From the NCBI GenBank assembly GCA_017962665.1, contig JAGCUU010000037.1, positions 1-61,167 of the forward strand: 61,167 nucleotides of DNA, given 5' to 3'. The translations under genes were made by a program, and so were the position numbers. The notes beneath the pieces are model-generated. The model searched no databases, was not told the origin of the DNA, and saw nothing but the letters and a program-made list of their open reading frames with translations. Source of the DNA: Bacteroidales bacterium. GTDB taxonomy: Bacteria > Bacteroidota > Bacteroidia > Bacteroidales > P3. Positions 1-61,167 of the stretch are shown here, piece after piece. The stretch's first letter is position 1. Each line of letters opens with the position of its first letter.

Positions 1-105
1 CAACTCGCTGACTACATAGATTATTACAATAACAAACGCATCAAGCTGAAACTAAAAATGAGTCCGGTGCAATACCGAACTCATTTCTGTAGACAAATTA
101 ACTGA
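1..105 (+). CDS. IS3-family transposase (OrfB), C-terminal end only
   Basis: The reading frame is open from the first base and stops with TGA at 103-105, giving the last 34 residues of a protein. The residues DYIDYYNNKRIKLKLKMSP followed by VQYR match the C-terminal end of the rve integrase domain of IS3-family OrfB transposases (the YN..R......SP..YR pattern). It is cut off by the window edge, so whether the whole transposase is intact cannot be seen. The terminal repeat of the element follows immediately downstream. Confidence 0.85.
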   Translation, partial: QLADYIDYYNNKRIKLKLKMSPVQYRTHFCRQIN

Positions 106-115
106 TTTTTTAATC

Positions 116-140
116 CGTCCAACTTTTTGGGGTCACTTCA
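116..140 (+). mobile_element. Right terminal inverted repeat of an IS3-type element
   Basis: Ten bases after the transposase stop, the sequence CGTCCAACTTTTTGGGGTCA continues to CTTCA and ends in CA at 139-140. Read on the other strand it begins TGAAGTGACCCC, the TG...CA type end usual for IS3-family elements. The other end lies outside the window, so a target-site duplication cannot be checked; flanking bases start at 141. Confidence 0.65.
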
Positions 141-190
141 GTTTTTATGGGACACCTTTTTTTTTATGCGGGTTATGAATCAGGTCTGTC

Positions 191-2476
191 TTATTCTGTC
201 AGTCGTTCGGCAATTGCCTTGGCAGCTTTGCGACCGGCACCCATTGCAAGGATTACTGTAGCGGCACCGCTGACAGCATCTCCACCAGCGTAGAGGTTCT
301 CACGTGATGTGAGACCGTTATCGTCTGCAATGATTCCACCCCAGGAATGTGTGTCAAGGCCAGGTGTAGTACTCTTGATTAGCGGGTTGGGGCTGGTTCC
401 AAGTGCGATTATGAGATTGTCAAGTGGAAGTTCAAACTCGCTGCCTGCTATCTCCGAAAAGCGTCGACGTCCACTTTGATCGGGTTCTCCCATTGACATT
501 CTAATAAGGCGTACACCTGCAACATTGCCGTTCCCGTCATCAATCACGCTTATGGGGTTTGTCTGGAATAGGAATTGAATACCTTCCTCTTTTGCATGAT
601 GCACTTCTTCTTTACGGGCAGGCATGTCTTCCTCTCCACGACGATATATAACAGAGACATTGCATCCCAGACGACGTGCTGTTCGTGCGGCGTCCATTGC
701 CACATTGCCGCCACCTACGATTGCCACATTGTGTCCAAGATGTATCGGGGTATCGAAAGCTTTGTCATAGCCGTGCATGAGGTTGGTACGTGTGAGTAGT
801 TCGTTGGCGGAGATTACACCGACAAGGGTTTCACCTGGTATATTCATGAACTTTGGAAGTCCGGCTCCGGAAGCGATATATACAGCCAGGAATCCGCGTT
901 TCTCAAAAAGTTCGTCTATGGTTACGGTACGACCTATGATAACATTTGTTTCAATTTTTACACCAAGTCTTTTTAGGTTTTCTATTTCTGGTGCGACTAC
1001 TTTGTCTTTCGGTAGACGAAATTCAGGAATGCCGTAGACGAGAACACCGCCAGGATGTTGAAGTGCTTCAAAAATTGTAACTTCGAATCCTCTTTTTGAA
1101 AGGTCTCCGGCACAGGTAAGGCCTGAAGGACCACTTCCGATAACGGCGACCTTCTTCCCATTCTTTTTGATATTGATATCAGTTGGATTTGTCTTATTGT
1201 TTTTTCTGTTCCAATCGGCAACAAAACGTTCCAAAGCACCTATGGCAACAGGCTCGCCTTTACGACCAAGCACACATGCTCCTTCACATTGAGTCTCTTG
1301 TGGACAGACACGTCCGCAAACGGCAGGAAGGGCAGAGTCTTCACTAATGATACGATATGCGAGAGCAAAGTCGCGTTCCTTTACAGCGGCAATAAAGTCT
1401 GGAATATGGATGCTGACAGGGCACTGGCTTACACAAAGCGGTTTTTTACATCCGAGACAACGGCTTGCTTCGGCAACAGCTTGTTGTTCTGTGAAGCCGC
1501 ATGAGACCTCCTCGAAATTGTGGATACGCACTTCGGGTTGTTGTTCACATGGTTTTTGGCGAGGAAGACGTGTGGCAGTTATGTCTGTATTTTCAGCTTT
1601 AATAGCAGTATTGACAGCGGAGGTCAGATTACAGGTATGGCCTTCGTCGCTGGTAGCAATACGATATTTCTTTGCATCTGGTCGTGCAAGACGGCGCATA
1701 GCCTCGTCGAAGTCCACAAGGTGTCCGTCAAATTCAGGCCCGTCGACACATGTGAACCGGACTTTGTCTCCAACGGTAACACGGCAGGCACCACACATTC
1801 CGGTTCCATCGACCATCATGGAGTTGAGAGATACCACGGTGGAAAGATTGTATTCTTTTGTAAGCAAGGAGACGAATTTCATCATCGGGAGTGGACCGAT
1901 GGCGACACAGCAGTCGTAATTAACGCCACTTTTTACAAGTTGTCTTATCTTGTCTGTAACCAACCCCTTTTCTCCGTATGAACCATCGTCGGTCATAAGG
2001 AAAAGATTGTCACATATTTGACGCATTTCATCTTCAAAGAAGAGTAGACTTTTGTTGCGTGCACCTATAATGACATCACAAGGTATTCCTTTGTTGTGAG
2101 CCCATTTTGCTTGAGGATATACCGGTGCAGTCCCGACGCCACCGGCAACAAAGAGAATGCGCCTTTGTGGATTGTCAGTAACTTTTGTGATTATTTCTGC
2201 GCGATTTCCGAGAGGACCGACAATGGTAAAAATGCTGTCACCTTCATTCATTGCTGCAAGACGACGTGTGGAATCGCCGACAATTTGGTAGACGATGGTG
2301 ACTGAGTTGTCGTTGGGGTTGGTATCGCAAATGGTGAGAGGTACTCGCTCCCCTTTATCGTGTGGAATAACGATAACGAACTGCCCAGGCTGGCCTGAAC
2401 GGGCAATCCAAGAGGATTCAATGTCCATTAACACGATGTTTTCTGTCAGTTGTTTTCTTCTCAGAATTCGGTACAT
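191..2476 (-). CDS. Fused ferredoxin-NADP reductase-like / GltD-like NADPH oxidoreductase
   Basis: The 761-residue protein joins two modules. Residues 1-270 resemble the FAD/NAD-binding, 2Fe-2S subunit of dihydroorotate dehydrogenase B or NfnA, with FVAGGVGTAP near 109-118 and a cysteine cluster at 228-243 (CGAC and FTC). Residues 315-761 resemble the glutamate synthase small subunit or NfnB, with iron-sulfur cysteines at 340-401 (CLGCKKPLC, CPVS, CGRVCP), an FAD loop GSGPSG near 447 and an NADPH loop GGGN near 590. By family knowledge such fusions move electrons between NADH, NADPH and ferredoxin, or act as the glutamate synthase small subunit; no large GltB subunit lies in the window, which favours the NfnAB/SudAB type. 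It is the last gene of the leuS operon, 4 bases after coaE. Confidence 0.85.
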   Translation of the reverse strand: MYRILRRKQLTENIVLMDIESSWIARSGQPGQFVIVIPHDKGERVPLTICDTNPNDNSVTIVYQIVGDSTRRLAAMNEGDSIFTIVGPLGNRAEIITKVTDNPQRRILFVAGGVGTAPVYPQAKWAHNKGIPCDVIIGARNKSLLFFEDEMRQICDNLFLMTDDGSYGEKGLVTDKIRQLVKSGVNYDCCVAIGPLPMMKFVSLLTKEYNLSTVVSLNSMMVDGTGMCGACRVTVGDKVRFTCVDGPEFDGHLVDFDEAMRRLARPDAKKYRIATSDEGHTCNLTSAVNTAIKAENTDITATRLPRQKPCEQQPEVRIHNFEEVSCGFTEQQAVAEASRCLGCKKPLCVSQCPVSIHIPDFIAAVKERDFALAYRIISEDSALPAVCGRVCPQETQCEGACVLGRKGEPVAIGALERFVADWNRKNNKTNPTDINIKKNGKKVAVIGSGPSGLTCAGDLSKRGFEVTIFEALQHPGGVLVYGIPEFRLPKDKVVAPEIENLKRLGVKIETNVIIGRTVTIDELFEKRGFLAVYIASGAGLPKFMNIPGETLVGVISANELLTRTNLMHGYDKAFDTPIHLGHNVAIVGGGNVAMDAARTARRLGCNVSVIYRRGEEDMPARKEEVHHAKEEGIQFLFQTNPISVIDDGNGNVAGVRLIRMSMGEPDQSGRRRFSEIAGSEFELPLDNLIIALGTSPNPLIKSTTPGLDTHSWGGIIADDNGLTSRENLYAGGDAVSGAATVILAMGAGRKAAKAIAERLTE

Positions 2477-2480
2477 GTTA

Positions 2481-3074
2481 CTAAATTTTATTGTTGGTTG
2501 ATTCGATTATTTTTTTGTCGATATATTTTACCTGTCGTGAGCGAGGATTACCTTCGTAGTTTAGTATTACGTAATCGGCACGGTCCATTTTCTCTTCGGC
2601 ACTGAGTTGACTGTTCATTCGTGCCTCGATAGCTGCTCTGGTAATTTTGTCGCGAAGCTCAAGTCGTTTCATTCGTTCCTCTTTTTCAAGGTATACAGTG
2701 ATTACCTTGTCCATATACTTATCAAGCCCATATTCGTAAATGATTGCTGACTCCATTATTACGTAAGGGTATATCTGTTCATCGGCCCAATCATGGAAAT
2801 CTTTCATCACACGTGGATGAACTAATGCATTAAGCTTGAGTAATGCTTCGTGGTTGGAGAATACAATTTCGGCAATTTTCTTTTTGTCGGCCTTGCCGTC
2901 ATTTTTAAAAACAGAGTTGCCAAATAGCATGCGTACTTCGGCAAGAAAATTTTCGTCGTTATAATAGTTTGCAGCATGGCTGTCAGCAATAAAGCAAGGC
3001 ACTCCGATTTTCCGGAATTCTTCGAGTACGGTTGTCTTTCCGCATCCTATGCCACCAGTAAGTCCTATGAGCAT
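2481..3074 (-). CDS. coaE: Dephospho-CoA kinase
   Basis: The protein has 197 residues, the usual length for CoaE, and phosphorylates the 3' hydroxyl of dephospho-CoA with ATP in the last step of coenzyme A synthesis, in the cytosol. The Walker A loop GGIGCGKT is at residues 7-14. The LVHP segment after it and the ADYVILNYEG segment near the C terminus are family-typical. It lies 4 bases after the ybbR-like gene and 4 bases before the oxidoreductase gene, so it is clearly cotranscribed. The ATG start at 3074 is the only sensible one, because the P-loop begins within ten residues. Confidence 0.95.
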   Translation of the reverse strand: MLIGLTGGIGCGKTTVLEEFRKIGVPCFIADSHAANYYNDENFLAEVRMLFGNSVFKNDGKADKKKIAEIVFSNHEALLKLNALVHPRVMKDFHDWADEQIYPYVIMESAIIYEYGLDKYMDKVITVYLEKEERMKRLELRDKITRAAIEARMNSQLSAEEKMDRADYVILNYEGNPRSRQVKYIDKKIIESTNNKI

Positions 3075-3078
3075 AACG

Positions 3079-4059
3079 TTACTTTTTTATCATTATATAT
3101 TGAACTTTATGAGGGGTAACGTTCTTTATTCTGGCATTTGCAGGGAACTGGGTGACAATGGGCTGTAAAAAACTCTGAGTGTCGCTGGTTAGTGTGGCAA
3201 CTACTTTGAAATCCTCTGTGTTGAATGAAGAGTAGTCTTTTTGCGGTATCAATATGGTTACTTCTACAGAGGAAGGGTACAGGTTTGCACGATAGCTTGA
3301 CGGATCATATTGCCCGTTTGAGGACGCATGGGAAAAAGCGACAGGAAGTGTAATCGTCTTTTCTATGAAACGTTCTACGGGAATATAGACTTTTATAACC
3401 TGACTGGAAATACGTAGGTCATTGTATTTTTCCCAATCGTTGGAAAGTTTCAAATTATATTTTCCACTGTGGCTGATATGCATTATGGTCTGTGGAATGG
3501 CATTAATCTGGTCTATTTTTTCAAGAGATTCACGGCTGCCATAAAGCACTATGCTGTCAGGAATAATTACTGGTTCTCCACAAAGCCCCATCATTCCGTC
3601 AAATTCAAATTTTACTTTTTCTATAGAAGGATGGAAAACCTTGCTCGTTCGTTTTGCCAGACTTATATGCAACTGTTCGGTAACAGGTACAAAATCGGAT
3701 ACTCCGTGAAGATCTATCTGCTGCTTTATTGTTTCGAGATAGTCTTCGGTATGTATGTTGAACGAGATATTGCTGTCGCCATGGCGGACTATATGATTAT
3801 TGACATCTATATGCAATGATTTTTTATGCCTGCCGCGATTGAAAGCCTGAAAGCCGTTGCTGGTAATGTCAAAAAAAACGACAGTATCCATCGCTGTTGT
3901 GGCATATTTGACGGTATCGATACCGTCATAGACAATGGAATATGCTTCTCGGAATCGTTTGCGTTCAGACATTCCTGTCAATAGCCAAACAATAGCAACG
4001 GCTATCAGTGCGATAATAAAAGCACGGGGACTATTATTTCTTATCCTCTGCAGCATCAT
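3079..4059 (-). CDS. YbbR/CdaR-like membrane-anchored protein
   Basis: The 326-residue protein has one N-terminal membrane segment (about residues 13-29) followed by a long beta-rich extracytoplasmic region. It resembles YbbR-domain proteins, which in Firmicutes (CdaR) regulate the diadenylate cyclase CdaA; no cdaA is in this window. The start codon lies inside yajC, overlapping it by 26 bases, so translation is probably coupled. The order yajC-ybbR-coaE is a recurrent Bacteroidota arrangement. Assignment rests on architecture and gene order more than on strong motifs. Confidence 0.7.
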   Translation of the reverse strand: MMLQRIRNNSPRAFIIALIAVAIVWLLTGMSERKRFREAYSIVYDGIDTVKYATTAMDTVVFFDITSNGFQAFNRGRHKKSLHIDVNNHIVRHGDSNISFNIHTEDYLETIKQQIDLHGVSDFVPVTEQLHISLAKRTSKVFHPSIEKVKFEFDGMMGLCGEPVIIPDSIVLYGSRESLEKIDQINAIPQTIMHISHSGKYNLKLSNDWEKYNDLRISSQVIKVYIPVERFIEKTITLPVAFSHASSNGQYDPSSYRANLYPSSVEVTILIPQKDYSSFNTEDFKVVATLTSDTQSFLQPIVTQFPANARIKNVTPHKVQYIMIKK

Positions 4060-4348
4060 TATTTGTCGTCACGGACTGGATGAAGCTTTTCTCAACCGTG
4101 AGAATGACACCATTGGAAACCTCTACTTCAACTGTAGTAGCGTCGACGGAGTGGATTTTGCCGTATATTCCGCCACTGAACAGAACACGATCTCCTTTTT
4201 TTAACTGTTCGCGCATTTTGGCTTCTTCTTTTGCTTTTTTGTTTTGTGGTCGAATCATCAGAAACCACATGATAACAAAAAGAAAAATGATCATAATAAG
4301 ACCACTGCCACCGCCGGTCTTTGGTTGTTGAGCATCGAGTAGAAACAT
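4034..4348 (-). CDS. yajC: Preprotein translocase subunit YajC
   Basis: The 104-residue protein has a short glycine-rich start, one membrane helix (about residues 17-33), then the IRPQNKKAKE motif and a small domain with GDRV and GGIYGKI, all typical of YajC. YajC associates with SecDF at the inner membrane and assists protein export. It sits between a DUF1573 lipoprotein gene (41 bases upstream) and the ybbR-like gene, which it overlaps by 26 bases. Confidence 0.93.
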   Translation of the reverse strand: MFLLDAQQPKTGGGSGLIMIIFLFVIMWFLMIRPQNKKAKEEAKMREQLKKGDRVLFSGGIYGKIHSVDATTVEVEVSNGVILTVEKSFIQSVTTNNDAAEDKK

Positions 4349-4389
4349 GTTGAATGTATTATTTTTAATGATTAATTGTTTGTTTGAAC

Positions 4390-4827
4390 CTATCTTACTG
4401 TTGCTTTTATGCGAAGTCTGTAATGTGCAGGCTGGGCGTTGGAAGCGACAATGACATCCTTAATCTGTGTCCCTGACATGCCCTGGGATTTGAAAGATAC
4501 TGTGATGTATCCTGTTTTCCCGGGTGCTATGCGTTGATGGGGGTAGTCTGCGACAGTGCAACCGCACGATGCATCACAGCTGCTGATAATAAGGTCGGCA
4601 TTGCCTGTATTGGTGAATTTGAAACTATATGATATTACCTCCCCCGCCATTAATTGACCAAAATCATGCATATCGGTTTCAAATGTTATTATTGGCATTT
4701 TTTCATCTTCGTCGTAACCTTGGGCACTGTTGGGGTTTTTTATTATATCAACGTCCGGGCCTTGATTACTGCTGTTGCAAGCCATCAAGAAAAAACAGAT
4801 TATGAGTGGTGTTAGTTTACGAAACAT
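4390..4827 (-). CDS. DUF1573 domain lipoprotein
   Basis: The 145-residue protein starts with a hydrophobic signal segment ending in a lipobox (FLMAC, acylated cysteine predicted at residue 17), so it should be a lipoprotein. The mature part is one Ig-like DUF1573 domain: HDFG..M.GE..SY.F.F.N.G, the SCGCT motif, the APG..G.I.V.F segment and a closing beta strand. The domain is common in Bacteroidota surface or periplasmic proteins; its biochemical role is not established. It is 39 bases downstream of nusB and 41 upstream of yajC. Confidence 0.88.
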   Translation of the reverse strand: MFRKLTPLIICFFLMACNSSNQGPDVDIIKNPNSAQGYDEDEKMPIITFETDMHDFGQLMAGEVISYSFKFTNTGNADLIISSCDASCGCTVADYPHQRIAPGKTGYITVSFKSQGMSGTQIKDVIVASNAQPAHYRLRIKATVR

Positions 4828-4866
4828 AAGAAAAAGTTTTGTTATTTATATGGCAAAAAATAAAGA

Positions 4867-5856
4867 TTATTCTTCAGGAGGGTTTTCACCGTCAATTTCC
4901 GGATCATAAAGGCCTCGTTCATTTTTGACAACTTTTCCTGCAACACGCAATTCAATTAGTATTTTGTCGAGAATGCCGTTGATGAAGAGTTTGCTTTTTT
5001 CAGTGGAAAACTCTTTGGACAACTCGATGTATTCGTCCACTGTTACGCGTTCTGGAATGGATGGACAGCAGGTAAACTCGGTGACTGCCATATTGATAAG
5101 TATCAAATCCATTAGTGCAACACGTTCAAAGTCCCAGTTTTGAAGATGTTTACGGATGAGAGGTTCTGTATCGTCAATGCGTATGAATGTGTCTGAAGCA
5201 AGCTTACGTGCAAAGTTAAAATCGTTCAAATCCTTGCTGTTCCGTTTATCATACACGAGTGGGCAAACAGATGCTTCGTTAGTGGATTCTTCTTTCATCT
5301 CTTTCAAGAGCATATAGACATACTGGGCAACTTGGTCGAAATCATCTTCCCATAATAGTCCATGTTCGAAGATTATCTCGCGCAGTGAATCTTCGTTCAT
5401 CAAATACTTGAATGCGGTTAGCGTGATGCTTCGGTCATCGTCAAAGGAGGGCTTGGAAATTGTCAGATAATCGGCAAACTGGTTTGAGCCTTTGAACGCG
5501 TTCAAGATTTTACGAAATATATCAGCATTGTTAGACCAGTCAACTTTTAGTCTATTGATCTGCTGGCGGTATTCAAAACTGCTTTCCAAGCGGGTAATGA
5601 AGGTGTTGGATGCAATGCGCTGCAAAATTTCAATCTCTTTCTGTTGAGGGTTGAATTTTTGCATTTCAGCCTCCATGATACGTTCGGCTGTAAAGGTGAG
5701 TTGTCCCAGTGTGCTTAGCTGAAAAACACCAAGGTCGTTGAGAAATGACACGTTATTGTCAAAAGAGACAAGTACGTCGTCGACAGTTGAATTATTGGTT
5801 ATTCCGGCATATATAGCCTGAAGTGCCTTTGCACGCAAAAAATGTCTGCTTAGCAT
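4867..5856 (-). CDS. nusB: Transcription antitermination factor NusB, long form
   Basis: The 329-residue protein has a NusB/RsmB-type helical domain in its last third (about residues 215-315), with the segments [24 protein letters not shown] and FINGILDKI seen in NusB. It should bind boxA RNA with NusE (S10) during rRNA transcription. E. coli NusB has only about 140 residues; the extra N-terminal part (about 200 residues) is usual in Bacteroidota versions. The start overlaps the 3' end of leuS by 7 bases. Confidence 0.9.
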
Positions 5857-8744
5857 ACTATGTTAATGATGCGTTTAGGAACAAAAATGATTTTTTTAGG
5901 TTCTTTGCCACCAGTCCATTTTTGGTAATCGGCGGCTTCTTTGACAGCGCTGATGGCTTGATCCTGACTGCAATCAGCAGGCAGGTCTATGGTGAATCGC
6001 ATCTTGCCATTGAAAGATACTGGATATTTAAAACTATCTTCGGCAAGGAATTGTTCGTCATAAATTGGCCACGATGCATCGCATACAGAGCTTTCGTTGT
6101 TTAGGAGATGCCATAGTTCTTCCGCTATATGCGGTGCAAAGGGGGCAATGAGTACGGCCAGAGATTGAAGGATGGAACGTTTGTTGCATTTCAATGAAGC
6201 TAGGTCGTTGACACAAATCATAAAGGTGCTGACGCTGGTATTGAATGAAAAACGTTCGATATCTTCAGTTACTTTTTTTATGGTCTGGTGTAGAACCTTG
6301 AGCTCTGCCTTTGTGGGTTCTGTGTCATTGACGCAGAAATTGTTTTTGTCGTCATGGTAGAGCCTCCAGAACTTCTTGAAGAAACGGAATACGCCCTCTA
6401 TGCCGTTGGTGTCCCAAGGTTTGGCTTGTTCCACGGGTCCGAGGAACATCTCGTACATGCGCAGCGTGTCTGCTCCGTATCGTGCGACAAGATCGTCTGG
6501 GTTCTGGACGTTAAACATCGACTTCGACATTTTCTCTATCTCCCATCCACAGATGTATTTCCCGTCTTCCAGTTCAAACTGTGCGTCGGCAAATTCGGGA
6601 CGCCAAGCACGGAATTTGTCAATATCTAGCACGTCATTGCTCACAATATTGATGTCTACGTGTATTGGGGTTACGTCATTGTTGTTTTTTATAAGACCTT
6701 TGGAGATAAAAAGCTTGTTGTCGGCTTTTGAACGGTATACAAAGTTTGAGCGACCTTGTATCATACCTTGGTTGACAAGTTTTTGGAAAGGTTCTTCCTT
6801 GACGGCCATTCCAAGATCAAAGAGGAATTTGTTCCAGAAACGGGCGTAGATAAGGTGGCCGGAGGCGTGCTCTGCTCCACCGACATAGAAGTCCACATTC
6901 TGCCAGTAGCGCACAGCCTCTTTCGAGAAGTAGGCTTCGTCATTGTGCGGATCCATATAGCGGAAGTAATATCCGCTCGAACCTGCGAAGCCAGGCATGG
7001 TACTCAACTCAAGTGGGAAGACATTCTTGTTGTCAATCTTGATCTTCTCCACAACACAGCGGTTCTGCTCGTCCCAAGCCCACTTTTCTGCGTGACCCAG
7101 CGGGGGCTCGCCAGTGGCGGTGGGTTTGAACTCGCTTACATCGGGTAGCTCCAGTGGCAGGCACTCTTCGGGAATGGTGCAGGCAATGCCGTTCTTGTAG
7201 TATACGGGGAATGGCTCTCCCCAGTAGCGTTGACGGCTGAAGATGGCGTCGCGCAGACGGAAGTTCACGGTCTTGTGGCCGATGCCCATATCGTCAATGC
7301 GGTCGATTACAGCCTTCATAGCGTCCTTTACCTTCATACCGGTAACGAAACCGCTGTTGACAGAGTATCCGGTTTTTGCATCCATGCTCTCTGTCCACGT
7401 GGTGGGGTCGCTAACGACGTCCTTCTCGAGGGCCACTACCTGACGGATGGGCAGGTTGAAGTGACGTGCGAAAGCGAAGTCGCGACTGTCGTGGGCGGGA
7501 ACGGCCATGATGGCGCCGGTACCGTAGCCGGCAAGAACATATTCTGAAACCCATATTGGGATGCGCTCTTCGGTAAGGGGATTGATGGCGTATGCGCCGG
7601 TGAAGACACCACTAACCTTTTTCACTTCGGCTTGACGCTCACGCTCTGAGCGGTTTTTCGCCCAGCTGACATATGCCTCCACCTCGGCTTTCTGCTCAGG
7701 AGTGGTGATTCGGTCGATAAGTTCATGTTCGGGACACAGCACCATGAAAGTGACACCGAAGATTGTATCTGGGCGTGTGGTGAAAATTTCGAAACTCGGC
7801 ACCGGTTGTGGGTCGAACTGCTGCATGTAGGCTTGAGCGCCAGGAAGCACATTCTCGTTGCTTTTAACATCGAGCGGGAACCATACGGCGGCACCTTCCG
7901 AGCGACCAATCCAGTTGCGCTGGATTTCCTTGAGGCTGTCAGTCCAATCCAACTGCTCCAACCCGTCGACCAAACGTTGGGCATATGCCGACACGCGCAG
8001 GCTCCATTGACGCATAAGTTTGCGCTCCACAGGATAACCTCCACGCACACTAAGACCGTTTACCACCTCGTCATTGGCGAGCACGGTACCGAGTTCAGCA
8101 CACCAGTTCACTGGAATGTCGGCCAAATAGGCCAGACGGTAGTTCATCAGCACTTGTTGTTGATAAGCCTCGTCCCATGAGTCCCATTCGTCGGCGCTGA
8201 AATTCATCGGCTCAGTGCAGGCGGCGTCGAGGTCTTCGGTGCCTTGTTTAGCGAAGCGTTCTTTCAGGCTGCTTATAGGCAGAGCCTTGTTTGCCTTGTT
8301 GTCGTAATAATGTTTGAAAAGCTGAATGAAGGTCCATTGTGTCCATTTGTAGTACTTGGGTTCGCATGTGCGCACCTCGCGATCCCAGTCAAAACTGAAG
8401 CCTATCTTGTCCAGCTGCTCGCGGTAGCGGTTGATATTCTTTACTGTAGTGACGGCAGGATGAGTCCCCGTCTGTATGGCATATTGCTCTGCGGGGAGAC
8501 CATAAGCATCGTAGCCCATTGGGTGAAGCACATTAAAGCCGCGCAGGCGTTTATAGCGGGCATAAATGTCACTGGCAATATAGCCGAGAGGATGACCGAC
8601 ATGAAGACCTGCCCCCGAAGGGTAGGGGAACATGTCTAATACGTAATAATGAGGTTTTGGGGAGTCATTTTCCACATGGTAAGTTTTCCGATCGCGCCAG
8701 AACTGTTGCCATTTGGGTTCGATTTCGCTAAAGTTGTAGTCCAT
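5850..8744 (-). CDS. leuS: Leucine-tRNA ligase
   Basis: The protein has 964 residues and charges tRNA-Leu. The HIGH motif is HVGH at residues 48-51, after PYPSGAGL; the KMSKS loop is at 738-742; the CP1 editing domain carries TTRPDTIFG and the AHDSRD element. A segment after residue 150 ([20 protein letters not shown]) is the characteristic Bacteroidota insertion. The 5' two thirds of the gene is visibly more GC-rich than the 3' third. leuS is the first gene of the minus-strand operon that continues through nusB to coaE and the oxidoreductase. Confidence 0.97.
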
Positions 8745-8840
8745 CTTTTCTGTCTTTCAAAGTGGTTATTATTATATTATCTACATAAAAACTATTCATA
8801 ATAAATATTATATGCGTTTTTATGCAGAAAATACAATCTG

Positions 8841-8848
8841 CAAATTTA
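8841..8848 (-). promoter_or_regulatory. Candidate leuS operon promoter (-7 element)
   Basis: The minus strand reads TAAATTTG, matching the Bacteroidota -7 consensus TAnnTTTG, about 95 bases before the leuS start codon. No clear TTTG is present at the -33 position. The match lies in the 147-base gap between rarD and leuS. Confidence 0.5.
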
Positions 8849-8891
8849 CAAAAAAATATGGAGCGTGAGCTTATTGACAGCAAAAAAATTA

Positions 8892-9779
8892 TCAGTGTCT
8901 TAAATGGCGTATAGTGTCAACGGAAAAAATAATAAGTCCAGTCCAAATCAATGAGAAGCAAACTATGTGGGCTGTTGTAAAAGACTCTTTGTACACTAGA
9001 ATACCAATAAGAAACTGTCCTGTGGGAGATACATACTGTAAAAACCCCAAAGCAGTAAGTGTTATGCGTTCGGCAGCTTTGCAATATAGCAGCAATGGTA
9101 TGGCGGTAACGGCACCGGCAAGTATGAGCAGGATCCATGTTACCGGAGCAAAAGTGTTAAGTGCAGAATCTCCGCTGTGAAATGCCAATGCCATATAAAT
9201 TATTGCTGCGGGCATCATGAATATTGTCTCGACTGTTAAGGCAGGAGTAGCGTTGAGCCCTATTTTTTTCTTGAGCAGTCCATAAATGCCAAAGCTGAAT
9301 GCCAGACAGAGGGAGATGATTGGAAAATGCCCATAGTCTATTGTAAAGTAAAGCACTCCGGCTAAAGCAAGCAAAAGTGCTACTGTCTGTGCCGGATTTA
9401 GTTTCTCATGCAGGAAAAGATAGCCCAATAACACATTGACAAGAGGATTGATGTAATAACCCAAACTGCTTTGCAGTATGTATCCATGGTTTATTGCCCA
9501 AATGTAAAGGCCCCAGTTGAATGTTATTAGTGTTCCAGTGAGCAATAGCATCAAATATTGGCGTCCCCCTTTGATATTTTTTTTTAGTCTCATGTGCCGC
9601 ACCCCTATGAACAGGGTTACCATGAACACGCCAGACCATAGCATTCTATGAGCGAGAATCTCAAAACTGTCTACATGTTCCAGCAGGCGCCAATATAGAG
9701 GAAATAGGCCCCAGATGGTGTAACAGAGCAAGCCGTAGAGTAGTCCTTTCTTATATTCGCTCATTGTGGGTTGTGCCAA
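8892..9779 (-). CDS. rarD: RarD-like EamA-family transporter
   Basis: The 295-residue protein is almost entirely hydrophobic, with about ten membrane helices in two EamA (DMT) repeats. The opening YGLLCYTIWGLFPLYWRLL, the segment HRMLWSGVF and the ending CFSLIWTGLIIFSVD are close to the RarD subfamily, which is annotated as chloramphenicol-sensitive protein; its substrate is not known. Its start overlaps the 3' end of the rhomboid gene by 19 bases, so the two are cotranscribed. Confidence 0.88.
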   Translation of the reverse strand: MAQPTMSEYKKGLLYGLLCYTIWGLFPLYWRLLEHVDSFEILAHRMLWSGVFMVTLFIGVRHMRLKKNIKGGRQYLMLLLTGTLITFNWGLYIWAINHGYILQSSLGYYINPLVNVLLGYLFLHEKLNPAQTVALLLALAGVLYFTIDYGHFPIISLCLAFSFGIYGLLKKKIGLNATPALTVETIFMMPAAIIYMALAFHSGDSALNTFAPVTWILLILAGAVTAIPLLLYCKAAERITLTALGFLQYVSPTGQFLIGILVYKESFTTAHIVCFSLIWTGLIIFSVDTIRHLRH

Positions 9780-10588
9780 TATTTGTTAAGGTCTCGTCTA
9801 CGCCATATTAGAATTAAAATAAAACCTGAAACCATTCCTCCAAGATGTGCAAAGTGTCCTATGCCGTCATGGGTGAATCTGATACCGGTGTAGAGCTCCA
9901 GCACCGCAAAAATAATTACATACCATTTTGCTTTTACGGGAGCGAGAAAATTAATATAGATGATTTCGTTAGGAAACAACATTCCGAAAGCCAATAATAT
10001 TCCGTATATTGCACCTGACGCGCCTACGCTTAATGAGTTATTAAGTATGGTGTTGTATAAATCCATCAAGGCAGTGTATGCTTCTCTGGCATATTCTGAG
10101 CTATGCAGGGTGTCGCTGCGCCATAGATTGGTTATTTGGGTTAGCCATTCTGGATTCATTATTTTTTGAAAATGATCGTTATAAAGCACAATTAATGCTT
10201 CGGGTGACGGCGCGTCGTTAAAAGCCTGTATGGCATTGTATATATGGTGAGTTGAGATTCCCAAATATGCTGTGTGGCAAAGTGCAGCGCCAATACCGCA
10301 CAGCAGATAATAAAGGAGGAATCGTTTGGAGCCCCACACACTTTCCAATGCTCGTCCAAACATCCACAAGGCGAACATGTTGCAGAAAATGTGTGCAATA
10401 TTGCCATGCATAAACATGTGTGTTATTATTTGCCATGGACGGAAATTGTCTCCGCCAATATAGTATAGCGCCAGATATTGATAGAGGTTGATATCCCTTG
10501 CCGTGGCCAATACTATTGTGGCAATAAAGAAGAGTACTGAAATTATCAGTAGGTGTTTGACGCAAGGAGTCATTATTCTGTTATTCAT
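9761..10588 (-). CDS. Rhomboid-family intramembrane serine protease
   Basis: The 275-residue membrane protein has the rhomboid signatures: the HMFMHG segment with H66 and N70 of the HxxxN motif, the catalytic serine in GASG (Ser191) and the catalytic histidine in AHLGG (His248). It should cleave membrane proteins within their transmembrane segments. A hydrophilic insertion of about 70 residues (112-185) lies between the HxxxN helix region and the catalytic serine helix. The gene is 20 bases after mutL and overlaps rarD by 19 bases. Confidence 0.92.
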   Translation of the reverse strand: MNNRIMTPCVKHLLIISVLFFIATIVLATARDINLYQYLALYYIGGDNFRPWQIITHMFMHGNIAHIFCNMFALWMFGRALESVWGSKRFLLYYLLCGIGAALCHTAYLGISTHHIYNAIQAFNDAPSPEALIVLYNDHFQKIMNPEWLTQITNLWRSDTLHSSEYAREAYTALMDLYNTILNNSLSVGASGAIYGILLAFGMLFPNEIIYINFLAPVKAKWYVIIFAVLELYTGIRFTHDGIGHFAHLGGMVSGFILILIWRRRDLNKYWHNPQ

Positions 10589-10608
10589 ATTATATCTCCA
10601 GAAAATGT

Positions 10609-12375
10609 TTATTTGAATCTTTCTGCAAGGTCTTGTTCCGAGAGGATGATCATGGTCCGTTTGCCGGAAGGTGAGATATTTGGGGCTTGGCAGCTAAAAA
10701 GGTCTGCGATGAGACTTTGCATTTCTTCAGGTTTGAGTATTGTATCTGCATCTACAGCCATTTGTCGTGCAAGACTGAGGCATATACTTTTGTCTCGGTC
10801 GCTAAATTTCTGTAGCATGTTGTTTTTGTAGTCGTTGATGGTTTGCTCGAGAATTTGTTGCATCTCGCTCTCTTTAAAGTCTGATGGGGCGGCGGTGACA
10901 ACAAAATTGTTCTGTCCCAATGAGGATACGATAATACCCACCTGTTTTAGATCTGGAATTAGTTCAGTTAGTAATTCGCTGTCAGATGAGTTAAATCGAC
11001 AGTTGATGGGAAAAAGTAGTTGTTGAGCTGTCGTAATTCCAGATTCACGCCTTGACAATAGGCGTTCATAAAGAATGCGCTCATGTGCCCTTTGTTGGTC
11101 TATGATTGCGATACCGGATTTGAGTGTGGTTATAATGTAGTGTCCCAAGTAATTCAACTCTTGGTGGCTGTTGACAGGTACAGACTCTATAGGTTCTGGT
11201 TCGGGGAACGACTCTATTTCTATACTCCGGCTATGTGCTGTAGATGCTGATGTTGATGTTGATGGGGCACTATGGAATGGATTGTATGAAGGATTGTATG
11301 TTATTTTTGGGGCTTCGGGAATATGGTTTTTGGGGGCAGGGGAAAAATCTATCTCGGTGGATGGATTAAAATCCAATTCTGTGGCAAGGACATATTGACC
11401 GAGTGCTTTTTTTGTCGCAGCGCGGAGAATGGCAAAAATAACCTGTTCGTCGATGAAACGTACTTCGGTTTTTGTGGGATGTATATTGACATCCAGACGG
11501 GATGGGTCTACATTGATAAGGACGAAATAGGCAGGATATGTGTGTTCCGGTATCAGTTCGTTGTATGCTTTTTCTACAGCGGCAGACAGTCCCAGATGTT
11601 TTATATATCGTCCGTTGACAAACAGGTATTGTTCTCCTCTGATGCGTTTTGCATATTCAGCTTTGCCTACATATCCAAAGATTTTGACAGGTTCGGTATC
11701 TTCTTCGATCTTGTACAGCCGTTGGTTGTAGTTTGCTCCAAAAATACCTGCGATTCGCTGTGCGAAATTGCTTGCCTTTAGGTCGTAAAGCAGTCTCCCG
11801 TTATGGTGAAAAGTAAAAGCTACATTAAAATTTGATAATGCCACGCGTTTAAATATCTCTTCTATATGAGAAAGCTCAATGCTATCTTTTTTCAGGAAAT
11901 TACGTCGGGCAGGTATGTTATAGAAAAGATTCTTGACAGATATTGATGTCCCTGAGCAGCATGAGCACTGTGTCTTTTCCTTGATTTCAGAACCCTCAAT
12001 GATTATTTGTGTTCCGAGTTCATCGTCATGAAGACGTGTTTTTAGCTCTACCTGGGCGACGGCGGCAATAGATGCCAAAGCTTCTCCCCGGAATCCCATT
12101 GTTCTGATTGCGAATAGGTCGTTGGCTTTATGTATTTTTGAAGTGGCGTGGCGTTCAAAGCATAGGATTGCGTCGTTTTCGGACATTCCACATCCGTTGT
12201 CAATGACTTGTATTAATGTTCGCCCAGCGTCCTTTACTATTAGTTGTATCGATGTTGCACCAGCATCTAATGCATTTTCCAATAGTTCTTTGACAGCTGA
12301 AGCGGGACGATCCACTACCTCGCCGGCGGCGATTTGGTTTGCAACGGAATCTGGGAGAATATTGATTATGTCCAT
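10609..12375 (-). CDS. mutL: DNA mismatch repair protein MutL
   Basis: The 588-residue protein has the GHKL ATPase motifs ELLENALDAGA (30-40), DNGCGM (59-64) and TMGFRGEAL (92-100), the KTEVRF segment (302-307), a Ser/Pro-rich linker (about 330-405) and the C-terminal dimerisation domain. It links MutS mismatch recognition to strand removal. The C-terminal endonuclease motif normally written DQHA(x)2E(x)4E reads DQQRAHERILYE here (426-437), and the zinc-site motif CPHGRP reads SPSGKR (568-573). It is 20 bases after the MATE gene and 20 before the rhomboid gene. Confidence 0.96.
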   Translation of the reverse strand: MDIINILPDSVANQIAAGEVVDRPASAVKELLENALDAGATSIQLIVKDAGRTLIQVIDNGCGMSENDAILCFERHATSKIHKANDLFAIRTMGFRGEALASIAAVAQVELKTRLHDDELGTQIIIEGSEIKEKTQCSCCSGTSISVKNLFYNIPARRNFLKKDSIELSHIEEIFKRVALSNFNVAFTFHHNGRLLYDLKASNFAQRIAGIFGANYNQRLYKIEEDTEPVKIFGYVGKAEYAKRIRGEQYLFVNGRYIKHLGLSAAVEKAYNELIPEHTYPAYFVLINVDPSRLDVNIHPTKTEVRFIDEQVIFAILRAATKKALGQYVLATELDFNPSTEIDFSPAPKNHIPEAPKITYNPSYNPFHSAPSTSTSASTAHSRSIEIESFPEPEPIESVPVNSHQELNYLGHYIITTLKSGIAIIDQQRAHERILYERLLSRRESGITTAQQLLFPINCRFNSSDSELLTELIPDLKQVGIIVSSLGQNNFVVTAAPSDFKESEMQQILEQTINDYKNNMLQKFSDRDKSICLSLARQMAVDADTILKPEEMQSLIADLFSCQAPNISPSGKRTMIILSEQDLAERFK

Positions 12376-12394
12376 CTGCGTAATATTAGGATTT

Positions 12395-13786
12395 TTATTC
12401 GGAGTGAGGCAAATGCTCTTCGTATCCGGATATTATATTTTGTCTTTTAGTTGTTGTAATCATGTCGATGATAATCATAGTTGTGGTCATCATCTCTGCC
12501 ACTGGTATGGCGAGCCATAGACCTTCTTTGTCGAACCATAGAGGCATAAAAATAAATGACGCAACGAGGAAGATAACACCACGAAGTAGGGTGATGAAGG
12601 TGGCTTTTGCTGCTTGTTCAATGCTTTGGTAATAGCCTACCATGCTTATATTTATCGCCATGAAAAGAAATCCTGTTGCATAATATGGCAATCCTGACGA
12701 TGCCAATTTGCCTGCGGCATGACTGTTGTTAATGAAAATACCAGCGATTTGTGGCGCAAAAAAGAAGAATAGAAGCATGGTTGTAATACCAATGGCTGTG
12801 CTAATTGCAATGCTGAACCTCATGGTTTTACCTATCCGATGCCGTGATTTTTTACCATAGTTATAACTGATTATGGGTTGTGCAGAGATGGCTACAGCAT
12901 TATATAGCATATATACGAGAGGAAAGAGGTAGCAAGCTATACTATAGGCAGATACGCCATCTGTTCCAATATAATATTTGAAAGCAAGATTGCCTGTCAG
13001 CATCATTGCAGCTACGGCGATTTCCCCGACAAGACTGGATGCACCCATTTTCATAGTGTGTCCTATATTATGCAGAAAGACGATAATGTTGTCACGAGAT
13101 GCCTCAAGACGATGAAATTTTAATGTCGTAGACTGAAAAAACATGTAATAAGTCACCATAACCAATGATACCGCGCCGCCTATATCAGTTGCCAGAGAAG
13201 CTCCCATGAGACCCAAGTGGCATGGGAAAATAAAAATGTAGTCAAGGATTATGTTTACAATAGCAGGCATAATATTTGACAGCATTGCATATCGTGGTGA
13301 GCCGTCGAGTCTGATGACGAAAAGTCCGATACTCTCAATCATTACCAAAAGGCATGTTGGGATAAACCAGATATAATATTCGTAGGCTGATTCATATAAT
13401 GTACCATTTGCGCCAAGCAATGTGAGCACCTGTCGTGGAAAACAATAACATATCAAACCCGTTGCCATGGACATCAGTATGCCGGCCATAAAGGTATGAG
13501 TGATGTTGATTCTTGCGGCTTTTACATTCCCTTTTGCCAAATGAATGGCAGCTATCACGCTTGCTCCTTGACCTAACATCATTCCAAGTCCGCTTATTAG
13601 CATCATTATGGGACCCACGAGGTTGATTGCAGCAAGACCATTGGGGCCAATTCCTCGACCTACGAAGATTCCGTCGGTAAAAATGAATGCCATGGTGGAG
13701 AGCATTCCCATTAGAGTAGGAAAGAAAATCTTTGAGAAGAGTTTTCCTATGTTGGTGTTACCAAAATCTAATTTATCATTACTCAT
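12395..13786 (-). CDS. MATE-family efflux transporter
   Basis: The 463-residue protein has about twelve membrane helices and the MATE pattern: FFPTLMGMLSTMAF, DGIFVGRGIGPNGLAAINL, and in the second half QPIISYNYG. Such carriers export drugs or metabolites in exchange for sodium ions or protons; the substrate cannot be read from sequence. It is the first gene of the minus-strand run MATE-mutL-rhomboid-rarD. Confidence 0.93.
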   Translation of the reverse strand: MSNDKLDFGNTNIGKLFSKIFFPTLMGMLSTMAFIFTDGIFVGRGIGPNGLAAINLVGPIMMLISGLGMMLGQGASVIAAIHLAKGNVKAARINITHTFMAGILMSMATGLICYCFPRQVLTLLGANGTLYESAYEYYIWFIPTCLLVMIESIGLFVIRLDGSPRYAMLSNIMPAIVNIILDYIFIFPCHLGLMGASLATDIGGAVSLVMVTYYMFFQSTTLKFHRLEASRDNIIVFLHNIGHTMKMGASSLVGEIAVAAMMLTGNLAFKYYIGTDGVSAYSIACYLFPLVYMLYNAVAISAQPIISYNYGKKSRHRIGKTMRFSIAISTAIGITTMLLFFFFAPQIAGIFINNSHAAGKLASSGLPYYATGFLFMAINISMVGYYQSIEQAAKATFITLLRGVIFLVASFIFMPLWFDKEGLWLAIPVAEMMTTTMIIIDMITTTKRQNIISGYEEHLPHSE

Positions 13787-13841
13787 GGAAATGTCTGTGT
13801 TTTAACGTATTCTGATAAACTGCCATATTACAATCGGAGTG

Positions 13842-13849
13842 CAAAGGTA
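13842..13849 (-). promoter_or_regulatory. Candidate promoter of the MATE-mutL operon
   Basis: The minus strand reads TACCTTTG followed by CA, a good fit to the Bacteroidota -7 element TAnnTTTG, about 55 bases before the MATE start codon. The -33 region is a run of A and T without a clear TTTG. It lies back to back with the pepA promoter in the same 200-base gap. Confidence 0.55.
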
Positions 13850-13899
13850 CGTAAAAAACATCATATAATTTTTTTTGCGAAACAATAGTTGACAAATTT

Positions 13900-13932
13900 A
13901 TTTGTATCACTAATAAAAAATATGTAAATTTG
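13900..13932 (+). promoter_or_regulatory. Promoter of the pepA-pdxA-polA run
   Basis: TTTG at 13900-13903 and TAAATTTG at 13925-13932 are separated by 21 bases, matching the full Bacteroidota consensus TTTG-N19-21-TAnnTTTG. The predicted start of transcription is about 45 bases before the pepA start codon. Confidence 0.7.
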
Positions 13933-13986
13933 CATTTTGAAAACATGTTACTGATTTTATAATTACAACCCAATATTCACTTTCTT

Positions 13987-15432
13987 ATGAGGATAACACT
14001 TGATAAAATAGATTATAACGAACTCTCGTTTTCTGTGGTTTTTTTATACGGAAATGACGTTGCATCACGTTCTTTGCCGCTAAAGAAAGACGAGCTCTCA
14101 TTCCTCGATACGAGGCGCAAGGATGATATCAATTCGCTTGTAGTATTCAACCGTTTGCCATATAAGATATATGTCCAAAATTTTGATAGCGACCTGCCAA
14201 ATGCCGAGGCTCTTGAAAAATTGAGAAAAGTCGCTGCGGAAATGCAGAAAAGATTGGCAAAAGAGAAAGAAACAAAAGTTGCTGTGACGGGCGAAGGAGT
14301 TATACCTGAAGAAGTCGTTGCTTTTTTGGAGGGTCTTCACATGTCCAATTACCGCTTTGACAAGTATAAAAGCGAAAAAGAGACTTTAATTGACGAGGTT
14401 GTTGTCGAACGCCATATATTGGAGCCTGAAGCAATTGAGGAAAATCTTCGCCTATGGAGGCGAATAGACACATGCCGCGACTGGGTGAACGAGCCTGTTA
14501 TGAACCTTAATGCTCCCCAATTTTCTGATATTATCAAAGCTGAGGCCGATCGAATAGGAAATGTAAAATGTACTGTTCTAGGACAGAAAAAAATCGAATC
14601 GCTCAAAATGGGAGGTCTTTTGGCTGTGAACAGGGGCAGTGAGGACGAAGCTCGCTTTGTTGTCCTTGAATATAAGCCTTCAAACCGAGTCAATAGAAAA
14701 CCTGTCGCACTAGTGGGCAAGGGTATTATGTATGATACAGGTGGACTTAATATCAAGACAGAAGATTACATGCTGGAGATGAAGTCTGATATGGCGGGTG
14801 CGGCCACCATGGCATCGACTCTTTTCGCCGTTGCCGAAAACAATCTTCCGGTTTGGGTTACAGCATATCTTCCGATGACGGACAATAGACCAGGCAAGAA
14901 TGCCTACGCTCCAGACGATATCCTGCGTATGTACGACGGCACTACGGTTGAAATCACCAATACGGACGCTGAAGGTCGACTGATTCTTGCCGACGCAATT
15001 GCTTACGCTGACCAGCAAAATCCGGAATTGATAATTGACGCGGCGACACTGACCGGCGCGGCAGTACGCACTTTCGGGAAAATTGCAATAGCAGCCATGC
15101 ACAAAGACGCTGAATTACCGTTCAACCTATTGAATATTGTCGGCAATCAAGTGTATGAGCGTCTTGCGCAGTTGCCTTTCTGGAAGGAATATGACGAGTT
15201 GTTGAAATCCAATGTTGCCGATATGATCAATTGCAACCTCGGTTCGTATGCAGGCACTATCACTGCAGGTCGCTTCCTGGCACATTTTGCTCATCATCCT
15301 TATATTCATCTTGACATTGCAGGCGTTGCATTCAACGACAAAGCCGACAGTTTCTATGGTGTAGGTGCCACTGGATTTGGAATCCGACTGCTATACGCTT
15401 TCTTCCAGACATACGAAGCTACACAAAAATAA
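13987..15432 (+). CDS. pepA: M17 leucyl aminopeptidase
   Basis: The 481-residue protein is a cytosolic two-metal aminopeptidase. The family signature NTDAEGRL is at residues 325-332, and the metal-binding lysine and aspartates lie in VGKGIMYDTGGLNIK and the DMAGAA segment. The N-terminal domain is divergent, as is common in this family. It is the first gene of a plus-strand run with its own promoter. Bacteria use such enzymes for peptide turnover; nothing here suggests the DNA-binding role of E. coli PepA. Confidence 0.93.
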   Translation: MRITLDKIDYNELSFSVVFLYGNDVASRSLPLKKDELSFLDTRRKDDINSLVVFNRLPYKIYVQNFDSDLPNAEALEKLRKVAAEMQKRLAKEKETKVAVTGEGVIPEEVVAFLEGLHMSNYRFDKYKSEKETLIDEVVVERHILEPEAIEENLRLWRRIDTCRDWVNEPVMNLNAPQFSDIIKAEADRIGNVKCTVLGQKKIESLKMGGLLAVNRGSEDEARFVVLEYKPSNRVNRKPVALVGKGIMYDTGGLNIKTEDYMLEMKSDMAGAATMASTLFAVAENNLPVWVTAYLPMTDNRPGKNAYAPDDILRMYDGTTVEITNTDAEGRLILADAIAYADQQNPELIIDAATLTGAAVRTFGKIAIAAMHKDAELPFNLLNIVGNQVYERLAQLPFWKEYDELLKSNVADMINCNLGSYAGTITAGRFLAHFAHHPYIHLDIAGVAFNDKADSFYGVGATGFGIRLLYAFFQTYEATQK

Positions 15433-15487
15433 ATGTAAATTTCACACACAAACATAAACCATTTTTTTTCTTCAATTTCTTCATCTA

Positions 15488-16531
15488 ATGACAAAGACAG
15501 ATTCGCATAAAATAAAGGTTGCAATTACTCATGGCGATATTAATGGGGTTGGATATGAGGTTATACTCAAAGCTTTTTCTGATTCGCGTATGTTCGAACA
15601 CTGTACCCCCATTCTTTATGGTTCCACAAAGGTGGCGTCATATCATAAGAAACTGCTTCCTCAACAGCATCAAGAACTTAACTTCACTGCAATACAGGAT
15701 GCATCTCAGGCACAGGACAAAAAATTCAATGTCATAAACCTTGTTAACGATGAAGTTAAAATAGAAATCGGGAAATCAACAGAAACCGCAGGTATACTCA
15801 GTCGTATGGCTTTGGACAGAGCATGTGAGGATCTCAAGAAAGGGACTGTCGATGTGCTTGTTACCGCTCCAATCAACAAAAAGAATATTCAGTCGAAGGA
15901 TTTTGACTTTCCTGGACATACGGAGTACCTTTCAAATAAGTTCAACGGCAAATCGCTGATGATGATGGTGTGCGATCGCATACGTATCGGCATTGTAACA
16001 AATCATTTGGCTCTGAAAGATGTGCCATCTACAATCACAAAGGAGTTGTTGATTGAAAAGATTACTTTGATGCACGACTCATTAAAACGTGATTTCGGTA
16101 TTCCTATGCCTAAGATAGCAGTCTTGGCACTGGATCCTCACGCGGGTGACAATGGCGTTATAGGCAATCAGGACATGCTTGTAGTGAAACCGGCTATCGA
16201 CGAGGCTTATTCGAACGGTATGCTTGTTTATGGGCCTTATCCTTCTGACGGTTTCTTCGGAAGTAGTGAATTCAACAAATTTGACGGTGCTTTGGCGCTT
16301 TATCATGATCAAGGTTTAATTCCTTTCAAACTAATGTCGTTCACTGAAGGAGTAAACTACACAGCCGGACTAAATATCATTCGTACATCACCGGCACACG
16401 GTACGGCATACGATATTGCCGGTAAAAACAAAGCTTCGGAGCAATCCTTCCGTCATGCTGTAAATCTTGCATGCGACATCATGCGACATCGTCATGAATA
16501 CGATGAGATAACCGCAGATCCACTGAAATAA
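15488..16531 (+). CDS. pdxA: 4-hydroxythreonine-4-phosphate dehydrogenase
   Basis: The 347-residue protein belongs to PdxA, which oxidises 4-phosphohydroxy-L-threonine in DXP-dependent pyridoxal phosphate synthesis. Visible signatures are THGDINGVGYE at the start, TAPINK, FPGHTEYLS (metal-binding histidine), DPHAGDNGVIG and YHDQGLIPFK (metal-binding histidine). The length is normal. It follows pepA by 55 bases and precedes polA by 14. Confidence 0.95.
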   Translation: MTKTDSHKIKVAITHGDINGVGYEVILKAFSDSRMFEHCTPILYGSTKVASYHKKLLPQQHQELNFTAIQDASQAQDKKFNVINLVNDEVKIEIGKSTETAGILSRMALDRACEDLKKGTVDVLVTAPINKKNIQSKDFDFPGHTEYLSNKFNGKSLMMMVCDRIRIGIVTNHLALKDVPSTITKELLIEKITLMHDSLKRDFGIPMPKIAVLALDPHAGDNGVIGNQDMLVVKPAIDEAYSNGMLVYGPYPSDGFFGSSEFNKFDGALALYHDQGLIPFKLMSFTEGVNYTAGLNIIRTSPAHGTAYDIAGKNKASEQSFRHAVNLACDIMRHRHEYDEITADPLK

Positions 16532-16545
16532 ATTAGGGCTTCTTC

Positions 16546-19293
16546 ATGAAAAAATTGATGCTGCTTGACGGAATGGCAATGGTCTACCGTGCCTATTACG
16601 CCCTCAACCGTAATCCTCGCATGAATAGTCGCGGAATGAATACTTCTGCTGTTCTGGGGTTTACTACTACGTTGTACGACTTGCTAAGGCAACAGAAACC
16701 AACCCATTGTGCTGTGTCATTTGACCTGTCTGAGCCTACTTTCCGTCACGAGCTTTATGAACAATATAAGGCTAATCGCGACAAGACGCCAGAGGATATC
16801 CTACAAGCTCTTCCTTATATTCATCGTGTTATTGAGGGATTCTCCATACCGATAATTGTCAAGGCCGGTTATGAGGCTGACGACATCATAGGTACGCTTG
16901 CCAACATGGCGGAAAAGGCTGGTTTCGATCGGGTGCTGATGGTCACTCCCGATAAGGATTTTGCCCAACTGGTCACCGACACAATATACCTTTACAGGTT
17001 TGGTAGGATGGGTAAGCCGGATAGTATTTATACGCCAAAGGAAGTTTGTGATACCTTCTGCGTTGAACGACCGGAACAGGTGGCGGACATACTTGGGTTA
17101 TGGGGTGATGCCATAGACAATATTCCTGGAATTCCAGGAGTGGGGGAGAAGAAAGCCAAACAACTGGTTAATATGTTTGGAAGTGTGGAAAACCTTATTG
17201 AACATTCCGATGAAATAAAGAACGAAAAACTAAAAATACTGGTAAAAGAATACTCAGAACAGGCGTTGCTCTCAAAGGAACTCGCCACGATATGCAGAAA
17301 TGTTCCTGTCGATTTCGACGAAAAGGGACTGATTCTTGACAAACCAGATTATGATAAACTTGCCGACTTGTTTTCGGAACTTGAATTCCGTGCATTTGCA
17401 CAAAAAATATACACGGACCTGACGGTGACAGATCCAGATCTGGCTATGAAACTTAATCTTAGGGTTAAGACATCAAAAGGAAATTTGTCACCTGAAAAGG
17501 TCATCTCTGAACGGCGTTCAAGTAATAAAAATGTCAAGCAAGACCCTACACAATTTTCTCTATTTGAACCGTCGACAGATTTTAAAAAAGGTCAAGATAT
17601 GCCGTCGGCTAACCAAAAACTCGCCACTGTCGACATCCTTGCCGATCTGCAAGACAGGGATTTCTCCATATTCCTAAACCAAGATTCCAAGACTAAGGAA
17701 GTAAAAGGCCTGGCTTTTGCCACAAGTGCATCGGAGGCCACCTACCTTTCTTTCGAAGATGGGGACTTTTTTTCGTTTGTGCAGGAGGCTATGGAGAATC
17801 CCAAAACAAAGAAAATATGTTTTGATTTAAAACAGCTAAAACATATTTTCATATCGCACGGCATCAATATACGTGGAGATTTGTTTGATGTACAGCTTGC
17901 ACACTATCTACTTGATCCCGAGGCTCGTCATTTTCTTGATTTTATTACATCGAGCATACTTAATATTCAACTCGAGGAAGACAGTCCCGATTATGCGTGT
18001 CATGCGGCAGAATGTTTGTTAAGGTTGTATGAACCAATGCATCAGAGGTTGATTGAAAGCGATATGCTGGCTCTGTTTAACGACGTCGAGATACCTCTGG
18101 TTGACGTTCTTGTCGATATGGAGCGGGAGGGAGTTCGCATCGATGCCAATGCACTAAGAGACTATTCTGCCAATCTCTCTCGTGAACGCGATAAAATTGA
18201 GAAACAGATATATGAATTGGCAGGATGTCAGTTTAATATTAGCTCTCCAAAGCAGTTGGGAGAGATATTGTTCGAAAAACTTGCAGTGACTGACAAACCT
18301 CCTTTGACAGCAACAAAACAATACAGTACTGCGGAGGATGTCCTACAGAAGCTTAGTAACAAACATGAGATTATCCCGCTTATACTGGAATATCGGTCGC
18401 TAAGCAAATTGGTTTCGACCTATCTGGACAGTTTTCCTAGGCTAATCAACCCTGAAACCGGACGTCTGCACACTATATACAATCAGGCAGTCACTGCAAC
18501 TGGAAGGCTCAGTTCGTCTAATCCTAACTTGCAGAACATTCCGATTCGTACCGAACGTGGACGCGAGATAAGACGTGCTTTTGTTCCCCGTGACGACAAT
18601 CACAGTATTCTTGCCGCCGATTATTCGCAAATAGAGCTTCGCATTATTGCGTCGTTATCCCATGACGAACACATGATTGCGGCCTTTGCCAACAATTACG
18701 ATATTCATGCTGCAACGGCTGCAAAGATATTTCATATCGATATTGCAGATGTTAGCAAGGAACAACGAAGGAATGCAAAATCTGTCAATTTCGGCATAGT
18801 ATATGGCATAAGTGCTTTCGGACTGTCTGAACAGCTGAATATATCGCGTAAAGAGGCTTCTGAATTGATTAGTGAGTATTTTCAGCAATATCCAGCCATA
18901 AAGCAATATATTGACAACAACATTGCTTTTGCACGCGAAAATGGATATGCACAGACGTTGTTAGGTCGTCGCCGCTATCTATATGACATTAACAGCAGAA
19001 ATGCCGGCTTGCGCCAGTTTGCAGAGCGCAACGCCGTAAATATGCCCATACAAGGTACATCGGCGGATATGATTAAGATTGCCATGATACGTATCTGGCG
19101 TAGATTCAAGGAGTCAGGATTAAAGAGCAAGATGATATTACAGGTTCATGACGAATTGGTCTTCGATGTACTCAATTCTGAAATTGAACAGGTAAAGGAT
19201 ATTGTGATCAAGGAAATGGTTGAGGCTCTCCCGTTAAATATCCCTGTAGATGTCGGTATTGGTATCGGCTCTAACTGGCTCGAAGCCCATTAA
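16546..19293 (+). CDS. polA: DNA polymerase I
   Basis: The 915-residue protein has the 5'-3' exonuclease domain (about 1-290; GYEADDIIG, TPDKDF, GDAIDNIPGIPGVG), a degenerate 3'-5' exonuclease domain (about 355-500) and the polymerase domain with motif A (DYSQIELRI, 692-700), motif B (RRNAKSVNFGIVYG, 741-754) and motif C (QVHDELVFD, 866-874). It fills gaps in repair and replaces RNA primers. The acidic residues expected in proofreading motifs Exo I, II and III are not present, so this enzyme probably lacks proofreading. The gene is 14 bases after pdxA. Confidence 0.97.
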   Translation: MKKLMLLDGMAMVYRAYYALNRNPRMNSRGMNTSAVLGFTTTLYDLLRQQKPTHCAVSFDLSEPTFRHELYEQYKANRDKTPEDILQALPYIHRVIEGFSIPIIVKAGYEADDIIGTLANMAEKAGFDRVLMVTPDKDFAQLVTDTIYLYRFGRMGKPDSIYTPKEVCDTFCVERPEQVADILGLWGDAIDNIPGIPGVGEKKAKQLVNMFGSVENLIEHSDEIKNEKLKILVKEYSEQALLSKELATICRNVPVDFDEKGLILDKPDYDKLADLFSELEFRAFAQKIYTDLTVTDPDLAMKLNLRVKTSKGNLSPEKVISERRSSNKNVKQDPTQFSLFEPSTDFKKGQDMPSANQKLATVDILADLQDRDFSIFLNQDSKTKEVKGLAFATSASEATYLSFEDGDFFSFVQEAMENPKTKKICFDLKQLKHIFISHGINIRGDLFDVQLAHYLLDPEARHFLDFITSSILNIQLEEDSPDYACHAAECLLRLYEPMHQRLIESDMLALFNDVEIPLVDVLVDMEREGVRIDANALRDYSANLSRERDKIEKQIYELAGCQFNISSPKQLGEILFEKLAVTDKPPLTATKQYSTAEDVLQKLSNKHEIIPLILEYRSLSKLVSTYLDSFPRLINPETGRLHTIYNQAVTATGRLSSSNPNLQNIPIRTERGREIRRAFVPRDDNHSILAADYSQIELRIIASLSHDEHMIAAFANNYDIHAATAAKIFHIDIADVSKEQRRNAKSVNFGIVYGISAFGLSEQLNISRKEASELISEYFQQYPAIKQYIDNNIAFARENGYAQTLLGRRRYLYDINSRNAGLRQFAERNAVNMPIQGTSADMIKIAMIRIWRRFKESGLKSKMILQVHDELVFDVLNSEIEQVKDIVIKEMVEALPLNIPVDVGIGIGSNWLEAH

Positions 19294-19332
19294 TTTTTTA
19301 TGCATATTTGCAAATGATTGTCTTTCTATAAA

Positions 19333-19932
19333 ATGGATGTTGAGAAAATAATACTTGGTATTGACCCTGGAACACAAATCCTGGGTTATAGTGTCCTTGA
19401 AATTGTCGAAGGGAAACCACGTGTTGTTGTCCTCGATGTCCTTTATTTGAAAAAGATTGCCGATTTCAATCTGCGCATTCGCAAGATTTTTGACTCTACT
19501 TTACGAATTATAGACACTTTTCATCCAGACCATTTGGCTATCGAGGCGCCTTTTTTTGGAAAAAACGTTCAGTCGATGCTTAAACTCGGCAGGGCGCAAG
19601 GTGTTGCAATTGCTGCTGCTATGAGCCGCGACCTTTCTTTTTCTGAATACGAACCTGCAACCATTAAACAGACTGTTACCGGCAATGGCAATGCTGGAAA
19701 GGAGCAGGTGGCTATTATGTTGCGCTCGCTGATGCATTTCCCTGACGAGCCGCATTACCTCGATGCCACTGATGCCCTGGCTGTGGCATATACCTGTTTC
19801 ATAGAAAGGAGCAACCCATTGGCAGATGTACGTCAACAACTGATGGTCAAGAAAAAACGCAAGACAAAATCTTCCCGAAAGTCGTGGGCTGATTTTGTGG
19901 TACAAAACCCAGATAAAATAGATACTCTATAG
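19333..19932 (+). CDS. ruvC: Holliday junction resolvase RuvC
   Basis: The protein, about 199 residues from the chosen ATG, is the endonuclease that resolves Holliday junctions with RuvAB. Acidic residues appear in LGIDPGTQ, the IEAPFF segment and DATDALAVA, the expected DEDD arrangement. A TTG 15 bases upstream would add five residues, but the ATG is preferred because the catalytic GIDPG then sits close to the N terminus as in other RuvC proteins. It lies 39 bases after polA. A basic tail (KKKRKTKSSRKS) follows the catalytic domain. Confidence 0.94.
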   Translation: MDVEKIILGIDPGTQILGYSVLEIVEGKPRVVVLDVLYLKKIADFNLRIRKIFDSTLRIIDTFHPDHLAIEAPFFGKNVQSMLKLGRAQGVAIAAAMSRDLSFSEYEPATIKQTVTGNGNAGKEQVAIMLRSLMHFPDEPHYLDATDALAVAYTCFIERSNPLADVRQQLMVKKKRKTKSSRKSWADFVVQNPDKIDTL

Positions 19933-19957
19933 TTTAATTGCAATAATTTAGCATAAA

Positions 19958-21316
19958 ATGTCAACAAAAACAGGAGAAGGATTCAGTAGCTCTTTTGGAG
20001 CGATAATGGCAGCTGCAGGTTCGGCTGTGGGACTTGGTAATATATGGCGTTTTCCGTATATTTGCGGAAAATATGGTGGTGGTGCATTCTTGCTGGTTTA
20101 TATTTGTTTCGTTTTCCTTATAGGAATGATATTGATGATGAGCGAATTCGTTATAGGACGCCGTACGGGGGAAGACCCAATGAAGGCCTATCCGTTGCTG
20201 CGTCCCCATCGTCCACAGTGGAAATATGTCGGTTTTCTCGGTCTTGTCACGTGCTTCCTTATTCTGGCTATTTATCTTGTGATTTCGGGATGGACGCTTA
20301 ACTACTTCTGGGAGTCTTTGACAGGAACTCTTGCCAGTATTCCTGACAATGGTTTTAAAGAACATTTCGAGTCTTTTGCCTCTTCAACATTTAGACCTGT
20401 GATATTTGTTATAGCATTCCTTGTTTTCACCACATTGGTGATTATTGGTGGCGTTGAGAAGGGGATTGAACGTGTCTCGAAACTCCTTATGCCTTTTCTG
20501 GTGGTGTTACTATTGGTTATGTGCGTGCGTTCTTTGACACTTGATGGGGCTTCTACGGGATTGGCCTATTTGTTTCAGCCTGATTTCAGCAAACTGACAG
20601 GTGAGGGTGTCCTTGCCGCTCTGGGACAGGCTTTGTTCTCTCTTTCTGTGGGTATGGGTGTCATGATTGTATACGGCTCTTATCTTCCTGTCGATGACAA
20701 TATCTTGAAAACTTCGGTTTGGATTACAATATGCGATTTTGCCATAGCCATACTGTCTGGTATTGCAATTTTCCCTGCCGTTTTTGCTTGTGGCCAAAAT
20801 CCGTCTGAAGGTCCCGGATTGGTTTATCAGGTTTTGCCTGTGGTATTTAATTCTTTCGGTAACATTGGACGTATTTTTTCCATAGTTTTCTTCCTGTTGT
20901 TGTCGTTGGCAGCACTCACATCTGCCATATCGTTGCTTGAGGCTTTGACTCAATGGCTGTCGGGCGAGAAAATTAAACGCACCCCTTCGGCTATTATTAT
21001 GTCTCTTATGGTAATAGCTCTCGCCATAGCTGCATCATTTTCTTACGGTGACGGCATACTTAGCGGTATGAAGATAGGCGGAATGCAGTTGTTTGCTCTA
21101 CTTGACAAGTTGACAGGTACATTGCTTCCGCCAATTTGTGCCCTGTTAACCATCATCTTCTTTGGATGGTTCATGAAGAAAGAGGATATTATGGACGAAC
21201 TGTCTAATCACGGCACACTTGGAATTGGATACTTTAAGGTGTTTTATTATTTTCTGTCTCGTTTTGTCGCTCCTGCGGCATTATTGATAGTGTTGCTTGC
21301 CGGTATTCTGGGTTGA
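19958..21316 (+). CDS. Sodium-dependent transporter, NSS/SNF family
   Basis: The 452-residue membrane protein has the NSS helix-1 motif GSAVGLGNIWRFPY followed by GGGAFLLVY, and about eleven or twelve membrane helices. It belongs to the LeuT-fold sodium symporters that import amino acids or similar compounds; the substrate is not evident. It lies 25 bases after ruvC and 14 before the next gene. Confidence 0.92.
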   Translation: MSTKTGEGFSSSFGAIMAAAGSAVGLGNIWRFPYICGKYGGGAFLLVYICFVFLIGMILMMSEFVIGRRTGEDPMKAYPLLRPHRPQWKYVGFLGLVTCFLILAIYLVISGWTLNYFWESLTGTLASIPDNGFKEHFESFASSTFRPVIFVIAFLVFTTLVIIGGVEKGIERVSKLLMPFLVVLLLVMCVRSLTLDGASTGLAYLFQPDFSKLTGEGVLAALGQALFSLSVGMGVMIVYGSYLPVDDNILKTSVWITICDFAIAILSGIAIFPAVFACGQNPSEGPGLVYQVLPVVFNSFGNIGRIFSIVFFLLLSLAALTSAISLLEALTQWLSGEKIKRTPSAIIMSLMVIALAIAASFSYGDGILSGMKIGGMQLFALLDKLTGTLLPPICALLTIIFFGWFMKKEDIMDELSNHGTLGIGYFKVFYYFLSRFVAPAALLIVLLAGILG

Positions 21317-21330
21317 TTGTTTAAGTGTTT

Positions 21331-22587
21331 ATGGATTTTATTTTCTCAGTCATGAACCGCTTTTTAACAATATTATTTGTATCTGTGTTGCTTTCTTCCT
21401 GTGGCAATATTGTCGTAAAGAAAACCATAGACCCGAAGACAGTCAATTTTGAGGCCGTATATGACGAAGATTTTGATAATGTCATTTACCCATCTATGGT
21501 ACTGGCTTTGGCAAACTATGGAGGAACTGACGAAAAACCACTTTTCACTGTAAATATCACTGCACCGCAGAATAATTCTGTTTTGCGTATAGTTGCCGAC
21601 TCGACTGTACTCAATTATGTAAGTATCACACAAGAGACTCTTCCTCGCAAAGGTGTGCGATATACTTATGAACCTGTGATAAAATGGAAATATGAGAACC
21701 TTTACCGTTTACGTCAACAGGGTAATATAACAATGACATTTACCTGCTTTATTAACGATGAAGAGGTTGATGTAAAAAATATCCGCCTTAATTATCGCCC
21801 TGTGAACGAATGTTTGATGTCTCTTCTTGGAAAAAAAAGCAACTATCGTGACTATAGATGGCTTTTTGCAGCATACGTGAATGAGGATCATCCTAAGATA
21901 GACGGTATGCTTAGCGAGATGCTGTCGCAGGGTATAGTTTCCACATTCGATGGTCCACGTAATGAGAAAAAAGTTGAAACCCAGATGCGTGCAATATGGT
22001 TCTATGTCCTTAACAGGGGAATGTCATACTCATCAATATCCTGTACTTCTAATGGTTCGAAAAAGTCCAATTCCCAACATATCCGTTTCTTTGATGACGT
22101 ATATAAAAACAGACAAGCAAATTGTATTGATGCCTGCGTCTTTTTCTCCTCAATAATGCGTAAGGTAGGACTCCAACCAATAATCTTTGTTGAGCCTTGC
22201 CATGCTTATCTCGGGTACTATTCTGACAAAACCAAAAAGAAAATAAACCTTCTCGAGACCACAATAACAGGATGGGTTAACTTTCCGGAATTGGACAAAC
22301 ACTTTGATTCCAATAACAACATGCTAGATCAGAATTACTATTCGAAATACTATAAATACTTGAACGATAAAGATAAGGCAAAATACGATGCTGGACAATT
22401 GACGCTCGATGAATTGAAAAAGTCGGTGGCAAATACACTTTTTGACAAGGCTAGCGATTATCAAAAGGAAAATTACAAAAACAACAAGGCTTTGTTCGCC
22501 GATACGACCCAGCCGACATACCGTATGCTTGTCATTGACGAACTTAGAAAACAAATATCACCAATACCATCTGTCGACGAAAACTAA
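21331..22587 (+). CDS. Transglutaminase-like lipoprotein
   Basis: The protein, about 418 residues from the ATG at 21331, begins with a hydrophobic signal ending in a lipobox (SVLLSSCGN), so it is likely a lipoprotein; an ATG at 21352 would give a more typical signal peptide. The central region has a transglutaminase/papain-like triad: NCIDACVFFSSIMRKVG (cysteine at a helix start), CHAYLGYY (histidine) and a following LLETT acidic position. Such folds may be proteases or transferases. The first 150 residues resemble no domain I can name. It is 6 bases upstream of truA. Confidence 0.72.
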   Translation: MDFIFSVMNRFLTILFVSVLLSSCGNIVVKKTIDPKTVNFEAVYDEDFDNVIYPSMVLALANYGGTDEKPLFTVNITAPQNNSVLRIVADSTVLNYVSITQETLPRKGVRYTYEPVIKWKYENLYRLRQQGNITMTFTCFINDEEVDVKNIRLNYRPVNECLMSLLGKKSNYRDYRWLFAAYVNEDHPKIDGMLSEMLSQGIVSTFDGPRNEKKVETQMRAIWFYVLNRGMSYSSISCTSNGSKKSNSQHIRFFDDVYKNRQANCIDACVFFSSIMRKVGLQPIIFVEPCHAYLGYYSDKTKKKINLLETTITGWVNFPELDKHFDSNNNMLDQNYYSKYYKYLNDKDKAKYDAGQLTLDELKKSVANTLFDKASDYQKENYKNNKALFADTTQPTYRMLVIDELRKQISPIPSVDEN

Positions 22588-22593
22588 TCTACA

Positions 22594-23379
22594 ATGAGAT
22601 ACGCCATACACTTGGCATACAACGGGACAAACTATTGTGGCTGGCAAACCCAGCCAAACCTGCCTACGGTTCAACTTACTTTGGAGCAGGCTATCTCAAC
22701 ATTGTTGCGTAAACCTGTCGCTATTGTAGGATGTGGCAGGACAGACACAGGTGTTCATGCCTCAGATTTCTATGCTCATTTTAATATCGACGACAGTATC
22801 GAGCCGGATAATATGGCGTTTAAATTAAACAGTTTTCTACCGTCGGACATTTCCATATATAACATCTTTCGCGTGTCTGATAATTTTCATGCACGATTCT
22901 CTGCACTCTCCCGTACATACCAATACCATGTCTCTAATACCCGTTTGCCTTTTGCCGAGGGACAATATTGTAGAATCTATTTTGAACCCGATATCGATGC
23001 AATGAATGAGGCTGCAAAGGTACTTATGGAATATGACGACTTTACTAGTTTCGCAAAGTTGCATACCGACAATAAAACCAATATCTGTCACCTCTCGAAA
23101 GCATGCTGGGATAAGGCGGTTGACATAAAGACAGGTAAAATGGAATTTGTCTTTACAATCACTTCTAACCGTTTTTTGCGTAATATGGTGCGCTCTGTTA
23201 CCGGAACACTTCTTGATATCGGACGTGGAAAACTCGATGTTGATGGTCTTAGAGCTATCATAGAGAAAAAAGACCGCTGCGCAGCAGGTGTAAGCATGCC
23301 TGCTCAGGGACTTTTCTTGACGAATGTTGACTATCATTGGAACGATTTTTTGATTAACGACGAAAACAATAATATCTAA
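22594..23379 (+). CDS. truA: tRNA pseudouridine(38-40) synthase
   Basis: The 261-residue protein has the TruA opening YAIHLAYNGTNYCGWQTQP, the catalytic aspartate in GCGRTDTGVHA (Asp51) and the later FLRNMVRSVTGTLL segment. It makes pseudouridine at positions 38-40 of the tRNA anticodon arm. The length is normal. It is packed 6 bases after the transglutaminase-like gene and 7 before prmA. Confidence 0.96.
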   Translation: MRYAIHLAYNGTNYCGWQTQPNLPTVQLTLEQAISTLLRKPVAIVGCGRTDTGVHASDFYAHFNIDDSIEPDNMAFKLNSFLPSDISIYNIFRVSDNFHARFSALSRTYQYHVSNTRLPFAEGQYCRIYFEPDIDAMNEAAKVLMEYDDFTSFAKLHTDNKTNICHLSKACWDKAVDIKTGKMEFVFTITSNRFLRNMVRSVTGTLLDIGRGKLDVDGLRAIIEKKDRCAAGVSMPAQGLFLTNVDYHWNDFLINDENNNI

Positions 23380-23386
23380 TATTCCT

Positions 23387-24238
23387 GTGAAATATACTGA
23401 AGTTAATATTACATTGTCAAAACATGACCCATTCCGCGACATGCTTGTCTATTGCCTTGGCGATGAGGGTCCATACGATAGTTTTGTGGAGACGGAAAAA
23501 GGTTTAAAGGCTTATGTCCCTTCACAAAACTATGATGATTCTTTTTTGAAGCGATGTATTTCGGACCTAAAGGCTGTCGACAATATGTTGGATTGTGAAT
23601 ATACTGTCAGCGAACTTCCAGACAAGGATTATAACGAGGAATGGGAGAGAGGACATCAGGCCGTGTTGGTTGAAGATTTTTGCTGGGTACGTGCACCATT
23701 TCACCAACATCGTGAAGATGTGGCATTTGAAATTGAAATCGAACCTAAAATGTCTTTCGGAACGGCTCATCATTCTACCACATATCTTATGCTTTCGCTT
23801 CTAAGAGATGAACCATTGTCAGGCCGACGTTTGTTGGATATGGGGACAGGAACGGGGGTGCTGGCAATACTTGCAGCGATGAAAGGTGCGGCTTATGTCG
23901 AGGCCATTGACGTTGACGAATTGGCATATAGAAATGCTAAAGAAAACTTTGAACGCAACGGCGTTGATGTTTCTCTTTTGATTGGCGATGCTTCTCTACT
24001 CACTCCGGACAAACAGTTCGATGTTATTCTTGCCAATATAAACCGAAACATACTTTTGCGCGATATGGCGGCATATTCCAGTGTGCTTGTTGACGGTGGT
24101 ACGCTTTTCTTAAGTGGATTCTACGAACATGATGTACTGGCATTGCAGAACAAGGCGTTGGAACAAGGTTTGCAAATAGTCTTGCAAAAAAACAGAGACG
24201 AGTGGTGCGCTTTGAAGTTGGTGAAGAAATTATCTTAA
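23387..24238 (+). CDS. prmA: Ribosomal protein L11 methyltransferase
   Basis: The 283-residue protein has the SAM-binding motif LLDMGTGTGVLAI and the PrmA motif LANINRNILL, with the PrmA N-terminal substrate-recognition domain ahead of them (DYNEEWERGHQAVLVEDF, and the MSFGTAHHSTT segment). It methylates ribosomal protein L11. The start codon is GTG at 23387; this start fits the conserved family opening KYTEVN, and no ATG is better placed. Confidence 0.93.
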   Translation: MKYTEVNITLSKHDPFRDMLVYCLGDEGPYDSFVETEKGLKAYVPSQNYDDSFLKRCISDLKAVDNMLDCEYTVSELPDKDYNEEWERGHQAVLVEDFCWVRAPFHQHREDVAFEIEIEPKMSFGTAHHSTTYLMLSLLRDEPLSGRRLLDMGTGTGVLAILAAMKGAAYVEAIDVDELAYRNAKENFERNGVDVSLLIGDASLLTPDKQFDVILANINRNILLRDMAAYSSVLVDGGTLFLSGFYEHDVLALQNKALEQGLQIVLQKNRDEWCALKLVKKLS

Positions 24239-24260
24239 TAACAATAAAAATAAAATAACA

Positions 24261-25109
24261 ATGAATCTTTCAGGAAGAAGAAGAAGTACCAATGTTGAAG
24301 ACCGCCGTGGAAAAGGCGGCAAAATAGCAGGTATCGGTTTCGGAGGCGCTATTGTTGCGGCACTCATTGCATTGATTCTCGGTGGAGACCCGTCGGAGGT
24401 TATTCAGCAGATAGGTAGCCAAACGACAGAAACAAGCGAATATACTCCCACTGAACAAGAAGAGCAACTGCGGGAATTCGCAGAACAGATACTGGCAAGT
24501 ACCGAGGATGTATGGACTGCTCAATTCAAAAAAATGGGTAAGACATACACTCCGCCTAAAATGGTTTTGTTCCACGGTAGCGTGCAAAGTGGCTGTGGAA
24601 GTGCAAGTTCGTCAATGGGCCCATTCTATTGTTCTGCCGACCAATGTGTGTACCTTGATTTGGATTTTTTCAATGAAATGCCTAAATCACTTGGCGCAGG
24701 TGGCGACTTTGCCTACGCTTATGTTATTGCCCATGAGGTTGGACATCATGTAGAACATCTGCTCGGCGTACTTGGAGAGGCACATAGCAAGATGTCACGT
24801 GTCTCTGAAAAAGAAAAGAACCAGATCAGTGTGCGTATTGAACTTCTTGCCGACTTTTATGCTGGTGTATGGGGATATTACGAGAACCAAATGTTTGGAT
24901 CTTTAGAAGATGGAGACCTGGAAGAGGCTGTCAACGCTGCTCAGAAAATAGGTGATGATTATTTGCAAAAGAATGCTCGCGGTTATGCAACACCTGAATC
25001 GTTTACTCATGGAACCTCCGAACAAAGAGTTAGATGGCTTAAAAAGGGACTTACTACCGGTGATATGAGCAAGGGGGATACATTCACTCTTCCATACAGC
25101 TCTCTTTGA
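24261..25109 (+). CDS. YpfJ/KPN_02809-type neutral zinc metallopeptidase
   Basis: The 282-residue protein has one N-terminal membrane segment (about 20-42), a short linker and a zinc-peptidase domain with the HEVGH site at residues 158-162. Family hallmarks seen are the FYCSADQCVYLD segment, the ELLADFYAGVWGYY segment and the final SFTHGTSEQRVRWLKKGL. The substrate is unknown for the family. Its last 26 bases overlap the end of the convergent GNAT-like gene on the other strand. The start follows an A-rich leader, usual for Bacteroidota. Confidence 0.92.
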   Translation: MNLSGRRRSTNVEDRRGKGGKIAGIGFGGAIVAALIALILGGDPSEVIQQIGSQTTETSEYTPTEQEEQLREFAEQILASTEDVWTAQFKKMGKTYTPPKMVLFHGSVQSGCGSASSSMGPFYCSADQCVYLDLDFFNEMPKSLGAGGDFAYAYVIAHEVGHHVEHLLGVLGEAHSKMSRVSEKEKNQISVRIELLADFYAGVWGYYENQMFGSLEDGDLEEAVNAAQKIGDDYLQKNARGYATPESFTHGTSEQRVRWLKKGLTTGDMSKGDTFTLPYSSL

Positions 25110-25596
25110 TTTTTTCGGATATCGGTAATATGTAATATATTGACATACTGTCTCGGTAAAACTCATAGGCTCCCCATCGTTTCCAATAGCTGTGAGTTTT
25201 CAGACGATGCATTACCGGGATAAAGACGAAATCGTATTTTTGTAGATCTTCCCAAATTGCCATCATCATCTCGTAGTTTAGCTTAGTGTGCCTGTATTGT
25301 TCACTCACAATAAACGAAAACACAGAGATATACCGCAGTTTATTCAACCTTTGAATTAACTGCGGTTTTTCTTCTATAATTAGGGGCGTTTCCTCTTCGA
25401 TACGGTAATCACTCATGTTCAAGAGTGCAATAGTGTTGTTCTCCTCGTCGATTGCCTTAACGCTCATTCCCCAATTAAAATGAAGGTTCCCGACCCAGTC
25501 CTGCACCTCATCGGGATTGAAGTCGTATTGGCATGTGATCCATTCAATTGTCTCGGAGGCATCGGCCTCGGTCATACGCTGCAAAGAATAACTCAT
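25084..25596 (-). CDS. GNAT-fold acetyltransferase-like protein
   Basis: The 170-residue protein has the look of a GNAT domain: an opening LQRMTEADASETIEWI, a central pair of strands ending in ISVFSFIVSEQYRHTKLNYEM and a closing YWKRWGAYEFYR segment. The acetyl-CoA loop normally R/QxxGxG/A is not obvious, so catalytic activity is uncertain. Its start overlaps the DUF2156 gene by 4 bases (ATGA), implying translational coupling, and its 3' end overlaps the convergent metallopeptidase gene by 26 bases. Confidence 0.6.
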   Translation of the reverse strand: MSYSLQRMTEADASETIEWITCQYDFNPDEVQDWVGNLHFNWGMSVKAIDEENNTIALLNMSDYRIEEETPLIIEEKPQLIQRLNKLRYISVFSFIVSEQYRHTKLNYEMMMAIWEDLQKYDFVFIPVMHRLKTHSYWKRWGAYEFYRDSMSIYYILPISEKIKESCMEE

Positions 25597-26510
25597 GGAC
25601 GAATTCTAATATTATTGAACGACAGGAGCATTGCTGGATTGTATGACATTTTAGCTTTTCGTAATCCTTCCAGTCCCATATCCTCTTCTCTGTTAATTAA
25701 TTTATATTGTTGAGGAAGGTGTTTTACAAACTGTTGATTGATTATATTGAAAGCACCTTCAACTTTTCTGTCGGCTTTTTCTATACAGATATCGAAGGTG
25801 TCGTTGGTGATTGGAGCACCGTATGTGAATGCAATCATGCGGCCTTTTACAAGTATGGCACCTCCAATGGTGTCAAGGCTGTTCCAGTTGTTGAACGTAA
25901 GTTCAATTACATTTTTCTCCATTTCGATGGTGTCGCCATATCCCGCATTTTGCATCTTTGTCTCTTCCTGCCAGATATGAACAAGTTCCAGACATTTTGG
26001 AAAAAGGGTGGAGTCAAGTTCGAGGTATTCGAAGTCTTGATTGGTCGACAGAAATTTATTTACATGGTTCCGTTTGGTCTTCAGCTCTTTGCCTGACAGT
26101 TCTTCGAGTGAGGATCTTGAATAAATATAGTCGTATCTATCGCGATTTTTTTCGACAACTACAGAATCTTTAAATCTACTCTTTATTATATCGGCATCGT
26201 TGTCCTCTACACCTATTATTATCATTTCTTCTCCTAATCTCATGGAATCCACCATTAGTGCAGGCATTAGGTTGCATAAGGTTTCAATATTGCTATAGTT
26301 GACCAAATAAGCCGGCTTTTCGTCAAACATGAATCGTATCACAACATTGTCGTTGTTTATACATACATTGGTGTTGAAGTACTTGTGCCAACCAAAAATA
26401 TTGGTAAAGTTGAAATTGCAGTTTCTAAGCTTGGAGGAAAATGTTATTTTTTGTATTTCATCCTTGTCATTTATAGTGACAGGATGGAATACAAGTTGTG
26501 TCGAGTCCAT
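25593..26510 (-). CDS. DUF2156 domain protein (LPG synthase C-terminal-like)
   Basis: The 305-residue protein resembles the DUF2156 family, whose fold is a tandem GNAT and which forms the catalytic part of phosphatidylglycerol lysyltransferases. Seen features are the aromatic-rich SKLRNCNFNFTNIFGWHKYF opening, the KRNHVNKFL motif in the middle, the GAILVKGRMIAFTYGAP strand pair and the NREEDMGLEGLRKAKMSYNP ending. No membrane helices are present, so a lipid-lysylating role is not certain. It is 16 bases after the thioredoxin-like gene and coupled to the GNAT-like gene. Confidence 0.8.
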   Translation of the reverse strand: MDSTQLVFHPVTINDKDEIQKITFSSKLRNCNFNFTNIFGWHKYFNTNVCINNDNVVIRFMFDEKPAYLVNYSNIETLCNLMPALMVDSMRLGEEMIIIGVEDNDADIIKSRFKDSVVVEKNRDRYDYIYSRSSLEELSGKELKTKRNHVNKFLSTNQDFEYLELDSTLFPKCLELVHIWQEETKMQNAGYGDTIEMEKNVIELTFNNWNSLDTIGGAILVKGRMIAFTYGAPITNDTFDICIEKADRKVEGAFNIINQQFVKHLPQQYKLINREEDMGLEGLRKAKMSYNPAMLLSFNNIRIRP

Positions 26511-26526
26511 TGGAATAACAGGTGTG

Positions 26527-27000
26527 TTATTTTAAATTTTTAACCGATTCTTTTGTCCAAAGCGAGAGAAAGTGCTCCACTTTTTTGCGGTTGTAACTTT
26601 TACCTTCCTCTAACGATGCCGATTCTTGTATGTGTATAGGCCGGCCTTCTTCATCAAGTATGACAAAGACTGGGAATCCAAACCGGGCAGGATTGCCTAA
26701 ATATCTCATCGCCTCGGGGTTTTTGTTTTCCTTTGAGTAGTTTATGTGGACATAAACAAAATTTTTCTCAATTATTGGGGCTATCACGCTGTCAGTGGTT
26801 GCAAACTGTGCAAAACGGATGCACCATGGACACCAGTTTCCGCCAACTTGGCACAGCACATATCGCCCGCTTTGTTTAGCAAGCATGGTGGCGGTTTGTA
26901 TCTGTTTCATGCCGTCAATCTTGTCGTTGTAGTATTTCTCCTGTGCGATTGAGACCGATACCAACGTTGAGAATATGAGAAGAAAAAATATCTTTTTCAT
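26527..27000 (-). CDS. Secreted thioredoxin-fold protein (DUF255/thioredoxin_7 type)
   Basis: The 157-residue protein begins with a signal peptide (residues 1-19, ending SIAQ) and is therefore exported. The redox motif is WCPWC with cysteines at residues 57 and 60, and the cis-proline strand lies in the RFGFPVFVILDEEGRP segment. It probably works as a periplasmic thiol-disulfide protein. It lies 18 bases after galE and 16 before the DUF2156 gene. Confidence 0.86.
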   Translation of the reverse strand: MKKIFFLLIFSTLVSVSIAQEKYYNDKIDGMKQIQTATMLAKQSGRYVLCQVGGNWCPWCIRFAQFATTDSVIAPIIEKNFVYVHINYSKENKNPEAMRYLGNPARFGFPVFVILDEEGRPIHIQESASLEEGKSYNRKKVEHFLSLWTKESVKNLK

Positions 27001-27018
27001 GACATGTAATGTATGCGG

Positions 27019-28038
27019 TTATTGCTCGTATCCGTTAGGGTTTTGGCGTTGCCAGTTCCAGCTGTCACGACACATCTCTTCAATGCCGTATAGGGCTTTC
27101 CATCCCAGTTCACGTTGCGCTTTGGCAGGGTCACTGTAACATGTGGCAATATCTCCGGCACGACGAGGTTTGATGGAATACGGAACCTTTACGCCGTTCA
27201 CCTTCTCAAAAGCGTTTACTACATCCAATACACTATACCCGTGACCGGTACCAAGATTATATATTGCCAAACCGCATTTTCGTTCTATTGCCTGCAATGC
27301 ATATACATGTCCTCTGGCAAGGTCTACAACATGGATATAGTCACGAACACCGGTACCATCGTGGGTGTTATAGTCATTGCCAAAAACGCCGAGTTCTGGT
27401 CTTTTGCCAATGGCGACCTGCGTCACGTATGGCATAAGATTGTTTGGTATGCCGTTGGGGTTTTCGCCCATCGTTCCACTAGGGTGTGCACCAATGGGAT
27501 TGAAATAGCGCAATAATACTACATTCCACTCATTGTCGGCTTTTTGCATGTCCATTAGTATCTGTTCAAGCATACTTTTCGTCCATCCGTATGGATTGGT
27601 GCATTGGCCTTTAGGGCACTCCTCTGTGATTGGAATTTGTACGGGATCTCCATAAACTGTTGCCGATGAACTGAATATGATGTTTTTACAGCCGTGATTA
27701 CGCAATACATCCACAAGAGTAAGCGTTCCACTAATATTGTTCTCATAGTATTCCCACGGTTTCTCAACCGACTCGCCGACTGCTTTCAATCCGGCAAAAT
27801 GTATGCAGGCATCGCATGGGTTCTCTGAAAGAACCTGGTCAAGACCATTGCGATCTCTTATGTCAACTTTTTTGAAAGTCACAGGCTTCCCTGTGATTTT
27901 TTCTACGCGAGAGAGTGATATTGGCGAGGAGTTGCTCAAGTTGTCTACAACCACAACATCGTGTCCCGACTGTTGTAGTTCGACAATAGTGTGTGATCCT
28001 ATAAAACCGGAGCCACCGGTAACTAGTATTTTGCTCAT
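27019..28038 (-). CDS. galE: UDP-glucose 4-epimerase
   Basis: The 339-residue protein interconverts UDP-glucose and UDP-galactose, feeding the Leloir pathway and surface polysaccharides. The NAD-binding loop is GGSGFIGSH at residues 8-16, the catalytic serine is in FSSSATVYG (about 124) and the YxxxK pair is Y150 and K154. Later motifs HDGTGVRDYIHV and NLGTGHGYSVLDV are typical of GalE. It is the first of four genes in a minus-strand run. Confidence 0.96.
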   Translation of the reverse strand: MSKILVTGGSGFIGSHTIVELQQSGHDVVVVDNLSNSSPISLSRVEKITGKPVTFKKVDIRDRNGLDQVLSENPCDACIHFAGLKAVGESVEKPWEYYENNISGTLTLVDVLRNHGCKNIIFSSSATVYGDPVQIPITEECPKGQCTNPYGWTKSMLEQILMDMQKADNEWNVVLLRYFNPIGAHPSGTMGENPNGIPNNLMPYVTQVAIGKRPELGVFGNDYNTHDGTGVRDYIHVVDLARGHVYALQAIERKCGLAIYNLGTGHGYSVLDVVNAFEKVNGVKVPYSIKPRRAGDIATCYSDPAKAQRELGWKALYGIEEMCRDSWNWQRQNPNGYEQ

Positions 28039-28160
28039 ATTCTTTTGTTTTTGTCAATAACGATTGTTTTATCCATTTATTGTTAAAAGAATAAAAATAG
28101 TCAATAATTGCGACTTGTTCATAAAAGTATTTTTTTTAGTTTTTATTTTAGATTTTTTTG

Positions 28161-28168
28161 TATTTTTG
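28161..28168 (+). promoter_or_regulatory. Candidate gcvP promoter (-7 element)
   Basis: TATTTTTG fits the Bacteroidota TAnnTTTG element, 49 bases before the gcvP start codon. A clear TTTG at -33 is not present; that stretch is T-rich. No glycine riboswitch structure was recognised in the short leader that follows. Confidence 0.5.
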
Positions 28169-28197
28169 TACCTCTTTAGGTTCCATATAAATAGAAT

Positions 28198-28228
28198 CAA
28201 AAATATATAATAACAATATGATTACAAA
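28198..28228 (-). promoter_or_regulatory. Possible galE promoter overlapping the gcvP start
   Basis: On the minus strand TTTG (28228-28225) and TATTTTTG (28205-28198) are 19 bases apart, a full match to the Bacteroidota consensus. The element covers the gcvP start codon and would give galE a leader of about 150 bases. The AT-rich background makes a chance match possible. Confidence 0.35.
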
Positions 28229-31073
28229 TAATTTCACTGCTCGTCATAATGGCGTTTCCAAAGCCGGTGACGAAGAAAAAATGCTTAAAACCATAGGTGT
28301 CTCCTCTATGGAGGAGCTTATCGACAAAGCGGTACCCAAGGCCATACGTCTCGACAAGCCTATGCCTATTGCCGATGGAATCAACGAATACGAGTTTCTC
28401 AACCGCTGCCGCGCTCTTGCCCAGAAAAACAAGATTTTTAAGAGCTACATCGGTATGGGTTACTATAACACCATCACTCCCGCTGTCATCCAGCGCAATG
28501 TATTCGAGAATGCAGGCTGGTACACAGCCTATACCCCATATCAGACCGAGATTAGTCAAGGACGCCTCGAGGCTCTGATGACCTACCAGACCATGGTCAG
28601 TGACATGACCGGCATGCCCCTCGCAAACGCTTCGCTGCTCGATGAGGCTACTGCTGGCGGTGAGTGCATGATTATGTTTTACAACAGCCGCAGCCGCGCA
28701 CAGCAGAAAGATAATGTATGCAAGATTTTTGTAGACGACTGCATCTTCCCGCAGACACTTGACGTGATGCGCACCAACGCTGCACCGCGTGGAATCGAGA
28801 TTGTCGTCGGAAAAGCTTCCGAGATTCAGCTAGACAACAGCTTCTTTGGAGCCATAGTCCAGAACCCCAACCAGTTTGGTGAGGTTTGCGACTATACCGA
28901 GTTCATTGCCAAGGCTCATGAGCTTGGCATCTTCGTGGGTGTTGCCACCGACTTGATGGCTCTCGCTCTCCTCAAGACCCCCGGCGAAATGGGTGCCGAC
29001 TGCGCTTTCGGTTGCAACCAGCGCTTCGGTCTGCCAATGGGTTTCGGTGGTCCTCATGCAGGCTTCTTTGCCGTCACTGAGGCCTTCAAGCGCAGCTTCC
29101 CTGGCCGCATCATTGGCTGGAGCGTCGATGTAAAAGGCAATCCCGCATTGCGTATGGCTCTTGGTATGCGCGAGCAGCACATCAAACGCGAGAAGGCCAC
29201 CTCCAACATCTGCACTGCATCGGCTCTTCAGGCAATCATGAGTGGTTTCTATGCCGCATGGCACGGTCCGGAAGGCATCCGTCGCATTGCGTCCAACATG
29301 CACTGTCAGGCTGAGCGCCTAGCCAAGGAACTTGCAAAATATGGTTACAAGCAGCACAACCGCGTCTTCTTTGATACACTCGCACTGCAGTGCCCTGTGC
29401 CTACAGCAGAGGTTCGCAAGGTCGCAGAGGCTGCCAATATAAACTTCCGCTACATTTGCGAGGAGTGCATCGGAATCAGCCTTGACGAAACCACTTCGCT
29501 CGACGACATCAACGCCATCATCACAGTGTTGGCTAAGGCTGCGGGCAAGACTCCAGAAACCATCCAGTGCGATGGCAAGTGCTGCCGTACTGATTTTGAC
29601 GACATCCCCGAGGCCTTGTTGCGTAAGAGCGCTTATCTTACTCACAGTGTTTTCAATAAGTATCACAGCGAGACCGAAATGATGCGCTATATGAAGAAGC
29701 TTGAGGTCAAGGACCTCAGCCTCAACCGCGCCATGATACCGCTGGGAAGTTGCACCATGAAGCTCAATGCCGCTGCCGAGATGCTGCCACTCAGCTGGAG
29801 CCGTTTCGCTGGCATCCATCCTTTCGCTCCCGCCGATCAGGTCGAGGGTTCACTTCAGATGATTAGAGAGATGGAGGAAATGCTCGCCATCATCACCGGA
29901 TTTGCTGGTGTGTCGCTGCAGCCCAACTCGGGTTCTGCAGGCGAATATAGCGGTCTCACCGTCATACGTAACTATCATATTGACTGTGGCAACCCGCAGC
30001 GCACCGTCTGCCTCATCCCCGCATCGGCTCACGGTACCAACCCTGCTTCTGCAGCAAAGGCCGGTATGACCGTAGTGGTTGTGAAGTGCAACGACAAGGG
30101 TGACGTCGATATCAATGACCTGAAAGTGAAGGTTGAACAGTACAAGGACACACTCGCTTGTATCATGATTACTTATCCTTCTACCCACGGTGCATTTGAA
30201 GAGGGCATCCTCGAGATTGTCGATATCATCCACAATGCCGGCGGTCTTGTATATATGGACGGTGCCAACATGAATGCACAGGTGGGCATCACCTCGCCAG
30301 GTCGCATGGGTGCCGATGTATGCCACCTTAACCTCCACAAGACCTTTGCTGGTCCTCATGGCGGTGGCGGTTCGGGCGTAGGTCCTATCGCTGTAAGCGA
30401 GAAGCTTCTCGACTTCCTGCCCAAGCACTGCATCTACAATGTCGGTGGCAAAAAGGGCAACGCCATGGCCGCTGCACCGTTCGGCAACTTCCTGCTGTTC
30501 CCCATCACCTACGGCTACTTGTTGATGCTCGGTGGCGATGGCCTCACAGAGGCTACAAAGCACGCCATCCTCAACGCCAACTATCTGCGCGCACGTCTGC
30601 AAAAGTATTACAAGATTCTCTACACCAACCGCAACGGTATGTGCGGCCATGAGATGATTGTAGACTTCGCCGAGTTCAGCCTTAAGATCGGTGTAGGTGA
30701 CATCGCACGCCGTCTCGACGACTATGGCTTCCACGCTCCTACGGTGGCCTTTCCGGTACACAACACACTCATGGTGGAACCCACCGAGAGCGAGCCGCTA
30801 AGTGAGCTTGACCGCTTCTGCGACGCCATGATTAGCATCCGTCAAGAAATTGATGACATTATGACAGGCAAGTACGACGAGAAGAATAACCCCATCGCCA
30901 ATGCACCGCATACGATGCAGGTGGTCTGCGCCGACGAGTGGAATTATCCTTATAGCCGCAAGGTTGCCGCATTCCCGATGGAGCATGGCGACAAGTACTG
31001 GCCGACTATCAGCAAGATTGATGACGCCTACGGCGATCGTAATCTGCAACCTGTATGGCCCGCTGAGAACTAA
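28218..31073 (+). CDS. gcvP: Glycine dehydrogenase (decarboxylating), single-chain P protein
   Basis: The 951-residue protein joins both halves of the glycine cleavage P protein in one chain. It decarboxylates glycine and passes the aminomethyl group to the H protein lipoyl arm. The PLP lysine is Lys708 in HLNLHKTFAGPHGGGG; other family segments are YTPYQTEISQGRLEAL, SLLDEATA and GSCTMKLNAA. Codon use is clearly richer in C- and G-ending codons than in the neighbours, as expected for a highly expressed gene. A strong terminator follows the stop. gcvT and gcvH are not in the window. Confidence 0.97.
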   Translation: MITNNFTARHNGVSKAGDEEKMLKTIGVSSMEELIDKAVPKAIRLDKPMPIADGINEYEFLNRCRALAQKNKIFKSYIGMGYYNTITPAVIQRNVFENAGWYTAYTPYQTEISQGRLEALMTYQTMVSDMTGMPLANASLLDEATAGGECMIMFYNSRSRAQQKDNVCKIFVDDCIFPQTLDVMRTNAAPRGIEIVVGKASEIQLDNSFFGAIVQNPNQFGEVCDYTEFIAKAHELGIFVGVATDLMALALLKTPGEMGADCAFGCNQRFGLPMGFGGPHAGFFAVTEAFKRSFPGRIIGWSVDVKGNPALRMALGMREQHIKREKATSNICTASALQAIMSGFYAAWHGPEGIRRIASNMHCQAERLAKELAKYGYKQHNRVFFDTLALQCPVPTAEVRKVAEAANINFRYICEECIGISLDETTSLDDINAIITVLAKAAGKTPETIQCDGKCCRTDFDDIPEALLRKSAYLTHSVFNKYHSETEMMRYMKKLEVKDLSLNRAMIPLGSCTMKLNAAAEMLPLSWSRFAGIHPFAPADQVEGSLQMIREMEEMLAIITGFAGVSLQPNSGSAGEYSGLTVIRNYHIDCGNPQRTVCLIPASAHGTNPASAAKAGMTVVVVKCNDKGDVDINDLKVKVEQYKDTLACIMITYPSTHGAFEEGILEIVDIIHNAGGLVYMDGANMNAQVGITSPGRMGADVCHLNLHKTFAGPHGGGGSGVGPIAVSEKLLDFLPKHCIYNVGGKKGNAMAAAPFGNFLLFPITYGYLLMLGGDGLTEATKHAILNANYLRARLQKYYKILYTNRNGMCGHEMIVDFAEFSLKIGVGDIARRLDDYGFHAPTVAFPVHNTLMVEPTESEPLSELDRFCDAMISIRQEIDDIMTGKYDEKNNPIANAPHTMQVVCADEWNYPYSRKVAAFPMEHGDKYWPTISKIDDAYGDRNLQPVWPAEN

Positions 31074-31110
31074 TGATGCGCAGGCGCAACGTTTGCGACA
31101 ATGAATATAG

Positions 31111-31145
31111 TAGGGGAGAGCCTGCAAAGGCTTTCCCCTATTTTG
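31111..31145 (+). terminator. Rho-independent terminator of gcvP
   Basis: TAGGGGAGAGCCT and its partner AGGCTTTCCCCTA form a 13-base-pair-class stem with a GCAA-like tetraloop, followed by TTTTG. It lies 38 bases after the gcvP stop. It lacks a T run on the other strand, so it should act for gcvP only and not for the convergent clpC. Confidence 0.85.
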
Positions 31146-31221
31146 TACTAAAACGTCACAATTTAGTTTAGTATGGTGAAGTGTGATAACGTCTTGGCGT
31201 GCTAAACAATGAATTGGAATA

Positions 31222-33855
31222 TTAAACAGCCACAACTTCTTTTTCGATGCTTTCAGAGATGGCTTCACTAAGTTGCTTCGAGGCTTCGCCTTTTTCGATT
31301 TCAAAGATTATTTTTTCGTTGTCGATGACAGGAGAGTCCGATGTGTTTTCTTTTGATGTGGTGATATGGATGGTGTCGCCTGTTAGGATATCTGCCTTGA
31401 TGATCTCTTCCGCGAGGTCGTCTTCAATATAGCGTTGGATGGCGCGTTTGAGTGGACGGGCTCCAAATTGGGCATCCCAGCCTTTCTTGACCAGGTAATC
31501 TTTTGCAGATTCGTCAATGGTGATGCCATATCCCATGCTTTTTATGCGTTTGAACAACCCTTTTAGTTCTATTTCAATAATTCTATGAATGTCCTCACGA
31601 TTCAGACTATTGAAATAGATAATGTCATCGATTCTGTTTAGGAACTCGGGGGCAAAGGATTTCTTCAATGCTTTTTCAATAACATCGCGTTCCATTTCGG
31701 CCTTTTCAGCCTCGCGAGCAGCAGTGTTGAAACCAACACCGGTACCAAAATCTTTGAGTTGTCTGCTTCCAATATTCGATGTCATGATAATGATGGTGTT
31801 TTTGAAGTCGACCTTTCTGCCCAGACCGTCGGTCAGCTGGCCGTCATCAAGCACCTGGAGTAGAATATTGAAAACATCAGGATGTGCTTTTTCTATTTCG
31901 TCAAGGAGAATGATAGAGTAGGGCTTGCGGCGTACTTTTTCCGTAAGTTGTCCACCTTCTTCATATCCAACATATCCTGGAGGCGCTCCGATAAGACGTG
32001 ACACGGCAAATTTTTCCATGTATTCGCTCATGTCTATGCGTATCATCGCTTGTTCACTGTCAAATAAATATTTGGCAAGAACTTTGGTTAGATAAGTCTT
32101 TCCGACACCTGTTGGACCCAGAAAGATGAAAGTTCCGATAGGTTTGTTCGGGTCTTTTAGTCCGGCACGGTTTCGGCGAATGGCTTTGCATATTTTCTTA
32201 ATGGCAGCATCCTGGCCAACAACAGAACCTTGTAGTTCATCCTCCATTTTTAGGAGTCGTGTCCCTTCGTTTTGGGCTATACGCTGGACAGGTACACCAG
32301 TCATCATCGCTATGACCTCGGCAACGTCGTTTTCTGTAACCTGAACCCGATTGTCGCGTTCGTCGTTTTCGTATGCTCTGCGCATCTCATCAAGTTCTGC
32401 TGTGAGTTCACGCTCTTGATCCCTTAGCGCTGCAGCCTCATTGTAACTTTTTTGCGCCAAGACCTCTTTCTTCTGTGCCACCACATCCGCTATTCTCTGT
32501 TCCATATCAAGAATCTCTTGAGGAATACGAACGTTTGCAATACGTACTCTTGCACCAGCTTCATCGAGGGCGTCAATAGCTTTATCTGGCAATAGACGGT
32601 CGCTGATGTAACGTTCTGTGAGGCTGATACATGCCTGAAGTGCCTCTTCAGTGTAAAGAACCATGTGATGGTCTTCGTATTTGTCTCGGATATTGTGTAG
32701 TATTTCAAGGGTTTCTTCCGGAGTGGATGGCTCAATAAGAACCTTTTGAAAACGTCTTTCAAGGGCACCGTCTTTTTCTATATATTGACGGTATTCATCA
32801 AGTGTGGTTGCTCCAATGCACTGAATCTCGCCACGAGCCAATGCGGGCTTGAACATGTTGGATGCATCGAGCGATCCGGATGCACTTCCAGCTCCTACAA
32901 TAGTGTGGATTTCGTCTATAAAAAGGATAATGTTATGATTCTGCTCCAATTCGTTAAGGATGGCTTTCATTCTCTCTTCGAATTGACCGCGATATTTTGT
33001 ACCGGCAACAAGCGATGCAAGGTCGAGTGAGATAACACGTTTGTGATATAATGTACGTGGTACACGACCTTCTACAATCCTTTGTGCCAAACCTTCTGCA
33101 ATAGCAGATTTTCCAACACCGGGCTCTCCGATTAGAACAGGATTGTTTTTCTTGCGACGGCTAAGAATCTGGGCAATGCGTTCCAATTCTTTTGTTCTGC
33201 CAACAATGGGGTCGAGGCGGCCCTCTTCTGCAGCCTTTGTCAGATCTCGTCCAAAATTCTCAAGTGCTGGTGTCTTGTTGTTTTTAGCCACTCCTGATTG
33301 ATGTGAAGATTCTGGGTTGGCGTATGGATAATCGTCCTCATCCTCATCGTCAGAGTCGCCGAAATCCATATTTGGAGAGAAATCATCCTGTCTTGCATTG
33401 CTCTCTTCATTGTTGGATTTGTCTTTCTTCAACGACTCAAAAAATTTATTGTATGTTAGGCCCTCTCTGTCCAGCAAACGTGCTGCGATATTTTCGCCCT
33501 CCATTAGTATTGCTAAAACCAGATGTTCCGTCCTGATCTCAGGCTCTTTGAGCTTCGTTGATTCCAGAAATGCAAGTCTCAGCACTTTTTCGGTCTGCTT
33601 TAGCATTGGTATCTGACTATCCTCGTTGTAGGTAATATCGCTCTGCTGATGGCCAATAGCCGATTCTATCCTAGTTTTTATTGCCTGTATATCTATACCA
33701 AGACTCGTCAATTTCAAATATGCAGAACACTTTTGTTCTCTGGCAATGCTTAGGAAGAGATGTTCCACTCCTATGTGACCATTTTTCAGTCTGATAGCTT
33801 CATCACGACTGTTTGTGACCACTTTTTTGCTATTTTTGCTAAGTTTAGCTTCCAT
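31222..33855 (-). CDS. clpC: ATP-dependent Clp protease ATP-binding subunit ClpC
   Basis: The 877-residue AAA+ unfoldase has the Clp N repeats (about 1-145), an acidic linker (about 150-185), a first AAA domain with Walker A GEPGVGKS (243-250), a UVR-like middle segment (about 450-490; AAALRDQERELTAELDEM) and a second AAA domain with Walker A GPTGVGKT (580-587). A GVGF tripeptide-type loop in the second domain fits docking to ClpP. It feeds unfolded substrates to ClpP, which is not encoded here. It stands alone, convergent with gcvP and divergent from gyrA. Confidence 0.96.
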   Translation of the reverse strand: MEAKLSKNSKKVVTNSRDEAIRLKNGHIGVEHLFLSIAREQKCSAYLKLTSLGIDIQAIKTRIESAIGHQQSDITYNEDSQIPMLKQTEKVLRLAFLESTKLKEPEIRTEHLVLAILMEGENIAARLLDREGLTYNKFFESLKKDKSNNEESNARQDDFSPNMDFGDSDDEDEDDYPYANPESSHQSGVAKNNKTPALENFGRDLTKAAEEGRLDPIVGRTKELERIAQILSRRKKNNPVLIGEPGVGKSAIAEGLAQRIVEGRVPRTLYHKRVISLDLASLVAGTKYRGQFEERMKAILNELEQNHNIILFIDEIHTIVGAGSASGSLDASNMFKPALARGEIQCIGATTLDEYRQYIEKDGALERRFQKVLIEPSTPEETLEILHNIRDKYEDHHMVLYTEEALQACISLTERYISDRLLPDKAIDALDEAGARVRIANVRIPQEILDMEQRIADVVAQKKEVLAQKSYNEAAALRDQERELTAELDEMRRAYENDERDNRVQVTENDVAEVIAMMTGVPVQRIAQNEGTRLLKMEDELQGSVVGQDAAIKKICKAIRRNRAGLKDPNKPIGTFIFLGPTGVGKTYLTKVLAKYLFDSEQAMIRIDMSEYMEKFAVSRLIGAPPGYVGYEEGGQLTEKVRRKPYSIILLDEIEKAHPDVFNILLQVLDDGQLTDGLGRKVDFKNTIIIMTSNIGSRQLKDFGTGVGFNTAAREAEKAEMERDVIEKALKKSFAPEFLNRIDDIIYFNSLNREDIHRIIEIELKGLFKRIKSMGYGITIDESAKDYLVKKGWDAQFGARPLKRAIQRYIEDDLAEEIIKADILTGDTIHITTSKENTSDSPVIDNEKIIFEIEKGEASKQLSEAISESIEKEVVAV

Positions 33856-33911
33856 TTACTTTGGTATGTATCAGTGTATTAATTTTAAAATGCACAGATG
33901 CGCTTCATTGT

Positions 33912-33919
33912 CAAAAGTA
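33912..33919 (-). promoter_or_regulatory. Candidate clpC promoter (-7 element)
   Basis: The minus strand reads TACTTTTG, fitting TAnnTTTG, 57 bases before the clpC start codon. A TTG lies about 18 bases upstream on the same strand. The 318-base clpC-gyrA gap otherwise holds only AT-rich sequence and the gyrA promoter; no RNA gene or small ORF with support was seen in it. Confidence 0.5.
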
Positions 33920-34100
33920 CAACATATTATTGTTATGCAATTATCTTGCCAAAGAATATTTTCAACATTAAAATGTGAATAGAGTGTGACATTATGTCAT
34001 TTTATTGTACAGATAAAATGACATTTTTTTACGTGTGAAAAATGTTAATAAATAAATTCTTTTTATAAAAAACAAGATGCTGAAAATGGTAAAAAAAATG

Positions 34101-34108
34101 TAAATTTG
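34101..34108 (+). promoter_or_regulatory. Candidate gyrA promoter (-7 element)
   Basis: TAAATTTG preceded by ATG and followed by C matches the same element found ahead of pepA. It lies 65 bases before the gyrA start codon. The -33 position has no clear TTTG. Confidence 0.55.
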
Positions 34109-34173
34109 CTTTTTAATATTAAAGATACAATTGTATTTAAACAATTGTTATACAATATGAAATAATTATAATA

Positions 34174-36684
34174 ATGATATCAGAAAACGAAAAAATCACA
34201 CAAGTCGACATTGAAACCGAAATGAAATCGGCCTATATCGACTATGCCATGTCTGTTATTGTTGCCAGAGCTCTTCCCGATGTACGAGATGGATTGAAGC
34301 CTGTGCACCGTCGCATTCTCTATGCGATGAATGATATGGGATTGTATTACAATACTTCATACAAAAAGTCTGCCACTGTGGTGGGAGAAGTACTTGGAAA
34401 GTACCACCCTCATGGTGACTCCTCTGTCTACGGAGCTATGGTTCGTATGGCTCAACCTTGGGCTATGCGTTATATGCTGGTTGATGGACAAGGTAACTTC
34501 GGTTCAATAGACGGTGACGGTGCAGCAGCCATGCGTTACACCGAGGCACGAATGATGCAGATCACAAACGAGATGTTGGCTGATATCGACAAGGAAACTG
34601 TCGATATGATGATGACCTACGATAATGACAGGGAGGAGCCAACAGTTCTTCCGACCAAGATACCTAACCTTCTTGTGAACGGTTCTAACGGTATAGCTGT
34701 TGGTATGGCAACAAACATGCCTACCCATAACCTCCGTGAGGTCCTTAATGGATGCATTGCCTATATTGACAACAACGATATTACAATAGAGGAACTCATG
34801 CATCATATTACAGCCCCGGATTTTCCTGGTGGTGGTATAATTTACGGTTACGATGGTGTCCGTGAGGCATTCACCACAGGTCGTGGCTCTGTGATTATTC
34901 GTGCAGAGACTTCGATTGAGACAGACTCTAAGGGACGCGATATGATTATTGCCCACAGCATTCCTTACAATGTAAACAAGGCCGAGATGATTAAGAAGCA
35001 GGCTCAGCTTGTTAAAGATGGTAAAATTGTAGGAATTACTGATATTCGCGACGAGTCGGACAAAGACGGCATACGTGTTGTCTATTATCTGCGTCATGAT
35101 GTTGTTCCTAATATTATTCTCAATAAGCTGTTCCAACTCTCCGAACTGCAATCGTCGTTCGCTGTAAACAACATTGCTCTTGTTAAAGGACGTCCTCAGC
35201 TTCTCAACCTCAAGGATTTGATCCGTTGTTTTGTTGAGCATAGAGAAGATGTAGTCACTCGTCGCACACGCTTCGATATGGCAGAGGCAGAGAAACGGGC
35301 TCACATACTTCAGGGTTTGCTGAAAGTTATCGACATAATGGATGATGTTATTGCTTTGATACGTCGTTCCGAAACCCAGGAAGAGGCTCGCATAGGATTG
35401 ATGGATACGTGGGGTTTCAGCGATCTTCAGGCAAAAGCTATTATTGCAATGCGTCTGGGACAGCTCACTCGCCAGAATCGTATCGAACTTCAAACCGAGT
35501 ACGATGAGAAGATGCAGTTTATAGAGCGCTGCAAGGAAATACTTGGTGACCATAGCGTTCTGATGAGTGTTATCAAAGATGAGTTCATCGCTATTCGCGA
35601 AAAATATGGTGACGATCGCCGTACACGTATTGAGTATACCGCTTCGAATTTTAGTGTCGAAGATATGATTGCCGATGACAAGGTTGTGATTACCATATCC
35701 CATATGGGCTATATTAAGAGAACACTCCTTAACGAATATCGTACACAGAGTAGGGGAGGCGTGGGGTCAAAAGGTAGTTCTGTACGTAGCGAAGACTTTG
35801 TAGAGCATATCTTTATGGCTACCAACCATAACTATATCCTTTTCTTTACCGAGAAGGGCCGTTGTTACTGGCGCCGTGCATTCGAAATTCCAGAGGGAGG
35901 AAAAGACTCAAAGGGCCGTGCAATATTGAACTTAATCAATATTGAGTCGGATGACAAGGTAAAAGCATACGTAAACGTTCAGAATCTTAAGGACGAAGAT
36001 TACCTAAATAACCACTTCATTGTGCTCTGTACAAAAAACGGTATAGTTAAAAAGACAACCCTTGAGGCTTATTCACGTCCGCGTACCAATGGTATAATTG
36101 CTGTTGGAGTGCGTGACGGCGACGAATTGTTGACGGCAAGACTTACTGATGGCAACAGTGAGCTGCTTATAGCTTCACGACAGGGTAAGGTGGTGCGTTG
36201 TCCTGAGGGCTCATTCCGTCCGATGGGACGTGGAGCATCTGGAGTTAAAGGTATTACTCTTGAACCGGAAAACGACTATGTTATAGGTATGCTTTGCGTT
36301 CAGGACAAGAGCGAGGATATTATGGTTGTCTCCGAAAATGGTTATGGCAAACGTTCATCGATAGAAGAATATCGAGTCACAAACCGTGGTGCAAAGGGAG
36401 TTAAGACACTTAATGTTACTGAGAAAACAGGTATGCTTGTCGCAATAGAGAATGTGAACAATGACAAAGACCTTATGATTATCAACCGCTCAGGAATCAC
36501 CATTAGAATGCATGTTGCCGACCTTCGCGTACTTGGTCGAGCCACACAGGGTGTCAAACTGATTAATTTACGCAGCAAGGACAGCATTGCTTCCATCACC
36601 AAGGTGGATTCCGAACCAGAGCAGGAAGAAATAATAGAGACCCCCACTCCCACCGAGACGGAAGGGGAGACCCCTCAAGAGTAA
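34174..36684 (+). CDS. gyrA: DNA gyrase subunit A
   Basis: The 836-residue protein cuts and rejoins DNA during supercoiling. The catalytic tyrosine is Tyr122 (MRYTEARM), and the quinolone-contact region [19 protein letters not shown] carries Ser83 and Gly87. The C-terminal beta-pinwheel has the GyrA-box-like [11 protein letters not shown], identifying gyrase rather than topoisomerase IV ParC. An acidic, threonine/proline-rich tail ends the protein. Gly at 87 is odd, since this position is usually acidic. It is followed 81 bases later by a TPR protein gene. Confidence 0.96.
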
Positions 36685-36765
36685 AACATTAATAATTCTT
36701 AATGATACAATAAAATCATATTATTGAAATACAAAACAAAAAAATAACACTTAAACACAATTAAA

Positions 36766-38019
36766 ATGAAAAAAATTGCATTGTTTACAGCGCTCCTCTT
36801 TCTCGGCATAGCCGTGAATGCGCAAACGCTTCAGGTTCAGAGTGCAATGTCTGACCTCAAGAGAGGTTACTTAAACAAAGCCAAGGCTGCCATTGACAAA
36901 GCCTGCGAACATGAGACAACGAAAGATGACGTCAAGACATGGTACTATGCTGGTCTTATATACAGCATGATTGGCGAAGAGTCTACAAAACCTAAATCAA
37001 AGTATAAAGACTTGGATCCCGATTGGTGCCAGAAAGCCTATGACGCAGCTCTGCGTTGTAAGGAGCTTGACAAAACAGGCGACTACGATCTTAGATTTAT
37101 CTTCAGCAAAGTAGGCTCGGATTTCTATAGCAAAAGCATTGACAAATTCAATACTGGAGATTACCAGGGTGCTTTGGAACTTAGTGACAAGGCTATAAAG
37201 GTTTTCAACAACTCCGGTGATGCCGACCTCGCTAACGAGTCTATCTACATTGCAGGTTATTGCTGCCAGATGCTTAAAGATAATGAGGGCGTGAAAAAAT
37301 ACTACGCTCCTTTGATCCGCAAATCCAAAGTGAAGGATGATTTCAAATCCAAAATGATTCGTGTATATACTGTGATGTACGGTCTGTATCGTGATGCCGG
37401 TGACACAGCTAATGTTATCAAAACTGCTGAACGTTATACAAAGGTTATGCCTGAAGACCCCAACGCAAATCTACTTCTTGCCAATGCATACAACTGGACC
37501 GGAAACAGAACGAAGGCTATTTCTTTGGTTGAAAAAGCAATCGAAGAGAGTAAAGAAAGGTCCAATTATCCCAAGGTACTTTGTGCTGCAGCCGGTATTT
37601 ATGAGCAGGCTGGTGATTTTGAAACTGCTGAGGCCAAATATCGCGAATCTTTAACTATTGTTGATAATCAGTTCGAAGCCAACTACGGTATGGGAAGTAT
37701 GATGAACAACCGCGCGTATGAGAAAAACCAGGCCATAACTGATCTTTTCAATAAGAGTGACGGCAGCTTTACCGACGAAGATGAAGCTCTTGTGTCAAAA
37801 CTGACGGAAGAACGAAACGAATATTTGCGCAAAACTATTCCTTATCTTACTGCAGCTGTAGCTTATATTGATGCTCTTGATTCCGAACAACAAGCTCAGT
37901 ATCGTCCTAATCTCTACAGCAGTCTCCGAACACTTAACACATGCTACTTGACGCTTGAAATGTATAATGAATCTAAGCCGATTCAGGAACGTATCAAACA
38001 AATAGAATCAAACAATTGA
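36766..38019 (+). CDS. Secreted tetratricopeptide repeat protein
   Basis: The 417-residue protein has a signal peptide (1-19, ending VNAQ) and several TPR-like helix pairs: KRGYLNKAKAAIDKAC, NTGDYQGALELSDKAIKV and NWTGNRTKAISLVEKAIEE, then AGDFETAEAKYRESL. It is likely periplasmic and acts as a protein scaffold, without a predicted catalytic role. Gene order after gyrA is common in Bacteroidota. A strong terminator follows the stop codon. Confidence 0.85.
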   Translation: MKKIALFTALLFLGIAVNAQTLQVQSAMSDLKRGYLNKAKAAIDKACEHETTKDDVKTWYYAGLIYSMIGEESTKPKSKYKDLDPDWCQKAYDAALRCKELDKTGDYDLRFIFSKVGSDFYSKSIDKFNTGDYQGALELSDKAIKVFNNSGDADLANESIYIAGYCCQMLKDNEGVKKYYAPLIRKSKVKDDFKSKMIRVYTVMYGLYRDAGDTANVIKTAERYTKVMPEDPNANLLLANAYNWTGNRTKAISLVEKAIEESKERSNYPKVLCAAAGIYEQAGDFETAEAKYRESLTIVDNQFEANYGMGSMMNNRAYEKNQAITDLFNKSDGSFTDEDEALVSKLTEERNEYLRKTIPYLTAAVAYIDALDSEQQAQYRPNLYSSLRTLNTCYLTLEMYNESKPIQERIKQIESNN

Positions 38020-38042
38020 TTCTATTATAATATAAATTATTT

Positions 38043-38079
38043 AGCGGAGGTTTTTGATTTAGACCTCCGCTTTTTTTTC
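38043..38079 (+). terminator. Rho-independent terminator after the TPR gene
   Basis: AGCGGAGGT pairs with ACCTCCGCT across a loop of about 12 bases and is followed by a run of eight or more T. It lies 24 bases past the TPR stop and ends the gyrA-TPR transcript. Confidence 0.88.
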
Positions 38080-38166
38080 TTAATTTAATATTCAATATTC
38101 CTATTATGTTAAGTAAATAAAAGATGAATTATACAATATCCCCTACATGACAAAATAGAAAAAAAT

Positions 38167-38196
38167 AAAAGGATGAACTATTAGTCCATCCTTTTA
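38167..38196 (-). terminator. Rho-independent terminator after the acyl-ACP thioesterase
   Basis: AAAAGGATG and CATCCTTTT form a stem with a short loop, with T-rich sequence following on the minus strand (TATTTTTTT). It lies about 70 bases downstream of the thioesterase stop and would end the long minus-strand operon from the 1032-residue TPR gene. The A-T rich stem end may also let it act on the other strand. Confidence 0.7.
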
Positions 38197-38264
38197 TTCA
38201 ATTTGAGCACCTTATAATAAAATATACTACCTAATATTAATATTTTAATCTTTACTAAAATTGT

Positions 38265-38999
38265 TTATCCAATGAAGAATTTAGCGTTAACTGAAATTCC
38301 GTTGCTGTTTTGAATTTGATAATAATTATAGTTGTCCAAATCTTTTTTTAATAAAATAACATTTGGATCACCATGTTTGGTTTCTTTTAGATAATTAATT
38401 TCAAGTTCACGTATTTCTTTTCTACCGGTGCCACGTGGTTTGGTTATCTCATCAATAGAGTCACAAATCCATTTGATATATTCGGCGTTGTTTACGTGAC
38501 GTGTATGGTCAATTGATGAATAAGGAACATCAATTTTTTTTACCATCGCCAATTCTTCAGGCATCTTAATTTTCTCGAGTTTACTGAATTTTGTGGAATT
38601 AATGTCGTGCTCTTCAAAAACTTTAATAGTTTCATGTAGACGACAAACACGGCGTGTATTCATGTCGAGAATAACCCAATTTGATGAACTTGACGCACAT
38701 ACATCTCCTTTTGCATCAATTAATTGATAATCACGTGGTGCGATAAGTCCATTATCAGTTTTAGGCCATGTTTTCAAGGTTAGCCTCTCTCCTGCCGACG
38801 GAAAACGCAAAACATTGTAATACACATGAGTAAGTACCCAAGCTTTGTTCTGAGGTTTCAGACCTTCAAACCCCACACCAAGTGAATCCGAATGGTCTCC
38901 GGCAACATCTTGGAACAACCTTGCCAATCCCCAAAGTGTTAATCTATCATCCTCATCACATATCAACGTCGATAGTGTGAAATCTTCTGTAAAAATCAT
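38265..38999 (-). CDS. Acyl-ACP thioesterase
   Basis: The 244-residue protein has two hot-dog domains in the FatA/FatB acyl-ACP thioesterase pattern: an N-terminal half with SLGVGFEGL and WVLTHVYYNVLRFPSAGE, and a second half with SSIDHTRHVNNAEYIKW, which holds the catalytic Asn/His region. It releases fatty acids from acyl carrier protein. It is the last gene of the operon, 23 bases after argS. Confidence 0.9.
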   Translation of the reverse strand: MIFTEDFTLSTLICDEDDRLTLWGLARLFQDVAGDHSDSLGVGFEGLKPQNKAWVLTHVYYNVLRFPSAGERLTLKTWPKTDNGLIAPRDYQLIDAKGDVCASSSSNWVILDMNTRRVCRLHETIKVFEEHDINSTKFSKLEKIKMPEELAMVKKIDVPYSSIDHTRHVNNAEYIKWICDSIDEITKPRGTGRKEIRELEINYLKETKHGDPNVILLKKDLDNYNYYQIQNSNGISVNAKFFIG

Positions 39000-39022
39000 T
39001 TTTAGAATTTGATAATATGTTA

Positions 39023-40813
39023 TTACATACGTTCAGGCACCTCTATTCCCAAGATGTTCATCATGTTCTTTATTCCTAAAGAGACTGCATTGCATAGGCG
39101 TACAAGGAACTGCATCCGTTCTGTGTCACTTTCGCGAAGAATTGGAGTGTCTTGGTAGAAACTGTTGAAAGCTTTTGCCAATTCGTATGTATAATTTGCT
39201 ATCATTGCAGGACTGTATGACGATGCTGCCTGCTCTACGGTGTTTTGTATTTCGTGCAATAGCTTGATTACTTCGCGCTCTTTCTCGTTGAGTGTGGCCG
39301 TTTTGCAGCTCCTGTCAAGATCTACCCCTTTTTCGGTAACGGCTTTTCTTATTATTGAACGGATTCTTGCATGTGTGTATTGGATAAACGGACCGGTATT
39401 GCCGTTGAAATCAATGCTCTCTTCGGGATTGAAAAGCATCGTTTTGGTTGGATCCACCTTTAGAATGAAATATTTTAGAGCCCCGAGTGCAAGGATATGA
39501 TACAATTCTTTCAGTTGCTCTTGTGACATGTCTTCATTCTTGCCACGTTCACGACACATCTCCTCTGCCGTTTTCTCCATTTCATCAATAAGGTCGTCGG
39601 CATCGACAACTGTACCTTCGCGTGATTTCATTTTTCCGTTCGGGAGTTCCACCATGCCGTACGACAGGTGATAAACTTTTTTTGCCCAGTCGAAACCGAG
39701 ACGCTCGAGAATGATTTTTAAAACTTGGAAATGATAGTCCTGTTCATTTCCGACAACATAAATCAGTTGATCGGCACCGAAATCATTGTGACGTAATAAT
39801 GCTGTACCGAGATCCTGAGTCATATAAACCGAAGTGCCGTCTTTGCGAAGTAGCAGTTTTTGGTCAAGACCAGCATCGGTCAGGTCACACCATACTGAAC
39901 CATCCTCTTTGCGGAACAGAACTCCGAGTTCAAGTCCCTTGTTTACAAGTTCTTTTCCTAAGAGATAAGTGTTTGACTCATAATAAATCTTGTCAAATCC
40001 AACGCCCATTTTCTTGTATGTCTCGTCGAATCCGGCATAAACCCATCCGTTCATTTTCTCCCACAAGTCACGAATCTCTTTGTCTCCATCCTCCCAGCGT
40101 TTCAGCATCTGCTGTGCCTCGACCATAAGCGGTGCCTCGCGTTTGGCTTGCTCCTCATCCACCCCTTTGGCCATAAGTTGTTTTATCTCCTCCTTATAGT
40201 GTTTGTCAAACTCAACATAGTATTTTCCTACAAGGTGATCACCTTTCATTCCTGAGGATTCTGGGGTCTCTCCGTTGCCAAAACGCAGCCATGCCAGCAT
40301 CGATTTGCAGATGTGGATGCCGCGGTCGTTGACAAGGTTGACTTTTTTCACATTACGGCCATTGGCAGTAAGCAGCTGCGATACCGACCAACCGAGAAGG
40401 TTGTTACGTATATGGCCTAAATGTAATGGCTTATTGGTATTTGGGGAAGAGTATTCGATAACCACTGGAGCATCGCCAGTATTGACATTTTTCAGTCCAA
40501 TGTTAGGGTCTACTGCAATGCTGTCTGCAAATTTTATCCAATAACTGTCGTCAACAGTAAAATTTAAAAATCCTTTGATGACATTGAAATCTGATATTTC
40601 CGGCAAAGAGGATTTTACCTCTGCACCGATTTCGTTGGCAACCATTTCAGGTGACTTGCGTGCCTGTTTGACGTAAGGAAACACCACAACGGTGTAATCG
40701 CCGGAAAACTCTTTTTTTGTTTTCTGTAATACTATGCTTTCAGCGGTAGCTTCAATGCCGTATAGTTTGTTTAGCGCGTTGGAGATTGATGTTTGTAATG
40801 TAATGTCTATCAT
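39023..40813 (-). CDS. argS: Arginine-tRNA ligase
   Basis: The 596-residue class I synthetase charges tRNA-Arg. The HIGH motif is HLGH (131-134) in SSPNTNKPLHLGHIRN, and the KMSKS-like loop is KMKSREGTVV. The N-terminal Add-1 domain and the C-terminal DALR anticodon-binding domain are visible in order. The length is normal. It follows the thioredoxin-fold gene by 29 bases. Confidence 0.97.
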   Translation of the reverse strand: MIDITLQTSISNALNKLYGIEATAESIVLQKTKKEFSGDYTVVVFPYVKQARKSPEMVANEIGAEVKSSLPEISDFNVIKGFLNFTVDDSYWIKFADSIAVDPNIGLKNVNTGDAPVVIEYSSPNTNKPLHLGHIRNNLLGWSVSQLLTANGRNVKKVNLVNDRGIHICKSMLAWLRFGNGETPESSGMKGDHLVGKYYVEFDKHYKEEIKQLMAKGVDEEQAKREAPLMVEAQQMLKRWEDGDKEIRDLWEKMNGWVYAGFDETYKKMGVGFDKIYYESNTYLLGKELVNKGLELGVLFRKEDGSVWCDLTDAGLDQKLLLRKDGTSVYMTQDLGTALLRHNDFGADQLIYVVGNEQDYHFQVLKIILERLGFDWAKKVYHLSYGMVELPNGKMKSREGTVVDADDLIDEMEKTAEEMCRERGKNEDMSQEQLKELYHILALGALKYFILKVDPTKTMLFNPEESIDFNGNTGPFIQYTHARIRSIIRKAVTEKGVDLDRSCKTATLNEKEREVIKLLHEIQNTVEQAASSYSPAMIANYTYELAKAFNSFYQDTPILRESDTERMQFLVRLCNAVSLGIKNMMNILGIEVPERM

Positions 40814-40842
40814 TTTATATAATATTTTACTCTATCTAATAA

Positions 40843-42315
40843 TTATTGTTTGCGGAATAGTTCTCGTTGCTGCCCCTCCTCTACCCTTTTTCCTTGCCAT
40901 GGAGCGTTAAGCAGGAAGCCGCTGCTTGGAGCAGGTGTTATGTCATACTGAATAGATCCGTCCGGTCCTATTAGGACAAACCAAGGAAAGCATGATATTT
41001 GGAAATGGCGTAGCATGTCGTAATTTCCGTCGAAATGCAGCCATGTCCAGTTGTAGCGGTCTCCGTGTTTCGAGTTTTTCAAGAAATGGAACATTTTTTG
41101 AAACTCACGGTCGCAGGCAATGGTTACAAATACAACCTCGTTGCTGTCGGCAAAGCCTTTTTCTTTAAAATGTGCCATAGTCTCTATTTCAGATATGGAG
41201 AAAGGATCGTTAACGCGCACAAAGGATATATATATCCATTTGCCTTTCATCTCGTTTAGCGATATGGGGTTTTTGTCAACATCGGGAAGGACAAAATCCA
41301 ATGATTTGGCATTGTTTTCTTCGCTTTTACTTTTCTTTATCACATCCAAAATATTTTTGGCTATAACTTTATGTTCTGCGAATTTTGTACGTTGGGCAAG
41401 TTTTTCTATCATTTTTATTACCATCTCTCCATCATAATAGCGGAAGTTGTAATATGATTCTTGTAAAGCCTGCAAGGCTGCAAGTTCACGTACCTGTTCA
41501 TGGCGGAGCAGAGGATCAATACCTATTGAGTCAATATAGGTGTCGAGATCTAAATTGTATACCCAGTGTGCAAGTCTGTGAATTGGGATGTCCTTGGTTC
41601 CTTTTGATATGCTGTTTGCATATAGAGTTGCAAACAATGACATATAATTTTCGTCATAATAAAGGATGGGATTGTTTTTGATGAACTTATTAATTAGATT
41701 CTTGCGAGTATCGAATTTCAAGTTGTATTTCAATGCGGCAAGTTGATATGTTTTGTATCTGTTGACAAAATCTATTTCAGTATCCGGACAGTGCTTGTTA
41801 AGTTCGTGGACAAGGCTGTCGTAATAATAAATTGATGGTTTGTATTTTTGGTCGAAAAAAAAGAAGTTGTCTTCGATGAATCCACCTATAAAACGGTCGA
41901 TACTGTCTATGAGAAGGTTAATGTCGTCAGCGGGGATATTCTTGAATATTACAGGTAGAGTCTCGGGGGCAAGGAATACGTTACGTGTTTCGTCCAGATT
42001 CCAGTCAAACATGGGTATTTCAACCTCATAATCCCTTCCTGGTTCGACATAAAAAGATTGTGAGTAGTTTTCTATTTGAAGTGTAACCATCATCGGGTAT
42101 CTTGCCCAACAGCGGAGGTCAAAACGTTTGTCTTCTCCGATACGGAATGTATCGAGAATAATCTCTGCCCTTGAAATCTGGTCTGCTATGGCAAGCAGTT
42201 CCACTTTCCGGTTCTCTCCGTTTACAGCGGTACCTTTTATCGTGATATTCTTTTGAGAAAATGAATACTGACAGAACAATAACAAAGCTGTTGCTATACA
42301 AACAATTCGTCTCAT
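40843..42315 (-). CDS. Exported TlpA/thioredoxin-fold protein without CXXC
   Basis: The 490-residue protein has a signal peptide (1-20), a DUF4369-like beta region (about 25-110), an all-helical middle and a C-terminal thioredoxin-fold domain (about 345-485). The positions of the redox pair read FVRVNDPFS and there is no CXXC; the cis-proline loop is FPWF. The fold is kept but redox chemistry is unlikely. It is tightly packed 5 bases after folC. Confidence 0.72.
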   Translation of the reverse strand: MRRIVCIATALLLFCQYSFSQKNITIKGTAVNGENRKVELLAIADQISRAEIILDTFRIGEDKRFDLRCWARYPMMVTLQIENYSQSFYVEPGRDYEVEIPMFDWNLDETRNVFLAPETLPVIFKNIPADDINLLIDSIDRFIGGFIEDNFFFFDQKYKPSIYYYDSLVHELNKHCPDTEIDFVNRYKTYQLAALKYNLKFDTRKNLINKFIKNNPILYYDENYMSLFATLYANSISKGTKDIPIHRLAHWVYNLDLDTYIDSIGIDPLLRHEQVRELAALQALQESYYNFRYYDGEMVIKMIEKLAQRTKFAEHKVIAKNILDVIKKSKSEENNAKSLDFVLPDVDKNPISLNEMKGKWIYISFVRVNDPFSISEIETMAHFKEKGFADSNEVVFVTIACDREFQKMFHFLKNSKHGDRYNWTWLHFDGNYDMLRHFQISCFPWFVLIGPDGSIQYDITPAPSSGFLLNAPWQGKRVEEGQQRELFRKQ

Positions 42316-42320
42316 TGGCT

Positions 42321-43625
42321 TTATAGATGATTAGGATTTAAAAAATCGGCTACAAGAAAGATGCTTCCAGTGACAATGACAAGGTCGTCTTTGTTTGCTT
42401 GTTTCCGTGCATACTCAACAGCACTGTGTACATTTTTGAATACCTTTCCTTTCTTGCCGAGCTTCTCTGCTGTGGAGGCCAGAATGTTTTCGTCGAGTCC
42501 GCGTTCCACCGAAGGGCGTGTATAATAATATGATGCGTTATCTGGTAACATGTTTAATATTTTCCCAAAGTCTTTGTCGGAGACACAGCCATACACTATG
42601 TGAAGGTGGTTGTATTTCATACTGCCTATTTTCTCAACAAGCGTAGATATACCATCGGCGTTATGTGCGGTCTCGGCCACAGTTAGAGGGTCCTCCCCTA
42701 CCTTTTCCCATCGTCCGTGCAATCCAGTGTCCTTTATCACATTGGCTATCCCATCCTTTATAGTACTTGCATCTATTTGAATATCAGAACAAGAGGTAAG
42801 AGTCTCGCAAACAGCACATACGGTGGCGATGTTTTTCCTTTGGTATGATCCGGCCATTGGTGAATGAATGTCGCTTAAATAGGGTTGACCGTCACGTAAT
42901 ATATCGGCATTGAGGATTGTATTGTCACTTTCTTTTTCATCGACCACGAAGTGCTTGTCGGCAAAGACAATCTTTGAGTTGCACTGGGCTGCCTTGTTCA
43001 GAAAAACAGATTCTGTCTCCTTCTGGGTTTCGCCAATGACTACAGGAATGCCGGGCTTAATAATTCCAGCCTTTTCATAAGCGATTTTTTCGAGAGTGTC
43101 ACCCAGAAACTGCGTATGGTCAAAACCTATGTTGGTGATTACGCTTACCAATGGAGTGATTAAATTTGTCGAGTCAAGTCTTCCTCCCATACCCACCTCT
43201 ATTACCGCGATGTCGACCTTCTCGTTACGGAAATATTCGAAAGCCAAACCTACGGTCATCTCGAAAAATGATAGTCCCTGTGTCTCAAAAAAATCATGAT
43301 GTTTTTCCACATAGTCTACAACGAACTCTTTCGGAATCATCTCCCCGTTTATGCGGATTCGTTCACGGAAATCCACGAGATGCGGAGAGGTATACAGTCC
43401 GACTTTCAGACCGCATCTATGAAGTATAGATGCCATGAAATGCGACACACTTCCCTTACCGTTGGTTCCAGCTACATGTATCGATCTAAATCCATGCTCG
43501 GGATGGTCGAGATGGTCCATCATGGCCTCGGTGTTGCTGAGGTCGGCTTTGTATGCGGCTGCTCCAATCCTGTGATAGGCAGGCAAGGCATGGAACAGGT
43601 AGTCTAAAGTCTCGTCGTAAGTCAT
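42321..43625 (-). CDS. folC: Folylpolyglutamate/dihydrofolate synthase
   Basis: The 434-residue Mur-ligase-like protein adds glutamate to folates. The P-loop is GTNGKGS at residues 53-59; GMGGRLDSTN and the TNIGFDHTQFLG segment are family hallmarks, as is the carbamoylated-lysine region YEKAGIIKPG. It overlaps the upstream barrel gene by 4 bases and is followed 5 bases later by the thioredoxin-fold gene. Confidence 0.95.
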   Translation of the reverse strand: MTYDETLDYLFHALPAYHRIGAAAYKADLSNTEAMMDHLDHPEHGFRSIHVAGTNGKGSVSHFMASILHRCGLKVGLYTSPHLVDFRERIRINGEMIPKEFVVDYVEKHHDFFETQGLSFFEMTVGLAFEYFRNEKVDIAVIEVGMGGRLDSTNLITPLVSVITNIGFDHTQFLGDTLEKIAYEKAGIIKPGIPVVIGETQKETESVFLNKAAQCNSKIVFADKHFVVDEKESDNTILNADILRDGQPYLSDIHSPMAGSYQRKNIATVCAVCETLTSCSDIQIDASTIKDGIANVIKDTGLHGRWEKVGEDPLTVAETAHNADGISTLVEKIGSMKYNHLHIVYGCVSDKDFGKILNMLPDNASYYYTRPSVERGLDENILASTAEKLGKKGKVFKNVHSAVEYARKQANKDDLVIVTGSIFLVADFLNPNHL

Positions 43626-45481
43626 TTGTTGGGGAATGTGTATGTAAGGCCGACCATGGCGTTGAAACGTGAAGCGGGGTAATTGGCCCAGAGGTAGTAG
43701 CGATGGAATGCCAGGTTGTCAAGTTTCGCAAAGAAGGAGAGCGCACGGCTGTGAACATATTCAGCCTCGAGAGCTACTCCAAAGTGAGCCGGTATTGAAG
43801 TGGTTTCGTAAGTCATTGTGACAGGATTGACGGTATAGTCAGACTCCATGCCTGCAACGTAGAGCGTTTGCAGTGTGAAGAGCCATTTGTCTTTGTAGTT
43901 GATGTCGGCGTCGAGGTGGGCAACAAGTCCTGACAGATACAGGATTGGAACGTCTTTTGGTTTGTTGTACTCGACACTATAGTCGCCGCCAAGCGAGAGG
44001 GTTATCATTTCATCGTTGACAAATGTGAAGTTCGCCGCAAACATCAAGCTGTTGTAATCTACATAATATGGTGTGAAAACATTATGCAGGGAGTATGTCT
44101 CAAAGGGTTTGAAACAGATGAAGTTTTTGAAGAAATGGTTGTCGATAGCCAAATTAAGTATAAGTTTCTTAGAAAAATTCATCCGCATGTGAGCATACAG
44201 GTTGTTGTCGGTAGTGGTTTTTGTTGCCGGAGCCGGTGCTACGTATGGATTGACGAGTCGAATACTGTTCCAGTCGTTTGGCTTGTATTCTCCATGGAAT
44301 CCTGCCGTGATGCTTATAGAGTTGTTTGAGAATGATTTTGATACGGAAATGTCAGGAAACAGGTTGTGTTTTGTCTTCTCTGTGTCATCATAGCGGTTTA
44401 TTCCGAATTCAACTCCGGCATGTACCTTGAAACCGTTGAAAAGAAAATCGACGAAAGGATTTAACGTAAGCAGATGGCGTCCGTTGTGTAGAGTGTCGGG
44501 AAGTGCCATTGTGGTGTCGTATCCCAGAGGCATGTCATTAATTGTAGAGGGTGTGTCGAAACTCTGGCTGAATCCTTGCCAGTTCGTACGCAGATAGGCG
44601 ATAGCTTTGTATTGCTTGAACATTGGAAAACCATAGTGTATTCCTGCATCGAGATTGATAGCCTTTTGTGAAAAGTCGTAGCGTCCCCACATGTCGGAAA
44701 TGCCCATGTTAACATCGTAGCCAAGTTTGTTGACATCGGTATTGAGACTTTTGGCACCGATATTCAGAGCGATATTGTTATAGGCAAAAGCGTAGTCTGA
44801 AAAACTGATGGAGTCTCTTGTCATCGACAATACATCGTAAAGCGTAGAGTCTGTAAAACCATAGTAGCGGCCATAGTCGCGGTCGAAAGAGATGTCGGCC
44901 GAGAACATGTGCTGTTTGTTGAGAATGTATTTGCCAAAGATGTCAAAACGAGTGTCCGATTGGCGTGTACGGCCATAATGTATTGTTGATGGGGCGCCGT
45001 TTTTGTTTTCTTTGCCAAATGTTGTTACGTCGGTAAGGTGGTAAAGGCGTGCACCATAGGAGTAGTCGCTATTTCGCATGGAGGTATAGTATATGTCGAC
45101 CAAAGGGTTGAAGTCGGGGAATGCGTAGAAATCATGTCCAAGTCCAAACCGCATATAGTTGTTATAGAGTTTTGTCGGGGAGCCTATAACTTTTGCCGCC
45201 TTTATTCCCGTTGTTGGAGTCAGTGACGACATCCTTTGTGGGGTTATGCTGTATGTGAACTTTGGTTTGAGTACCTCGGATACATTTTCGTTTGCTGTCG
45301 GAGCCACGTTTACCTTTTCCGTTACTCCGTCAAGGACGGGGTTGTAATCGCCGACAACAATAACCGACTCGTTATACACAGACTTTGTTGAGTCGCTTTG
45401 AGCCATTACCTTGTTGGGAAGAGATTGCTGAAGAACAATGATTGACGCAACTGCGATATATATTTTGATTGTTTTTTTCAT
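43622..45481 (-). CDS. Outer-membrane beta-barrel protein of unknown function
   Basis: The 619-residue protein has a signal peptide (about 1-27, ending VMAQ) and then alternating beta strands rich in Y, F, W and N, of the type seen in TonB-dependent-receptor-like barrels. There is no recognisable plug domain or TonB box. The final strand ends with aromatic LTYTFPNK, a typical barrel C terminus. It lies 54 bases after the large TPR gene and overlaps folC by 4 bases, suggesting that the TPR protein and barrel act together in the envelope. Confidence 0.75.
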   Translation of the reverse strand: MKKTIKIYIAVASIIVLQQSLPNKVMAQSDSTKSVYNESVIVVGDYNPVLDGVTEKVNVAPTANENVSEVLKPKFTYSITPQRMSSLTPTTGIKAAKVIGSPTKLYNNYMRFGLGHDFYAFPDFNPLVDIYYTSMRNSDYSYGARLYHLTDVTTFGKENKNGAPSTIHYGRTRQSDTRFDIFGKYILNKQHMFSADISFDRDYGRYYGFTDSTLYDVLSMTRDSISFSDYAFAYNNIALNIGAKSLNTDVNKLGYDVNMGISDMWGRYDFSQKAINLDAGIHYGFPMFKQYKAIAYLRTNWQGFSQSFDTPSTINDMPLGYDTTMALPDTLHNGRHLLTLNPFVDFLFNGFKVHAGVEFGINRYDDTEKTKHNLFPDISVSKSFSNNSISITAGFHGEYKPNDWNSIRLVNPYVAPAPATKTTTDNNLYAHMRMNFSKKLILNLAIDNHFFKNFICFKPFETYSLHNVFTPYYVDYNSLMFAANFTFVNDEMITLSLGGDYSVEYNKPKDVPILYLSGLVAHLDADINYKDKWLFTLQTLYVAGMESDYTVNPVTMTYETTSIPAHFGVALEAEYVHSRALSFFAKLDNLAFHRYYLWANYPASRFNAMVGLTYTFPNK

Positions 45482-45535
45482 AACAGGTTCGTTTTGCTTT
45501 TATTGTTATTTGCTTTATCCAACACAACTGATGTT

Positions 45536-48500
45536 CTATTCGCTTTCAAGTTCGATAGTTGGACCATCGTTGTCGTTGTCTTTGCCTTCTGAAACATCTT
45601 TGTTATGTGCATCGATAGCTTGTAGGTGCTGGCGAGCCTCCATGACAATTTCCTCGTCGGCGTCGCCTTCAATCTCGTAGTTGTCGATAATGCTCTGCAA
45701 TGTCTGTCGTGCTTGGGCATCGTTGTCGCGTTGATGGAAGATGTCGGCCCAGAGAATAAATGTTTTTGCAAGCCAGTAATCGCTGCCAGGGTTGGCAACA
45801 GTGGCTTCTATGATTTTTTCAGCGCCATCGATATTGTTCTGTGAGTACAGGATGTATGTACGACGGTAGGCGGCCTCGCCCATATAGTCGCCATTGGCTG
45901 AATTCATCAGGTTGTCGTATGCAGCAAAAGCTTTTTCATAATCGTTGGCATAAAAATAGCATCGCGCAAGCAGGATATTAACCTCGTCTTTTTGTTCGGC
46001 AGTGGCTTTGGATTCTCCGAGGAATTCGCGAGAAGACACAGCCAAGTTGGCGGTGTCCTTCATCGCGTATCTGCAACGGACTATTCCCATTCTTGCCTGG
46101 AGCCTCATGGCGTCGGTTGTCGAAACGACAACCAGCGGCACATAATATTCAAGGGCTTTGTTGTAGCTCTTCTGTGAAAAATGTGTCGTGGCTGCACGGA
46201 ACAGGCAATCCTCGGTGTACGGGTTGTTGCCGCGTTCAGCGACCCATTCGTAGTGGCTGAGTGCTTTGGCCTGCTGGTCGGTACGTGTGAGTGCGTCGGC
46301 AAGGTAATAGTGGGCTTTCAATATGAAGAGTCCGTGTGGGAATTTTTGGATATAGTTCGACAGGCCGGCAATGGCGTTGTCGTAATTACCGGCGAAGTAG
46401 CGTTTTTCTGCAGCAAGATAAAGTGTGGAATCCTGCTCGGCGGTCGAGACGCTTGTCTTTGTTGTTTTGTTCACATAGGAGAAGTAGTCCTCTGCCCTGT
46501 CCTGTTCAACATAGATGCTCTTTACGGCCATGAGAGCGTCGCGGGCCTCATCGGTACCAGAGTATCGGGTGAGCAGCTTGTCGAATGTTTCCAGTGCTTT
46601 CTCGTTTTCATCGGTGCTGTAGTAAATCAGGCCAACATTGAGAAGGGCCTGTGGTACGAAGCTGCTTTGCGAATATTTTTTAATGAAATTGTTGTAGTAA
46701 AGCAGAGCCATGTCGTTGTTGTCGCAAATAAGATAAGTGTTTGCGATTTCAAACATTGCCTTGGATGAGAGAGGAGAATTGGTGAATTTTTCGAATATAT
46801 AGTTGAGACTATTTAGCTTTTCAGCGTTTTTTCCTTGTGCGCCGTAGCAGAGCGCTTTCTGATATGTGGCATAGTCGGCATCCTGTCCGTTTGCTTTGAT
46901 GACACGGTCGTAATAGCTTATTGCGCCATCGAAGTTTTTTCGTACATAGAGGCAGTCGCCCATACGGTTGTAAACGTCGATGGTCTGTTTTTGATTGGTG
47001 CTGCCGTTGGCCAAACTGAGGAATTCATTGAATTTTTCTTCGGAACGGTCGTACATCTTGCGACGCATATAAACGTATCCGGCGGTATATAAAGCCTGGG
47101 GATAGTAGATGGAGCTTTTCCTGCTTGAAGCGGTAAAGAATCGGTCGAGCAATCTTTGGGAACGACCATAGTTCGCCAAGCGGTATTGTGATTCAGCCGA
47201 GAGGTAGAGTGCGTCTGTAGTGATTGAGGGCGTGGCGTTTACAGCAACGGCGCTGTCAAAGCAGATGGCAGCCTGTTGCAAGTTGCGTTCGTTGAAAAGG
47301 TCGATTCCTCGATTGACAAGTATTCGCTGGTATGCTTGACGCATTGTGGCGTCTTTCAGCAGTTCCTTCTTGTTCTTCTCGATTAGAGCAAGAGCGTCCT
47401 TGTAGTTCTTGGTGGTGCAGTAAAGCGAAGTGAGTATCTGCTGTATCTCGGCTTTGCGTTTTGTTTTTGGATATTTTTGAAGGTAGTTTTCAAAGGCTCT
47501 TATCGACTCATTGTACGCATTGGGGTCTAATTCGCAGTTGAGTTTTGCGTAGTTGAAAGCAGCCTCTTCTTGGATTGATGGGTTATGGCGCATGTTGGCA
47601 ACACTTTTGAAGACGGTACGTGCCTCGGTTTTCTTGCCCATATTGATGTAGGTGTCTCCAAGTGTGAAAAGAGCATTTTGTGCAATAGAGTCGGTGCCGT
47701 CGACAAATGTCGAAAGATGTGCTGCGGCAGAGTCATATTGTCCTAACATATAGTAGCAGTAACCCATCGGATAGTCGATGGAGGCCTGTTTTGTTCCGGT
47801 TTTCTTTGTGGCATCGGCGTTAGATTGATTGTAGTATTCCAGTGCACGTCTGTATTCGCCACGGTTGAAGTAGACATCTCCGACTATACGTTCCACTTCG
47901 TCACGCAGCACCAGGTTGGGATCCGAAAGCAGATCGGGTGCCATCCTCAACACCTCGTCCTCGTGTCCGAGATGGTATTTGATATAGAATCGATATACCG
48001 GAACGAGTTTTTTGAAGGATTTGTCTTTCTCTATTTTTCGAAACTCTTTGTCGGCAGACTCATACTGTTTTGCGGAGAACAATATGTCGGCATAGTAATA
48101 TGTGGCGGCGTTGCTATAATATGACTTTCCGTCGCTTACATGCTTAAAGTATTTTTTTGCGTTTTCCTTGTCTCCCTGCTGAAAATAGCAGAATCCCGTC
48201 TTGTACTCATATTCGCTCTTGTGGTTGAATTCAACCTCTGAAGGCTCCACTTTCAGGTATTCATGCAGGGCTGCATTGTAGTCGCCGTTGTTGAAGTGCA
48301 CATTGCCCAATGACATCAGGGCCATGTTGACCATTCCACTTTCAGGATATAGTCTCAGAAACTCGTTGATGCGGAAAATGGCATCGTCATTGCGTAGTTG
48401 TTCGGAGCATACTGCAGTGTAGTATGTGGCATCGGCAACATCGTCGGAGGATGCGTCGCCACGCATCGCGAATTGGTCAAACAGATGCTGGGCCACAGCA

Positions 48501-48634
48501 TATTTCTCTTTTCTGAATAGGTCAGATGCCTCCTTAAAAAGTTTGCCGTTGGGGTCGTCTTGCACCCCGCCTTGCGCCTTAAGTCCGACAATGGCTGTCG
48601 TCAAGGCGACGCATAACAAAAAGATGCGCTTCAT
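45536..48634 (-). CDS. Large exported tetratricopeptide repeat protein
   Basis: The 1032-residue protein has a signal peptide (1-20) and at least fifteen TPR/BamD-like helix pairs across its length, for example EKYAVAQHLFDQFAM, FNNGDYNAALHEYLKV and YFAGNYDNAIAGLSNYIQKFP. The C-terminal tail is acidic. It should be a periplasmic or outer-membrane-facing scaffold. The only in-operon clue is the barrel protein gene 54 bases downstream. It is the first gene of the run that includes folC and argS. No TAnnTTTG promoter was seen in the 125-base gap upstream. Confidence 0.85.
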   Translation of the reverse strand: MKRIFLLCVALTTAIVGLKAQGGVQDDPNGKLFKEASDLFRKEKYAVAQHLFDQFAMRGDASSDDVADATYYTAVCSEQLRNDDAIFRINEFLRLYPESGMVNMALMSLGNVHFNNGDYNAALHEYLKVEPSEVEFNHKSEYEYKTGFCYFQQGDKENAKKYFKHVSDGKSYYSNAATYYYADILFSAKQYESADKEFRKIEKDKSFKKLVPVYRFYIKYHLGHEDEVLRMAPDLLSDPNLVLRDEVERIVGDVYFNRGEYRRALEYYNQSNADATKKTGTKQASIDYPMGYCYYMLGQYDSAAAHLSTFVDGTDSIAQNALFTLGDTYINMGKKTEARTVFKSVANMRHNPSIQEEAAFNYAKLNCELDPNAYNESIRAFENYLQKYPKTKRKAEIQQILTSLYCTTKNYKDALALIEKNKKELLKDATMRQAYQRILVNRGIDLFNERNLQQAAICFDSAVAVNATPSITTDALYLSAESQYRLANYGRSQRLLDRFFTASSRKSSIYYPQALYTAGYVYMRRKMYDRSEEKFNEFLSLANGSTNQKQTIDVYNRMGDCLYVRKNFDGAISYYDRVIKANGQDADYATYQKALCYGAQGKNAEKLNSLNYIFEKFTNSPLSSKAMFEIANTYLICDNNDMALLYYNNFIKKYSQSSFVPQALLNVGLIYYSTDENEKALETFDKLLTRYSGTDEARDALMAVKSIYVEQDRAEDYFSYVNKTTKTSVSTAEQDSTLYLAAEKRYFAGNYDNAIAGLSNYIQKFPHGLFILKAHYYLADALTRTDQQAKALSHYEWVAERGNNPYTEDCLFRAATTHFSQKSYNKALEYYVPLVVVSTTDAMRLQARMGIVRCRYAMKDTANLAVSSREFLGESKATAEQKDEVNILLARCYFYANDYEKAFAAYDNLMNSANGDYMGEAAYRRTYILYSQNNIDGAEKIIEATVANPGSDYWLAKTFILWADIFHQRDNDAQARQTLQSIIDNYEIEGDADEEIVMEARQHLQAIDAHNKDVSEGKDNDNDGPTIELESE

Positions 48635-48759
48635 GATAGTTTGCTTTACTTGTTTCTCTGTATTTTTTCATATAACGCCCAATACTTATTAATATTATAC
48701 AATAATTAAAAAAAAAACGCGTTTTATCAGCGTTCATTCTCAATTCTTATCGACTTGCA

Positions 48760-49947
48760 ATGAAATATTTCAATGTTTATATTGACGGAGTCTTGTCCGA
48801 TATCACTGTTGAAGACGGTATTATCACAGATATAGCAAGTTGCGAGACAGGTCATCCGGAATATTCTGATGTTTTTTTTGCACTCCCGGGACTTGTAAAC
48901 ATGCACACCCACTCGGCAATGACTCTTTTACGTAGTGCCGGCAGCGGTCTCCCGTTGCACCGCTGGTTGCAAGAGGCAATCTTTCCCCGTGAGGCAAAAC
49001 TGACCCCTCAATTGATATATAAAGGTGCCTGTAATGCGTGCGACGAGATGCTAAACACGGGAACGACAGCTTTCAATGACATGTATTTCTGTATAGAAAG
49101 TACAATACAGGCCGCACGGGAAAAAGGAATGCGCGCCAATGTCGCTCTTTCTGTTACCGACAATGATTTCGACAATCCAAATCTGATTTCGGATTTCATG
49201 AAAATACTGACTTCCGACAGCTATGGTTCGTTGACGGTGTCCATTGCCCCACACTCCATATATGCTGTTTCGGGCAGACATCTGCAGTATCTTGCTGATT
49301 TTGCCAAAGAAAATGGAACATTGTTCCACATGCACCTTTCCGAAACGCTGAAAGAGCGAGAGGACTGCCTGCGCGAAAACGGAATTCCTCCGGTTGTATA
49401 TCTTGATAAGCTCGGCATATTTGACAAGGTTGGAGAAAAATTTATTGGTGCACACTCTCTTTGGCTGGATCCTGACGAAATACGAATACTTGGCGATGTC
49501 CATGCTACTGTGGCACACTGCCCTAATTCTAATTTAAAATTGGGTTCCGGCTATAAATTCCTGTACACTGAACTCAGGGATGCAGGGGTAAACGTAACTC
49601 TTGCCACCGACGGTTGTGCGTCAAGCGACAACCTGGACATGATTGAAGCCATGAAAACGATGTCGCTTTTGCAGAAAGGTATACGCAACGACCCATCTGT
49701 ACTGCCTGCCAACGAAGTGTTTGGCGTCGCCACGGCCAACGGAAGGAGGGCTCTGGGTCTGCCGGACAACACTATAAAAAGAGGCAACTGTTCCGATTTC
49801 TTTCTTGTAAATATTAACAACATCGTGTTTGAAGGTATAGACTATTTGCATTCCACTCCTGCACAAATACATGAGGAGTTTCTGAATAGGCTTATCTATG
49901 CCGGCAACGGAAGCCTTGTGTCAAAAACAGTTACACCTCTGTCATGA
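48760..49947 (+). CDS. Amidohydrolase, MTA/SAH deaminase-like
   Basis: The 395-residue protein is a metal-dependent deaminase of the TrzN/AtzB/MtaD group. Metal ligands are HTH (49-51), the HMHLSET histidine, the AHCPNSN region and the TDG aspartate. The closest named subfamily is 5-methylthioadenosine/S-adenosylhomocysteine deaminase; other aminohydrolases of the group cannot be excluded. Its 3' end overlaps the start of the solute-binding protein gene by 4 bases (ATGA). Confidence 0.88.
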   Translation: MKYFNVYIDGVLSDITVEDGIITDIASCETGHPEYSDVFFALPGLVNMHTHSAMTLLRSAGSGLPLHRWLQEAIFPREAKLTPQLIYKGACNACDEMLNTGTTAFNDMYFCIESTIQAAREKGMRANVALSVTDNDFDNPNLISDFMKILTSDSYGSLTVSIAPHSIYAVSGRHLQYLADFAKENGTLFHMHLSETLKEREDCLRENGIPPVVYLDKLGIFDKVGEKFIGAHSLWLDPDEIRILGDVHATVAHCPNSNLKLGSGYKFLYTELRDAGVNVTLATDGCASSDNLDMIEAMKTMSLLQKGIRNDPSVLPANEVFGVATANGRRALGLPDNTIKRGNCSDFFLVNINNIVFEGIDYLHSTPAQIHEEFLNRLIYAGNGSLVSKTVTPLS

Positions 49948-51572
49948 ACCATAACCGCATCTTTTTCCTTCTCGCCATAACGACTGTTGTTTCGTTGGTG
50001 TCATGTGGGCGTCAGACGAATGACGGCAAAGCCATTTTCCGCTATAATGAATCAGCCGGAGTCTCAACCCTCGACCCTGCTTTTGCTAAAGACCAGGCTA
50101 TTATTTGGACCACCAGCCAACTTTACAATGGGCTTGTCAGATTGGATACGGCGCTGAAAATCCAGCCCTGTCTGGCGAAACGATGGACGATAAGCGATGA
50201 TGGAAAGATATATACTTTTACTTTAAGAGACGATATATATTTTCATAAAAATCCGTTATTTAACAATAACGATTCGACTCGAAAAGTAGTTGCGGACGAC
50301 TTCGTTTATTCTCTTAACAGGATAATAGATCCAAAGGTTGCATCACCGGGACTTTGGATTTTTTCTCATCTCGCCGCAGACGGCTTTTCCGCGCCAAACG
50401 ACAGCACCTTTGTCTTGAAGCTCAAAGAGCCTTTCGCTCCGATGCTCTCACTATTGTCAATGCCTTACTGTAGCGTAGTTCCGCGAGAGGTTGTGGAGCA
50501 TTATGGTACTGACTTCCGCAGTCACCCATGTGGTACAGGCCCTTTCCGTTTTCAATACTGGAAAGAGGGCGTCAAACTGGTGCTGCGACGCAACGACAAC
50601 TATTTTGAACGTGATTCTAACGGCAGGTCCCTACCCTATCTTGATGCCGTTGCTGTTACATTTATCATAGACAAACAGACGGCTTTTCTCGAGTTCATAA
50701 AAGGCAATCTGGATTTTATGAACTCGCTTGATGCCTCCTACAAGGATGAGATTCTGACCAGGACAGGCCAATTGAAAAAGAAATATGCCGACCGCATAGA
50801 CATGATATCTATTCCATTCCTCAACACTGAATACCTTGGATTCAATATGGAGGAGACTGGGAAAGCATCAAAACTTATACGACAGGCAATTAACTATGGA
50901 TTTGACCGTCGCAAGATGATGAAATATCTGCGTAACAATGTCGGAGAACCGGGATGCAAAGGTATGATTCCTTGTGGCTTGGCGCCATACGACAGCTTGT
51001 CGCGATATGGCTATGACTATAATCCCGAAAAAGCGCGTGAGCTTCTGGTTGCGGCAGGATACCCGGGAGGCAAAGGTCTGCAGGCGATAACACTTTCAAC
51101 GACGAGCAGCTATCTTGACATCTGCAAATATATCCAGCAACAACTTGATCTGATAGGGATCACCATTAAAATCGATGTCAATCCCCCTGCCGCGTTACGC
51201 GAACAGATAGCGCAAGGGAAATCATCTTGGTTCCGTGGCTCCTGGATTGCAGACTATCCGGATGCTGAGAATTATATGACGTTGTTTTACAGTCCCAACC
51301 ATGCTCCAGCAGGGCCTAACTACACTCGTTATTCCTCCCCAAAGGTGGACAGGCTGTATGAGAAAGCCCTTAAGGAGACCGACGAAAGTAAGCGAGCCCT
51401 GCTTTATCGACAGATGGACTCGATAGTTATGGAGGAGGCGCCGGTTGTGGTACTTTACTACGACCAGATATTACATTTCACCCATAAGAATGTTTCTGGA
51501 ATCAGGACTAACGCTATGAACGCGCTTGACCTGCGTTATGCACGAATCACCTATTCCAAAAACGGGAAGTGA
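49944..51572 (+). CDS. Peptide/oligopeptide-type solute-binding lipoprotein (SBP_bac_5)
   Basis: The 542-residue protein has a lipoprotein signal with the acylated cysteine at residue 21 (SLVSCGRQ). The mature part shows the family-5 pattern: the DPAFAKDQAI opening, LVRLDTALKIQPCLAKRW, YTFTLRDDIYFH, DDFVYSLNRIIDP and a later WIADYPDAENYM. It would bind an oligopeptide or similar ligand at the envelope, but no permease or ATPase genes lie beside it. Its last 26 bases overlap the convergent nrdG. Confidence 0.9.
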   Translation: MNHNRIFFLLAITTVVSLVSCGRQTNDGKAIFRYNESAGVSTLDPAFAKDQAIIWTTSQLYNGLVRLDTALKIQPCLAKRWTISDDGKIYTFTLRDDIYFHKNPLFNNNDSTRKVVADDFVYSLNRIIDPKVASPGLWIFSHLAADGFSAPNDSTFVLKLKEPFAPMLSLLSMPYCSVVPREVVEHYGTDFRSHPCGTGPFRFQYWKEGVKLVLRRNDNYFERDSNGRSLPYLDAVAVTFIIDKQTAFLEFIKGNLDFMNSLDASYKDEILTRTGQLKKKYADRIDMISIPFLNTEYLGFNMEETGKASKLIRQAINYGFDRRKMMKYLRNNVGEPGCKGMIPCGLAPYDSLSRYGYDYNPEKARELLVAAGYPGGKGLQAITLSTTSSYLDICKYIQQQLDLIGITIKIDVNPPAALREQIAQGKSSWFRGSWIADYPDAENYMTLFYSPNHAPAGPNYTRYSSPKVDRLYEKALKETDESKRALLYRQMDSIVMEEAPVVVLYYDQILHFTHKNVSGIRTNAMNALDLRYARITYSKNGK

Positions 51573-52011
51573 TATCGTGCATCTTCCCATTGTAGACCTT
51601 ATATAACCTTTGGTTTGTTCGGCGGCTTTTGAGGGCACCGAGATGCGAAAGGTATGGTCCTAATTTTATATAGTCGAAATTGTTCAAGTTCAACGATGGA
51701 GCGAGCAACGAGCGTCCGCTATACCAGGCAGTGTGCAGTTTTTCGTGTTTTTTGCGCAGGTGTTGCATCAGTCGGTTAATCTCGTCTGGAATAGCATCGC
51801 CACCCATCAACGCCACACAGGTAATGTGTGAATGGCAGGCCTCAATCATTTTGTCCAAGGCCTCCTCAGTCAACGGGTTGCCCACGTCGCCCCATAGATA
51901 AGGGGAATGACATCCTGGACAACGACATGGACAGCCCGTCAAATTGATGGCTAACGCTACTTCGTCAGGAATCTCCTGAAAGACTACATCACTATTTAAA
52001 TACTTGAGCAA
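51547..52011 (-). CDS. nrdG: Anaerobic ribonucleotide reductase activase
   Basis: The 154-residue radical-SAM protein generates the glycyl radical on NrdD. The CxxxCxxC iron-sulfur site is C27, C31 and C34 in TGCPCRCPGCHS. The extra cysteine at 29 is not part of the site. It lies 21 bases after nrdD and overlaps the convergent solute-binding protein gene by 26 bases. Confidence 0.95.
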   Translation of the reverse strand: MLKYLNSDVVFQEIPDEVALAINLTGCPCRCPGCHSPYLWGDVGNPLTEEALDKMIEACHSHITCVALMGGDAIPDEINRLMQHLRKKHEKLHTAWYSGRSLLAPSLNLNNFDYIKLGPYLSHLGALKSRRTNQRLYKVYNGKMHDITSRFWNR

Positions 52012-52032
52012 CTGATAGTATTATTAATACAA

Positions 52033-54141
52033 TTAGACATTCTTGTCCTCTTCGAGCACTGCGTAATGACGGCGTGAAGCCTCTTCCTGACGTGGCATCG
52101 AGAAATTGCTTACGCGTTTCAGGTAGCCGATAATACGCGTCATATAGTCTATGTTTTTAGAATGGCAAACAGGACATTCCTTAAGATAACGTTTGTCTAT
52201 ATGGCCGCAGTCGTTGCATATTGTATTGGGAATGTTGAATGTGAAATAGTTGCATCCTTCCTTGGCTGCGACATGGAGTAGCTGCATATACTGTTCTTGC
52301 GAAAGATGTTCTTCAAGATTGCAGTGCAGGGCGCTGCCGCCGGTAAGATGTTCAATATATGGTGCACCATGGAGACGGAATTTCTCCAGCACCGAAATGG
52401 ACTGGTCTTCGACGATGTAGAAATAACTGTTGTAGCAGTCACGTGGAACGAAATATCCATCCTCGCGATCCCATTTGGCATGTTTGACACCGACATTTTC
52501 TGCCGGAATCATCTCGCAGTTGAACATGACCTCCTTGGTACGGTATTCCTTGTTTTTCTTTTCCACAAGGCCAAGCACAGTCTGTACAAAGCTCTTGTAG
52601 TTGGGGTTGTCGTTGATGGTCAGTCCCATGAATTCAGCGGCTTCCACAAGTCCGTTGACGCCGATGGTGAGATATTGGCGTGCAATATTGATATATCCGG
52701 CGTCGAACAGAGGAAGCATGCCATGCGAGGCAAGGTCTTTCAGGTTCTCGTTGTATGCCAGTTGGACCTTATGGCACAAATCGATAATGTCGGTCAGGTA
52801 TTCGCGGTAATCCATCTTGTTGTTTACAGCATACTGTATACATCTGTTAAGGTTGATGGTTAGCACGCTCTTGGAACCTGTAGAGACGCCGCCGGCGCCG
52901 AGGGTGTAGCTGAATCCGTTGTCGGTGATCTCATTACGCAGACGGCAGCAGCTGCTCAACGAGTCGGCGTTGTCGCTCATATAGGTGAAGAAGCTGTGTC
53001 CTTCGGCATACATCTCCGCGGTGAATTCTGCCATCTCCTGGTCAACCATCTCGCCGTTCTGGCTCAGCAACGCCATTGTCTCCACGGGGAATGTGAGCAC
53101 GGCCTTGGTACGCTCTTTGTTAAACCAGCGCATAAAGCGTTTCTGGAGCCATTTCAGACCTTCCCAATCAGGTGCTGAACCGTCGGGGAAACGGAATTCA
53201 CCGAAGAGGCTGTCGAAATATGGCTTGTCGTAGTATGCAATGTTCCAGAACACTGCCTGATAGTTGCGTGCTCCTGTGGGCTGGTTCAGCGTGTAGACAA
53301 TCTGTTCGAAGCAGTCGGTGATGACTTTGTCGAGGGTTCGTTTTTTCAAACTTAAATCGACCACGTCGTCAGCGTGCTTATAGTAGTCCAAGCCATAGTC
53401 TTTGCCAATAAAGTAGTTGAGATACATCAGGAATTCCGGTGTGGCACAGGCGCCGCTAAGCATGCTGCTGACCATGAAAACCATGTTGACAAAACCGCCG
53501 CAGAACGACTTGAGATTGGTCGGCGCCGTGGAGTTTCCCCCGATAGAGGCGGTCCCGTTCAGAAGCCATGGATACATGGTGATGCTGGCACAGTAGTTGG
53601 CGAGCGAAGTCTCATCGTTCTTGTAGATAAAATGGTGAGTCAACAAATCGATATACCTGTCGGCCAGTTCTTTGCCATACATCTGTTTGATACGGTCGGT
53701 GAGCAGTCGACGGTTCAGACGTATAAAGCTTGCCTTGGGAAGTTCGCCTATAAGGGTGGCTATGTTCTTGTGCTCTACATTTGCATTGGCATCATATTTG
53801 GATCCGGTGGCTGCGTTTGCTGCATCGCAGTAATCGGCAAGGAATTTCAGTTTTTCCATCGTCTCACGATCCTCAGTATGGCGTTGGCGATATAGCATAA
53901 AGCTCTTGGCAACGTCATAGTACCCCTCCTTCATCAAGGCAATCTCCACCTGGTTCTGAATCTCTTCAACGGTAATTCCATTGTGGATATCCAGATGGGA
54001 TAACACCTTTGACAGATCGCCAAGGTCTATGGGTTTCTGAATCGAATTGAACGCCTTGATGACAGCGTTCATGATTTTGTCCAATGAGAAACGTTCGGCA
54101 TTGCCGTCACGTTTTGTAATTGTCAGCAAACTTGTTTCCAT
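52033..54141 (-). CDS. nrdD: Anaerobic ribonucleoside-triphosphate reductase
   Basis: The 702-residue glycyl-radical enzyme makes deoxyribonucleotides under anaerobic conditions. An ATP-cone (about 1-95; ITKRDGNAERFSLDKI) precedes the catalytic barrel; a zinc site CNDCGH...CPVC lies near the C terminus, and the radical glycine is in TRIIGYL (about residue 672). Presence of nrdDG fits an anaerobic lifestyle. It has its own promoter. Confidence 0.96.
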   Translation of the reverse strand: METSLLTITKRDGNAERFSLDKIMNAVIKAFNSIQKPIDLGDLSKVLSHLDIHNGITVEEIQNQVEIALMKEGYYDVAKSFMLYRQRHTEDRETMEKLKFLADYCDAANAATGSKYDANANVEHKNIATLIGELPKASFIRLNRRLLTDRIKQMYGKELADRYIDLLTHHFIYKNDETSLANYCASITMYPWLLNGTASIGGNSTAPTNLKSFCGGFVNMVFMVSSMLSGACATPEFLMYLNYFIGKDYGLDYYKHADDVVDLSLKKRTLDKVITDCFEQIVYTLNQPTGARNYQAVFWNIAYYDKPYFDSLFGEFRFPDGSAPDWEGLKWLQKRFMRWFNKERTKAVLTFPVETMALLSQNGEMVDQEMAEFTAEMYAEGHSFFTYMSDNADSLSSCCRLRNEITDNGFSYTLGAGGVSTGSKSVLTINLNRCIQYAVNNKMDYREYLTDIIDLCHKVQLAYNENLKDLASHGMLPLFDAGYINIARQYLTIGVNGLVEAAEFMGLTINDNPNYKSFVQTVLGLVEKKNKEYRTKEVMFNCEMIPAENVGVKHAKWDREDGYFVPRDCYNSYFYIVEDQSISVLEKFRLHGAPYIEHLTGGSALHCNLEEHLSQEQYMQLLHVAAKEGCNYFTFNIPNTICNDCGHIDKRYLKECPVCHSKNIDYMTRIIGYLKRVSNFSMPRQEEASRRHYAVLEEDKNV

Positions 54142-54218
54142 GATGTATTATTAAATGTGCTCACAATGAACAGCTGAGACCGAATTTTAACAGGTTTTAG
54201 CAGTCATTATTTGTTTTG

Positions 54219-54250
54219 CAAAAATAATACAAATAGCTCTACGTGACAAA
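54219..54250 (-). promoter_or_regulatory. Promoter of nrdDG
   Basis: On the minus strand TTTG (54250-54247) and TATTTTTG (54226-54219) are separated by 20 bases, a full match to the Bacteroidota consensus, with GC following. It lies about 78 bases before the nrdD start codon. No NrdR box was recognised. The 226-base gap holds nothing else I can name. Confidence 0.65.
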
Positions 54251-54367
54251 TAAAGTTCTCAACGAAGGTATGTTGATAAGTGAAATAACTTACTGAGACA
54301 AAGGTGTTTTGGTTGCATGTAACGAAGGAGCTGCGAAAGTCGAGTTGCAAAAGAATAAAGGCAAAGA

Positions 54368-55309
54368 TCAGTTTTTGACCGTCATAATTGCCGAAATAGT
54401 GAGACGGTTATCTTCGAGGCTTTCATCTTCGTGAACGCCCCATAAAATATCTAAATGGTCGCCAATAAGACAACGGAGCTTATCTATTGTCGTGTATACT
54501 TCAAGTGGTGTCAACAGAACTGTTTTTGAAAAAGATATTAATAATATCATATATGCTATATTACACATTTGGGTCCCTGACAACTCTATATTTTTAATCA
54601 TGTTGTCGCTGGCTTCCTCCATGCGTTTTTCACCATGTCCGGATCCATTGGCAAAAACCATCCTGTCACCATACTGTAAAACTGTCGCTATGTCGTTATA
54701 GTCAATGTTTATACCGCTATTCAGTATTGTCTGGCTAAGGGTATTGATAATATTGTATGCATGTTCGTCAACCTTCTCAAATGCTGAATTAATAGATATG
54801 TTTATATTATTTCTTAGGTCGTCGTTCTCGAATGTGATGACTTTGGTGGCCTGTTCTGAAATCATTGCCAGATCATTGGAGACCTTTTTTTCTCGTCTTT
54901 CAAAAGCAAACGGGACTACGGCATATACAATTGAAATATTATTTTTGGTGTCGTCATCGTCTGGCGATGGTTTGAATAGGCTACAAAGTGTTGATACGAT
55001 GGGTGCGCTGTTTTCACCACCCATTCCGGCTATCACAATGATAATGCCGGCACGATTGCCGATAGCGGCGCGCAGCTTCCTGTAGAGGTTTGCATCGTCT
55101 TTGTCGACGAAGTGTTTGTCGCCCACAGCCTTCCTGGCGTCAAGTGCTTTCCTGTCGTTGTCTATGAGGGCATAGTCAACCTTGATGTCCCTCAACCCTT
55201 TCTTGCAGATATTTTCTACTATATTACCCCCACAGCCGCCAACGCCGATAATCTTTACAACACTTGGGAGATTCTCTGCCTCCATCCTGTCAAAAACAAT
55301 ATTGTCCAT
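54368..55309 (-). CDS. Divergent FtsZ/tubulin-superfamily protein
   Basis: The 313-residue protein aligns along its length with FtsZ. The first glycine loop is GVGGCGGN (22-29); the AGMGG strand (94-98) leads into ENSAP where FtsZ has the GGGTGTGAAP T4 loop, so the GTP signature is lost; VVPFAFERREKKV (131-143) matches the T5 region; NIDYNDIATVL (201-211) keeps both T7-loop aspartates (203, 206); NGSGHGEKRMEEA (221-233) matches the next FtsZ segment. The C-terminal linker and FtsA-binding peptide of housekeeping FtsZ are absent. It should be a specialised paralogue. It is 17 bases after the ion-channel gene, so the products probably work together. Nucleotide binding cannot be predicted with confidence. 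Confidence 0.75.
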   Translation of the reverse strand: MDNIVFDRMEAENLPSVVKIIGVGGCGGNIVENICKKGLRDIKVDYALIDNDRKALDARKAVGDKHFVDKDDANLYRKLRAAIGNRAGIIIVIAGMGGENSAPIVSTLCSLFKPSPDDDDTKNNISIVYAVVPFAFERREKKVSNDLAMISEQATKVITFENDDLRNNINISINSAFEKVDEHAYNIINTLSQTILNSGINIDYNDIATVLQYGDRMVFANGSGHGEKRMEEASDNMIKNIELSGTQMCNIAYMILLISFSKTVLLTPLEVYTTIDKLRCLIGDHLDILWGVHEDESLEDNRLTISAIMTVKN

Positions 55310-55326
55310 TATATTTCTTTAATATT

Positions 55327-57060
55327 CTAACCGATATTCATTTCATCCAATGTGTCCATCAGCACCTTGATTGCGGCATAATAACGTTCGTCTTCGGCTT
55401 TCAGTATGCTTTTCACGTTCAAGTATAGCGCCACGACGGTGACATGTCTGTGGTTGAACAAGGCACGGGCGATATGATTTTCGCCTATACCAAGACCTTT
55501 GTTGTGAGTGGCAAAGCTGAAATTGAAGGTGAAGTCTTTGCGCGATGCAGCATGCACCGTGATTTCAGCGGAATGGGACTTCAATGTCTCGCCGAGGCGT
55601 TGTACCCACTCGCGGTCCTCATCGACGACATGTGAACCCTCGAAGCTGTAGCCCTCGGTGCCTTTGGGCATACCCCACTCCATCTCGAAGTCGGCGCCGC
55701 CCGAGGCGCCGCTCATCAGGCACAACACACGTTGCCCCTTCTTTATTTTCTGCATATCTGAGATGTAGTGGGCAAAAAGTTCGTTGTCGTCTTTGACTTG
55801 CATGTCAGCATAGAATGGACTGACGTATATGCCATTTTCATTTTCAGCACCGTAAAAACGCCGCTCACGGGAGATGATATTGAAGTCATAGTTTTCTGCC
55901 ATCGTGGCAACGATATGCGACAGGCAGGGTTCTATCGTGCCCGCTGGGTTAAGCAGCACCAACTGCTCGTTGTCGTTCCAACGACAGTGACCATAGTCTT
56001 TGCCTGACAGATGTTGTTCTACCACCATTATGTCGTTCACTCTCAAAGTTTCGTCGCTCTTCATTGGACGCAACCTCATGTCGGATGCCGACCTCACGGT
56101 CTCGATAATCTCGTTGTCGGTAAGCATACAGATTGAGCGTATGGATTCCGTTGAAAGGTATCGTACAGGTGCCGACCTTTGATGCTCTTCGTCGCTAAGC
56201 AACATTTTCTTTTGGGAACGGTTTGCCTTGAAACGCTGATAAATCAATTTGCGTTTTTCTTCCAGATCCTTTATTTTGTGATCCTCTTCGATGGTTTCGA
56301 CGAAACCGGACCCGATCAATCCTGCCGGAACGGCGAATATGGCGATTCCAAGAACGCCAACGATGACAGCGATTAAGCGTCCACAAAACGTTATTGGTGG
56401 AGTGTCTGCAAAGTTCCCTGGGTCGCCGATATATTGTGCAAATGCCCATATCACACTTCTCCATCCATTGTCGTATACCTCGGGTTGGGCCTGATGTTCT
56501 ACAAAGAATAGCAGGAATGAAAGAATGAGCGTGACGATGCAAAGGAACTGCAACGATATCCAAAGTTCATTTTTCTTTGACTCAATGGCGTTGCTCAGCA
56601 CTTGGAACGACTTCATATATCTGAATATGCGTAACAAGCGGAATACACGCAGTACTTTAAGTGCTATGTACGGGATGGGGAACAGCAGCGCAATATAGAA
56701 CGTGTAGGTGGAAAGAAAATCTATCAATCCATAGAACGAAAAGCAGTAACGCACCCTGCCCCAGAACCCCTTGTATTTCGGGTTGATAATGTCGGCACAC
56801 CATATTCTGAGCGATACCTCTATGGTGAAGAATACTGTCGTTAATAGATCTATCGCGTTGAGCCAGGCACTATATCTTTGGCTGATGTTGTCAAAGGTGG
56901 ACAGGAAGACCTCAACTGTGCTTAAAATAATGAATCCGATGATGGTCCAGTCAACGGCATTTTCCCATTGCTCGGTGCGAAGGTTGTCGTCAAAAACCCG
57001 TGCCAGACTTTGTTTGAAACTTCTTTTTTGCTGTTCTGTCTCCACTTGTGTATTATTCAT
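55327..57060 (-). CDS. Voltage-gated-type ion channel with a large C-terminal cytoplasmic domain
   Basis: The 577-residue protein has six membrane helices (about 36-255). S4 carries basic residues every third position (K135, R138, R141, R144, R147, K150), as in voltage sensors. The pore loop before S6 reads AFAQYIGDPGNF (206-217), where potassium channels have TVGYGD and NaChBac-like channels have TLESWS. S6 is 226-255 and has a glycine-rich hinge region. Residues 256-577 form a cytoplasmic part that I do not recognise, containing LVLLNPAGTIEPCLSHIV, LCLMSGASGGADFEMEWG and HIARALFNHRHVTVVALYL. It is 26 bases after the MalY-type gene and 17 before the FtsZ-like gene. Confidence 0.82.
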   Translation of the reverse strand: MNNTQVETEQQKRSFKQSLARVFDDNLRTEQWENAVDWTIIGFIILSTVEVFLSTFDNISQRYSAWLNAIDLLTTVFFTIEVSLRIWCADIINPKYKGFWGRVRYCFSFYGLIDFLSTYTFYIALLFPIPYIALKVLRVFRLLRIFRYMKSFQVLSNAIESKKNELWISLQFLCIVTLILSFLLFFVEHQAQPEVYDNGWRSVIWAFAQYIGDPGNFADTPPITFCGRLIAVIVGVLGIAIFAVPAGLIGSGFVETIEEDHKIKDLEEKRKLIYQRFKANRSQKKMLLSDEEHQRSAPVRYLSTESIRSICMLTDNEIIETVRSASDMRLRPMKSDETLRVNDIMVVEQHLSGKDYGHCRWNDNEQLVLLNPAGTIEPCLSHIVATMAENYDFNIISRERRFYGAENENGIYVSPFYADMQVKDDNELFAHYISDMQKIKKGQRVLCLMSGASGGADFEMEWGMPKGTEGYSFEGSHVVDEDREWVQRLGETLKSHSAEITVHAASRKDFTFNFSFATHNKGLGIGENHIARALFNHRHVTVVALYLNVKSILKAEDERYYAAIKVLMDTLDEMNIG

Positions 57061-57086
57061 TGTGTTGATTTTTGATTAATGAACGA

Positions 57087-58331
57087 TTATAAAATAAGTT
57101 GGCTCATCTGGTGTGCCAAGGTTTTCTCTATCCTGCCGAGGCCTTCTATCAGCATAGCTTTGGGACAGCCAAGGTTCATTCGGAAGCAGCATTCGTAATC
57201 TTTACCTCCGAATGTAGTGCCGTCATTCAGTACAATACGAGCTTTGTTGAGAAGGAGCTCCGCGAGTTCATTGTGAGGAATATTGTATGCGCTGAAATCG
57301 AGCCATGCCAAATATGAGGCTTCGGGGAGTACAACTTTGATTTTGGGCATCCTCTCTTTGAGAAAGAGATCCAACGTTTTGACATTTTCGTTTAAATAAT
57401 CGAGCATCTGTTTCAGCCATTCTTCGCCATGGGCAAAAGCCGCTTCGGCAGCGGTGAAAGCAAAGATATTGCCTCCTGCCACGCCCAAACCGTCGAGCCA
57501 GCCGAAAAAGACTTTCCTAAGTTCCTTGTTGTCAATATAACATATTGAGCTGCCCAATCCAGCAATATTAAAAGTCTTGCTGGGCGCCATAAATGTGATG
57601 CTGTGCCTTTTGGCAACCTCGCTGACAGTGCTGTAGCTTATGTGCTTGTGTGGCGGCAAGGAAAGGTCGGCATGAATTTCATCGCTTATGACTATCATTC
57701 CCTTGCGTTCGCAGATGTCAGCGATGCGTTCCAGCACATCTTTGCCCCATACGGTTCCTGCAGGGTTGTGTGGGTTACTGAGTATTAGGAGTTTGCAGCC
57801 TTCAGCCTTGCGTTCGAACTCCTCGAAGTCTATTTCGAATCTGCCCCTATTCGGTTCTCCACCTAAGTTATGGTGAGTACCACGAAGAGTCGAGTGTGTG
57901 CTTATCTTTAACGGGCAGCATACCACCTCTCTCCCACTCTCTTTTGGAAGGTTCAGGAATGGCGGATAAACGGGCGTGGTGACCAGCACACGGTCGTTTG
58001 GCTGTGTGAGGCAAAGTAGCGCGTAAGCGATGCCTGCAACGATGCCTGGTATGAAATGGAGTGTTTCGTCGGTAGTCTGGATGCAATAATGTTTTTGTAG
58101 CCATGAGGTGACGGCCTGCCAGTAACTCTTGGATGGCATGGTGTACCCCAGAACTTCATGGTCGCAGCGTTTCCGTATGGCTTCCATCACGAAGTCCGGT
58201 GAACGGAAATCCATATCTGCCACCCACATGGGCAGCAGGTCGTCATACGTATACTGTTTTGTCGGTGCATCCCATTTGAAGCAGTCTGTACCACGACGTT
58301 CTATTTCTTCATCGAAGTTGTATTTTTTCAT
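57087..58331 (-). CDS. MalY/PatB-family PLP-dependent aminotransferase or C-S lyase
   Basis: The 414-residue fold-type I PLP enzyme has MWVADMDFRSP (34-44), NPHNPAGTVW (186-195), the cofactor aspartate in ISDEIHADL (about 217) and the PLP lysine Lys252 in APSKTFN. MalY/PatB members are often cystathionine beta-lyases. An insertion of about 19 residues (143-161, THSTLRGTHHNLGGEPN) sits where relatives have a short loop; the usual text resumes at RFEIDFEEFE. The gene is 31 bases after the purine permease and 26 before the channel. Confidence 0.92.
   Translation of the reverse strand: MKKYNFDEEIERRGTDCFKWDAPTKQYTYDDLLPMWVADMDFRSPDFVMEAIRKRCDHEVLGYTMPSKSYWQAVTSWLQKHYCIQTTDETLHFIPGIVAGIAYALLCLTQPNDRVLVTTPVYPPFLNLPKESGREVVCCPLKISTHSTLRGTHHNLGGEPNRGRFEIDFEEFERKAEGCKLLILSNPHNPAGTVWGKDVLERIADICERKGMIVISDEIHADLSLPPHKHISYSTVSEVAKRHSITFMAPSKTFNIAGLGSSICYIDNKELRKVFFGWLDGLGVAGGNIFAFTAAEAAFAHGEEWLKQMLDYLNENVKTLDLFLKERMPKIKVVLPEASYLAWLDFSAYNIPHNELAELLLNKARIVLNDGTTFGGKDYECCFRMNLGCPKAMLIEGLGRIEKTLAHQMSQLIL
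57849..57905 (-). repeat. In-frame 57-base insertion inside the MalY-type gene
   Basis: These 19 codons encode ISTHSTLRGTHHNLGGEPN, which have no counterpart in the loop between PLK and RFEIDF of other MalY proteins as I know them. The DNA has a GTGGTACTCAC segment with partial inverted symmetry. It keeps the reading frame. It may be a small repeat element or local duplication, but no second copy is visible in this window. Confidence 0.45.
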
Positions 58332-58362
58332 TTTTTAGTAGATATTAGCTGGCCTTTCACGG

Positions 58363-59673
58363 CTACAAACTCATTTGAAGATATCGTAAAACAAAGAGAA
58401 CGAAAAGTACCCAGATTGTTGGTGAAATTTTCTTTATGCCTTTCTTTCCTGTGGCCACATTCATGATTACATACATGATTATTCCGAGCATGATGCCGTC
58501 GCTGATGCTGTAGCTCAAAGGCATCAATAGCATGGTGATAAATGCAGGGATAGCCTCGCTGAAATCGTCCCATGCAACCTTTGTAATGCTGGAGCACATC
58601 ATAACACCCACAATAACGAGGGCGGGACCTGTAGCGGCTTTTGGAATGGCGAGGAAAAGAGGACTGAAGAACAACGCCAATGCGAAACAAACGGCGATAA
58701 CAAAGGCTGTGAGACCTGTGCGTCCGCCTACACCGACACCTGCGGCACTCTCTACATAGGTGGTGGTTGTCGATGTTCCCAGCATTGCTCCGGTTGTGGT
58801 TGCCACAGCATCTGCCATAAGCATTCGGCCCACTCCGTCAACCTTGCCATTATCGTCCACCATTCCAGCTTTCATCGAAACACCCACAACAGTGCCAATA
58901 GTATCGAAGATGTCGACAAACAAGAATGTGAGTATGACTATCAACATCTCTGGAGAGAAGATGTCATGCCATTCCATCTTCATGAATATCGGCGCCACCG
59001 AAGGAGGTGCCGAGGCAACTCCATTGAAATTTGTAATTCCCATTGGAATTCCAATGACGGCGGTGATGAGAATTCCCCAAAGCAGCCCTCCTCTTACATT
59101 GCAGACAACCAGAATACCACATATAAAAAGTCCAATGATTGCCAAAAGTGTGCTTTTGTCGCCAAAACTGCCAAGCCCAACAAGAGTCTCCGGATTATTG
59201 ACTACAATACCACAATTATGAAGTCCGATGAAAGCGATGAACAGTCCTATACCTGCGCTGATGGCCGCTTTCAAACCCGTTGGGATTGTGTTGGCTATGA
59301 GCTCTCGAATCTTGAACAAAGAGAGAAGAATGAAAAGTAATCCCTCGATGAATACGGCTGTCAATGCGAATTGCCAACTATATCCCATCCCAAGACAAAC
59401 AGTAAATACGAAAAAGGCGTTTATCCCCATGCCAGGAGCCAATCCGAATGGTTTCTTGGCGTATATTGCCATAACCAATGTACCTACGATGGAGGCAAGG
59501 GCTGTAGCAGTGAAAACAGACCCCATGGGCATCCCCATCGGCTCCAGAACACTGAAAATACTGGGATTAACAGCTAAAATATAGGCCATCGTCAAGAATG
59601 TGGTTACTCCTGCGGCAATCTCGGTACGCACCTTGTGCTGCGAATTGTCAAACCCGAACAGTTTTTTTAACAT
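58363..59673 (-). CDS. NCS2-family purine permease
   Basis: The 436-residue membrane protein has about 12-14 helices and belongs to the adenine/guanine/hypoxanthine (AzgA-like) branch of NCS2 permeases: the opening TEIAAGVTTFLTMAYILAVNP, GLAPGMGINAFF, SAGIGLFIAFIGL, FVDIFDTIGT and the GTSTTTTYVESAAGVGVGGRTGL segment. It imports purine bases by ion symport. It is the first gene of the four-gene run down to the FtsZ-like protein. A heptanucleotide repeat lies 15 bases upstream of its start. Confidence 0.92.
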   Translation of the reverse strand: MLKKLFGFDNSQHKVRTEIAAGVTTFLTMAYILAVNPSIFSVLEPMGMPMGSVFTATALASIVGTLVMAIYAKKPFGLAPGMGINAFFVFTVCLGMGYSWQFALTAVFIEGLLFILLSLFKIRELIANTIPTGLKAAISAGIGLFIAFIGLHNCGIVVNNPETLVGLGSFGDKSTLLAIIGLFICGILVVCNVRGGLLWGILITAVIGIPMGITNFNGVASAPPSVAPIFMKMEWHDIFSPEMLIVILTFLFVDIFDTIGTVVGVSMKAGMVDDNGKVDGVGRMLMADAVATTTGAMLGTSTTTTYVESAAGVGVGGRTGLTAFVIAVCFALALFFSPLFLAIPKAATGPALVIVGVMMCSSITKVAWDDFSEAIPAFITMLLMPLSYSISDGIMLGIIMYVIMNVATGKKGIKKISPTIWVLFVLFVLRYLQMSL

Positions 59674-59688
59674 AACTAGGATCGTAAA

Positions 59689-59744
59689 GGTTAAAGGTTA
59701 ACGGTTAACGGTTAAAGATTAAAGGTTATAGTTTAAAGATTATA
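59689..59744. repeat. Heptanucleotide tandem repeat, eight imperfect units
   Basis: The plus strand reads GGTTAAA, GGTTAAC, GGTTAAC, GGTTAAA, GATTAAA, GGTTATA, GTTTAAA, GATTATA: eight 7-base units in a row, unlike anything else in the window. It occupies the space between the SUMF1-like gene and the permease start, where the permease promoter or leader should be. No TAnnTTTG element was seen in this gap. Confidence 0.85.
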
Positions 59745-59781
59745 GTTTTTATATTGCTAAAACTCAATTATCCATCACTTG

Positions 59782-60723
59782 TCACCAAGACAGAACCAAA
59801 CGGAATCCGTCAGACCTGTATCCATTATTTGGGAGCTCAGCGTTTCGATAGGAAACCCTACAGTAGTAGTCGGACAATTCATACCACCCACCACGTAGAG
59901 CCTTCCCGCCTTTGGACAACTCATATTTGCCGTCAAAATCATCCTCACACCATTCCGCTATATTGCCACTCATATCGTACACCCCAAGTTCATTTGGTAA
60001 TTTTGTTTTCACTTTATGTGGACGTCTGCAATTATGCCAAGCCACATCCTTGGCTTTCTGGCTTCCAGAGTATTTGTAAATGCCTTTGCTCTTATGTCCT
60101 CCCCTTGCAGCATATTCCCACTCGGCTTCGGTAGGGAGACGGAAGTTCTTGCCAACAAGTTTGTTTAGTCTCTTTATAAAAGCTTGACAATCGAGCCATG
60201 AAACATTATGTACTGGTCGTTCTGCACCTTTATATTTCGATGGATTGTCCTCCATTACCGCTTCCCATAATGCTTGTGTCACTTCTGTCTCACCAATCAT
60301 ATAGTCGCCTACGGTCGCGGAGTGAACCGGTTTCTCGTCTTCATCCCCTGAATCCGAGCCCATCTCGAACGTTCCACCTTTGACTGCCACCATATTAAAC
60401 GTGACGCCATTAACGGTAAAGCTTTCCCCTTCGACAGTAAGGGCCTCTGCGGTTTTAGACTTCCCACCAAAAAGAGGTGCTAGTTTGCTCCAATTCGTAA
60501 CAGCAAAATAGGCACCTGTGCCCAACAGCAACATGATAAAGACAGGAAGGAGCACACGTCTTGAGAATCTTTTTTGTCTCGCTTTTCGTGCTGTTTTTTT
60601 CTCGGCTTTGATTTTAGCCTTTTCGCGTGCCTTGCGTTCCTCCTCCTCTCTGGCTTTGAGTTTGGCTTTGCTCCACGCCTCGCACAAGAATGACCATTCT
60701 TTTCTATTAAAATGTTTATGCAT
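59782..60723 (-). CDS. SUMF1/FGE-sulfatase domain protein, membrane-anchored
   Basis: The start is taken at the ATG at 60723 (313 residues); an ATG 36 bases further upstream exists but gives an unusual N terminus. The N-terminal 60 residues are Lys/Arg/Glu-rich and coiled-coil-like, followed by a membrane helix (VLLPVFIMLLLGTGAYFAV) and an SUMF1 domain: GGTFEMGSDSGDEDEKP, MIGETEVTQALW, RLPTEAEWEYAARGG, MSGNIAEWCED and LRGGWYE. The second catalytic-type cysteine is kept (YYC), but the first of the FGE pair is replaced by Leu, so formylglycine formation is unlikely. It has its own promoter and is upstream of the permease. Confidence 0.82.
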   Translation of the reverse strand: MHKHFNRKEWSFLCEAWSKAKLKAREEEERKAREKAKIKAEKKTARKARQKRFSRRVLLPVFIMLLLGTGAYFAVTNWSKLAPLFGGKSKTAEALTVEGESFTVNGVTFNMVAVKGGTFEMGSDSGDEDEKPVHSATVGDYMIGETEVTQALWEAVMEDNPSKYKGAERPVHNVSWLDCQAFIKRLNKLVGKNFRLPTEAEWEYAARGGHKSKGIYKYSGSQKAKDVAWHNCRRPHKVKTKLPNELGVYDMSGNIAEWCEDDFDGKYELSKGGKALRGGWYELSDYYCRVSYRNAELPNNGYRSDGFRLVLSW

Positions 60724-60819
60724 ATTTTTTTGTTCTCTATTCACTCCGTTGTTTAACAAGAATCATTCCACACCTGAATATTAAGTATTTCCCTTTAAAG
60801 TAAAAATCAAAAAACATTG

Positions 60820-60851
60820 CAAATATACGCTTTTATTTTGTTTTTCGACAA
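60820..60851 (-). promoter_or_regulatory. Candidate promoter of the SUMF1-like gene
   Basis: The minus strand reads TATATTTG (60827-60820) with TTG at 60851-60849, 21 bases upstream, a good fit to the Bacteroidota consensus. It lies about 95 bases before the chosen start codon. Confidence 0.55.
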
Positions 60852-61052
60852 TAATTCATGACATTGTCCCAACAATCTCGGCATCCATAGACATGAGACG
60901 GAACAGTTGCCATATCATGGCAACAAATACAAAAAAAACTACATTGGATTCCGAGACATCACCTCCCCTCTCAGATAAGGTCTATGACAGGTATCAGTCC
61001 CTTGGCGCAAGACGTGTGAGAGGTGTCTGTCGTACGTTCAAATAATTTGTTG

Positions 61053-61060
61053 TACCTTTG
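61053..61060 (+). promoter_or_regulatory. Promoter-like element facing out of the window
   Basis: TACCTTTG followed by CAAAAC fits the -7 consensus well; the -33 region is weak. It points right, so a gene or RNA should start within the next bases and continue past the edge. The final 107 bases hold no confident start codon; one frame is open from before the promoter to the edge but lacks an ATG, so I do not call a CDS. The 60852-61052 part of this gap shows nothing I can name apart from a 19-base inverted repeat at 60906-60924. Confidence 0.5.
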
Positions 61061-61167
61061 CAAAACAATCACAAGTATGGATTAAGGCCGAGTGCCTGTT
61101 GCTCATAAAGTTCGAGGGGGACAATTCGCCACCATACTTTACATCCAAACACTGGATAGTACGTTGG

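Follow-up and report, generated by a model that had tools for sequence, protein, structure and literature searches.

On the minus strand of a Bacteroidales contig (JAGCUU010000037.1), a gene for a voltage-sensor-type channel is followed by a gene for an FtsZ-like protein. Both components are unusual, and their pairing was found only in the window, i.e., the whole stretch of 61,167 nucleotides that was analysed. With a probability of about 0.5, we read it as a neighbourhood peculiar to the lineage, in which a cation channel that is probably non-selective stands beside a derivative of FtsZ that is unlikely to polymerise, and not as a conserved module. A conserved two-gene module is not supported and was rejected as a general claim, since neither gene brings the other with it in the genomes searched.

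Layout and surroundings of the gene pair

The pair, its intergenic gap and its upstream flank are as follows:

55327..57060, minus strand: gene for a voltage-sensor-type channel of 577 aa with a cytoplasmic C-terminal domain (open reading frame, Pfam, PDB)
54368..55309, minus strand: FtsZ-like gene, 313 aa (open reading frame, Pfam, NCBIfam, PDB)
55310..55326, minus strand: intergenic gap of 17 nt between the channel gene and the FtsZ-like gene (open reading frame coordinates)
57087..58331, minus strand: gene for a class I/II aminotransferase in the upstream flank, outside the pair and 26 nt before the channel gene

The channel gene comes first on the minus strand and the FtsZ-like gene second, and both frames are open without internal stops. 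The sequence-only reading had described the two genes as lying 17 bases apart on the same strand, which was confirmed, and as almost certainly cotranscribed, which is better worded as likely: the 17-nt gap makes cotranscription likely and is no argument for a functional unit. The gap is the 15th smallest of the 34 same-strand gaps in the window (median 19.5), as ranked by simple gene calling for same-strand neighbours with frames of at least 100 aa. Since 26 nt separate the channel gene from the aminotransferase gene before it, and another 31 nt separate the latter from a permease gene further upstream on the same strand, the close-set same-strand run comprises four genes and not two. Downstream of the pair, nrdD starts after 226 nt. 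The remaining genes of the window resemble, judged by eye, ordinary core or housekeeping genes, and remnants of the usual channel clusters were searched for in the window and none was found. The source genome is 76.6% complete.

Several candidate repeats were observed around the pair. These are the imperfect direct repeat D5 (16 nt, 88%) at both edges of the pair (54144-54159 and 57049-57064), the imperfect direct repeat D4 (17 nt, 82%) with copies about one pair-length apart, and an inverted repeat of 12 nt, whose copies are also about one pair-length apart around the gene pair. No empty insertion site for the pair was available for comparison: the aminotransferase gene and nrdD are non-adjacent in all 36 relatives in which both were detected.

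The channel and its family

Within the channel protein the following features were located:

56287..56958, minus strand: voltage-sensor and pore domain, residues 35-258 (Pfam Ion_trans)
56617..56661, minus strand: S4 segment LKVLRVFRLLRIFRY, residues 134-148, with a basic residue at every third position (sequence scan)
56404..56433, minus strand: pore filter YIGDPGNFAD, residues 210-219, at the place of TVGYGD in K+ channels (alignment)
55330..56187, minus strand: cytoplasmic domain at the C-terminus, residues 292-577 (no relative found in Pfam or PDB)

The protein belongs to the voltage-gated ion channel superfamily by its Ion_trans score (69.2 bits, cut-off 25) and by the regular basic spacing of its S4 pattern RVFRLLRIFRY, and KCNQ channels are its best PDB matches, which bears out the earlier identification as a voltage-gated-type channel. 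A PHROG of unknown function matches its membrane part (E 2.8e-26). The hydropathy scan alone gave broad hydrophobic stretches in residues 34-258, and six transmembrane helices would be expected from family membership. The K+-selective TxGYG filter is replaced by YIGDPGNFAD. The [IL]GDPG filter is present in 34 of 35 members of the channel family, the exception (L193) being unmatched by the search pattern, and all 22 members that were aligned share Y210, G212, D213, P214, G215 and D219. Ordinary channels of other genomes kept TTVGYGD in all eight examined, these being eight of 15 such loci, checked with a script that sought GYGD-like motifs only. The GDPG filter suggests that the channel probably is a non-selective cation channel lacking K+ selectivity. 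The large cytoplasmic domain claimed from the sequence alone is present as residues 292-577, for which no Pfam family and no PDB match better than E 0.59 was found; the tails of other family members gave scattered weak Pfam matches only (best E 0.021). This domain probably acts as a gating sensor.

The channel family was detected in 20 of 120 genomes of the genus (E ≤ 1e-30), in 11 of 393 genomes sampled across the order (E ≤ 1e-45), the own genome included in both counts, and in one of 395 genomes sampled across the phylum, which is the own genome. In the samples searched the family is restricted to Bacteroidales, and its profile found no relative among viral contigs. The neighbourhoods of 31 other channel loci (L051-L055 and L193-L218) from 30 genomes, the own one included, were surveyed over up to about 9 kb per side, less at contig ends, with genes called by script; the weaker match G085:C9 was left out. 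Near the channel, all 31 loci encode one or more members of a composite protein family, which was built by single linkage and can therefore chain common domains; the window alone is without it. The second channel copy of the own genome (G000:C3) lies in a cluster of this kind and has no FtsZ-like gene beside it.

Among the tighter parts of this composite family are a small protein of about 115 aa (20 of 31 loci), a protein found at 15 loci with an OmpA domain in the one member tested, and kinase-type proteins, of which one was tested, in sub-clusters of seven, four and two loci. Found at fewer loci are a pyroglutamyl peptidase (seven), TerB (four, with a Pfam score just over the cut-off) and a KAP NTPase (three), with one member tested for each. 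Three loci encode a PvuRts1I-like modification-dependent nuclease (PADLOC E 2.8e-77, one member tested); the enzyme at L205:5334-6215 and its relatives in L203 and L206 sit roughly 300 bases upstream of closely related channels. Defence-like genes are found at a minority of the loci, and the PADLOC kinase matches are generic. The gene directly 3' of the channel varies among the other loci, and an ordinary-length ftsZ lies near the channel at two of the 31 (L201, and L216, where it is adjacent and convergent). In addition, a Ser/Thr kinase with a leucine-rich tail was seen in the recurrent Bacteroidales accessory neighbourhood, and at L059 (G025:C58:11314-11739) a channel copy broken into pieces lies downstream of a gene that by eye looks PvuRts1I-like.

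The FtsZ-like protein and its relatives

Alignment with FtsZ places four loops in the protein:

55223..55246, minus strand: T1 loop GVGGCGGN, residues 22-29, kept
55064..55132, minus strand: T3 region, residues 60-82, about 16 residues shorter than FtsZ TxGLGAGAxPExGRxAA
55001..55027, minus strand: T4 loop GMGGENSAP, residues 95-103, in place of GMGGGTGTGAAP and three residues shorter
54692..54709, minus strand: T7 synergy loop N-I-D-Y-N-D, residues 201-206, kept

The identification as a divergent FtsZ-like protein also held. The protein belongs to the FtsZ/tubulin superfamily (Pfam Tubulin 38.3 bits, gathering score 33), and it scores below the cut-offs for Pfam FtsZ_C (18.2 versus 27 bits) and for the NCBIfam equivalog ftsZ, TIGR00065 (77.1 versus 295.2 bits), so that it is an FtsZ relative under the FtsZ cut-off. 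As solved FtsZ chains match it with E 8.8e-15, this resemblance is not due to chance. Membership in Tubulin_2 (PF13809) is not indicated by 12.7 bits against a cut-off of 27, nor is membership in the PhuZ phage tubulins (PHROG 4733) by a match of E 0.057 over residues 177-215 only. The T4 signature GGGTGTG is absent (GGENSAP versus GGGTGTGAAP in FtsZ), and the T7 motif NxDxxD is present with N201, D203 and D206. The protein ends at residue 313, the FtsZ_C match covering residues 220-310, and thus has neither linker nor C-terminal peptide, while ftsZ frames in the genus mostly have 510-680 aa. The own genome's ftsZ is located elsewhere (G000:C24).

Among the 146 FtsZ columns that are at least 95% identical in 23 FtsZ sequences of the genus, 53 are kept, among them 9/15 in T1, 2/13 in T3, 7/20 in T4, 6/9 in T7 and 4/6 in residues 282-300. 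T7 together with residues 282-300 is kept above T3 and T4 (10/15 versus 9/33, p=0.013), a comparison picked post hoc after the alignment. The shortened T3 and T4 loops disfavour a GTP-driven filament, and the protein most likely does not polymerise.

The clade of FtsZ-like proteins of this type was found in three of 190 genomes of the family with 281-521 bits, by a profile of four known domains, for which the carriers score high by construction, as their own sequences built it. The next row after the three carriers has 165 bits, and later listed rows are frames of ordinary ftsZ length; across the 393 genomes of the order the next best row after that of the window has 157 bits, and the matches listed for the genome collection are mostly ordinary ftsZ. 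When the window protein alone is the query, the carriers score 208, 150 and 104 bits, against a maximum of 111 bits for ordinary ftsZ. Owing to this overlap, only the profile, the tree and the shared T4 form mark out the copy in genome G006. In a 67-row tree the four FtsZ-like domains fall into a single group (support 100/98, with a long-branch warning).

The second carrier, G005, is another species of the same genus and encodes two FtsZ-like copies fused in one uninterrupted gene of 698 aa (L056:9757-11853), one of the two domains having lost the T7 motif. In both domains the bias of T7 over T3/T4 is absent (p=0.52 and 0.74). This gene is followed 3' by one for a TPR protein and then, on the opposite strand, by one for an AAA+ protein that weakly matches a kinase. 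The copy in G006, a genome that is 72% complete, is a fragment in a frame of 192 aa that ends before the C-terminal domain; it is followed 3' by a WYL protein and, further on, by two proteins, one matching vWA weakly and one with WG repeats. The shortening of T3 and T4 is common to the window protein, the double gene of G005 and the G006 copy. Weak similarity (E 5e-8, 2e-9 and 6e-4) links the AAA+ protein of G005 and the WG-repeat proteins to proteins of a few channel clusters.

Other short FtsZ copies were observed in related genomes. The sister-genus genomes G910 (L315:1456-2103) and G909 (L316:1486-2130) each encode a protein of roughly 215 aa that resembles the GTPase domain of FtsZ alone, with T4 intact and the C-terminal domain absent, and short second copies lie beside ftsZ in G958, G960, G959 and G029 (L308, L309, L310 and L314). 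A phage origin of the FtsZ-like gene was rejected, the profile having found one viral-contig relative with 21% identity, and so was a plasmid or phage origin, with 16 plasmid records and one phage record that all match partially at about 27% identity or less. Of the plasmid matches listed, 14 of 15 are annotated as ftsZ.

The proposal that the two genes act as a functional unit was not supported by the comparison of these distributions: the homologues occur mostly without each other, an outcome for which the sequence-only reading had itself foreseen that the adjacency would be accidental. The FtsZ-like paralogue is present at none of the 31 other channel loci. Three of these loci (L054, L055 and L205) are cut off by the contig end ahead of the gene 3' of the channel; a search of the three whole genomes found no short FtsZ paralogue. 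Conversely, at E ≤ 1e-30 the channel family is not matched in G005 or G006, which give weaker channel matches only, and the FtsZ-like clade lies beside the channel in one of its three carriers, the window. With three carriers only, the single pairing could be a real, young unit.

Possible roles of the pairing and comparison with known systems

In the preferred reading the channel gene and the FtsZ-like gene would probably give one transcript and two accessory proteins. The channel, whose relatives lie in accessory clusters that are partly defence-like, may pass cations without K+ selectivity through the open GDPG pore and so depolarise the membrane, with its C-terminal domain sensing a signal and gating the pore. 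The FtsZ-like protein would be an FtsZ-derived paralogue in which the overall sequence of both domains, T1 and T7 have been kept and parts of T3/T4 have been lost, and it may bind FtsZ, an FtsZ-directed protein or another partner instead of polymerising. A functional link between the two proteins is conjectural.

Retention of T7 together with the shortened T3/T4 and the absent linker and C-terminal peptide would also suit a poison or regulator of division, which joins the host FtsZ filament via its T7 face, refuses the next subunit and thereby caps the filament, the channel being a chance neighbour or a membrane anchor. This is unlikely: other reduced FtsZ copies do occur in related genomes, but one G005 domain has lost the T7 motif and the G006 gene ends before the C-terminal domain. 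That the FtsZ-like gene is a functionless duplicate decaying behind the channel by chance appears quite improbable. Its fast divergence and long branch, its occurrence in three carriers only and the fragmentary G006 copy would be expected of decay, but the frame is of full length without stops, the C-terminal region and T7 motif are kept, and T3/T4 are shortened alike in G006 and in the uninterrupted double gene that another species carries. A filament at the membrane coupled to voltage or ion flow, as proposed from the sequence alone, seems remote. The same-strand adjacency, the intact frames and the voltage-sensor segment of the channel fit it, but the shortened T3 and T4 disfavour it and the two genes do not co-occur elsewhere.

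A further reading is that of a decoy with a guard, in which the FtsZ-like protein serves as bait for FtsZ-attacking phage proteins, and binding of the bait opens the cotranscribed channel, which depolarises the cell and stops the infection. In its favour, the T7 loop, described in excerpts of a report on CapRel-Ebc as the main contact site of T7 Gp0.4 on FtsZ (PMC13423816), keeps 6/9 conserved columns, and the post hoc comparison given above (p=0.013) shows it, with residues 282-300, kept above the shortened GTP loops. Moreover, defence-like genes stand beside some channel relatives, and conflict systems are reported to include FtsZ/tubulin domains, rarely, among their effector domains (excerpts of PMC7159879). 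However, the T7 bias is absent in both G005 domains, the genes surrounding the pair look by eye like housekeeping genes, the PADLOC models gave no family for either protein at E ≤ 1, and the pairing occurs once. We regard the decoy as decidedly improbable and its sharpest form, a minimal effector-triggered immune unit in which a polymerisation-dead FtsZ bait is wired to a non-selective cation channel and the cell is killed or arrested once the bait is taken, as slightly more improbable still. If the decoy existed, bacteria would be using an altered division protein to trap pathogens and would couple this trap to depolarisation of the membrane.

Irrespective of the pairing, the analysis describes a channel family of Bacteroidales whose filter differs from both the K+ type and that of NaK, with an unassigned C-terminal domain and a recurrent multi-gene neighbourhood, as well as an FtsZ clade with shortened GTP loops. 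The combination of an ion channel with a tubulin-superfamily protein, which had been called unfamiliar as a described module, was found in no paper among the open-licence literature matches listed, subscription papers being mostly outside the scope of that search.

The channel resembles the KCNQ and Kv channels, which include its best PDB sequence matches, in being a voltage-sensor channel, and it differs from them by GDPG in place of TxGYG and by a C-terminal domain without PDB match. The NaK channel is not known to have a voltage sensor. Its wild-type filter TVGDGN is described as non-selective in excerpts of PMC9822992 and shares with the window's YIGDPGN the replacement of GY by GD; from the GDPG filter and this likeness we infer a channel without K+ selectivity, and the selectivity is a guess, since the proline of GDPG is absent from the NaK filter given there. 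With FtsZ (TIGR00065) the FtsZ-like protein has in common the T1 loop, the T7 motif and a similarity that spans both domains, whereas it lies below the cut-off, has shortened T3/T4 and no tail, and the true ftsZ is located elsewhere. Extra FtsZ-related genes in genomes that keep an ordinary FtsZ were described by Makarova and Koonin (2010) as the families FtsZl1 and FtsZl2, with vWA, kinase and OmpA neighbours (excerpts of PMC2875224), and vWA, kinase-like and OmpA types are likewise encoded near the G005 and G006 copies or near other channels. By the features described in these excerpts, the window protein is set apart, as FtsZl1 and FtsZl2 carry GGGTG(S/T)G and other C-terminal regions and it has neither. 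The activation of CapRel-Ebc by T7 Gp0.4 bound to FtsZ, mainly via the synergy loop, provides a precedent for FtsZ within a phage-sensing complex; as far as the excerpts of that report (PMC13423816) describe it, this system relies on the FtsZ of the cell itself and on a toxin-antitoxin effector, with no channel or FtsZ paralogue, in contrast to the channel and FtsZ-derived paralogue that are paired in the window.
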